Under the pieces are notes generated by a model that saw only the letters and a program-made list of their open reading frames with translations, had not been told where the DNA came from and searched no databases. Shown one piece after another: positions 1 through 34,016 of a stretch of 34,016 nucleotides of DNA (position 1 is the first letter of the stretch; each line of letters starts with the position of its first letter). The position numbers and the translations under genes were made by a program. The DNA comes from an uncultured Desulfuromonadales bacterium (lineage in GTDB: Bacteria; Desulfobacterota; Desulfuromonadia; Desulfuromonadales; Geopsychrobacteraceae), in the NCBI GenBank assembly GCA_945787295.1, contig CALZHQ010000047.1, positions 1 to 34,016 of the forward strand, written 5' to 3'.

Positions 1-1
1 T

Positions 2-1330
2 ATGACCCGCGATGAAATCATGAAAATTGTTGAAGAAAAGAATGTCCATTTTTTCCGGCTGCAGTTCGTCGACATCTTCGGCTTTATGAAAAACATTGCC
101 ATTCCGCGCAGCCAGATCAAAAAAGCCCTGGATGGGCAGATGATGTTTGACGGCTCGTCGATTGATGGCTTTGTCCGTATCAACGAGTCGGACATGTACC
201 TGAAGCCGGACTATGACACTTTTTTGCTACTTCCCTGGAGAAAGCGCGAGGGGATTAACGCCGCCCGTATCATTTGTGATGTTTACAAATCTGACGGCAC
301 CCCCTTTTCCGGCTGCCCACGCGTCAACCTGAAACGGGTACTGGCCGAAGCCAAAGAACTCGGCTATACCATGAACGTCGGTACCGAATGCGAATTTTTC
401 CTCTTTCAGGAAGATGAAAAAGGCAACCTGAAAACCGAAACCAACGATGTCGCCGGTTACTTTGAAGTTGACCCGGAGGATACCGGGATCAACTGCCGCC
501 GCGAGATCGTCGAAACCCTCGAGATGATGGGCTTTGAGGTTGAAGCGTCACACCACGAGGTCGCCGAGGGACAGCATGAAATCAACTTCAAGTACGCTGA
601 CGCCCTAACCGCCGCCGACAACACCGTCACCTTCAAGTGGGTGGTTCGCTCCATCGCCGCCAAGCACGGCTTCCACGCCTCCTTCATGCCGAAGCCGGTA
701 TTCGGCATCAACGGCTCCGGCATGCATACCAACCAGTCCCTGTTCAACCTGGATGGGACCAATGCCTTCTTTGATGAGAACGGGCCCCTCAAACTGAGCG
801 AAGTTGCTTATCAGTACATTGCCGGTATTATCAAAAACGCGCGCGGCTTTACCGCCGTGACCAACCCGCTGGTCAACTCCTACAAGCGGTTGGTTCCTGG
901 GTATGAAGCCCCGGTCTACGTGGCCTGGTCTGCCTCCAACCGCTCCGCCCTGGTGCGCATCCCGGCCTCCCGCGGCCTGAGTACCCGAACCGAGGTTCGC
1001 TGCCCCGACCCGGCCTGCAATCCCTACCTGGCACTGGCGATGATGCTCAACTCCGGCCTTGATGGGGTGAAGAACAAGCTGCAACCTCCGGCGTCTGTCA
1101 ACGTCGACATCTTCGAGATGACCCAGGCGGAGAAAAACGAGGCCGGTATCGACAGTCTGCCGGGCAGCCTGGAAGAAGCCATCACGGCGCTCCAGGAGAG
1201 CCCTCTGGCCGAAGCGACCCTCGGCAAACATATCTTCGCCAAATATGTGGAAGGAAAAAACCAGGAGTGGCATGCCTATCGTACCGCGGTGACAGACTGG
1301 GAAATTAAAACCTACATCAAAAACTACTGA
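2..1330 (+). CDS. glnA: Glutamine synthetase, type I alpha
   Basis: Makes glutamine from glutamate, ammonia and ATP in the cytoplasm; the main ammonia-assimilation enzyme. The 442-aa length, the MFDGSSIDGF motif near residue 48, NGSGMH, the NSYKRLVPGYEAP flap and the RIPASR segment are all classical GSI. Length and sequence match the Bacillus-type alpha subgroup (about 444 aa), which lacks the 25-residue insertion and the adenylylated Tyr loop of enterobacterial GlnA. Arg59, in GFVRI, corresponds to the Arg used for feedback inhibition in B. subtilis, so control by feedback rather than adenylylation is inferred. The ATG is the second base of the window, so the ribosome binding site and promoter are not visible. 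A strong hairpin follows the gene. Confidence 0.97.
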   Translation: MTRDEIMKIVEEKNVHFFRLQFVDIFGFMKNIAIPRSQIKKALDGQMMFDGSSIDGFVRINESDMYLKPDYDTFLLLPWRKREGINAARIICDVYKSDGTPFSGCPRVNLKRVLAEAKELGYTMNVGTECEFFLFQEDEKGNLKTETNDVAGYFEVDPEDTGINCRREIVETLEMMGFEVEASHHEVAEGQHEINFKYADALTAADNTVTFKWVVRSIAAKHGFHASFMPKPVFGINGSGMHTNQSLFNLDGTNAFFDENGPLKLSEVAYQYIAGIIKNARGFTAVTNPLVNSYKRLVPGYEAPVYVAWSASNRSALVRIPASRGLSTRTEVRCPDPACNPYLALAMMLNSGLDGVKNKLQPPASVNVDIFEMTQAEKNEAGIDSLPGSLEEAITALQESPLAEATLGKHIFAKYVEGKNQEWHAYRTAVTDWEIKTYIKNY

Positions 1331-1468
1331 TTCCAATCCTCAGTCTTTCTGTTGGCACTGAACCTCGATGGTCATCAGCCTGTCGTGACTCAGTACCTGA
1401 CATGGCCCGCGATGAGCTTTACATCATGTTTTAACGCTATCAGACAAGGTTGAGCTTCTCTGAATTCA

Positions 1469-1509
1469 AAAGGAAACCCCGGAATAGATGCTTTTTCGGG
1501 GTTTCCTTT
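1469..1509 (+). terminator. Rho-independent-like terminator after glnA
   Basis: A 13-bp perfect inverted repeat (AAAGGAAACCCCG at 1469-1481 and its complement at 1497-1509) encloses a 15-nt loop. The stem ends in TTT but no longer T-run follows. It separates glnA from the ECF sigma promoter at 1551. Confidence 0.75.
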
Positions 1510-1550
1510 CAGGTCAATTTAACTGCGGCAATAAAATAACTCCCGTTCCG

Positions 1551-1579
1551 GTAAACCTTTTCTCTGCTGCTTCGTCTAA
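1551..1579 (+). promoter_or_regulatory. ECF-type promoter of the sigma factor operon
   Basis: GTAAACC (1551-1557), a 15-bp spacer and CGTCTAA (1573-1579). The same boxes with the same spacing recur at 3412-3440. GTAAAC-like -35 and CGTC-containing -10 elements are typical of ECF sigma factors. Transcription would begin near 1586, about 40 nt before the sigma ATG, which suggests autoregulation. Confidence 0.75.
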
Positions 1580-1625
1580 ACGGGTATGAAACTGCGCCCC
1601 TTCTTGAACGGACAGACCTGAACTG

Positions 1626-2252
1626 ATGACTGGCGTTGACACAACTTTCCCCAATCGCTACGCTCTGCCGATGCTGGCAGACGTCGAAAAAGCACTTGTT
1701 GAACAGGCCAGAAACGGGCAGGAAAGCGCTTTTGCCCAACTGGTCGAATCACACAGTGAGAAAGTGATTCAGCTCGCCTGTAGACTGGTCGGCAATCGCT
1801 CTGAGGCCGAGGAGATCAGCCAGGAAGCGTTTCTGCGCCTGTTCAAATCATTGTCGACCTTTCGCGGCGACAGCAGCGTCGGCACCTGGCTCTACCGGAC
1901 CGTCAGCCGGTTGGCGATCGATCATCTGCGCCGGGAGCAGATAAAACGGAAGCTGTTCTTTTTCCGTAGCGACGAACGGCAGGCCGACCCGGTTGAATTC
2001 GCGGTCGATCCAGCGGCGTCTCCGCACGAACATCTCCAAGCGCAGGAAACCGCGCAACAGCTGCAACAACTGCTGAAGCGGCTACCGGCCAGGCAAAAAG
2101 CGGTCTTTGTCCTGCGGCACATGGAAGGTTTGCCATTGAAAGAGATCGCCGCAGTGCTCGATTTAAGTGAAGGGACCGTTAAAGCTCACCTGCACCGGGC
2201 CGTCACACTGTTCCGTAACGAGTTTAAGGAGACAAAGGAGAATGTCTCATGA
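1626..2252 (+). CDS. RNA polymerase ECF sigma factor
   Basis: Directs RNA polymerase to a small regulon. Region 2 is seen around residues 30-100 (EEISQEAFLRLF, TWLYRTVSRLAIDHLRRE), followed by a variable linker, then region 4 around residues 140-195 (RLPARQKAVFVLRH, the helix-turn-helix with LKEIAAVLDLSEGTVKAHLHRA). There is no region 1 or 3, as expected for group IV sigmas. The ATG at 1626 has no clear Shine-Dalgarno; the ATG at 1671 (MLADVEK) is an alternative that better fits the usual ECF start. It is the first gene of a four-gene run with ATGA or GTGA overlaps and lies downstream of an ECF-type promoter repeated at 3412, so it is probably self-activating. The adjacent membrane zinc-finger protein is its likely anti-sigma. 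Confidence 0.93.
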   Translation: MTGVDTTFPNRYALPMLADVEKALVEQARNGQESAFAQLVESHSEKVIQLACRLVGNRSEAEEISQEAFLRLFKSLSTFRGDSSVGTWLYRTVSRLAIDHLRREQIKRKLFFFRSDERQADPVEFAVDPAASPHEHLQAQETAQQLQQLLKRLPARQKAVFVLRHMEGLPLKEIAAVLDLSEGTVKAHLHRAVTLFRNEFKETKENVS

Positions 2253-2695
2253 CAGATCAAAACCGTTGTGACCAACAGCAATTGACCCTCTACTATTACA
2301 ACGAGTTAGCAAATGACGCTTTGCAGCAGGTAGAGAATCACCTCAATGGGTGTAGAGAATGCCGGACCACTCTCGAACAGCTCAAGGCGAGTCTGGCGAC
2401 AATACCGATAACCAAGCTGGAGCTTGATTCTGCAGAAAAACACCGCTTTACCGAGCAGGTGATGGCTGCAACCAAATCATCACGCCCGTGGCGAAAGCCG
2501 ATCTGGGCCAGCACTCTGGCTGCGGGCGCAGCCGTGGTGCTGGCAATTATCATCATGCCGACGTCCCAACAACCGCTGGAAAAACATAATCCGGCCCTGG
2601 CCGAGATTGAAGTTCTGGAACAGCTTGAGCTGCTGCAGGACCTCGACATCCTGCAGGATCTTGAGTTGCTGGAAGCCCTGGAGGATCTGGGGTGA
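2249..2695 (+). CDS. Membrane anti-sigma factor, zf-HC2 type
   Basis: Likely sequesters the upstream ECF sigma. The N-terminal cytoplasmic part carries a zinc-binding ZAS pattern, Cys7 and His31-x3-Cys35-x2-Cys38, the hallmark of zf-HC2 anti-sigmas. A single membrane helix is seen at about residues 86-103. The periplasmic tail (about 105-148) is very unusual: residues 119-148 are almost entirely Leu, Glu and Asp (LEQLELLQDLDILQDLELL). A related run occurs in the next gene's secreted product. The start overlaps the sigma stop by 4 nt (ATGA), implying translational coupling. The anti-sigma role is inferred from domain and position; the function of the acidic tail is unknown but it is a candidate sensor surface. 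Confidence 0.85.
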   Translation: MTDQNRCDQQQLTLYYYNELANDALQQVENHLNGCRECRTTLEQLKASLATIPITKLELDSAEKHRFTEQVMAATKSSRPWRKPIWASTLAAGAAVVLAIIIMPTSQQPLEKHNPALAEIEVLEQLELLQDLDILQDLELLEALEDLG

Positions 2696-2901
2696 AAAAA
2701 TCCTACGTCACCCTCTCCTTCCTGTTTCTGCTGCTGGCGGCAAATCCCTGTTTGGCGAGCGACACGGATAGCACAACCACGGTAATTCAGCAGGAATTGA
2801 GTGCTGAAGACCGAGAGCTGCTGGAGATGCTGGAACTGCTCGAAATACTGGAGCTGTTAGACAATATGGAAGAGGTCGCAGCCCTGGAGGACAACCAATG
2901 A
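2692..2901 (+). CDS. Small secreted acidic Leu/Glu-rich protein
   Basis: A 69-aa protein with no family I recognise. Residues 1-22 are a clean signal peptide (KK, then a Leu-rich core, cleavage near CLA-S). The mature part of about 47 residues is strongly acidic, with roughly fifteen Asp/Glu and one Arg, and contains an amphipathic LELLEILELL run like the periplasmic tail of the anti-sigma. It starts with GTG overlapping the anti-sigma stop (GTGA) and ends overlapping the next gene (ATGA), so it is a true member of the operon despite its size. A role as periplasmic ligand or competitor for the anti-sigma or for the basic DUF3106 protein is inference. Confidence 0.75.
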   Translation: MKKSYVTLSFLFLLLAANPCLASDTDSTTTVIQQELSAEDRELLEMLELLEILELLDNMEEVAALEDNQ

Positions 2902-3359
2902 AACATCGAATCCTGATCCTGACCTTGTTACTGCTGATCGCCTTGTTCGGTTCAGCGATCGCCGAAAGCCAAGCGCCGCAACTGAGCGAGCAGCAGGCAG
3001 AGGCGCTCAAACGCTGGCAACAGCTGACTCCCGAGCAGCGTGAAACATTGCGCGAGCGCTATCGCAATTTCCAAGCCCTGCCCCAGGAACAAAAACAGCG
3101 CATCCGCGAGCGTTTGAAAACTTTCCGCAAGCTACCGGCTGAAGAGCGGGAACTTATCAGGCAACGCTTCGAACGCTGGAAGAGGTTATCTCCGGAACAA
3201 AAACAGAAACTCCGCATTGCACGTCAGCGATTTCAAAAAATGTCTTTGGAGGAGAAACAGGAACTGCGTCGCGAATTCCGCCAGATGCGCCAACTGCCTC
3301 CCGCAGAAAGAATGCAGCGAAGAAATGAGTTGCGCCAGCAGTACAAAAGAAAGCGCTGA
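2898..3359 (+). CDS. DUF3106 family secreted basic protein
   Basis: A 153-aa protein with a signal peptide (about residues 1-22, ending AIAES). The mature chain consists of repeated helical units of the form W/F-x-x-L-(S/T/P)-x-E-x-R/K (QQLTPEQRETLRERY, KRLSPEQKQKLR, RQLPPAERMQRR), the DUF3106 pattern. It is extremely rich in Arg, Lys, Gln and Glu, with a net positive charge and no Cys. The biochemical role of DUF3106 is not known. The repeated LxxEQ helical design recalls periplasmic CpxP/Spy/ZraP-like sensors, but I see no proof of homology. Last gene of the ECF operon, overlapping its neighbour by 4 nt and followed by a strong terminator. Confidence 0.85.
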   Translation: MKHRILILTLLLLIALFGSAIAESQAPQLSEQQAEALKRWQQLTPEQRETLRERYRNFQALPQEQKQRIRERLKTFRKLPAEERELIRQRFERWKRLSPEQKQKLRIARQRFQKMSLEEKQELRREFRQMRQLPPAERMQRRNELRQQYKRKR

Positions 3360-3376
3360 AAACGTAACATCCCCAC

Positions 3377-3402
3377 AGGGCCGGCTTTCCGGCCCTTTTT
3401 TT
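3377..3402 (+). terminator. Intrinsic terminator of the ECF operon
   Basis: AGGGCCGG (3377-3384) pairs perfectly with CCGGCCCT (3389-3396) around a 4-nt loop, and the stem runs into seven T residues. It isolates the operon from the second ECF promoter at 3412. Confidence 0.92.
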
Positions 3403-3411
3403 CATTTCCTT

Positions 3412-3440
3412 GTAAACCTTTCCTCCCCGGCTTCGTCTAA
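3412..3440 (+). promoter_or_regulatory. Second ECF-type promoter, for the repeat protein
   Basis: GTAAACC (3412-3418), a 15-bp spacer ending in GCTT, and CGTCTAA (3434-3440). Boxes and spacing are identical to 1551-1579. Predicted start near 3447, about 38 nt before the ATG at 3485. The same ECF sigma probably drives both. Confidence 0.75.
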
Positions 3441-3484
3441 TCCATTAAACACAGCCCCAGTCAAGCTTACAGAGGAGGAAAACC

Positions 3485-3904
3485 ATGAAATCATTATTAC
3501 TGCTGCTCGTTGCCCTGACCGCCTGCTTCACCCTGCCAACCTTCGCGGAAGCCAAACTGACCCGCGCCGAGGTTCGCGAACACCGCGTCGACCGTCATCA
3601 GGAGCGCAAGAGTTATCGCAGCGACCGACGCGGTGACCGGCAGGATTTCCGCCAGGAACGACGCTCGGACAAGCGGGAATTCCGTGGCGAGATGCACGAG
3701 AACCGGCAGGCGCTGCGGGCTGCCGACTCTCCGGCAGAGCGGCGTGAAGTCCGGCAGGAGATCCGTGCTGACAAGCAGGATTTTCGTATCGATCGGCATG
3801 AGGATCGTCAGGATTTCCGCCAGGAGAATCGGCAAGACCGACAGGAGTTCAGACAGGAGCGGCGGGAAGATCGAAGAGAGTTTCGTGAGGATATTATCGA
3901 CTGA
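3485..3904 (+). CDS. Secreted basic 11-residue-repeat protein
   Basis: A 139-aa protein not matching a family I can name. A signal peptide (about 1-23, ending FAEA) is followed by a highly charged region with a period of 11 residues, seen as DRQDFRQERRS, DKREFRGEMHE, DKQDFRIDRHE, DRQDFRQENRQ, DRQEFRQERRE and DRREFREDIID. One aromatic or Leu per unit is framed by Arg, Gln, Asp and Glu. An 11-residue period suits a long, slightly right-handed helix or coiled coil. A good Shine-Dalgarno (GAGGAGG) lies 6-8 nt before the ATG. It has its own ECF-type promoter and is therefore a probable effector of the upstream sigma factor. An envelope or polyanion-binding role is only a guess. Confidence 0.85.
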   Translation: MKSLLLLLVALTACFTLPTFAEAKLTRAEVREHRVDRHQERKSYRSDRRGDRQDFRQERRSDKREFRGEMHENRQALRAADSPAERREVRQEIRADKQDFRIDRHEDRQDFRQENRQDRQEFRQERREDRREFREDIID

Positions 3905-3932
3905 GCGAAGTTTAATACGTAAACTATTTTTC

Positions 3933-3994
3933 ACCACAGGAGCACAGAGAGGATGATTTCATTTTCCTCTCTGTGCTCCCAGAGCCTCTGTGGT
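3933..3994. repeat. Long hairpin, CACCACAG-type intergenic repeat
   Basis: A 15-bp perfect inverted repeat (3939-3953 with 3965-3979, 11-nt loop) lies inside outer arms ACCACAG (3933-3939) and CTGTGGT (3988-3994). It lies between convergent genes and probably works as a bidirectional terminator. A structure of similar type occurs at 20153-20232. Confidence 0.7.
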
Positions 3995-4011
3995 TCGATA
4001 CGCTTGATAAT

Positions 4012-5136
4012 TCACGGTTCCAATTTCAGCAATTCATCCACCGGCACATAGTCCATATCAAAGGCATCAGCGACCCCCTTGTAGCAGACGACGCCATCCA
4101 CCACGTTGAAACCCTCACGGATACCGGCATCATTTCGAGCCACTGCTTTCCAGCCCTGGTTGGCGATCCGTACCGCGTAAGGCAGGGTCGCATTGGTCAA
4201 TGCCATGGTCGACGTCAAAGGGACAGCCCCCGGCATATTGGCGACGCAGTAGTGCACGATACCATCGACTTCGTAGATCGGCTCACGGTGCGTGGTCGCC
4301 TTGGAGGTCTCGAAGCAGCCGCCCTGATCGATGGCGACATCGACCAGCACCGCACCTTTTTTCATCGTCTTCAACATCTCCCTGGTGACCAGCTTGGGCG
4401 CCTTGGCCCCATGCAGCAGGACCGCACCGATCACGACATCGGCCTCCTGCACCAGTTCACGTATCGTAGCTGGCGAGGACATCATCGGGAAACAGTTCTT
4501 CGGCATGATTTCCGACAGATAGCGCAAGCGATTGAGATTCATGTCGAGCAGGTAAACCTTGGCCCCCAGACCACAGGCCATTTCAGCGGCATGGGTACCG
4601 ACAACACCGCCACCGATGACCAGCACTGTCGCCGGCGCAACTCCCGGCACCCCGCCCATCAGAATGCCCCGCCCCCCCTGGGAGCGCTCAATATACTTGG
4701 CGGCCTGCTGGGCCGCCATCCGCCCGGCGACTTCACTCATCGGCGTCAGCAACGGCAAACTGCCGTCCGGGTTAACAATGGTTTCGTAGGCGATGCAAAT
4801 CGCTTTGCGCTCCATCATTGCCCGGGTCAACTCTTCGGAAGCGGCAAAATGGAAATAGGTGAACAGGATCTGCCCTTCGCGGATCAGCGGATACTCACTC
4901 GGCTGCGGCTCCTTGACATGCATGACCATTTCCGACTTGTTATAAACTTCTTCCGGGCCGGTGGCAATTTCGGCGCCAGCACGGATGTAATCAGCATCAC
5001 TGAAACCACTGCCGTCTCCGGCAGTCGTTTCCACCAACACCTGATGACCATTGGTCTTCAGCACCTCAACCCCGGCCGGGGTCATGCAAACACGATTTTC
5101 TTCGGTTTTGATCTCTTTAAGAATTCCGACGATCAT
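4012..5136 (-). CDS. ald: Alanine dehydrogenase
   Basis: Interconverts L-alanine with pyruvate, ammonia and NADH. The ATG at 5136 gives 374 aa; its Shine-Dalgarno AAGGAG is 6 nt upstream, whereas a TTG at 5142 would abut it. With this start the catalytic residues fall exactly on the numbering known for mycobacterial Ald: Lys75 in HVKEP, His96 in FTYFHF and Asp270 in AIDQG. The Rossmann NAD site is GGGVVGTHAAEMA, around residues 176-188. The gene is divergent from an Lrp/AsnC regulator, the usual arrangement in which Lrp responds to alanine or a related amino acid and controls ald. In an anaerobe it may supply or consume alanine nitrogen alongside GlnA. Confidence 0.96.
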   Translation of the reverse strand: MIVGILKEIKTEENRVCMTPAGVEVLKTNGHQVLVETTAGDGSGFSDADYIRAGAEIATGPEEVYNKSEMVMHVKEPQPSEYPLIREGQILFTYFHFAASEELTRAMMERKAICIAYETIVNPDGSLPLLTPMSEVAGRMAAQQAAKYIERSQGGRGILMGGVPGVAPATVLVIGGGVVGTHAAEMACGLGAKVYLLDMNLNRLRYLSEIMPKNCFPMMSSPATIRELVQEADVVIGAVLLHGAKAPKLVTREMLKTMKKGAVLVDVAIDQGGCFETSKATTHREPIYEVDGIVHYCVANMPGAVPLTSTMALTNATLPYAVRIANQGWKAVARNDAGIREGFNVVDGVVCYKGVADAFDMDYVPVDELLKLEP

Positions 5137-5218
5137 TGGCAACTCCTTAGTGACACATGACGACGCAATAAACTAATAAAGTAATTTTAGCAGCAGATTA
5201 TGAAAATTTTCCTGCAAT

Positions 5219-5238
5219 TTTCACTACTTTTTCACTAC
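5219..5238. promoter_or_regulatory. Tandem direct repeat in the ald/lrp intergenic region
   Basis: TTTCACTAC occurs at 5219-5227 and again at 5230-5238, 11 bp apart or about one helical turn, within an AT-rich 134-bp divergent promoter region. Such phasing fits an Lrp-type regulator binding one face of DNA; the assignment is inference. Confidence 0.4.
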
Positions 5239-5270
5239 TCAAAAACAGATCCTTCGACTAATATGAAAAA

Positions 5271-5750
5271 ATGACTCAGAATCTGCAAAAATATCAAATC
5301 GACGGACTGGATCGAAAGATTCTCGCCGCCCTGCAGGAGGATGGCCGTCTAAGCAACGTGCAATTGGCGGAAAAGGTGGGCCTCTCAGAATCGGCCTGCC
5401 TGCGTCGGGTGAGGTTGCTGGAAAAAAGCCGCATCATCGATCGCTATGTGATGCTGATCGATCAAACTGCGATCGGCAAACCGGGAACGGTTTTCGTCAG
5501 GGTCACCCTGGAGGGGCAGCAGCAGGAGAAGCTGCAGCGGTTTGAAACAGAGATCGGTAAAGTCAAAGATGTGCTGGAATGTTACCTGATGTCAGGAGAC
5601 AGCGACTACTTGCTACGGGTCATTGTCCGTGATAATGAGGACTACATGCGCATTCACAACCGCCTGACCAGTCTGCCCGGGGTGCTGCGAGTACAATCCT
5701 CGTTTGCCCTGAAAACGGTGGTCCGGAAAACCGAGCTGCCGCTGGAATAA
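5271..5750 (+). CDS. Lrp/AsnC family transcriptional regulator
   Basis: A DNA-binding regulator that usually senses an amino acid. Residues 10-60 form the winged helix-turn-helix (LDRKILAALQEDGRLSNVQL, then VGLSESACLRRVRLLE). Residues about 75-155 are the RAM/AsnC effector domain (TVFVRVTLEG, VLECYLMSGDSDYLLRV). At 159 aa it has normal family length. It is divergent from ald, with a direct repeat between them, so it very likely regulates ald and perhaps itself. It ends 11 bp before the convergent ccdA gene with no obvious terminator between them. No strong Shine-Dalgarno is seen before the ATG. Confidence 0.93.
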   Translation: MTQNLQKYQIDGLDRKILAALQEDGRLSNVQLAEKVGLSESACLRRVRLLEKSRIIDRYVMLIDQTAIGKPGTVFVRVTLEGQQQEKLQRFETEIGKVKDVLECYLMSGDSDYLLRVIVRDNEDYMRIHNRLTSLPGVLRVQSSFALKTVVRKTELPLE

Positions 5751-5761
5751 GATCTTGGCGA

Positions 5762-6427
5762 TCAGAACGAGCTGAAGCCGATGGTCAGCATACCGGCAGT
5801 GAGGATGTAAACGCCAAAAGCGATCAGCAACATACTGCTGACCAGCCGAATCGCCAGCGGGTGGCGATTGATGATGCGGATTTTCTGTCGCAGCGTCTGA
5901 CTCGCGTAACCGACCAGCAGCATCGGGATGGCAAAGCCAAGGGAATAAAAAGCGAGCAGGAGGAGTCCAAACGACAGCTTGCCCTCTGTCGCAACCAGCG
6001 CCAGCACACCTGAGAGCATCGCCCCGACACAGGGAATCCAGACCAGCCCGAGGGTCAACCCCATGACCAGCCCCGACCAGCGCCCGCCACTGGTCGTTTG
6101 AATCTGCGCCAGGCCGGAGAGGTTTTTAAACAGATTAATGTCGAACAACATCAGTACGCCGAACAGAATCACCACCACGCCAGCTATTTTTTCCAGTACC
6201 GGGATATAGCCTGCAACCGCCCCGCCGAAAATCGATGACACAACTCCCATCGCCATAAAGCTCAGACTCAGTCCGAGTACGATTAACAGCGGCCGGCTCC
6301 AGTGATCTTCTTTCGTCCCGGTGACAATGATCGGCACCACCGGCAGCACACAGGGCGAAGCAACACTGGCTAAGCCAGCCAGTACTGCCATCAGGAATGA
6401 TGTCAAACTTAAATCAACCGGAGTCAT
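5762..6427 (-). CDS. ccdA: CcdA-type thiol-disulfide transporter
   Basis: An inner-membrane protein of 221 aa with six predicted helices. It carries the two reactive cysteines of the CcdA/DsbD family in typical Pro contexts: Cys26 in SPCVLP (helix 1) and Cys133 in WIPCVGA (helix 4). It passes electrons from cytoplasmic thioredoxin to periplasmic thiol proteins, for example in cytochrome c maturation. It follows a thioredoxin-like lipoprotein gene by 8 nt on the same strand, so that lipoprotein is the likely periplasmic partner. Function is known for the family; the substrate here is inferred. Confidence 0.93.
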   Translation of the reverse strand: MTPVDLSLTSFLMAVLAGLASVASPCVLPVVPIIVTGTKEDHWSRPLLIVLGLSLSFMAMGVVSSIFGGAVAGYIPVLEKIAGVVVILFGVLMLFDINLFKNLSGLAQIQTTSGGRWSGLVMGLTLGLVWIPCVGAMLSGVLALVATEGKLSFGLLLLAFYSLGFAIPMLLVGYASQTLRQKIRIINRHPLAIRLVSSMLLIAFGVYILTAGMLTIGFSSF

Positions 6428-6435
6428 CAGACAGA

Positions 6436-6870
6436 TCAGTTCGGAATGGTCTGCAGCAGTTCGCGAACTTTTTCCGCCGGATTAACTCCGGGTGGCAACC
6501 GCTTGAGCTCTTTACCACTGGCATCAGCCAACAACAGCGACGGCAGACCCCGGATACCGTAAGCATAAAAATACTGCCGGTCATCAGGAACGGTGGTTTG
6601 CACATAACGCACGTTGACCTTGCCTTTGAGCTCCCCTTCCATCCCTTGCAAAATCGAATTCTGCATCCGGCAAGGACCGCCGTTGGGATCGAGAAAAAAG
6701 ACCAGGGAATGCTCGCTAGCTGCGGTCGTTTGAGAAGCAATAGATGGCGCCGGGGTACTGACACCGGTTGGAGTTGCGTTTTGCCGTTGGGAGGACTTGG
6801 AAATTTGTGGATCTTCAGTACAGGCAAACAACAGCAGCAACATCGAGGCAAAAAGTAGTTTTTTCAACAT
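6436..6870 (-). CDS. Thioredoxin-like lipoprotein with one active-site Cys
   Basis: A 144-aa periplasmic lipoprotein. The ATG at 6870 is preceded by GGAG at a good distance; an upstream extension to 6912 lacks a ribosome site. Residues 1-16 plus Cys17 form a lipobox (LLFAC), followed by a Ser/Thr/Gln/Pro-rich linker to about residue 52, then a thioredoxin fold. The active-site segment reads NGGPCRMQ: the second Cys (Cys67) is kept, but the first Cys of CGPC is Gly64. The cis-Pro loop is seen as GLPSLLL. It lies in an operon with ccdA. The loss of the nucleophilic Cys argues against a simple disulfide reductase and for a monothiol or binding role. Confidence 0.85.
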   Translation of the reverse strand: MLKKLLFASMLLLLFACTEDPQISKSSQRQNATPTGVSTPAPSIASQTTAASEHSLVFFLDPNGGPCRMQNSILQGMEGELKGKVNVRYVQTTVPDDRQYFYAYGIRGLPSLLLADASGKELKRLPPGVNPAEKVRELLQTIPN

Positions 6871-6946
6871 AAATAGCTCCGCAAAAAAGACTTTAATTAT
6901 TCGAGCTTCCAAATATATCTATTTTGCGGTTTGCATGCAAGTTAGT

Positions 6947-7840
6947 TTACAGAATGCTTTTACCGAACAAAGATGCCGCCAGTTCCACCGCCATCCGCGC
7001 AGTGCGGTTTTCATGATCAAGGATTGGGTTAATTTCGACGATGTCTGCCGAGCAGAGTTTGCCACTATCGGCAATAACTTCCATCAGCAACTGTGCTTCA
7101 CGATAACGCAAGCCACCGGATGATGGGGTCCCGACTCCGGGGGCCTGGGTTGGATCGAGGCTGTCCATATCAAGGCTGACATGGATGCGGCTGCGGTGCT
7201 CCAGCGAGCCCAGCGCCTCGCGAATCACCACGCTCATGCCCCGCTCGTCCAGTTCTCGCATTGAATAGATGCGGATGCCACTCTGCCGCAGCCAGTTGCG
7301 CTCACCTTCATCCAGATCGCGGATGCCGATCATCACGATATCCTTCGCCTCCAGCTTGCTCCCCGGTCGGCCGATGTTGACCAGTTCCGGGAAGCCGTCA
7401 CCGAGCAAAGCGGCCAACGGCATGCCATGCACTTTGCCGGAAGGTGAGGTCTGAGGCCGATTGGCATCACCATGCGCATCGATCCAGATCACCCCGACCG
7501 GCTCGCGACAGCTCACGCCGCCAATGGTGCCGATCGCCAAAGAGTGGTCACCGCCGAGAAACAGGGGGATCTCTCCAGCCTCTACCGCTTGCGCGGCGGC
7601 AGCATATGCGGCCTGGCAGACCTGTTGAATCGCGGGAAGAAAATCCCCCTGCGCTCCACTAGCGATTGAATCCCGCACCGGAACGTAAAGATTGCCGGCA
7701 TCGTGCAGTTCAAACCCGAGCGCCTTCAACGCCGCAGAAAGGCCTGCATAGCGGATCGCGAACGGCCCCATATCGACGCCACGCTGGTCCTGACCGAGGT
7801 CAATCGGCACACCGATTATGCGGATCTTCTTAGCCGGCAT
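6947..7840 (-). CDS. rocF: Arginase
   Basis: Hydrolyses arginine to ornithine and urea using a two-Mn centre. 297 aa, standard length. All metal ligands are visible: His99 in GGDHS, Asp121/His123/Asp125 in DAHGDAN, and Asp224/Asp226 in DMDSLDP. The SGGLRYREA and [13 protein letters not shown] segments are typical of arginase rather than agmatinase. The gene starts 3 nt after the stop of an ornithine-cyclodeaminase-type gene on the same strand, so the pair would convert arginine to proline plus ammonia and urea. Confidence 0.95.
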
Positions 7841-7843
7841 CGC

Positions 7844-8938
7844 TCAACCCTTCAAATTGTTCCACAGGTTCATCATAAAATCCTGGGCGTTAGTCAAAAT
7901 CGCCACCGCCTGCGCCGAACCGCGATTGGCCAGTTTATCGGCCGAGAATTCGGTCATATCGACGATGTAGAAAAAGACCGGCCGCACACTGCCGTCCTCC
8001 ATCACCTTGTAGCTCGGCACCATGTTGCCGAAGGCGATCGAGTGCAACTGGGTGGCCAGGGCGATGACCGTGGTCGCCTGGCGGGCATGGACCCGCATGG
8101 CGTCCTGGGCGGCATAAACATCTGCGATAACTTCCGGCAAGGGGCCATCATCCCGGATGGAACCGGCCAGCACGTAAGGAACCTGCTGATTCTCACAGGC
8201 GTAGATGATGCCATCTTTGAGCTGCAGATCGCTGATCGCCTGCTTGATCGAACCGGACTTGCGGACCGCGTTGATAATATCGAGATGGTTGTAATGCCCC
8301 ATCGGCTTGAGGTGCTGAGTATAAATATCCTGCCCCAAACCGGTGCGGAAACAGGCCGCCTCCAGATCATGCGTCGCCAGCGCATTGCCGGCCAGCAGGC
8401 CGTGACAGTAGCCGTTTTCGATCAAGCCCTGCATCGCATCGCGACTGTCCTTGTCGAAAGCGACCGCAGGCCCGAGCACCCAGACGATATGGCCATGGTC
8501 ACGGTCGTGGCGCAGCACCTTATAGAGATCATCGTAACAGCGCGAAAAAGGGGTCTCGCGGGTGCCCCGGGTCCGGAAGGCAAACTTATCTTCGCCTTCA
8601 GAGGCAGGCGGGTCAAAACCGGTCGTGTGGACATAAATTCCCTCTTCACCATTCTCGGTCCGACCAACCACCACGGCATCACCTTTTTTCACCCGGCGCG
8701 CCTCGACCACCTCGACCTGACGCCCGTTTAACACCAGCACCGAATCCATCCGGCTTTCCGGTGTCAACAACCAGTCGCCGCCGCCCAGATGCAGGTACTC
8801 TGGATGATTGGAGGTCCCGTGGTAATTATCGGGCACGACACCGTCTTGCGCTGCGGCCACAGTTTGCACGGGTGGCGCTGTCGCCAATTCAGGCTGGGAA
8901 AAATCGGGGGGATTATAACCGGGGATGATCGATTCCAT
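7844..8938 (-). CDS. Ornithine cyclodeaminase, LOR/SDH (TIGR00300) type
   Basis: A 364-aa protein of the TIGR00300 family (LOR/SDH bifunctional conserved domain). It is unrelated to the mu-crystallin-type OCD. The family includes an archaeal ornithine cyclodeaminase and the C-terminal part of cyanobacterial AgrE/ArgZ, which convert ornithine to proline and ammonia. Recognisable segments are HLGGGDWLLTPESRMDSV near the N-terminus, VVVGRTENGEEGIYV, and a C-terminal nucleotide-binding-like part (HGLLAGNALATHDLEAA, GHYNHLDIIN). The ATG has GAGGAG 7-8 nt upstream. Arginase follows directly, which supports an ornithine substrate. The activity of this exact protein is inferred from family and neighbour. 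Confidence 0.88.
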   Translation of the reverse strand: MESIIPGYNPPDFSQPELATAPPVQTVAAAQDGVVPDNYHGTSNHPEYLHLGGGDWLLTPESRMDSVLVLNGRQVEVVEARRVKKGDAVVVGRTENGEEGIYVHTTGFDPPASEGEDKFAFRTRGTRETPFSRCYDDLYKVLRHDRDHGHIVWVLGPAVAFDKDSRDAMQGLIENGYCHGLLAGNALATHDLEAACFRTGLGQDIYTQHLKPMGHYNHLDIINAVRKSGSIKQAISDLQLKDGIIYACENQQVPYVLAGSIRDDGPLPEVIADVYAAQDAMRVHARQATTVIALATQLHSIAFGNMVPSYKVMEDGSVRPVFFYIVDMTEFSADKLANRGSAQAVAILTNAQDFMMNLWNNLKG

Positions 8939-9032
8939 AGCAGACTCCTCGTTGAACTAACATCTCTAAGCTGTTTAAACAATAGCAGGTTTTGTGACAA
9001 CAAAAAGGCAGGAGAAAGCTGAACCCACACTC

Positions 9033-9055
9033 GATAACGCAAGGGGGGCGTTATC
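9033..9055. repeat. Inverted repeat upstream of the ornithine cyclodeaminase gene
   Basis: GATAACGC (9033-9040) and GCGTTATC (9048-9055) are perfect arms around a 7-nt G-rich loop. It lies about 95 bp upstream of the ornithine cyclodeaminase start and could be an operator or leader hairpin for that operon. Confidence 0.45.
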
Positions 9056-9158
9056 TTTGCGGTTCTCTTCCTTAAAGACGGAAAACTCCCTGGAGACGTG
9101 TTTTTGAAAAAATATATGCCACACTATCAAATCGATTGTTTCTCTTGAGCGATACGGG

Positions 9159-9239
9159 CTGCACCAGAGGGAGTATCGGTGTTTTCTCTCCGCGACACCA
9201 CCCTCTGCAGTTGACATTCTGCCAACCTCTCTTAGTCTT
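9159..9239 (+). promoter_or_regulatory. Nested hairpin plus sigma-70-like promoter for the CBS gene
   Basis: TTGACA (9211-9216), a 17-bp spacer and TAGTCT (9234-9239) make a plausible housekeeping promoter 47 bp before the ATG. Directly upstream is a nested inverted repeat: CTGCA/TGCAG outside, GAGGG (9167-9171) with CCCTC (9201-9205), and GGTGT (9178-9182) with ACACC (9195-9199). It may be an operator or activator site. The rest of the 8939-9286 gap shows no gene. Confidence 0.5.
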
Positions 9240-9286
9240 TAATTAATACCTGAGGGAGAATCGAAAACTACCGGAGGAGATTGCCT

Positions 9287-9736
9287 ATGAAAACCATCAA
9301 GCAGGTACTGGAAGCCAAAGGAACAAATGTTTTGTCGATCAGCCCCGACCGATCAGTCTATGATGCGATGGAGCTCATGGCCGATAATGAGGTGGGGGCG
9401 TTGATTGTGCTGGATCAGGGAAAGGTCGTGGGGATTATCTCTGAAAGAGACTATGCCCGCAAAATCATCCTCAAAGGGCTCTCATCACCGAAGACCCTCA
9501 TCCGCGACATTATGGTGACCAAGGTGGTATACGCCCGACCCGAAATGACCATCGAGGAAGGGATGGCACTGATGACCGACAAGCGTTGTCGCCACCTCCC
9601 CATCATGGATAACGAGCAACTGTTGGGGGTTTTATCGATCGGCGATCTGGTCAAAGCCTCTCTGGCAGAGAAGACCTACCTGATCGACCAATTGGCGAAC
9701 TACATCACCGGAACATTCCCCGAAGCCACGTCTTGA
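9287..9736 (+). CDS. Tandem CBS-domain protein
   Basis: A 149-aa soluble protein made of two CBS domains, about residues 8-60 (VLSISPDRSVYDAMELMADNE, GIISERDYARKI) and 72-130 (VVYARPEMTIEEGMALM, LLGVLSIGDLVKA). Paired CBS domains bind adenine nucleotides (AMP, ATP, NADH) and act as energy sensors. There is no attached catalytic domain, so its partner is unknown. The ATG at 9287 is chosen because GGAGGAG lies 7 nt upstream; the TTG at 9281 is too close to it. Confidence 0.92.
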   Translation: MKTIKQVLEAKGTNVLSISPDRSVYDAMELMADNEVGALIVLDQGKVVGIISERDYARKIILKGLSSPKTLIRDIMVTKVVYARPEMTIEEGMALMTDKRCRHLPIMDNEQLLGVLSIGDLVKASLAEKTYLIDQLANYITGTFPEATS

Positions 9737-9767
9737 CGGGGGAAGATTCTTTTCTGCCGACAGACAA

Positions 9768-9800
9768 ATGCCCCAGTCAACGACAATCAGGCTGGGGCAT
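9768..9800 (+). terminator. Hairpin terminator after the CBS gene
   Basis: ATGCCCCAG (9768-9776) and CTGGGGCAT (9792-9800) form a 9-bp perfect stem with a 15-nt loop, 32 bp after the stop. There is no T-run, so termination strength is uncertain. Confidence 0.6.
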
Positions 9801-9889
9801 ACCTATCTGTTAACTGGCAAGGCGCACTAAGTTGATCTCAGCTAAATGGCCTCCCCAATCCGGGCAGAGGAAGGCTCCATGTTTAAACA

Positions 9890-9923
9890 AAGACGGCCCC
9901 CAGGATATTTCAAGGGCCGTCTT
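9890..9923 (-). terminator. Terminator of the ANTAR regulator gene
   Basis: AAGACGGCCC (9890-9899) and GGGCCGTCTT (9914-9923) form a 10-bp perfect stem. It lies 22 bp past the stop of the minus-strand ANTAR gene; on that strand the stem runs into CTTTGTTTAAAC. Confidence 0.75.
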
Positions 9924-9944
9924 AATTGCGTCTTTACCGTTCGG

Positions 9945-10505
9945 TTAATCCATCAACAGAATTGCATCCGCCACCTCTTTTAAACTTTTGCGCTTATCCA
10001 TAGCCAGTTTCTGCATCCTGCGATAAGCCTCGGGCTCGGAGAGACCCTGTTTGATCAAAACGCCCTTGGCTCGCTCAATTTTCTTACGCGACTCGATCGT
10101 TTCGCGCAATTTATCCACTTCCTGCTGCAGGCTCGACAATTCGACAAACTGATGAATGGCGGTGTCGATGGTCACCTTAAGCTGTTCGTCACAGAAGGGT
10201 TTCATCAGCAATTGACTGATGCCAACTTCCCAGGCTTTCTCAATAAAGTCACTCTCACCGGGTGGTGCCAACAAAACTATCGGTCCCGTCGTCTGGCTGC
10301 CTATTTTTTCAGCAGCCGTGAGCCCCTCAACGGCAGCCAGGGACATATCGAGAACGGTCAGCAACGGCTTCTCCGAGATGGCTAACGCTGCTCCGATGGT
10401 GGTATTCTCGGCTTCAACAACCCGGTCAAAGCCGCTATCTACGAGTGTTTTAACAATTTGCTGACGCAGAGTTGAGTCTTCATCAACAACCAGAGCACAT
10501 TTCAT
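9945..10505 (-). CDS. ANTAR-domain response regulator
   Basis: A 186-aa two-component output protein that should act as an RNA-binding antiterminator. Residues 1-118 form a receiver domain with acidic residues in VVDED (Asp8-Asp10), phospho-acceptor Asp53 in TVLDMSL and Lys in LLMKPF. A short coiled linker (LQQEVDKLRETIESRKKIER) leads to an ANTAR domain (about 130-185, ERAKGVLIKQGLSEPEAYRRMQ cut at the helix end, KSLKEVADAI). ANTAR proteins bind paired stem-loops in leader RNAs, often of nitrogen or amide genes. No sensor kinase is adjacent, so it is an orphan here. The ATG at 10505 has AAGGAGG upstream; a longer start at 10535 has none. Confidence 0.93.
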   Translation of the reverse strand: MKCALVVDEDSTLRQQIVKTLVDSGFDRVVEAENTTIGAALAISEKPLLTVLDMSLAAVEGLTAAEKIGSQTTGPIVLLAPPGESDFIEKAWEVGISQLLMKPFCDEQLKVTIDTAIHQFVELSSLQQEVDKLRETIESRKKIERAKGVLIKQGLSEPEAYRRMQKLAMDKRKSLKEVADAILLMD

Positions 10506-10955
10506 CGCTTTCCTCCTTGAGTGGTTCGAAGCCATTAAATTGCATATCTGGTGCCGAAACTGATATCAGATGCGACAAATTGACAAAAATTGCTTTTTTG
10601 AACAAACGAACGGCCCCTAACCTGCTCACAGCTCAGACGACCGCTGAATTGCCCTGAACGAAAAAAAGCTGCCGTGACTGAGAACTCCAACAGTGACGTG
10701 TGCATAAAAGACAACATTGGTCGAAAAACTTTACGCAACCGACTCCCGATGAAACCAGAGCGTACTAAGTATTGATATTAGCGACAAAGTTCATGATGGC
10801 ACTGTTACTGCAAAAACTTAAACTAGAAACAGTAAACAATCCGATCGTGACATTGAGAAATATGTCCGTGACAATTTTCCATACAAATAATTTATTCATT
10901 TACATTGAATTATTTAAATCTCAATAATTGACAGAACAAAATTGAGGAAATAAAA
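10506..10955. other. Gene-free divergent region
   Basis: 450 bp between the ANTAR gene and the DUF3135 gene. It contains the perfect palindrome CTGATATCAG (10560-10569) in the ANTAR leader, and becomes strongly AT-rich after 10850. I see no convincing small gene or RNA. Confidence 0.5.
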
Positions 10956-11297
10956 ATGGGCAAGACTAAAGGTAAAATCGACGAGCTTCTCCCACAACTA
11001 GAAATTTATTATGAAAAAGATCCTGACAAGTTCGAGGCAATTAAAAATGAAATTATTAAAGAAACCATAGAGAGTTTTCCTGAAAAATTTCAGCAACGCG
11101 CTTATGGAATTCAGTTCACCCTCGACTGCGAACTCAGAAAGTACAAAAATCCGGTCGCCAGAATGAACCGTATGGTGGAAATTTTCTGGTATAAAGTGGC
11201 TGAGTTCCAAGACGTCCTTAACGACCCGACATCGAAGATCGCGGATTACGACAACAGCAAGACGTCGGGCAAAGTCATCCCGCTGTTCCGAAGCTAA
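10956..11297 (+). CDS. DUF3135-like protein
   Basis: A 113-aa soluble, helical protein of unknown function. The pattern of a DELLPQLE-like start, an acidic/basic helix, then FQQRAYGIQFTLDCELRKYKNPVARMNRM matches my recollection of DUF3135, a short proteobacterial family. There is no signal peptide or membrane helix. It starts at an ATG with GAGGAAA 5-6 nt upstream. Base composition of the first third is more AT-rich than the neighbouring genes. It stands alone with no operon partner, and the family assignment is from memory only. Confidence 0.7.
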   Translation: MGKTKGKIDELLPQLEIYYEKDPDKFEAIKNEIIKETIESFPEKFQQRAYGIQFTLDCELRKYKNPVARMNRMVEIFWYKVAEFQDVLNDPTSKIADYDNSKTSGKVIPLFRS

Positions 11298-11485
11298 TAC
11301 CTCCATAAAAAACAGCCATCTAAACAGAGAGCTGGTCTTATCATTGGCCACGCGACATCCAGGTCGGCGGTCAGTCCACCCTCACTAGAGATCAACCTCT
11401 GTCGCGGCCAACTTCCCCCCCTTTCTGTTTTGCTCACTCTTATTACCTGCTGCTTTGCTCTGCAGAATTGCCGCTATAATTGAAT
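11298..11485. other. Intergenic region before the MITE-like element
   Basis: 188 bp with no gene visible. Its end contains TATAATTGAAT (11475-11485), which recurs immediately after the 160-bp element as its target duplication. Confidence 0.6.
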
Positions 11486-11645
11486 CTGGTTATCTACTTC
11501 ACTCAAGTAGAAGTGGCTAAAGGGTTCGGAAATTCCATTGGAGGGGTGTCTGGTGCCCGGATGGCACCAGTCAAGCCCCATGGATGGGTTCATGCGTCCC
11601 TGGAAATGGATTTTTCGAACGCAACTGGAGCGAAATAGATAACCA
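11486..11645 (+). mobile_element. MITE-like element, copy 1 (160 bp)
   Basis: A 160-bp non-coding element with perfect 10-bp terminal inverted repeats, TGGTTATCTA at 11487-11496 and TAGATAACCA at 11636-11645. It is flanked by perfect 11-bp direct repeats TATAATTGAAT (11475-11485 and 11646-11656). A second copy at 16850-17009 in the opposite orientation differs at only about 8 positions with no gaps. The interior holds a strong hairpin (CTGGTGCC, cggat, GGCACCAG) and further imperfect self-complementarity. There is no transposase, so movement must be in trans. The 11-bp duplication would suit an IS4/IS231-type enzyme; that link is inference. The element ends 48 bp before fhs. Confidence 0.85.
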
Positions 11646-11693
11646 TATAATTGAATTGAACAGACGCCCGGCCTGCCAACCAAAGGAGCCCGC

Positions 11694-13355
11694 ATGTCGA
11701 ACGACGAAAAAATAGCCCACCAGGCTCAGCCGCAGCCGATCAGACTGATCGCCGACCGACTCGGCATCGAGAAAGCCGACCTGCTCCCTTATGGCCGGGA
11801 CATTGCCAAAATCCATATCAACGCCCTGCAGCGCACAAAAAAAACCGGCAGGCTGGTGCTGATTTCAGCCACCACCCCGACCGCCGCCGGCGAAGGCAAA
11901 ACCACCACCACGATCGGCCTTGGCCAGGCCTTTGCCAAGCTGGGCCAATCGGTCTGTCTGGCACTGCGCGAGCCGTCCCTCGGCCCCTGCCTGGGGATGA
12001 AAGGTGGCGCCACAGGTGGCGGCTACAGCCAGATCCTGCCGGCCGATCGGATCAATCTGCACTTCACCGGTGACTTTCATGCCATCACCAGCGCCAATAA
12101 CCTGCTCTCGGCGGTCATCGATAACCATATTTATCAGGGTAACAGTTTGAACATCGATCCGCGCCGGGTACTCTGGCGGCGGGTGATCGACATGAACGAT
12201 CGCAGTTTACGGCATATCGTTTTAGGCCTGGGCGGCAAACTGCAGGGCATCCCGCGGGAAGGCGGTTTCGATATCACCGCCGCCTCCGAGGTGATGGCGA
12301 TACTCTGCCTGGCAACCGATCAGGACGATCTGCGTCAGCGGCTTGACAACGCCCTGGTCGCATTTACCTACGAAGGCGAGGCGGTTTTTGCCCGTCAGCT
12401 CCAGATCACCGGCGCCCTGCTGGCGCTGCTGCGGGATGCCCTCCACCCCAACCTGGTGCAGACCCTGGAAGGGGTCCCGACCCTGGTTCACGGCGGCCCT
12501 TTTGCCAATATCGCCCACGGTTGCAACAGTCTGCTCGCCACCCGGATGGCGTTGCAGCATGCCGACTGGGCGATCACCGAAGCCGGATTCGGCTTCGATC
12601 TGGGGGCGGAAAAGTTTTTCGATATCAAATGCCGGCTCGGCGGTCTGGATCCACAGGCGGTGGTGCTGGTGACCACCACCAGGGCACTAAAACTACACGG
12701 CGGCAAAGCGAAGGACGCCCTCGGCGGCAAAGATTTGCCCGCCCTGCGCAAAGGCTTAGGCAATCTCGATAAACATATCGAGAACGTGCGCAAGTTCAAC
12801 AAACAACCGATCATCGCCCTGAACCGTTTCGCCGGCGACAACCAGGCGGAACTGGAGTTGATCAAAGCGCGTTGCCAGGAGCTGGGCTCCCCCTTCGCCG
12901 TTTGTGATCATTATGCGACTGGCGGTGAAGGGGCGATTGAACTTGCCGAACGGGTGATGCAGGTGGCCGAGCAGAATCAGCCCTATCAACCGCTCTACCC
13001 TCTTGAGCTGCCGGTGGAAGAAAAGGTGCGGATTATCTGTCGGGAAATGTACGGTGCCGATGATGTCGCCTTTACCAAACAGGCCGCCCGCGACCTGCGC
13101 CAGGTGCAACAGCTCGGTTTCGAACGGTTGCCGGTCTGCGTTGCCAAGGCCCCCGGTTCCCTCTCCGACGACCCCAACCTCTACGGTCGCCCGCGAGATT
13201 TCGACATCACCGTGCGTGGTCTCCAGATCAATTCCGGCGCCGGGTTCCTGGTGGTGTTAACTGGAGAGATCCTGCGCATGCCGGGATTGCCGAAACATCC
13301 GGCTGCAGAACGCTGGCAACTGCGGAAGGACGGATCGATCAGCGGGCTGGAGTGA
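11694..13355 (+). CDS. fhs: Formate-tetrahydrofolate ligase
   Basis: ATP-dependent activation of formate to 10-formyl-tetrahydrofolate, the entry to C1-folate metabolism in purine synthesis and the methyl branch of acetyl-CoA chemistry. 553 aa, full length. Recognisable are the P-loop-like PTAAGEGKTTTTIGLGQ, EPSLGPCLGMKGGATGGGYSQ, LTGDFHAI-like FTGDFHAITSANNLL, and REGGFDITAASEVMAI. A good Shine-Dalgarno (AAAGGAG) precedes the ATG. It stands alone, with the MITE-like element only 48 bp upstream, so promoter signals may lie partly in or before that element. Confidence 0.97.
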   Translation: MSNDEKIAHQAQPQPIRLIADRLGIEKADLLPYGRDIAKIHINALQRTKKTGRLVLISATTPTAAGEGKTTTTIGLGQAFAKLGQSVCLALREPSLGPCLGMKGGATGGGYSQILPADRINLHFTGDFHAITSANNLLSAVIDNHIYQGNSLNIDPRRVLWRRVIDMNDRSLRHIVLGLGGKLQGIPREGGFDITAASEVMAILCLATDQDDLRQRLDNALVAFTYEGEAVFARQLQITGALLALLRDALHPNLVQTLEGVPTLVHGGPFANIAHGCNSLLATRMALQHADWAITEAGFGFDLGAEKFFDIKCRLGGLDPQAVVLVTTTRALKLHGGKAKDALGGKDLPALRKGLGNLDKHIENVRKFNKQPIIALNRFAGDNQAELELIKARCQELGSPFAVCDHYATGGEGAIELAERVMQVAEQNQPYQPLYPLELPVEEKVRIICREMYGADDVAFTKQAARDLRQVQQLGFERLPVCVAKAPGSLSDDPNLYGRPRDFDITVRGLQINSGAGFLVVLTGEILRMPGLPKHPAAERWQLRKDGSISGLE

Positions 13356-13391
13356 GGCAAGAGGTATCAATACCGAAATTATTATGGTTGT

Positions 13392-13414
13392 CCTCCAAGT
13401 TGTAAAACTGGAGG
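13392..13414. repeat. Inverted repeat before the small Cys-rich gene
   Basis: CCTCCA (13392-13397) and TGGAGG (13409-13414) flank a short A/T-rich centre, and a TATAAT-like hexamer follows at 13418-13423. It may be an operator overlapping the promoter. Confidence 0.35.
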
Positions 13415-13458
13415 TGCTATAATTGACAACCAACAACTGTCATATATTTGGAGCGTCT

Positions 13459-13653
13459 ATGTCTGAATCAGAAAAAACCGATTGCAAAGATCCTTCAGGA
13501 CACTGGTTACATATCTGCCAACTGAGAAAACAGGGTCGGACTGAGGAAGTGACAGACCTGATGAATGATCCCGGTCATACCTGCCTTAACTGCAATGCCG
13601 TCGCCAAATACGCTAAAAACCTCTGCAATCCAAGTCCGTTTATAAAGGTCTAA
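13459..13653 (+). CDS. Small Cys-rich hypothetical protein
   Basis: A 64-aa cytoplasmic protein I do not recognise. It has five Cys and three His in a metal-site-like arrangement: HWLHIC in the middle, then PGHTCLNCNA with a CxxC, and a final LCNP. There is no signal peptide. The ATG at 13459 has GGAG 6 nt upstream; an in-frame TTG at 13423 overlaps the probable promoter and is less likely. A zinc or Fe-S binding role is possible but unproven. Confidence 0.65.
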   Translation: MSESEKTDCKDPSGHWLHICQLRKQGRTEEVTDLMNDPGHTCLNCNAVAKYAKNLCNPSPFIKV

Positions 13654-13664
13654 TGTCCTGTTTG

Positions 13665-13800
13665 GTTAGTCCGTTGTGACAATGTCGAGCAATTTTTGTT
13701 GCTGCCAAGGCGCGAAAATGCAGGCCTAGCCAAAGCTAAGCCGAATTTGAGCAACGCGGGCAGCGGCAAAAAGGGCCGAAATTGGTCAGAAGACAATTCG
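13665..13800. repeat. Long imperfect palindromic intergenic repeat
   Basis: Nested arms: TTTTTGTTGCTGCC (13693-13706) with GGCAGCGGCAAAAA (13759-13772), CGCG with CGCG inside, and GGCCTAGC with GCTAAGCC around a CAAA loop near 13723-13742. It would fold into one extended hairpin. It resembles the hairpin-type dispersed repeats of deltaproteobacterial genomes, but only one copy is in this window. Confidence 0.65.
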
Positions 13801-13852
13801 CTAAACTGAAGATTTTTAAGCTACTTTTCAAAGCAAACGTGCAAGTTATTCC

Positions 13853-13890
13853 ATAAAGCGGCCGTCACTCCATAATGACGGCCGCTTTAT
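13853..13890. terminator. Bidirectional terminator
   Basis: A 15-bp perfect inverted repeat (13853-13867 with 13876-13890, 8-nt loop) with AT ends and a GC-rich core. It lies between the plus-strand Cys-rich gene and the convergent metalloprotease gene. Confidence 0.88.
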
Positions 13891-13940
13891 CTTTGCAGCA
13901 TGGAAATGTAAATCATACAAGCTAAGTTGCAGCGACTGTT

Positions 13941-16796
13941 TTAGGTTTGATTCCAGTAAATAATATTGGAATCTGTCGGGGCAATCTTAGTTGCATTGAT
14001 TATATGTGCCTGGAATGAATACTGTGCTACTGGTGCCTCCTTGCCGTTACCATGATCAGCGCCGTTTTTCGGCGGCTCTTTCTGGCCGGTCGGGCAGTTG
14101 GTGCGCTGATCCATACCAAGGGGTGCCGCACTGCCCTTGCCGATCGCAATTGGACGCTCGGTCAACCTGTGTGCGGCGTGCATTCTTGCATCGATTTCAA
14201 CCCTTGCCGGACGAGAGAATCGCGCAATAAATTGACCGCGATCGTTCGTGTCAGTGAGGACCGACAGCACTGAACCGTCAGGCGCAATCATATCAACTCT
14301 CAAGCTTTGACAGCGAACCTTTGGGTCGACCTGGCCATGCACGCCAATGGTATCGTCATCCTCCTGGACTTTCGGATCGAGCTCGACTTTGCCTCTGAGC
14401 TTAGGCGTAACCCTTGCCAGCACCCCGCCAATCGGGGCCATCCAGGAGGCCGGGATTCCGGTCAGATCCAGCTCTTTGCTATACACCCGTGCCACCTGTC
14501 CGTAGAGGCTGACCTGCGCTTCCGGAACTACCTTGCGTTCATTCTTGGCTTCGTAATACTGATCCGGAAGATGGGGTTTGGCAGGATCAAAGAGCGGGAT
14601 GATAAGCAGATCCAGCTTTTTCTCACCCAACGGATCCAGCCACAGCCAGCGATGCGGGAAATAGACATAGTAACCCCTCGGGACATTTTCCAGGGCAATC
14701 CTCAGCATGGCCCGTTCCTTAAGAGGGTTTCTGACCGCAACGGTCAAAACGACCGGCTCGGCCACCGATCCCGCCGCCGGTTGGAAGTTGAAAACGTTTT
14801 CCTGGGCTTGGTTATTGGCGCCGGTCACTTCGCCAAGCTGTTGCGAAATAGCAACCTTCAGGCAGGTATGTTCACCCACCAGCGGAACCCAGTTGACAAA
14901 GTTCTCCGAAACACCGCCACCCGGGATGGCAGGGATCGTGTAGGTTGATAACGGCGCCCAGGAGCCATTGTCGCCGACCCCGGGAGGGTTGATCGCATAG
15001 TGGGTGACCTTGATATCGTTGGCGGGCTCATCACCATCGTTGCGGATCCGGGCATAGAAGCGATTGATTTCCAGTGGCCGCGGCTCATCGCCATTGCCGG
15101 TCGGGTTACCAGATGCATCAGTAAAATCATAGGCCCCGTAAGGCATACGATCGACCCAGATATCTTCGGTTTCCCAGCCCGGCCCCCAGGGCCTGATATT
15201 GAGGTCGAAATCGCCGTCGGGAGTATCCGCGATATTCTGAGCCCATTCCACCCGCACCCGGCAGACCCGTGGCCGCGCTTGCAGATTGTCATCGACAACG
15301 GTGATGACAATCGTGCGCAGCGGATCGTCTACCACCTCACCGGCCAGCAAGACCCGGGCGGGATCTTGCAGCAGGGTGATCAGGCGGGTCTGATGATTGT
15401 TATTCAACTCTCCGGAAATCGCCTTGGTCACAACCACTCCGCCATCGGTTCCGCCGCCCATCGGTAGCGGGATATTTTCATCAAACACGGCCGGCGCGGG
15501 GCTGGTAAGATCGGGTCGCTGTCGCACTTCAATAAAATAAGAAAGACCAGCGCCCATCCGTATCTCCACCAGATGAACCCGCGTTGGATCGCCGTCCTGA
15601 GCCAAGTCGTGCGCGACGATATCAAAGGTTTCCGAAAACGGGTTACGGCTCCAGTCGCGCACCGCTACATTGGCACCGGAATACCAGCCGAGCTGCTTCA
15701 TGTTGAAACCGCTGAACAGTGGATGGGAGTCATGATTGCCCATCATCGTAAAGGCCGATGCCGTCGCCTCAGTAGCATCGATCAGGTCGGAGGCATAGAC
15801 ATCTTCCCCCAGGACCAGGCCACCATCCAGCAGACCATGGGCAAATTCGTGAGCGGTACGCCCCCAGTTCGCGTCATGGCGCTGGGCGATCAGTGCCAGC
15901 GGGTCGGTCGTGGTGAGATTGATAAGGGTACCGGCCCCATCGTCATATGCGAAACTGGAGGAACTCCAGCCCCCCCAGGCGCGCACCCCCAAACCGGGCA
16001 GAAAGACCGAAGCAACCAGCACCTCATAATCATCCAGGTCGAAGCCCTGATCGACAGCTCCCTGCGCGCATTCGGCCATCAGCTGGTCAAGTACGGCATT
16101 ATCGATATTTGGATAACCGGCTGCACCGTTGGCTCTGTGGTAGTAATCAGCATTATTCAACAAGGGGACATAGGTTGTCACATCGACCGGTACGGCGAGC
16201 GTGTTATAGCTGACTTGATCGTAGTAAGTGGTCACATTGGCCATGGCATCGACGATATCCTGCCGAGCTGCGACAGCATTAGCCGGCACCGAATCGGTCG
16301 GGTTGCAGGCGACAACCAAGACCCGCGCCGTGCCCGTTGTCGGGATAGTACCTGCGGCGGGGGCGCCACCTGCAGCCCGGCCCGCGTACGCATAGGGCGG
16401 TCCGTCATCCCCCGCTCCGGGCTTCGGCCAGGCAAGCTTGGTAAAATCGCGCGCCGAAGTGGCAGTCTCGCCAGCGACCGTAACCTGAACTGGACCGGTT
16501 TCGGTCTGCGGACTGGAAATCACCAGCAGCCGATTCGTCGCGGCCTCGACGACCAGGGCCGAATGCCCGCCGATCGTGACGTAATTCTCCTCCCGTTTGT
16601 CAGAAAAGTTATTGCCCGCGATGATTACAGCCGTTCCGGCGTGTCCCCGCCAGGGCTGGAAATCAGCAATCGTTGGCTTCGGATCGGAGGGATCAACGAC
16701 CAGATCGAGAAAGTCACGCAGCCGTCTCGCCTCAAGCAAGTGGGGTTGTATTCGTGCTGAGAGGTTCTTGGGATCAAAATCATCATAGCGTGCCAT
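13941..16796 (-). CDS. TIG-domain zinc metalloprotease-like large protein
   Basis: A 951-aa multidomain protein. An IPT/TIG Ig-like domain is seen at about residues 41-113 (PTIADFQPWRGHAGTAVIIAG). A gluzincin-like motif HEFAH lies at 316-320 (RTAHEFAHGLLDGG), with Asp/His-rich segments around it, in the style of M6 proteases. The C-terminal half (about 500-850) looks like beta-sandwich or CARDB-like modules (FYARIRNDGDEPANDIKV, VVLTVAVRNPLKERAML). No signal peptide or lipobox is visible, which is odd for such a protein; export by another route or an intracellular role must be considered. The ATG at 16796 has AAAGGAGG 4 nt upstream. A longer reading frame to 16982 is made by the MITE-like element and is rejected. 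The upstream leader carries a GEMM-like riboswitch. Confidence 0.8.
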   Translation of the reverse strand: MARYDDFDPKNLSARIQPHLLEARRLRDFLDLVVDPSDPKPTIADFQPWRGHAGTAVIIAGNNFSDKREENYVTIGGHSALVVEAATNRLLVISSPQTETGPVQVTVAGETATSARDFTKLAWPKPGAGDDGPPYAYAGRAAGGAPAAGTIPTTGTARVLVVACNPTDSVPANAVAARQDIVDAMANVTTYYDQVSYNTLAVPVDVTTYVPLLNNADYYHRANGAAGYPNIDNAVLDQLMAECAQGAVDQGFDLDDYEVLVASVFLPGLGVRAWGGWSSSSFAYDDGAGTLINLTTTDPLALIAQRHDANWGRTAHEFAHGLLDGGLVLGEDVYASDLIDATEATASAFTMMGNHDSHPLFSGFNMKQLGWYSGANVAVRDWSRNPFSETFDIVAHDLAQDGDPTRVHLVEIRMGAGLSYFIEVRQRPDLTSPAPAVFDENIPLPMGGGTDGGVVVTKAISGELNNNHQTRLITLLQDPARVLLAGEVVDDPLRTIVITVVDDNLQARPRVCRVRVEWAQNIADTPDGDFDLNIRPWGPGWETEDIWVDRMPYGAYDFTDASGNPTGNGDEPRPLEINRFYARIRNDGDEPANDIKVTHYAINPPGVGDNGSWAPLSTYTIPAIPGGGVSENFVNWVPLVGEHTCLKVAISQQLGEVTGANNQAQENVFNFQPAAGSVAEPVVLTVAVRNPLKERAMLRIALENVPRGYYVYFPHRWLWLDPLGEKKLDLLIIPLFDPAKPHLPDQYYEAKNERKVVPEAQVSLYGQVARVYSKELDLTGIPASWMAPIGGVLARVTPKLRGKVELDPKVQEDDDTIGVHGQVDPKVRCQSLRVDMIAPDGSVLSVLTDTNDRGQFIARFSRPARVEIDARMHAAHRLTERPIAIGKGSAAPLGMDQRTNCPTGQKEPPKNGADHGNGKEAPVAQYSFQAHIINATKIAPTDSNIIYWNQT

Positions 16797-16849
16797 AGCG
16801 CCTCCTTTCATTTCGCCCTCTTGGCAGGAATGATGGCAATGAAATAATA

Positions 16850-17009
16850 TGGTTATCCATTTCGCTCCAGTTGCGTTCGAAAATTCCATTTCCAGGGCCG
16901 CATGAACCCAGCCATGGGGCTTGCCTGGTGCCATCCGGGCACCAGGCACCCCTCCAATGGAATTTCCGAACCCTTTAGCCACTTCTACTTAAGTGAAGTA
17001 GATATCCAG
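16850..17009 (-). mobile_element. MITE-like element, copy 2 (160 bp, inverted)
   Basis: The same 160-bp element as 11486-11645, on the opposite strand, with about 8 substitutions. The terminal repeats are slightly decayed (TGGTTATCCA at 16850-16859, TAGATATCCA at 16999-17008). Flanks are ATGAAATAATA (16839-16849) and ATGAAATAAAA (17010-17020), 10 of 11 identical, so again an 11-bp target duplication. The central hairpin is perfect here (TGCCTGGTGCC, cggat, GGCACCAGGCA). It sits in the leader between the riboswitch candidate and the metalloprotease ATG, and is open in the gene's frame, which artificially lengthens the predicted protein. Confidence 0.85.
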
Positions 17010-17046
17010 ATGAAATAAAAAGCCAAGCCACTATAAGGTTCAGCAT

Positions 17047-17125
17047 CCTTCGGCAGCCCGGCCATCATTGTCGTAATGACCCGTCGCTTTCCGCTCCTCC
17101 CTTACGGAAGGATTGACTGTATCGG
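17047..17125 (-). ncRNA. Divergent GEMM-family riboswitch candidate
   Basis: On the minus strand, GATACAGTCAATCC is followed by a hairpin of six pairs, CCTTCC/GGGAGG, closed by the GNRA tetraloop GTAA. Then come AGCGGAAAGC, ACGGG, a second hairpin (TCATT, ACGAC, AATGA) and GGCCGGGCTGCCGA. Order and spacing match the GEMM-I (c-di-GMP/cGAMP) aptamer: CAAACC, GNRA-capped stem, GACGCAAAGCC, second stem, GCCGGGTTGCCGA. Differences are AGCGGAAAGC for GACGCAAAGC and TCAATC for GCAAAC, so ligand and activity are uncertain. It points toward the metalloprotease gene, with the MITE-like element between. Confidence 0.55.
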
Positions 17126-17370
17126 GGTTCAAGAAGCAATTGTGATGATATTAACCTTTATCAGAACTTAATGAGATAGCAAGGGGCTGTGAGCGCGATA
17201 AAATGATTTTTACAGATGGGGATTCCGATATATCTAAGAAACAATGAGATAAGTGTGCCATCGGCCAGCAACCGTAACCTCAGCAGGCCTATTAAAAAAC
17301 CATTGTCCCAAAAACAAAAGTACAATAGGTTGTCCCCTACACACGACATTCAAAGCAGGAGGACACACAA
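17126..17370. other. Intergenic region upstream of iscU-like gene
   Basis: AT-rich stretch between the riboswitch candidate and the scaffold gene. It must hold two divergent promoters, but I cannot identify either with confidence. Confidence 0.4.
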
Positions 17371-17811
17371 ATGTACACCGCAACTGTCATGGACCATTTC
17401 CAGAGCCCGCGCAACCTGGGGCGGCTCGAAAATGCCGACATGCTGATTCAGGTGGGAGAGCCAAGCTGTGGGGATTCGGTGCTGATTTTCATGCAGATCG
17501 AAAACGAAATCCTCTGTGACATCAAGTACAAGGTCTTCGGCTGCGCGGCCGCTATCGCCACCTCGTCGATCGGTTCGGTCATGGCAAAAGGCAGAACCCT
17601 CGACGAAGTTCTCGCCATTCGCGACCGAGACATCACCGAAGCACTCGGCGGGCTGCCGAACGAAAAGCAACACTGCTCAAACCTGATCGCCAGTGCCCTG
17701 CACGCCGGGGTCAACGAATATCGCAAGAACCGTAACGATCCGACCAAGCAACCGCTGCCGGAGCGGAAAGAATTACTATCGGAAGCCGATCTGTTTAAAA
17801 ATCAGAAATAG
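17371..17811 (+). CDS. IscU/NifU-like Fe-S cluster scaffold
   Basis: Assembles and transfers Fe-S clusters. 146 aa, the N-terminal NifU/IscU domain only. The three cluster cysteines are present: Cys33 in PSCGDSV, Cys58 in VFGCAAAIA and Cys102 in KQHCSNL, along with Asp35. The start MYTATVMDHFQSPRN is typical. The last 30 residues are a charged tail without the NifU central or C-terminal domains. A strong Shine-Dalgarno (GGAGG) precedes the ATG. No cysteine desulfurase is adjacent, so partner genes must lie elsewhere. Confidence 0.93.
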   Translation: MYTATVMDHFQSPRNLGRLENADMLIQVGEPSCGDSVLIFMQIENEILCDIKYKVFGCAAAIATSSIGSVMAKGRTLDEVLAIRDRDITEALGGLPNEKQHCSNLIASALHAGVNEYRKNRNDPTKQPLPERKELLSEADLFKNQK

Positions 17812-18091
17812 GTTCCACGGCGCGCAAGAAAAAAAAGGGGTATTGGAGCGCGGGAGCGATCCGGCGACGACCTGAGCCGCGACGCCAACCGGCTGCCCTC
17901 CCCGGCCGCGGGATCGATTTTCCCGACCCAGGACAAGTACAATTCCTTCCGGATCGGCGGCATAGGAGTCTGGAACGATTAGCTGGAAGCAGACGTACAG
18001 CAACTGGGACAATTAGCCGAGTTGCTCCTAACTGAACAAACTGAAAAGCCCGCGGCACCCAAATAAGCTATAGTTGAAGGAGCTAAGACAG
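17812..18091. other. Gap with a possible decayed coding remnant
   Basis: No intact gene. On the plus strand, the frame of 17983-18066 reads LEADVQQLGQLAELLLTEQT and on to KPAAPK before a stop. It is preceded in the same frame by an open stretch interrupted by one TAG at 17980. This has protein-like character, but no start or ribosome site and no family I recognise. Confidence 0.25.
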
Positions 18092-18859
18092 GTGACCGAT
18101 ATGGACAAAAAAGAACTGCAGCAGTACAGGGCCTTTCTCAAAGACAGCCTGCGGCTGGAGATAAACTTTCAGCTCACCGACCAGAGTCAGGGTGTCGCGC
18201 CACCGCCGCTCCAGAAGCCCCCTGCTGCCAATCAACTGCCGATCCCTCTGCCGGCTACAGAATGGTCTGCTTTCACCGGTACCGATCTACTGAAAGCGAT
18301 CCACCGGCGCCGCAGCCATCGCCGCTATAAAGATCAACCCTTATCCCTGGCGGAGTTGGGCATGCTGCTTTGGGCCACGCAGGGGAGCAAAGGAGAAGTT
18401 GCTCCCGGCAGCGCGCTGCGCACCGTTCCATCAGCCGGCTGTCGCCATCCGTTCGAAACCTATCTGGCGGTCAGCAACGTCGAAACCTTGTCACCGGGAA
18501 TCTATCGTTACCTGCCGCTGGAACACGCGTTGGTCTACGAAAAAAAGTTGGAAATAGAACAGCTCAAATCGGCACTGTCAGTCGGCACCCTGAGACAAAC
18601 CTTCACCACCACGGCTCCGCTCTGTTTTGTTTGGGCGGTGATCCCCGCACGGACGGAATGGCGCTATCACACCGCGGCCCACCGGGTGATCCTGATGGAC
18701 GTCGGCCATCTCTGTCAGAATCTCTATCTGGCGGTCGAAGCGATCGGCTGCGGCACCTGTGCCATCGCCGCCTATCATCAGCAAGCGATGGATCAACTAC
18801 TGGGCGTGGACGGGGAGGACGAATTCACCATTTACCTGGCCCCGGTCGGAAAGATTTAG
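18092..18859 (+). CDS. SagB-type nitroreductase family oxidoreductase
   Basis: An FMN-dependent oxidoreductase-like protein of about 255 aa. The nitroreductase core is seen in RRSHRRYKDQPLSLAELG (FMN phosphate contact), LLWATQG, PSAGCRHPFETYLAV, GIYRYLPLEHAL and a C-terminal GCGTCAIAAYHQ. It resembles stand-alone SagB/ThcOx-like reductases with an extended N-terminus (residues 1-50, with a PPPLQKP segment). A GTG start at 18092 is chosen because AAGGAG lies 9 nt upstream; the ATG at 18101 is the alternative. No YcaO or azoline-forming partner is nearby, so a peptide-modifying role is not supported; the substrate is unknown. It is convergent with the flavoprotein gene, overlapping it by 4 nt. 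Confidence 0.88.
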   Translation: MTDMDKKELQQYRAFLKDSLRLEINFQLTDQSQGVAPPPLQKPPAANQLPIPLPATEWSAFTGTDLLKAIHRRRSHRRYKDQPLSLAELGMLLWATQGSKGEVAPGSALRTVPSAGCRHPFETYLAVSNVETLSPGIYRYLPLEHALVYEKKLEIEQLKSALSVGTLRQTFTTTAPLCFVWAVIPARTEWRYHTAAHRVILMDVGHLCQNLYLAVEAIGCGTCAIAAYHQQAMDQLLGVDGEDEFTIYLAPVGKI

Positions 18860-20130
18860 TTGCAGATAGCCGCCTCAGCAGCACTGACTCCTGCCAAATA
18901 GCCGGTTGACCAGCAGACCTGCAGGTTGAAGCCGCCGGTCGGACCATCGAGATCGAGCATTTCTCCGGCAAAGTAGAGATTTTTGACCTTTTTCGAACGC
19001 ATCGTCCGCATATCGATATCTTTCAACGAGACCCCGCCCGAGGTGACAATCGCCTTTTTCATCCCCTCGTGACCGGTCACCTGCAGGGTCAGATCCTTGA
19101 ACAGCCCGAGCAGCTGTATCCGTTCGGACTTGCTGATCGAGTGGCACTTCTTGTAGGGGTCGATTCCAGACAGAGTGATAAAGCGCGGGATCATCGTTTT
19201 CGGCAGCAGATTGCCGAGCGCATTGCGGAAATCTTTATTACTCAGTTCGGCAAATTCACGCTGCAGGCGTTTATCGAACAGCTCGGCAGTGACGGCCGGC
19301 TTCAGATCGAGATGCAGGGTAACTGTGCCTTTTTTCAGCGCATCGCGAACTTCGCGACTCATATCGAGAATGATCGGCCCACCGATACCACCACGGGTAA
19401 AAAACGCCTCGCCGAACCGCTCGGCAATCGGTTTAGTGTCGCGCCGGGCAATCACATTGACATTCTTCAGATTGATATCGCACCACTCAGCGGTCCAGGC
19501 TTCGGCTAAGGTCAGCGGCATCAATGCGGCCTGCGGGTCGACCAGCTTATGCCCCGTCTCTTTCGCCCAGGCATAACCGTCTCCGGTACAGCCGGTCTCC
19601 GGATAGGAGAGCCCACCGGTGGCCAGCAGATACTGGCGGGCGGTGAATTGACCGCAGTCGGTCTCAACCGCCGTGATCTGCCCCGCAGCCTGTTGCAGTG
19701 ACTTCACCGAACAATCGCAGCGCAGTTCGACACCGGCATCTTTAACAAACTTCAGCAACAGCCGCTGCACATCGGCCGCGCCCCCCTTGGCCGGGAAAAT
19801 CCGTCCACCCCGTTCGGTCTGCAGTTTGAGCCCGCGCTGCTCAAAAAAATCGACCGCAGCTTCGCTACTGAAGGCATAGAGCGCCGTCAGCAGCGCTTTC
19901 CCCTGACGGCCGAAATGTTCGACGAAGCGCATCGGATCGGTTTCGCTGTTGGTGACATTACAGCGCCCCTTGCCGGTAATCAGCACCTTGGCCCCGCAGC
20001 GGCGGTTTTTCTCCAGCAGCAGGACCCGTGCGCCGTTCAGAGCAGCAAAGCCCGCGGCAAACATGCCTGCCGGACCACCGCCAATGACAATCAGATCATA
20101 TTGTTGTTGCGTTGTCTTCGAAGTTGCCAA
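18856..20130 (-). CDS. HI0933-family flavoprotein (BaiN/RdsA-like)
   Basis: An NAD(P)/FAD-dependent oxidoreductase of about 424 aa. It has an N-terminal dinucleotide fold (DLIVIGGGPAGMFAA), the family signature KVLITGKGRCNVTN, GGLSYPETGCTGDGY and a C-terminal FAD contact (YFAGEMLDLDGPTGGFNLQ). The physiological role is unclear in most bacteria. Start: a TTG at 20130 (LATSKTT) has AGG at good distance. An upstream in-frame GTG at 20178 lies inside the dispersed hairpin repeat and would add 16 unrelated residues, so I reject it. The 3' end overlaps the nitroreductase gene by 4 nt, tail to tail. Confidence 0.92.
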   Translation of the reverse strand: MATSKTTQQQYDLIVIGGGPAGMFAAGFAALNGARVLLLEKNRRCGAKVLITGKGRCNVTNSETDPMRFVEHFGRQGKALLTALYAFSSEAAVDFFEQRGLKLQTERGGRIFPAKGGAADVQRLLLKFVKDAGVELRCDCSVKSLQQAAGQITAVETDCGQFTARQYLLATGGLSYPETGCTGDGYAWAKETGHKLVDPQAALMPLTLAEAWTAEWCDINLKNVNVIARRDTKPIAERFGEAFFTRGGIGGPIILDMSREVRDALKKGTVTLHLDLKPAVTAELFDKRLQREFAELSNKDFRNALGNLLPKTMIPRFITLSGIDPYKKCHSISKSERIQLLGLFKDLTLQVTGHEGMKKAIVTSGGVSLKDIDMRTMRSKKVKNLYFAGEMLDLDGPTGGFNLQVCWSTGYLAGVSAAEAAICN

Positions 20131-20152
20131 ATCACACCTGAAACCCTTGCTT

Positions 20153-20232
20153 GCCACCGAGGCACAAAAGAACACCAAGAAAACCTTAAATCCAAGGTTT
20201 TGTCCTTCTCGGTGTCTTGGAGCCTTGCTGGC
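20153..20232. repeat. Hairpin repeat, CACCGAGGCACA type
   Basis: Inner arms AAAACCTT (20180-20187) and AAGGTTTT (20194-20201) lie inside less perfect outer arms (gccaccgaggc, aagaacacc against ggtgtctt, gccttgctggc). Base content resembles the 3933-3994 structure. It overlaps the leader of the flavoprotein gene. Confidence 0.6.
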
Positions 20233-20434
20233 TGATTGATTGAGAATGAGCGCAGATTAGGCCTGCGCCTGGTGCATGTCAAGCGGATTGCCCGCTACCG
20301 TCACCGGACCTTTAGAAAACAGCCGTCACCGACCGTAAGCGATGACTGGACGCTGAACCGTAGCTGCTGTAAGCTAGCTTCTTTTTCGACAGGAAAACCG
20401 AGCGCCTTCCGCGCAGGAGTAGAGAACCAGTCTG

Positions 20435-20863
20435 ATGACAGTAAAAACCATCTTCACAGCAATCATTTGGGGAGCCCTCGCTGGCGCCCTGGCCATGCAA
20501 GCTCTGGCCAACCTGCTGGCACTCTGCTACTGCCTGCATGGTTTGCTGCAAACCCGCTGGAAACGGCTGGCCAAGAAAGTAACCGGGCAGGTCAAGTACA
20601 GCACCATCCTGCCGCTGATGTTTAAAGTCGCGCTTTATGTCCTGCTGTTTATGATGCTGTTAAACTTCGGCGACCGCTACGTCCGACAGCAATTCTGGTT
20701 TAGCTACCAAGGCCATGCGGGCATTCTTTTTGCCATTGTCGCAACCGTTGCCGCGCTGGCATTGCTGCCGCTGACCTGGCGGCGGCTGAGGGTGATCTGG
20801 CGGATGAGTCACGAGTTCGATTTTGCCGAGCGCCGCCAGCGCACCCGGATGCTGAAAAGCTGA
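20435..20863 (+). CDS. Small integral membrane protein of unknown function
   Basis: 142 aa, not recognised. Three hydrophobic helices are seen at about residues 5-34, 58-78 and 93-113, separated by short basic loops (TRWKRLAKKVTGQ, WRRLRVIWRM). The C-terminus is Arg-rich (ERRQRTRM) and presumably cytoplasmic. The ATG is about 15 nt after AGGAG, rather far, so the start is moderately certain. It lies between the flavoprotein and aroE without a clear operon. Confidence 0.7.
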   Translation: MTVKTIFTAIIWGALAGALAMQALANLLALCYCLHGLLQTRWKRLAKKVTGQVKYSTILPLMFKVALYVLLFMMLLNFGDRYVRQQFWFSYQGHAGILFAIVATVAALALLPLTWRRLRVIWRMSHEFDFAERRQRTRMLKS

Positions 20864-20961
20864 AGGCAAAATTGTCTCTTTCGCCCGGCGTTTCTCTGCG
20901 TTAGGATACAGGTTTACTCAACGATCTCCTTTGTTCATGATATCTCTCCGGAGGATTTTCC

Positions 20962-21831
20962 ATGCAGGATAAAAGCTCTATCAGCCCCAAAACCCGGTTC
21001 TGTGCCCTGATCGGTAACCCGGTCGGCCACAGCATGTCACCGGCGATACATAACGCCGCCTTTACTGCCACCGGGCAGGATTTTGTCTATGTCGCCTGCC
21101 AGGTCGAAGATGTCGCCAGCGCGCTGGGCGGGATGCGGGCACTCGGCAACTTCCGTGGCATGAGCGTCACCATTCCACACAAGATCGAGGTGATGAAGCA
21201 TGTCGACGAGATTGCCGAGGTCGATCGCGCTATCGGCTCGATCAACACGGTGATCTGCGACAACGGCAAACTGATCGGCCTGGGGACCGACGGGCCCGGC
21301 GCCCTTAAAGCGCTGACCGATGCCGATGTCGAGATGACCGGAAAAACCGTACTGATGCTCGGTTGCGGCGGCGCGGCGCGGGCGATCGCTTTCACCCTGG
21401 CCAACCGGACCGAGCTTGCCGAACTGGTCATGCTCGATATCGATGAGAACCTGCTGCAAGGACTGACCGCCGACCTGAAAACTGGCACCGACAAACAGAT
21501 CACCTCAGCAGTGCTGGATGAAACCTCGGTCGCGGCGGCCATGGTCAAGAGTGACGTCATCATCCACTGCACCCCGATCGGCATGCACCCGAAAGAGGAC
21601 GTCAGCCTGGTTCCTGCGGACCTGTTCCGCCCCGGCCAGGTGGTCTTCGATGTGGTCTACAACCCCCTCGAAACCCGGCTGCTTAAAGAGGCCAAAGTCA
21701 AAGGCTGTACAACCATCTCCGGGGTGGAAATGTTCATCAACCAGGCAGTGCTGCAGTTCGAACAATTTACCGGCATCGACGCACCGGTTGAGGTGATGCG
21801 TCAGGTCGTGCTGAAGGAGTTGGGCGCATGA
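20962..21831 (+). CDS. aroE: Shikimate dehydrogenase
   Basis: NADPH-dependent reduction of 3-dehydroshikimate to shikimate, step four of the chorismate pathway. 289 aa. Signature parts are GNPVGHSMSPAIHNAAF at residues 18-34, the catalytic Lys in SVTIPHK, NTV(I) after GSI, and the NADP fold MLGCGGAARAIAF. The ATG has GGAGG upstream (CCGGAGGATTTTCC). The start codon of aroK overlaps its stop by 4 nt, so the two consecutive pathway steps are translationally coupled. Confidence 0.97.
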   Translation: MQDKSSISPKTRFCALIGNPVGHSMSPAIHNAAFTATGQDFVYVACQVEDVASALGGMRALGNFRGMSVTIPHKIEVMKHVDEIAEVDRAIGSINTVICDNGKLIGLGTDGPGALKALTDADVEMTGKTVLMLGCGGAARAIAFTLANRTELAELVMLDIDENLLQGLTADLKTGTDKQITSAVLDETSVAAAMVKSDVIIHCTPIGMHPKEDVSLVPADLFRPGQVVFDVVYNPLETRLLKEAKVKGCTTISGVEMFINQAVLQFEQFTGIDAPVEVMRQVVLKELGA

Positions 21832-22349
21832 ATATTGTCCTGATCGGTTATCGTGGCACCGGAAAAAGCCACGTCGGCACTCTGCTCGGCAAACGGTTCG
21901 GCCGGCAGGTGATCAGCATGGATGAGGAGATCGTTAAAACCGCCGGCATGCCAATTCCAGAAATCGTCGCCAAATTCGGCTGGCCGAAATTCCGCGACCT
22001 GGAAACCGCTGAAGCCCGCAAGTTGGCAGGGCTCGACAAACTGGTCATCGACTGCGGCGGCGGCGTTATCGAACGCGCGGAAAACGCCGAAATCCTGCAA
22101 CAGAACGGCCAGGTCTTCTGGCTGCAGGCCTCGGTCGAATCGATCGTTGCCCGGATACAGCATGACAGCCAGCGTCCAGCGCTGGTGGAAGGAAAAACCT
22201 TTACCGAAGAAGTGGCCGAAGTTCTGGAACGCCGCACCCCCCTTTACCAGTCAGCTGCCCACCACACCATCGACACCGACAACCGGACTCCACAGCAGGT
22301 CGCCGAGCTGGTTGCCGAGTTCTGGGACAGTGCGGCGAAACGTTTGTAA
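21828..22349 (+). CDS. aroK: Shikimate kinase
   Basis: Phosphorylates shikimate with ATP, the next step after aroE. 173 aa. The Walker A is GYRGTGKSH (residues 7-15), substrate-binding Asp/Arg residues are in SMDEEIV and KFRDLE, DCGGGVIER is the Walker B-like segment, and Arg in the lid is seen around RPALVEG. The ATG overlaps the aroE stop (ATGA). No intrinsic terminator is obvious downstream; the following 350 bp are AT-rich. Confidence 0.96.
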   Translation: MNIVLIGYRGTGKSHVGTLLGKRFGRQVISMDEEIVKTAGMPIPEIVAKFGWPKFRDLETAEARKLAGLDKLVIDCGGGVIERAENAEILQQNGQVFWLQASVESIVARIQHDSQRPALVEGKTFTEEVAEVLERRTPLYQSAAHHTIDTDNRTPQQVAELVAEFWDSAAKRL

Positions 22350-22700
22350 ACCGCCCGCGAGAAACAATAACTAAGCATACCTGTTCTTAATATTGCACTC
22401 ATATTTATAACTGTTCATTATAATAACTATTTAAGCTTAATTATACCTATATGTATTCATCAAAGTTAAACTTGTATTTTCTATGTTATTTTTTGCTTAA
22501 GATTACTTTCTTATACTGAATAGTGTTTTGTTGTTTATTGTTATGCTTAATTAAGCTCAAAATACATACTTGACAGATCCCTCCCTTGCAATTAGGCTAA
22601 TCTAATGTCTTTTCGGTTTGTGGAGGGGGCAAGCCGAAAAACGTTTCATTTCTAACCAGCCCCCACTCTTTTCAACCTCCAGATAACAGGAGTAACATCG
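22350..22700 (+). promoter_or_regulatory. AT-rich leader with promoter and hairpin
   Basis: No gene. 22370-22565 is strikingly AT-rich against its GC-rich surroundings and contains GCTTAA three times (22435, 22495, 22545), the last within the palindrome GCTTAATTAAGC (22545-22556). A sigma-70-like promoter follows: TTGACA (22570-22575), 17 bp, TAGGCT (22593-22598). The transcript would begin with a hairpin, TTTTCGGTTTG (22610-22620) with CAAGCCGAAAA (22630-22640), one GU pair and a G-rich loop. Confidence 0.6.
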
Positions 22701-23015
22701 ATGATCATGACCAATGTCAATACGGTCCCGGGCAAAAAAATTGTCGAGCACTTCGGCATTGTTCAGGGCAGCACTGTCCGCGCCAAGCATCTCGGCCGCG
22801 ACTTCATGGCCGGGCTGAAGAACCTGGTCGGTGGCGAGCTGAAAGGCTACACCGAACTGCTGCAAGATTCCCGGCAGGAAGCGATGGATCGGATGGCCGA
22901 ACAGGCCCGGCAGATGGGCGCCAACGCGGTGGTAAATATCCGCTTCGCCACCTCCTCCGTTGCCCAAGGGGCGGCCGAACTGTTCGCCTACGGCACAGCA
23001 GTCCGGGTAGAATAG
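22701..23015 (+). CDS. YbjQ/UPF0145 family protein
   Basis: A 104-aa soluble protein of the YbjQ (putative heavy-metal-binding) family. The family pattern is complete: VPGKKIVEHFGIVQGSTV, the GGELKGYTELLQDSRQEA segment, then MGANAVVNIRF and a final AYGTAVRV. These proteins form pentamers; the metal-binding role is a database label, not well proven. It is the first gene of a three-gene operon with a second YbjQ protein and an M48 protease, and has CAGGAG 8 nt upstream of the ATG. Confidence 0.92.
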   Translation: MIMTNVNTVPGKKIVEHFGIVQGSTVRAKHLGRDFMAGLKNLVGGELKGYTELLQDSRQEAMDRMAEQARQMGANAVVNIRFATSSVAQGAAELFAYGTAVRVE

Positions 23016-23024
23016 GAGCAGCAG

Positions 23025-23501
23025 ATGGACATCATTCTGCAGAATTTTGACCTGATCGTTTTTCTCTTATTACTTGCCCTCGGCTACGGTGCCGGCAGCC
23101 TGGCCGAAAGACGCCATTACAAATCGATCCGCCAGCGGGAACAGGAGTTGATGAAGATGGCGGTGGTGACAGCCGAAGGCTCTTTCCCGGATGGACGGGT
23201 TCGCAACGCCGCCCTGGTCACCGGCAGTGCTGTCATCTCCATCGATTACTTCAAGCGGCTGCTGGCAGTGCTGCGCAACATCTTCGGTGGTCGGGTCAAA
23301 TCGTACGAATCGCTGGTCGACCGCGCTCGCCGGGAAGCGATTTTACGGATGAAAGAAGAGGCAAAGAAAACCGGGGCCGGTATGATCATCAACATGCGCC
23401 TGGAGACCGCGGCGATCGGCAAGAATGCCAACCAGAAAAAACAGCTCGGCTCGGTCGAAGCGATCGCTTACGGCACGGCCATTGTGATGAATCCGAAATG
23501 A
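23025..23501 (+). CDS. Membrane-anchored YbjQ/UPF0145 family protein
   Basis: 158 aa. One N-terminal membrane helix (about residues 8-27, LIVFLLLLALGYGAGSLAE) is followed by a short basic linker and a YbjQ domain (VVTAEGSFPDGRV, GGRVKSYESLVDRARREA, GAGMIINMRLE, AIAYGTAIVM). It is thus a membrane-tethered paralogue of the gene just upstream, 9 nt away. It ends overlapping the M48 protease gene by 4 nt, so the three are co-translated and the anchored YbjQ may bring the soluble one to the protease at the membrane. That partnership is inference. Confidence 0.9.
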   Translation: MDIILQNFDLIVFLLLLALGYGAGSLAERRHYKSIRQREQELMKMAVVTAEGSFPDGRVRNAALVTGSAVISIDYFKRLLAVLRNIFGGRVKSYESLVDRARREAILRMKEEAKKTGAGMIINMRLETAAIGKNANQKKQLGSVEAIAYGTAIVMNPK

Positions 23502-24325
23502 AATTCACCCCCAGGCAGCTCGATGAGAACGTCAACGTCTCCAAAACCCACCCACTGGCGGAACTGTTCTGGCTGCTTGGTGGGCTGATCCTGATCACCG
23601 GACTGGCCTTTTTGCTCCTCGGTCTGCTCACCGACTGGGCGGCTTCGAAAGCCCCGGTCAGAGTCGAGAACTGGCTCGGTCAGCAGGCGATTGAGCAATT
23701 CCCCGCCGCAGAAAACATGGCCCTGAAAGAGCGCCTGGAACAGTTGCTCGACAGGGTCCCGGCCGACTCGAAACTGCAGCAATACGATTTCCGGGTATTT
23801 CTCTCCGCCTCGGATGAGATCAATGCCATCGCCCTGCCGGGTGGCAATATCGTCGTCTTTGCCGGACTCCTAAAGCAGATTGAATCGGAAAATGAGCTGG
23901 CGATGATCCTGGCCCATGAGCTGGGGCACTTCGCCCACCGGGACCATCTCCGCGGGCTGGGTCGCGGGCTCGGTCTGACGGTCGCTGCGGTGCTGCTGTT
24001 CGGCGAGCAGAACGCCGCCAGCAACCTGGTCTCGCAGACCCTGATGACCTTCCAGGTCCGTTACTCACAGGCCCAGGAATCGGCCGCCGACAGCTTTGCC
24101 CTGGAGCTGCTGAGCAAACGCTACGGCCACGCCGGCGGCAGCACCGACTTCTTCAGCCGCATGGCGAAAAAAGCCGGCAGCCGTATCCCCTACCTGCTCG
24201 CCTCTCACCCGCACCCGCAAGCGCGGATCGAAAATCTGGAAAAAATGATTCAAGCTAAGAGCTACCCACTCGATGCGACCCTGCCGCTGGCGACGGGGCT
24301 ATTGCCGGACGACACGGACGAGTGA
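23498..24325 (+). CDS. Membrane-anchored M48 family metallopeptidase
   Basis: A 275-aa zinc protease. One membrane helix is at about residues 24-46. The HExxH motif is HELGH at 140-144 and the third zinc ligand is Glu194 in QESAAD, exactly as in Oma1/BepA-type M48 proteins. The conserved NAIALPGGNIVVFAGLL strand precedes it. It lacks the TPR repeats of BepA. Likely acts in envelope protein quality control. It overlaps the anchored YbjQ gene by 4 nt. YbjQ association suggests regulated or multimeric protease control, but no substrate is known. Confidence 0.93.
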   Translation: MKFTPRQLDENVNVSKTHPLAELFWLLGGLILITGLAFLLLGLLTDWAASKAPVRVENWLGQQAIEQFPAAENMALKERLEQLLDRVPADSKLQQYDFRVFLSASDEINAIALPGGNIVVFAGLLKQIESENELAMILAHELGHFAHRDHLRGLGRGLGLTVAAVLLFGEQNAASNLVSQTLMTFQVRYSQAQESAADSFALELLSKRYGHAGGSTDFFSRMAKKAGSRIPYLLASHPHPQARIENLEKMIQAKSYPLDATLPLATGLLPDDTDE

Positions 24326-24346
24326 CCGGCGCGACGAGCGGTCCCT

Positions 24347-24808
24347 TCAGCACCGTGATCCAATACTCAACCAGACGACGATGACTAGGCCGTGCAAGAG
24401 AAAAATCGCCAAATTGATCGGGCCAAGGGATTCATGCTGCACAATCTTTTTAACAGGCTCCCAAGGCAGCCGCTTAGCCAACCAACGTTTCACAGTTTCC
24501 AGCATGGAGACGAGCGGGTCGTTAACGGTTTCACCAAACAGCAGACGGACAAACTCGCCATTTGTCATCGCTTCAGTTTTCAGAGCCTCTAAACACCGAC
24601 TATAGATAGCTCCGAGCTTCAGCTGAAAATAGGCGAAAACGATACTGAACAAAATCCCCGTCAGCATCAGAAGAAAATGCTCATCCTTATGGCTGCGGAA
24701 AAAAACCGTCAATAAGCCACCAGTGATGGCCAGAAAGACTGCAAAAATCGCAAAACGCAGTTGACTGTAGTGCCGGATCTGCTGAATCAACTCCTTGACT
24801 TTATCCAT
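24347..24808 (-). CDS. Membrane protein of unknown function
   Basis: 153 aa, not recognised. Two adjacent hydrophobic helices are at about residues 18-36 and 44-65, with a third near the C-terminus (about 130-150, AIFLLHGLVIVVWLSIG). A charged amphipathic loop lies between (VRLLFGETVNDPLVSMLETV). The ATG at 24808 has GGAG 7 nt upstream. It starts 33 bp downstream of the ABC permease stop on the same strand, so it may be cotranscribed with the exporter. Confidence 0.7.
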   Translation of the reverse strand: MDKVKELIQQIRHYSQLRFAIFAVFLAITGGLLTVFFRSHKDEHFLLMLTGILFSIVFAYFQLKLGAIYSRCLEALKTEAMTNGEFVRLLFGETVNDPLVSMLETVKRWLAKRLPWEPVKKIVQHESLGPINLAIFLLHGLVIVVWLSIGSRC

Positions 24809-24841
24809 AAGCAAACTCCCTCGCCTGCAAAAGTGACCTGT

Positions 24842-25633
24842 TTAGTGAACCATCCTCTTCAGCATCAACTTGATTGCCAACGGCAGCAGAATCAGGTTTG
24901 CCAGCAGCAGATAAAGCAGGCTCAGCCAGAGCCCCCCGCTCCAGAACTGCAGCGTACAGCCGCGCACCAGCGCCACCAGGTGGGTCAACGGCAGCAGCTG
25001 CGCTATAGCCTGCGCCCAGCCGGGCAGGTTCTGGAGCGGGAAAAAAGTGCCGCTGAACAGGAACATCGGGGTGATGCCGAGGAAGATCGGCAGGTTGAAG
25101 GTTTCGATCCCCGGCACCAGGGCGGTGCAGATCATGCCGAAGGCAGCAAAACAGAGTCCGCCCAGCACCGCGATCGGAATGATCAACAAGGCGCCCGGAT
25201 AGTCGAACAGGCCGAACAGCGAGATCATTCCGCTCATCAGCAGCGCCGCGATCAACGACTTGGTCGCCGCCCAGAGCATCTCCCCGAGGATGATCTCTTC
25301 AAGGTTCAGCGGCGTCGCCAGCAGGGCATCGAAGGTCTTCTGGTAATACATCCGCACAAACGAGTTGTAGGTGGTCTCGAAAAAGGCGTTGTACATGATC
25401 GCCACCGAAACCAGTGCCGGGGCGATGAACCTGGTGTAGGACAGGGTCCGGCCGGCAAATTCAAATTCACCGACCATCACCGCCAGGCCGACCCCGAAAG
25501 CGAGGATGTAGAGCAACGGTTCGAGCAGCGGCGGAATGAAGGAGATCTTCCAGTTCTGCCGGTAAATCTCGTAATTGCGTTGCCAGACCCGCAGGGTCCG
25601 ACAGCTGATTCGGGCAGGCTTTGGCCAGCTCAT
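24842..25633 (-). CDS. ABC-2 type exporter permease, NodJ-like
   Basis: 263-aa membrane subunit with six predicted helices. The NodJ/ABC-2 features are an amphipathic N-terminus (RVWQRNYEIYRQNWKIS), YNSFVRMYYQKTFDALLATPLN on the cytoplasmic side, and a FSGTFFPLQNLPGWAQ loop. It exports an unknown substrate, classically lipid, glycan or drug-like molecules. Its start overlaps the stop of the ATPase gene by 4 nt, so the two form one transporter. Nothing nearby fixes the substrate. Confidence 0.92.
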   Translation of the reverse strand: MSWPKPARISCRTLRVWQRNYEIYRQNWKISFIPPLLEPLLYILAFGVGLAVMVGEFEFAGRTLSYTRFIAPALVSVAIMYNAFFETTYNSFVRMYYQKTFDALLATPLNLEEIILGEMLWAATKSLIAALLMSGMISLFGLFDYPGALLIIPIAVLGGLCFAAFGMICTALVPGIETFNLPIFLGITPMFLFSGTFFPLQNLPGWAQAIAQLLPLTHLVALVRGCTLQFWSGGLWLSLLYLLLANLILLPLAIKLMLKRMVH

Positions 25634-26538
25634 TCGCGCAACCCCCGTCCGGTCAGTTTCAGGAACAGATCCTCCAGCGACGCGGGTCGCAATGTACAGC
25701 CTTCGGTGCGCACTTCCCGGGTCAGGCGCAGAAACAGTTCGTCGCCGTCCGGCAGGTAAACCAGCAGCCGCTTGCCGAGATCTTCAACCGGACAGTTCTC
25801 CCGGGCGAGAAAATCGCGCACCGCCTGATCCGGGGCAGCGATCTCCAGTACCGCCTGGCCGACCTGTTCCCGTACCAGCCGGGCCGGCTCTCCTTCGATC
25901 AGAATCCGGCCATGATCGACGATCACCAGCCGGTCGCAGAGCCGGGCCGCTTCCTCCATATAATGGGTGGTCAGCAGGATACTGATCCCCTGTTCTTTCA
26001 GCTCGGCCAGTTTCTCCCAGAGCAGCTGGCGACTCTGCGGATCGAGGCCGGTGGTCGGCTCATCGAGAATCACCAGCTCCGGCTTGTTGACCAAGGCCCG
26101 GGCCAGCATCAGCCGCCGCTTGAGTCCGCCGGAGAGAACCTTGACATTGTCGGCGGCACGATTGTCGAGAGCAAAAAAATGTAGCAGCTCAGCGGCCCGC
26201 TGTTCCGCCTCGGCCCGGGGAATGGAAAAATAGCGGGCATAGCCGACCAGGTTCTTGCGCACATCCAGATCGGGGTCGAGGGAATCCTCCTGCTGACAGA
26301 TACCGATGCGGCTTTTGATCTGGCGGATATGCGGGTCAAGATCGAGGCCGAACAGCTGCAGCCGGCCGCTGTCACGCGGCGTGTAGCCGTAGAGCATGCG
26401 GATGGTGGTGGTTTTGCCGGCTCCGTTGGGACCGAGCAGCCCGAAGCATTCCCCTTTTTTCACTTTGAAGGAGATGCCGTCAACCGCCGCCAGGTCACCA
26501 TAATTCTTACATAAATCGTCAATCTGCAGGATCGGCAT
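25630..26538 (-). CDS. ABC transporter ATPase, NodI-like
   Basis: 302-aa ATPase partner of the downstream permease. Walker A is GPNGAGKTT (about residue 37), the signature motif is VLSGGLKRRL, Walker B is LVILDEPTTGLDP, and the H-loop His is in LLTTHYMEE. The C-terminal 80 residues are the usual ABC-2 regulatory extension ending in the SLEDLFLKLTGR motif. Start ATG 26538 (MPILQIDD); a TTG two codons upstream is the alternative. Shine-Dalgarno is weak. It overlaps the permease gene by 4 nt. Confidence 0.95.
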   Translation of the reverse strand: MPILQIDDLCKNYGDLAAVDGISFKVKKGECFGLLGPNGAGKTTTIRMLYGYTPRDSGRLQLFGLDLDPHIRQIKSRIGICQQEDSLDPDLDVRKNLVGYARYFSIPRAEAEQRAAELLHFFALDNRAADNVKVLSGGLKRRLMLARALVNKPELVILDEPTTGLDPQSRQLLWEKLAELKEQGISILLTTHYMEEAARLCDRLVIVDHGRILIEGEPARLVREQVGQAVLEIAAPDQAVRDFLARENCPVEDLGKRLLVYLPDGDELFLRLTREVRTEGCTLRPASLEDLFLKLTGRGLRE

Positions 26539-26675
26539 CAGCAACTGCCTCTCTCTGCTCGCAGCACTCTTCCTGTCATCTTTTCTCCTCCGTTGCCATC
26601 AGGTCAAGCAGCAAGTGAGTCAACCGACAAGTGAGCTATACTTGGCAATAAGTCAACAAACCATGGAGAGCAATA

Positions 26676-27368
26676 ATGAGACCCTTCAATGAGATATTCA
26701 GCCGAGCCGCCCAGCGCAAAGGGGGCGAAGCGGCCTTGCGCCAGCTTTTGCCGAGCGGCATCAAAACCGCGGAACAACTGGCGGCGATCGCCGCAGACCG
26801 CTACCTGGCCGAGATGACCAAAGCGATCTTCAAAGCGGGCTTCGTCTGGAAGGTGATCGACAACAAGTGGTCCGGCTTTGAAGCGGCCTTCTGGAACTTC
26901 GATGTCGGCCGCTGCGCCTTCATGTCGCCGGAGGACGAGGACGCCCTCTGCGCCGACACCCGCATTATCCGTAACCGGCAGAAGATTCAGACCGTACCGC
27001 AGAATGCGGTGATGATCACCGAGGTCGCTAATGAGCATGGCAGCTTCGGCCGCTTTATCGCCGACTGGCCGGGCGAGGATTTTGTCGGCCTGCTGGAATA
27101 CATGGGCAATAATGGCGCCCGCCTCGGCGGCATGACCGCCCAGTACTTTCTGCGCACGATCGGCAAGGACGGCTTTGCCCTCTCGCGGGACGGCGTCTAT
27201 GCGCTGATCGAGGCGGGCGTTATCGACAAACCGCCGACCGGCAAAGCCGCCCGGCACAAGGTCCAGCTGGCCTACAACCGGTGGCAGCAGGAAAGCGGCC
27301 TGGGCCTGGCCGAGATCAGCCGGGTTCTGGCCCTGTCGATCGATGCGCCGCAAAGCCGAGACGGCTGA
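26676..27368 (+). CDS. DNA-3-methyladenine glycosylase I family protein
   Basis: A 230-aa base-excision repair protein of the Tag-related family (PF03352). Recognisable are MTKAIFKAGFVWKVIDNKW, EAAFWNFD, RIIRNRQKIQTVPQNA and the GFGRFI-like GSFGRFIADWP helix. The C-terminal part carries the KPPTGKAARHKVQLAYNRW segment. The Tag zinc-site Cys/His are not obvious, so it may belong to the broader COG2818 group with different base preference. GGAGAG lies before the ATG. It stands alone between an exporter and an AsmA gene on the other strand. Confidence 0.85.
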   Translation: MRPFNEIFSRAAQRKGGEAALRQLLPSGIKTAEQLAAIAADRYLAEMTKAIFKAGFVWKVIDNKWSGFEAAFWNFDVGRCAFMSPEDEDALCADTRIIRNRQKIQTVPQNAVMITEVANEHGSFGRFIADWPGEDFVGLLEYMGNNGARLGGMTAQYFLRTIGKDGFALSRDGVYALIEAGVIDKPPTGKAARHKVQLAYNRWQQESGLGLAEISRVLALSIDAPQSRDG

Positions 27369-27394
27369 CCCGGGGCCGAGACCAGCCCCTCCGC

Positions 27395-29416
27395 CTATTT
27401 GAACTTGAGCCCTTCCAACAGCTTCTTTGGATCACCCAGCAGCTTCTTCGGGTCTTTCAAAGCTTCTTTCGGGTCTTTCAGGGCCTCGTCGACGAGCCCC
27501 TTGGCCTGGCTCTTGACCTTCTCTTCGAGCACTGATTTCAGGTCGAGCTTCCAGTCCGGATCGGTGAAGCTTCCCGTGATGCGGATCGGGATCGGCACCC
27601 CGACCAGATCCTTCAGGTCATCCCCCCCCTGGCCAGAGAGCGAGGCGACCAGCTTGGCCGTCACCAGGTAGTTGACCTGCTCTTGCGGCAGGTCGGCCTT
27701 ACCATCGCCAGCGATCCGCAACAGCGGGGATTTCATACTCAGGTCGTTGTTGTTGACCAGGCCATTGACGATATTGGCGGTCCCGGAGAGTTCGGTAAAG
27801 TCGGTGGTCTGGTCGCTGGCCGGCGGTGGAGCCTGTCCCGCGAGGGTCGCCTTGGCGCGGCGGATCAAGTCGGGGATATTGACCCCTTTGAGCGCCCCTT
27901 CACCAACCTTAAAGGCTGCGCTGCCGTTGAGGCTGCGCTTGATGGTGTCGGCGTCAGCAGCCGTCAGGCGCAGATCGGCATCGACATCCGCCTTGCCTTC
28001 AATAACATCCTTATCCATGGCGGCCTGCAGATAATCTCCGACCTGGAAGCCCTTGACGTTGAGCTTGGCCTTGATCTTCGGCGCAGCACCACGCAGGTCG
28101 ACATTGATGTTGTTGTTGGCCAGTCCCTGATAAAGCTTGGCCGTCAGCGGGCTGACATCGAGGATGCCGTCGCGCATCTTGATGTGCATGGCGATGTCAG
28201 TGATCAGCAAGCTGTCCTTGATCAGCTTGCCGACTTTCAGATCGCCGTTGACCAACAGATTGCGCAGCCCTTGCTGGTCTTTTGCGGACGCTGGCTTTGC
28301 CGCCGCTTTCTCGGCCGTTTTTACGGCCGGTGCCTCGGTTGTGGTTTCAGGTACGGGGACAACGAAGCGATTGACGTCGATCTGGTCGGCGCTCAGATCA
28401 AAGTCGATCTGCTGCTTTTGCCCTTTCTGTGCGTAGGCGAAATCCCCTTGAATGGTTCCACCGGGGATACCGATGGTCAGCGGTTTGAGGGTGGCCGCCA
28501 TCGCCCTGGCGTCGAACAGCAGAGCGGTCTCGACGCTCAGCTCCACCGCCTGATCCGGGATCGCTTCGCCGGTGACGCGGGTCTTCAGCTTGAACGGCTT
28601 GACATCAAGCTGCATGCGCTGCTGATCGAACTGCAGATTGGCGGTCATATCGAGCGCAATGGTCTCGACCGGCAAGCCGGTCGCCTGCAGATCGGAGTCG
28701 AAGCTCAGGTCCCGCACCTTGAACAGGCCGGTATTCGGATCGAGGTTGGCAATCCCCTCGATCCGATAATCGCCGGCAAGCTGCGGATCGCTGAGGTTGA
28801 TTTTGAAGTCGATGGAAAAAGGCACATCCCGCTGCAACCCGACCTGGCCGGCCGTGAAGTTGAAATTTTTCAGGGCGTAGCTGCTGCCGGCCTGCTCATC
28901 CTGGTAACTGACATTGGCGTTGCGGATTTCAACCCCTTCCAGCAACAGCGCCAGGGCACCTGCTGCTGACGGCTTATCTGCTGGGCCTGCTTCTGGCGCC
29001 GGCTTAGCTTTTCCCGCCTTGGCCAGGTCGTCCCAGTTGTTGACCCCGTCTTTGCGCTGGCGCAGGTTAAGGGCAAAATCTTCAAAGATCAGGGTGCTCA
29101 TTTCAACCTGCTTCGAAAGCAGCGGCATCAGCTTGAGCCTGGCTTCTGCGCGGGAGAAAGAGGCAAAATCCCCGTCAAAGCCTGCGGCATTGCCAAAGCG
29201 GGTCTCGCCTATTTCAACCCCCAACCAGGGGAAAAAGCTCAGGTCGAGATCGCCCTTGATCACTAACTCCCGACCGGTCTCCTTTTTGGCATTTTCACTG
29301 ATCTGCTGCTTGATCTGCTCGAGGTCGACGGTGGCGACCAGATAGCCGATAACGCCGGCGATGATCAGGACCAGAACCAGGCTGATGATGGCGAAGATTT
29401 TAAGGATTCGTGACAT
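27395..29416 (-). CDS. AsmA family protein
   Basis: A 673-aa envelope protein, probably involved in outer-membrane lipid transport or assembly. One N-terminal membrane helix (residues 5-28) is followed by the family start VDLEQIKQQISENAKKETGR and DLSFFPWLGVEIGETRFGN, then long beta-rich repeats and the AsmA C-terminal part (GVNIPDLIRRAKATL, LSGTANIVNGLVNNNDL, PIPIRITGSFTDPDWKLDL). A Pro/Ala-rich linker lies near residues 345-375. The extreme C-terminus is an unusual KDPKEALKDPKKLLGDPKKL tandem. Shine-Dalgarno is GGGGGC-like. No partner genes are adjacent. Confidence 0.93.
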   Translation of the reverse strand: MSRILKIFAIISLVLVLIIAGVIGYLVATVDLEQIKQQISENAKKETGRELVIKGDLDLSFFPWLGVEIGETRFGNAAGFDGDFASFSRAEARLKLMPLLSKQVEMSTLIFEDFALNLRQRKDGVNNWDDLAKAGKAKPAPEAGPADKPSAAGALALLLEGVEIRNANVSYQDEQAGSSYALKNFNFTAGQVGLQRDVPFSIDFKINLSDPQLAGDYRIEGIANLDPNTGLFKVRDLSFDSDLQATGLPVETIALDMTANLQFDQQRMQLDVKPFKLKTRVTGEAIPDQAVELSVETALLFDARAMAATLKPLTIGIPGGTIQGDFAYAQKGQKQQIDFDLSADQIDVNRFVVPVPETTTEAPAVKTAEKAAAKPASAKDQQGLRNLLVNGDLKVGKLIKDSLLITDIAMHIKMRDGILDVSPLTAKLYQGLANNNINVDLRGAAPKIKAKLNVKGFQVGDYLQAAMDKDVIEGKADVDADLRLTAADADTIKRSLNGSAAFKVGEGALKGVNIPDLIRRAKATLAGQAPPPASDQTTDFTELSGTANIVNGLVNNNDLSMKSPLLRIAGDGKADLPQEQVNYLVTAKLVASLSGQGGDDLKDLVGVPIPIRITGSFTDPDWKLDLKSVLEEKVKSQAKGLVDEALKDPKEALKDPKKLLGDPKKLLEGLKFK

Positions 29417-29578
29417 TGAGGCCCCCTGTCTATGTAAAAGATTCTTCCTGTTTAGACATTACTTCCCCCCAGCAATTTCGCAACCTTATCGGCAAAAAAA
29501 GAGTTGTCCCCCCCGGAAAACCCGAAAAATAAACCTGAGCAGGAGGCAACCTTGACCGGGCAGCTTCCAGCCCTTGCC

Positions 29579-30325
29579 TCAGGCGGCAAAGCCGCCATTG
29601 GCACAGATCGTCTGGCCGCTGATCCAGCCCGCATCAGCACTGGCCAGCAGCGCAACCGCGTTGGCGATATCTTCCGGAGTCCCCAGGCGGTTGAAGGCGG
29701 CCATCCCGGCGAGCGTGGCGATCTGCTGTGCCGATTTTCCCTGCCTGAACAGTTCGGTATCGGTCGGCCCGGGAGCGAGGCAATTGACGGTGATACCGCG
29801 TGAGCCCAGCTCCTTGGCCAGCGAACGGGTCAGCTGCTCCACCGCCCCTTTGCTGGCCCCGTAAAGTCCATAGTTCGGCAGCAGCACCTTGGTCACCGTT
29901 GAGGAGATATTGATGATCCGCCCGTTATCGGCCATCAGTTGCGCCGCCTCCCGGCAGGCCCAGAACACCCCTTTGACATTGAGATCCAGCAGCTGATCGA
30001 TCTCTGCTTCCGTCAGCTCAGCGACCGGCTTGAAAATCGCCATGCCGGCATTGTTCACCAGGATATCGAGCCGGCCGAACGCAGCGATGCTCTGGCGGAA
30101 CAGCCCTTCGACCTGTTCCGGCCGAGTCATATCGGCAGCAACGGCAATGGCCCGCCCCCCCGCCTCTTCAATCTGCGCGACCAGAGACTGGGCTGCGGCC
30201 GAATTCCGGTGATAATTGATAACCAGGGCCGCCCCCTGAGTTGCCAGCTTGACAGCAACAGCCCGGCCAATCCCCCGCGAAGCGCCAGTGACTAAGGCAA
30301 CTTTCCCCGGCAACGGTTCTGACAT
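29579..30325 (-). CDS. SDR family NAD(P)-dependent oxidoreductase
   Basis: A 248-aa classical short-chain dehydrogenase, FabG-like. Cofactor site TGASRGIGRA (residues 13-22), NNAG (91-94), catalytic Ser141/142, Tyr155 and Lys159 in YGASK are all present, as is the CLAPGPTDTEL loop. The polar Asn-Tyr-His-Arg after beta-2 suggests NADPH use. ATG 30325 is preceded by AAGGAG; the frame extends upstream to 30385 without a ribosome site. Substrate unknown; the gene stands alone. Confidence 0.93.
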   Translation of the reverse strand: MSEPLPGKVALVTGASRGIGRAVAVKLATQGAALVINYHRNSAAAQSLVAQIEEAGGRAIAVAADMTRPEQVEGLFRQSIAAFGRLDILVNNAGMAIFKPVAELTEAEIDQLLDLNVKGVFWACREAAQLMADNGRIINISSTVTKVLLPNYGLYGASKGAVEQLTRSLAKELGSRGITVNCLAPGPTDTELFRQGKSAQQIATLAGMAAFNRLGTPEDIANAVALLASADAGWISGQTICANGGFAA

Positions 30326-30374
30326 AAGCAACTCCTTTGACTTTTCTCTATGAACAGTTAACAGTTTAACAAAT

Positions 30375-30536
30375 CTATTTTCCACGGCAGTCGTTAGAAC
30401 AGCCCGGCAAATGTTCCTGGAGAGCCGACCAGGGCCTGCCGTCCACCAGATCAGCGCAGACGGGAAGAAATGTCTGTGCTAAAGTGTGGCGTCGTCTGGG
30501 GTCGGACGGCGCGAAATAACTGCCTATATTAACCAT
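30375..30536 (-). CDS. Possible small Cys-containing protein
   Basis: A 53-aa frame ending in LPVCADLVDGRPWSALQEHL and then PGCSNDCRGK. The Cys spacing and protein-like composition look selected, but no ribosome binding site is seen before the ATG at 30536, and the frame stays open upstream into the divergent gene. It could be real, or a remnant. Family unknown to me. Confidence 0.3.
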   Translation of the reverse strand: MVNIGSYFAPSDPRRRHTLAQTFLPVCADLVDGRPWSALQEHLPGCSNDCRGK

Positions 30537-30552
30537 TAGCTGCGAGAGCAAG

Positions 30553-31140
30553 ATGAAACTCTTCCTGCAAACATTACTCTTATTGCTCATCTCAACAAAT
30601 ACTTTTGCCATAACGCAAATCAATGTCGCGGCGCAAAACGACAAAGACTATTTTCAGGGCTACAGCTTTGTCCCTCCCTATCAAAAAACGACCCATGCCT
30701 CTCTCGATCTGGGCGAAAACCTTTCCGGCAAGATCGTACGCATCGCAGCAAACGATGGTGCGAATTTTAAAGTTCATCTCCAGCTCGAAACCAGCCTAAC
30801 GATCATGGATGAAGGTCCCCACCTCGATTTAATCAACTGGAAACACTGCACAACCGAATGGATAAAGGTGGAAACAGAATCGGACTCGGAATTCATCTTG
30901 CCGGTTCTGGAAAATATTGACGTCGCTTGTTTTCCCAAGGTCACTGCCGCCGAAATCAGAGCAGAAGCGTTAAAGCAGGGGGGAGAGCGCTGGGCCAACT
31001 TGATAAAGCAGGATGCTTCCATTAACGACTATCCGTTTGGCACAGCGCTAAGTATGGTGCGCATCAAAATAGAAGAAAACATAGCTGGCGAATGGCAAAC
31101 CGTCACCGTCCTCCTGTTTTCTATTCCGATGGGCTGTTGA
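30553..31140 (+). CDS. Secreted protein of unknown function
   Basis: 195 aa, not recognised. A signal peptide covers about residues 1-19 (KLFLQTLLLLLISTNTFA). The mature part looks like a single soluble domain with three Cys (HCTTEW, DVACFP and the C-terminal GC), which could form one disulfide. Base composition is more AT-rich than the flanking genes. No Shine-Dalgarno is strong (GAGAGCAAG before the ATG). No functional context. Confidence 0.75.
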   Translation: MKLFLQTLLLLLISTNTFAITQINVAAQNDKDYFQGYSFVPPYQKTTHASLDLGENLSGKIVRIAANDGANFKVHLQLETSLTIMDEGPHLDLINWKHCTTEWIKVETESDSEFILPVLENIDVACFPKVTAAEIRAEALKQGGERWANLIKQDASINDYPFGTALSMVRIKIEENIAGEWQTVTVLLFSIPMGC

Positions 31141-31190
31141 CAGGCCAGCCGGCAGCTAGCGACACCTCAACCGCCTGCTTTTGTGCACGG

Positions 31191-31721
31191 TCAATCCTGC
31201 GAGTACCGTTGCCGGTAATCGGTATGCGCCGCCAGGGCCCGCTCCTCCAGCCTTATCCGCTGGCGCAACAACACCAGGTTGACGAGCGAAAAAATCAGCA
31301 GGGTCAAGGGTGCCCGGGCCAGCAGCGGGATGCAGAAAAACTCCAGAATCACCACCAGGTAGTTCGGATGCCGCAAAAAGCGGTACGGACCCTTGCGGAC
31401 CACCTGACCACCAGGAAGCAGAATAATCCGGGTATTCCAAAAGTCTCCGAGGCTGACAATACACCAGTAGCGCAACAACTGCAGCAGCACCAGCACCGCC
31501 AGCGTCAGCCAGGTCAGTAAATCGAACGGAATTCTCCAGGGGTAGGATTCCAGCAGCAGCGCCAGGTAAAACAGCAGGTGCAGGCAGAAGATGTTGCGGT
31601 AGCTCTCGGGGTAAAATTCACGGCCACCGCGAGCCAGCAGTCTCGCCCGGTTCCTGGCCGCCAACCGCAACTCAACCAGCCGCTGCTCCGCTAAAATAGC
31701 AAACAGCCACCAGAGCGACAT
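31191..31721 (-). CDS. ICMT-family methyltransferase (BpsB-like)
   Basis: A 176-aa integral membrane methyltransferase with about five hydrophobic helices. The isoprenylcysteine methyltransferase core is seen in the C-terminal half: SLGDFWNTRI, KGPYRFLRHPNYLVVILEF, then a final EERALAAHTDYRQRY. The ATG shares one base with the stop of the type III PKS gene (TGATG), so the two are translationally coupled. In Bacillus the same pair, BpsA-BpsB, makes and O-methylates alkylpyrones. By analogy this enzyme would methylate the polyketide product in the membrane; that is inference from gene order and family. Confidence 0.88.
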   Translation of the reverse strand: MSLWWLFAILAEQRLVELRLAARNRARLLARGGREFYPESYRNIFCLHLLFYLALLLESYPWRIPFDLLTWLTLAVLVLLQLLRYWCIVSLGDFWNTRIILLPGGQVVRKGPYRFLRHPNYLVVILEFFCIPLLARAPLTLLIFSLVNLVLLRQRIRLEERALAAHTDYRQRYSQD

Positions 31722-32776
31722 CAACCACACCTCAGCAACAGCAGCTCCGCGGAAAAACCGGGCCCGAAGGCGGACAGCAGACCATAGCCCGGCTGCGTCG
31801 CACGCGTTGATGCCAGCCACTTTTCCAGCACCACCAGCACCGAGACCGACGACAGGTTGCCGTAGTCGCGCAACATCTCGACCGTCAGCGCCAGGTCATC
31901 CCACTCCAGCCCGAGCGCCTCCCGGCAGGCGTCGATCACCTTCGCCCCGCCCGGATGGGTCAGGTAGTGACGGATATCTTCCCGCTCCAGGCCACAGTCC
32001 TGCAGAAAACGTTCGACCAGCCCCGGCAGCTCGCGGCCGATCAAGGCGGGCAGTTCCGGAGACAGCACCAGCTCCATCCCGTCATCACTGAAATCCCAGC
32101 CCATAACCTGATAAGAATCGGGGAACAGTTCCGAACGGCTGGCAATAATTTCCGGGCCGTTCCCGGCAACCTCATCTCCACTGACCAGCACCGCGGCAGC
32201 GCCATCGGCAAACAGCGACGTGCCGATCAGGTTCTTCTTGCTCAGATCCTGACTCACCAGGGTTAAGCTGCAGCATTCCAGGGCCATCAACAGCACCCGT
32301 GCCCGTGGATGCGCCCGGCAATAATCCCAGGCTCGCGCCAGCCCCGCCGCTCCCGCCGCACACCCCAGCCCCCAGATCGGCAAGCGGCTGGTTCGCGACC
32401 GGCAACCGAGCGCGTTGATCAGCCGCGCATCCATGGTCGGCGTGGCATGACCGGTCGAATTGACATAAATAAGATGATCGACCTGCTGCGGACCGACGTC
32501 GGCAGCGTGCAAACAGGCCTCAGCGGCCTCGCGCAGCAACATCAGCCCTTTGTCGATAAACACCCGGTTGCGCTCGGCGGCTGAATGGGGTTGCAGATAC
32601 CAGTCGAGCGGCATCAGCAAATGTCGCTGCTCGATGCGGGAGTGGTCAAAAATCCTCAACAGCCTACCGAGTTCGGTGATTTTCCCGGCGAATATGCTCG
32701 CGACTGCGGCCTTGGCTTCGGCCTGGGTGATTCTATGCTGCGGCACACGATGCCGTGCCGTTTCGATACGCGGCAT
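31721..32776 (-). CDS. Type III polyketide synthase (alkylpyrone synthase type)
   Basis: A 351-aa chalcone/stilbene-synthase-fold enzyme that extends an acyl-CoA with malonyl-CoA units. The catalytic triad is visible: Cys139 in WGLGCAAGAAG, His274 in LTHPGGAKV and Asn307 in RDYGNLSS. The C-terminal GFGPG-like loop reads SAFGPGFSAEL. ATG 32776 has AAGGAG 5 nt upstream; a longer frame to 32812 lacks one. Coupled to an ICMT-type methyltransferase gene by a one-base overlap, as in alkylpyrone and alkylresorcinol clusters, so a long-chain acyl starter and a membrane lipid-like product are likely. No tailoring oxidase is present. Confidence 0.93.
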   Translation of the reverse strand: MPRIETARHRVPQHRITQAEAKAAVASIFAGKITELGRLLRIFDHSRIEQRHLLMPLDWYLQPHSAAERNRVFIDKGLMLLREAAEACLHAADVGPQQVDHLIYVNSTGHATPTMDARLINALGCRSRTSRLPIWGLGCAAGAAGLARAWDYCRAHPRARVLLMALECCSLTLVSQDLSKKNLIGTSLFADGAAAVLVSGDEVAGNGPEIIASRSELFPDSYQVMGWDFSDDGMELVLSPELPALIGRELPGLVERFLQDCGLEREDIRHYLTHPGGAKVIDACREALGLEWDDLALTVEMLRDYGNLSSVSVLVVLEKWLASTRATQPGYGLLSAFGPGFSAELLLLRCG

Positions 32777-32880
32777 GCTCACTCCTTCCTGCACTCGTGA
32801 AGCTAACTTCAAGATACCATAGAACCCGAAGAGGTTCTGCGAACGGCAGCCGGAAACCTCGACTTGAGAGCGATTTAAGT

Positions 32881-32894
32881 TATAATTATCACAA
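32881..32894 (+). promoter_or_regulatory. -10 box directly before the ATG (leaderless start?)
   Basis: A perfect TATAAT (32881-32886) ends 7 nt before the A of the ATG at 32894, so transcription would start at or next to the start codon. No Shine-Dalgarno is present. The -35 match is poor. Confidence 0.45.
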
Positions 32895-33304
32895 TGAAAT
32901 TACTGATGATCTACACCGACCGTTTCGCCTACACACCGGCCGACAAAACCCTGGAGGACGAACCCGACTGCACTGCGGGCGATGAAATTCAAGCCGCGGT
33001 GATCGGGCTGATTCACGCCGAAGCAGCGGATGAAGCCGATCCGGCCCGGACCGAAAAGAAGCTGATCAAAAACCTCAAGTGGGCGGCGCGTAAAAACGAC
33101 ACCGAACGGATCGTGCTCCATTCCTTCTCGCACCTGTCGGAAAGCAAAGCCAGCGCCGACTTTACCCGCGAACTGCTGATCCGCGCCAATCAACGGCTGA
33201 GCAACGCCGGCTATCAAACCTGGCAGACCCCGTTCGGCTATTTCCTCGATCTCGATCTGCAGGCCCCGGGTCGGTCTACCGCACGGATATTTGCTTCATT
33301 CTGA
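32894..33304 (+). CDS. Free-standing archaeal-type ThrRS editing domain protein
   Basis: 136 aa, matching from end to end the N-terminal editing domain of archaeal threonyl-tRNA synthetase (tRNA-Thr_ED), which hydrolyses Ser-tRNA(Thr) and has a D-aminoacyl-tRNA deacylase fold. Compare LLMIYTDRFAYTPADKTLED at the start, VLHSFSHLSESKASADF in the middle and the PFGYF motif. No catalytic synthetase domain is attached or adjacent. Against the Pyrococcus domain as I remember it, His83 is kept (SHLS), but Tyr120 is Phe, Lys121 is Leu and Glu134 is Arg, so the chemistry may differ. It may be translated from a leaderless mRNA. Confidence 0.85.
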   Translation: MKLLMIYTDRFAYTPADKTLEDEPDCTAGDEIQAAVIGLIHAEAADEADPARTEKKLIKNLKWAARKNDTERIVLHSFSHLSESKASADFTRELLIRANQRLSNAGYQTWQTPFGYFLDLDLQAPGRSTARIFASF

Positions 33305-33474
33305 GCCGTTCCCGCTTAGTCGCCAGCAAGAGAAACAATTGACCAGCCAAGCCTGATTCGCTAATATCTATGCGTTGTTATCACATTTACACGGGGGGAT
33401 AAACAAACGCAAACCGTTCGCATGATTGCACCAAAGCCATCAGCCTGCGGTTTTTTTGTTTTCGGGAGGGGGAA

Positions 33475-33825
33475 TTGAAAACCAGGGTCAGCCTGAGGCC
33501 AGGCGACAAAGGGACCAGGCAGCTTCACGCCCAGTACGGAGACCGGCTGGTGTGCGTCCGTTACCGCTACGATCCCAAAACGCGGATGCGCTACAAAACC
33601 GTGGAGCTGATTGTCGACGCTAAACCGTATGTGCCGGAAAACAGCGCAAAATACTTTGCCGAAGTGTCGGTACGCATTGACTATCACGAAGAAGCACTGC
33701 GAAACCGCGCCAAAGCCCTCGGCGCACGCTGGGATCCGAATCAGAAAATCTGGCGGATGCGCTTTAAAGACGCACTCGATCTGGATCTGGAACACCGGAT
33801 CGTACCAGAAAAGAACAGTCTCTAA
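33475..33825 (+). CDS. Hypothetical protein with a DUF5710-like C-terminus
   Basis: A 116-aa basic protein. It starts at TTG, with GGGAGGGGG just upstream; no ATG is in range. The first 50 residues (MKTRVSLRPGDKGTRQLHAQ, VCVRYRYDPKTRMRYKTVEL) look like a small basic beta domain. The C-terminal part contains RAKALGARWDPNQKIWRM, the AKxLGARWD-x-W pattern of DUF5710-like modules often found in mobile-element and DNA-processing proteins. Function unknown. Directly downstream is a set of TTTATAG palindromes that may be its operator or a binding array. Confidence 0.75.
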   Translation: MKTRVSLRPGDKGTRQLHAQYGDRLVCVRYRYDPKTRMRYKTVELIVDAKPYVPENSAKYFAEVSVRIDYHEEALRNRAKALGARWDPNQKIWRMRFKDALDLDLEHRIVPEKNSL

Positions 33826-33826
33826 T

Positions 33827-33910
33827 GGTTTATAGTATGCATATCTATAAACCAGTTAATAAGTTTATAAAGCCGGCACTCAAATCTATAAACCGTTTAT
33901 AGATCTATAG
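33827..33910. repeat. Cluster of TTTATAG/CTATAAA palindromes
   Basis: GGTTTATAG (33827-33835) pairs with CTATAAACC (33845-33853) around an ATGCAT centre. ATCTATAAA (33884-33892) pairs with TTTATAGAT (33896-33904) around CCG. TATAGATCTATA (33898-33909) is a third, overlapping palindrome, and a GTTTATAAA half-like unit is at 33863-33871. It begins 2 bp after the stop codon. Probably protein-binding sites rather than a terminator, given the low stability. Confidence 0.8.
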
Positions 33911-33957
33911 AGACCGGCTAATCCCTGTTGAACTAAACCGCTTCGCGGTAGCTCTTT

Positions 33958-33985
33958 AAAGGCAGCATTTTTTGCTGCCTTTTTT
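33958..33985 (+). terminator. Intrinsic terminator
   Basis: AAAGGCAGCA (33958-33967) pairs with TGCTGCCTTT (33973-33982) across a 5-T loop, and T residues continue to 33985. A small CCGC-TTC-GCGG hairpin lies just upstream (33938-33948). Confidence 0.9.
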
Positions 33986-34016
33986 CAATTCTCCTGACAG
34001 TTGGATACCGTTTGAC

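Follow-up and report, generated by a model that had tools for sequence, protein, structure and literature searches.

Operon layout and promoters

The window, that is the whole stretch of 34,016 nucleotides that was analysed, holds an ECF sigma factor operon and, behind it, a repeat-protein gene with a promoter of its own. The features are as follows:

1551..1579, + strand: ECF promoter copy 1, GTAAACCTTT-N9-CTTCGTCTAA, with the sigma start 46 bases downstream
1626..2252, + strand: ECF sigma gene, 208 aa (Sigma70_r2 E 1.7e-18, Sigma70_r4_2 E 2.8e-19)
2249..2695, + strand: anti-sigma gene, zf-HC2 zinc-type, single-TM, 148 aa (PF13490 E 6.4e-6, over cut-off)
2597..2692, + strand: acidic Leu/Glu tail, predicted periplasmic, anti-sigma residues 117-148 (net -11, period 6)
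2692..2901, + strand: gene for a small acidic protein, 69 aa, predicted secreted, GTG start (supported by homologs)
2815..2892, + strand: tail-like core within the small protein (ungapped alignment to the anti-sigma tail, 14/26 identical)
2898..3359, + strand: DUF3106 gene, 153 aa, predicted secreted, basic (PF11304 E 1.8e-22)
3378..3402, + strand: terminator-like hairpin and T run at the operon end, identified by eye in the sequence
3412..3440, + strand: ECF promoter copy 2, with the repeat-protein start 44 bases downstream
3485..3904, + strand: 11-mer repeat protein gene, predicted secreted, mixed charge; putative regulon member outside the operon

The gene order and coordinates given by the sequence-only reading are borne out by the window sequence. 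Overlaps of 4 bases join the sigma, anti-sigma, small-protein and DUF3106 genes, and the tight overlap of the small gene with its neighbours suggests that their translation may be coupled. The promoter occurs in two exact, identical copies, where 0.00 were expected (mean of 100 shuffles), and the position of copy 1 before the sigma gene points to autoregulation. A promoter-like site was found 5' of the sigma gene in 34/44 loci of the ortholog set (22/32 among the loci outside the training set); a control of 0.9 Mb of shuffled sequence contained 1 site scoring >=14. The two identical promoters, the 4-base overlaps and the 6- and 18-residue periods discussed below were all absent from the sequence-only reading.

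We place the 11-mer repeat protein outside the operon because the hairpin at 3378-3402 and its own promoter at 3412-3440 precede the gene. It had been described as strongly basic, which it is not: the mature protein has 36 K/R vs 32 D/E (net +4; lag-11 identity 0.31) and its counterpart in locus L001 has a net charge of -1. Near-neutral charge and a separate promoter speak against it as a basic partner. A close relative lies behind the same promoter in L277, and secreted repeat proteins were found behind promoter-like sites in L001, L040, L054, L057, L065 and L079. In three relatives an efflux outer-membrane gene follows the promoter (PF02321 was tested for one of them). The promoter-linked genes of the relatives also include an outer-membrane barrel and a glycine-zipper lipoprotein.

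Anti-sigma tail and DUF3106

Conservation was counted in two samples. The ortholog set was reduced from 47 loci to 44 including the window: L045 and L052 were dropped as they have no anti-sigma open frame, L053 as the match lies inside a 456-aa frame. Two of the 44 (L074 and L075) share one genome. The wider sample was drawn by DUF3106 regardless of sigma from two phyla, one being Pseudomonadota and the other the phylum to which the nearest relative belongs (presumably Desulfobacterota). DUF3106 was present at E <=1e-8 in 101 genomes (63/297 and 38/398); G001, G048 and G068 were already in the ortholog set, so that the sample consists of 98 newly fetched loci. Second matches in G768 and G574 were left out. 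An ECF sigma and a TM anti-sigma lie upstream of DUF3106 in 93/98. No sigma was found in the other five, with L193 and L195 at a contig edge and L191, L200 and L206 having room for it.

Sigma regions 2 and 4, the HxxxCxxC motif and a TM helix identify an ECF sigma with a zinc-type (class I) anti-sigma. Residues C7, H31, C35 and C38 of the anti-sigma are invariant across 13 sequences including the window, and hydrophobicity places the TM helix at about residues 88-104. In the window, residues 117-148 contain 11 D/E and 0 K/R. This tail was modelled as a helix (117-145) at pLDDT <40 (near 35). It is the most constrained segment of the anti-sigma, with a pN/pS of 0.18 vs 0.36-0.52 in the other parts, computed over 16 pairs that we selected among near neighbours and that share members.

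The acidic tail is kept in all 44 orthologous operons. In the wider sample 91/93 anti-sigmas upstream of DUF3106 have a net negative tail; the sequence counted as the tail of L212 resembles the small protein, which gives a stricter count of 90/92. Avoidance of positive charge is a general tendency of short periplasmic tails, and an acidic character is by itself weak evidence. As controls we took 55 zf-HC2 loci, 12 of which encode a TM protein and have no DUF3106-like frame; the others lack a TM helix, are members of the module or were unparsed. We kept 11 and left out L256 because it is an ortholog in G014, the same gene as in L067. None of the 11, a small control set read for the TM protein and a DUF3106-like frame, has such a tail: 10/11 have net charges of -3 to +4, and the remaining protein has a net -10 spread over 106 aa.

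DUF3106 follows the anti-sigma in 44/44 orthologs according to a profile search; an earlier pattern count had found it in only 32/44. The window protein scores 80.2 bits against PF11304 (cut-off 24.3). The description of DUF3106 as strongly basic holds: with the cleavage site chosen by eye, the mature protein has a net charge of +19 and a pI of 11.4, with no His or Cys. The model consists of confident helices (mean pLDDT 85.7, pTM 0.51) and gave no significant fold match in the comparison with known structures. The charges of DUF3106 and tail did not co-vary across 32 orthologous operons (rho 0.14, p 0.43). Judged by sequence, the acidic-tailed anti-sigma and DUF3106 are a conserved pair.

Small secreted protein

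The mature small protein of the window has a net charge of -14 (cleavage site again chosen by eye). Neither it nor two of its homologs has a Pfam or NCBIfam family over cut-off, and searches of both collections gave no sigma-like domain match for the small protein. Over 26 ungapped residues it shares 14 identities with the tail. The alignment scores 67, compared to 33.0 (sd 7.2) for the shuffled core, and the p of 0.003 is the minimum possible with 300 shuffles. The acidic Leu/Glu helix that had been noticed in both tail and small protein is thus matched in residue order and beats the core shuffles. Three homologs carry the core and it is invariant in all 4 sequences.

The small protein is present in 22/44 orthologous operons and in 16/93 operons of the wider sample, and the gene for the tail look-alike lies directly 5' of DUF3106 in 38/137. 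It matches the tail of its own operon in order (p <=0.05, core shuffles) in 21/22 orthologs, with L001 narrowly missing significance (p 0.056), and in 9/16 cases of the wider sample. The 7/16 without a significant match are L158 (p 0.08), L168, L201 and four operons of the FYxWL type (L171, L173, L185, L214); in the fifth FYxWL-type operon, L221, significance comes from a 6-residue match only. In FYxWL-type operons the small protein is unlike the tail. L191 and L206, with DUF3106 and no nearby sigma, nevertheless have a small-protein gene of the other motif class.

The sequence-only reading had named orthologous operons lacking the tail or the small protein as what would speak against its module. 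The tail is never lacking, whereas the small protein is missing in 22/44 and a decoy can thus not be essential to the switch. In a FastTree tree these 22 operons fall into two groups, a starred clade with 9 of them and a clade with the other 13 (support 91), which divides into two starred clades with 6 and 7 operons. This distribution would allow between one and three losses, in a tree whose long branches meet and which cannot alone separate loss from gain. Part of the clade appears to have lost the small protein. Going by residue order and conservation, it is a real, conserved and secreted look-alike of the tail.

Tail and small protein of the Leu/Glu type have a common 6-residue repeat and DUF3106 has an 18-residue helical repeat. 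For the Leu/Glu branch, three repeats of tail or decoy would correspond to one of DUF3106, suggestive of a register between groove and helix. FYxWL tails show the 6-residue period only weakly and the 16 tails of the third type lack it, which gives no indication of one groove fit shared by all DUF3106 proteins.

Alternative explanations

A chance likeness of two unrelated Leu/Glu-rich low-complexity helices would be in keeping with the compositional bias of both tail and small protein. It is highly improbable given that composition-preserving core shuffles were beaten in 21/22 ortholog operons, that the 4 small-protein sequences show no variation in the core and that pN/pS within the anti-sigma is lowest in the tail. 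The likeness is more than chance and the observation of the sequence-only reading was largely right. CnrYXH-like metal sensing with DUF3106 replacing CnrX also seems very unlikely. The window DUF3106 matches PF13801 (Metal_resist) at E 0.0014, as do 3/11 family members at E <=0.01, and the efflux gene behind the promoter of three relatives would suit such a role; however, the match is under the curated cut-off, mature DUF3106 has neither His nor Cys and the anti-sigma is zinc-type, unlike CnrY.

Many stress sigma operons carry chaperones. DUF3106 could likewise be an output of the system, namely a Spy-like chaperone in the periplasm, with the tail acting as a protease-entry or stability element that does not bind it. 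The position of DUF3106 downstream of an autoregulated promoter and the missing charge co-variation agree with this, but acidic tail and DUF3106 travel together in two phyla and with several tail flavours, the tail look-alike is often encoded directly before DUF3106 and the 11 TM zf-HC2 proteins without DUF3106 have no such tail. We consider this explanation rather unlikely. Equally doubtful is a role of the small protein as co-guard, sharing the DUF3106 solenoid with the tail or covering its sticky basic surface until needed. In favour are the helix repeat that it has in common with the tail in the Leu/Glu type, the tight gene overlap, suggestive of coupled translation, and the small-protein gene that adjoins DUF3106 without a nearby sigma in L191 and L206; on the other hand, whole subclades keep tail and DUF3106 without it.

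Proposed switch and comparison with known systems

We favour an autoregulated ECF envelope-stress switch with DUF3106 as tail guard and the small protein as competitor, to which we give a probability of about one half. It builds on the observed genes, overlaps, promoter sites, conservation and look-alike helix. Secretion and topology are predicted from the sequences, and we infer promoter use, binding, competition, signal and proteolysis. In this switch the zinc-type anti-sigma would retain the sigma in the cytoplasm and extend its short acidic helix into the periplasm, where the basic helical-repeat DUF3106 would bind the tail and preserve the anti-sigma or its activity, in the manner of RseB with RseA and of CpxP with CpxA. 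Stress would draw off DUF3106 and expose the tail; the anti-sigma would then be cleaved or reshaped and the free sigma would transcribe its own operon and envelope genes, here the secreted repeat protein. The small protein, which resembles the tail helix but is free, would compete for DUF3106 and tune the threshold. Most likely DUF3106 guards the anti-sigma tail in the periplasm with RseB/CpxP-like logic and the small protein is an optional decoy, both acting through putative binding.

The claim that this design differs from RseA/RseB was too strong as far as the logic is concerned, as RseB and MucB likewise guard an anti-sigma tail in the periplasm. According to the relevant passages of PMC7400510, MucB guards MucA from AlgW and its main contact is a MucA helix. 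An ECF sigma, a single-TM anti-sigma and a (here putative) periplasmic guard are common to the window, RseA/RseB (sigma-E) and MucA/MucB (AlgU). In contrast to these, the tail has only ~32-45 residues, DUF3106 is helical and basic, and the operon encodes a secreted tail look-alike; no Pfam match to the RseA or MucB/RseB families was found at E <=1 in the anti-sigma, the small protein or DUF3106. The passages of PMC4160245 on CpxP-CpxA describe a charge-based contact that is released by salt or misfolded protein. A basic helical periplasmic accessory on an acidic sensor part would be shared with that pair as described there, but CpxA is a two-component kinase and the sensor of the window an anti-sigma. 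CpxP/Spy (LTXXQ) was not among the 10 Pfam families matched by 11 DUF3106 proteins (E <=0.01), nor did the 10 distinct PDB sequences that DUF3106 matched include a CpxP/Spy chain. As outlined in sections of PMC4598750, CnrYXH combines an ECF sigma and an anti-sigma with a separate periplasmic sensor protein, an arrangement that the window resembles; the differences are the zinc-type anti-sigma, unlike CnrY, and the window DUF3106 without His/Cys. The same sections present PhyR-NepR (PMC4598750), where a protein mimicking one partner competes and thereby releases the sigma factor. Release through a competing mimic is what we propose here, but the mimic described there copies the sigma in the cytoplasm, whereas that of the window would be periplasmic and imitate the tail of the anti-sigma.

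More tentatively, the DUF3106 ECF operons of the two phyla may form one undescribed signalling class, in which a basic 18-residue-repeat solenoid reads an acidic tail and the Leu/Glu branch exports a free tail look-alike, so that tethered and free helix compete in a 6:18 register. A possible further member of this DUF3106 operon class is the SbrI/SbrR pair of P. aeruginosa. Parts of the review PMC10418997 treat that pair. In the open-access PMC literature we found no description of the wiring (acidic tail, DUF3106 and secreted tail look-alike) and no paper on DUF3106, alone or with sigma factor, or on DUF3619; among the open-access PMC matches listed, as far as their text was available, there was no tail-decoy anti-sigma system.

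These results provide the DUF3106 family, which is not named in the open-access literature searched, with a role that can be tested, and describe an unusual genetic layout: one operon encodes both an anti-sigma tail and its secreted look-alike. Should the competition prove true, sigma mimicry would have a counterpart in the periplasm, and the dosage of a free peptide could set the threshold of the envelope alarm. Under any mechanism, the link between DUF3106 and ECF sigma factors (93/98 loci, two phyla) is useful for annotation.

Operon layout

The genes under study lie as follows, and the four genes of the sigma operon overlap by four bases at each junction:

1626-2252, + strand: ECF sigma gene
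2249-2695, + strand: zinc-type anti-sigma gene
2692-2901, + strand: gene for a secreted acidic protein of 69 aa (the small protein)
2898-3359, + strand: DUF3106 protein gene
3378-3402: terminator-like hairpin, recognised by eye from the sequence, between the sigma operon and the 11-mer repeat gene
3485-3904, + strand: 11-mer repeat gene, outside the sigma operon

The sequence-only reading had set an acidic anti-sigma tail and an acidic free peptide against basic secreted partners. Its descriptions were correct for three of the four proteins. C7, H31, C35 and C38 are invariant across an alignment of 13 anti-sigmas (window included), hydrophobicity indicates a single transmembrane helix at ∼88-104, and the last 32 residues of the window protein, the tail, comprise 11 acidic and no basic residues; the structure model of this anti-sigma was poor. 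The repeat protein had been called strongly basic, a claim refuted by its mature part with 36 K/R versus 32 D/E.

Elsewhere in the window, 4012-5142 (−) and 5271-5750 (+) form a divergent pair resembling, by eye, alanine dehydrogenase and an Lrp/AsnC regulator, and 5762-6427 (−) adjoins 6436-6912 (−), by eye like a CcdA-type membrane protein and a thioredoxin-like lipoprotein.

Conservation of the acidic tail

A search with the 13-sequence anti-sigma alignment gave orthologs in 45 of 195 related genomes and an ortholog set of 44 readable loci, window included. All 44 have a net-negative tail, with charges from −12 to −4, and in each the anti-sigma is followed by a DUF3106-like frame. Mean pairwise identity within the anti-sigma peaked in the tail (0.436; zinc domain 0.355, adjoining spacer 0.173), and pN/pS, computed from 16 hand-chosen and partly overlapping pairs, was lowest there (0.18 versus 0.36-0.52 elsewhere in the protein). 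Together these values indicate that the tail is more strongly constrained than the sigma-binding domain. One genome (G005) holds two operon copies, L074 and L075, whose anti-sigma tails are identical; their small proteins differ slightly, as do their DUF3106 proteins.

As selection on the tail was to be avoided, we also took DUF3106 (PF11304) as the starting point and sampled the phylum of the L001 genome (the nearest relative, a 'Deltaproteobacteria' MAG; DUF3106 in 63 of 297 genomes) and Pseudomonadota, the phylum of Nisaea (DUF3106 in 38 of 398 genomes). An ECF sigma and a transmembrane anti-sigma were encoded directly upstream of DUF3106 in 93 of the 98 newly fetched loci, and 91 of these 93 anti-sigmas had a net-negative tail (exceptions: L154 with 0 and L179 with +1). 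The tails fall into a Leu/Glu type, an FYxWL type, a third type with the motif VDxALLxDDLPPxAY, which is probably DUF3619, and a rest class; the class names are ours. A tail of that kind was absent from a small control of 11 transmembrane zf-HC2 proteins without downstream DUF3106, taken regardless of neighbouring sigma genes: ten had net charges of −3 to +4 and the remaining one −10 over 106 residues. The original observation is real and wider than had been noticed.

Repeat periods and DUF3106 structure

Within the ortholog set, Leu/Glu tails showed a period of 6 residues (hydrophobic z 21.8, acidic z 14.7; 35 dereplicated tails), and the Leu/Glu small proteins shared it (z 15.8 and 6.5; n = 29). 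At lag 7 these tails were below chance (z −4.8 and −5.1), which rules out an ordinary heptad coiled coil. The 6-residue period was weak in FYxWL tails (z 2.7 and 1.3; n = 13) and absent in third-type tails (z −2.6 and 0.2; n = 16). DUF3106 has an 18-residue period, with an identity of 0.20 for lag 18 and 0.17 for lag 36 compared with ∼0.09; in the window protein alone, lag 18 gives 0.29. Its model predicts helices of ∼15-16 residues at 18-residue spacing (mean pLDDT 85.7, pTM 0.51). That the two repeats would fit 3:1 in the Leu/Glu branch is no more than suggestive. Sequence and fold searches yielded no solved relative of DUF3106 and were uninformative as to its fold, and the name was not found in the open-access literature searched.

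The small secreted protein

The small protein was present in 22 of the 44 ortholog operons and in 16 of the 93 wider ones. We aligned each copy without gaps to the tail of its own operon and shuffled only the aligned core (threshold p ≤ 0.05). The shuffles were beaten in 21 of 22 ortholog operons (L001 failed with p 0.056) and in 9 of 16 wider operons; in the window 14 of 26 positions are identical. The wider failures were the FYxWL-type loci L171, L173, L185 and L214 together with L158 (p 0.08), L168 and L201, and FYxWL-type L221 passed on a 6-residue match only. In the four failing FYxWL loci the small protein bears another motif, ELLEFLGEWExDDGxWVDP. This second small secreted acidic family is encoded upstream of DUF3106 in those four loci and in L221, L191 and L206; the last two have DUF3106 without a nearby sigma, yet DUF3106 is preceded there by a small gene of the class seen in FYxWL operons. 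No Pfam or NCBIfam family exceeded the cut-off for the window protein or the homologs tested, nor did the two tested members of the second family (L173, L206) match any.

Because the 22 ortholog operons lacking the small protein group in clades of 9 and 13 in the sigma tree, their distribution suggests that it was lost, in one to three events. The protein is dispensable over evolution.

Promoters and regulon

The bipartite site GTAAACCTTT-N9-CTTCGTCTAA has two perfect copies in the window (chance expectation 0.00), 46 bases upstream of the sigma start and 44 bases upstream of the repeat-protein start. With a weight matrix built from 14 sites, where a score of 13.5 or more counts as promoter-like, such a site stood before sigma in 34 of the 44 loci. 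Training sites came from 12 of the 44, which leaves an independent count of 22 out of 32. L070 and L071 were excluded, as their site precedes an over-long sigma frame. Shuffled loci (0.9 Mb) contained 1 site scoring 14 or more.

Downstream of promoter-like sites in relatives we found, among others, genes for secreted repeat proteins, and in L277 the bipartite site is followed by a gene whose product is closely related to the 11-mer protein of the window. An outer-membrane barrel gene (L001:7314-8186; PF13557) directly follows the same ECF promoter, as do barrel genes in L275, L278 and L279, whose likeness to the L001 barrel was judged by eye. Efflux outer-membrane protein genes follow it in L269, L270 and L273 (PF02321, L269 protein tested). 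In L065, L067, L074 and L075, promoter-like sites close to the sigma operon, on the strand opposite to it, precede genes for glycine-zipper lipoproteins (PF05433, L065 protein tested). Judged by gene content, the predicted regulon is an envelope regulon.

Possible mechanism

The operon belongs to the ECF, anti-sigma and periplasmic-modulator kind. A metal-sensing design like CnrYXH could draw on a sub-threshold PF13801 match, but the window DUF3106 contains neither His nor Cys. Two further rivals to the reading favoured below would make DUF3106 a plain output chaperone, or the small protein a co-guard. From the earlier interpretation the core pairing stands and the role of the repeat protein falls. 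On the best reading, DUF3106 would guard the anti-sigma tail, and binding to DUF3106 would be contested by the small protein; this competition step is unproven. Points against the reading are that the charges of DUF3106 and tail showed no co-variation across 32 orthologs, that evolution has dispensed with the small protein in many operons, and that the anti-sigma model is poor. Two systems offer precedents for the guard step: MucB sits on a MucA helix until lipids release it, exposing MucA to AlgW (PMC7400510), and CpxP is held on CpxA by charge until salt or misfolded protein sets it free (PMC4160245). Because DUF3106 belongs to an autoregulated operon, it would exert negative feedback on that operon, which the small protein, as a decoy, would oppose.
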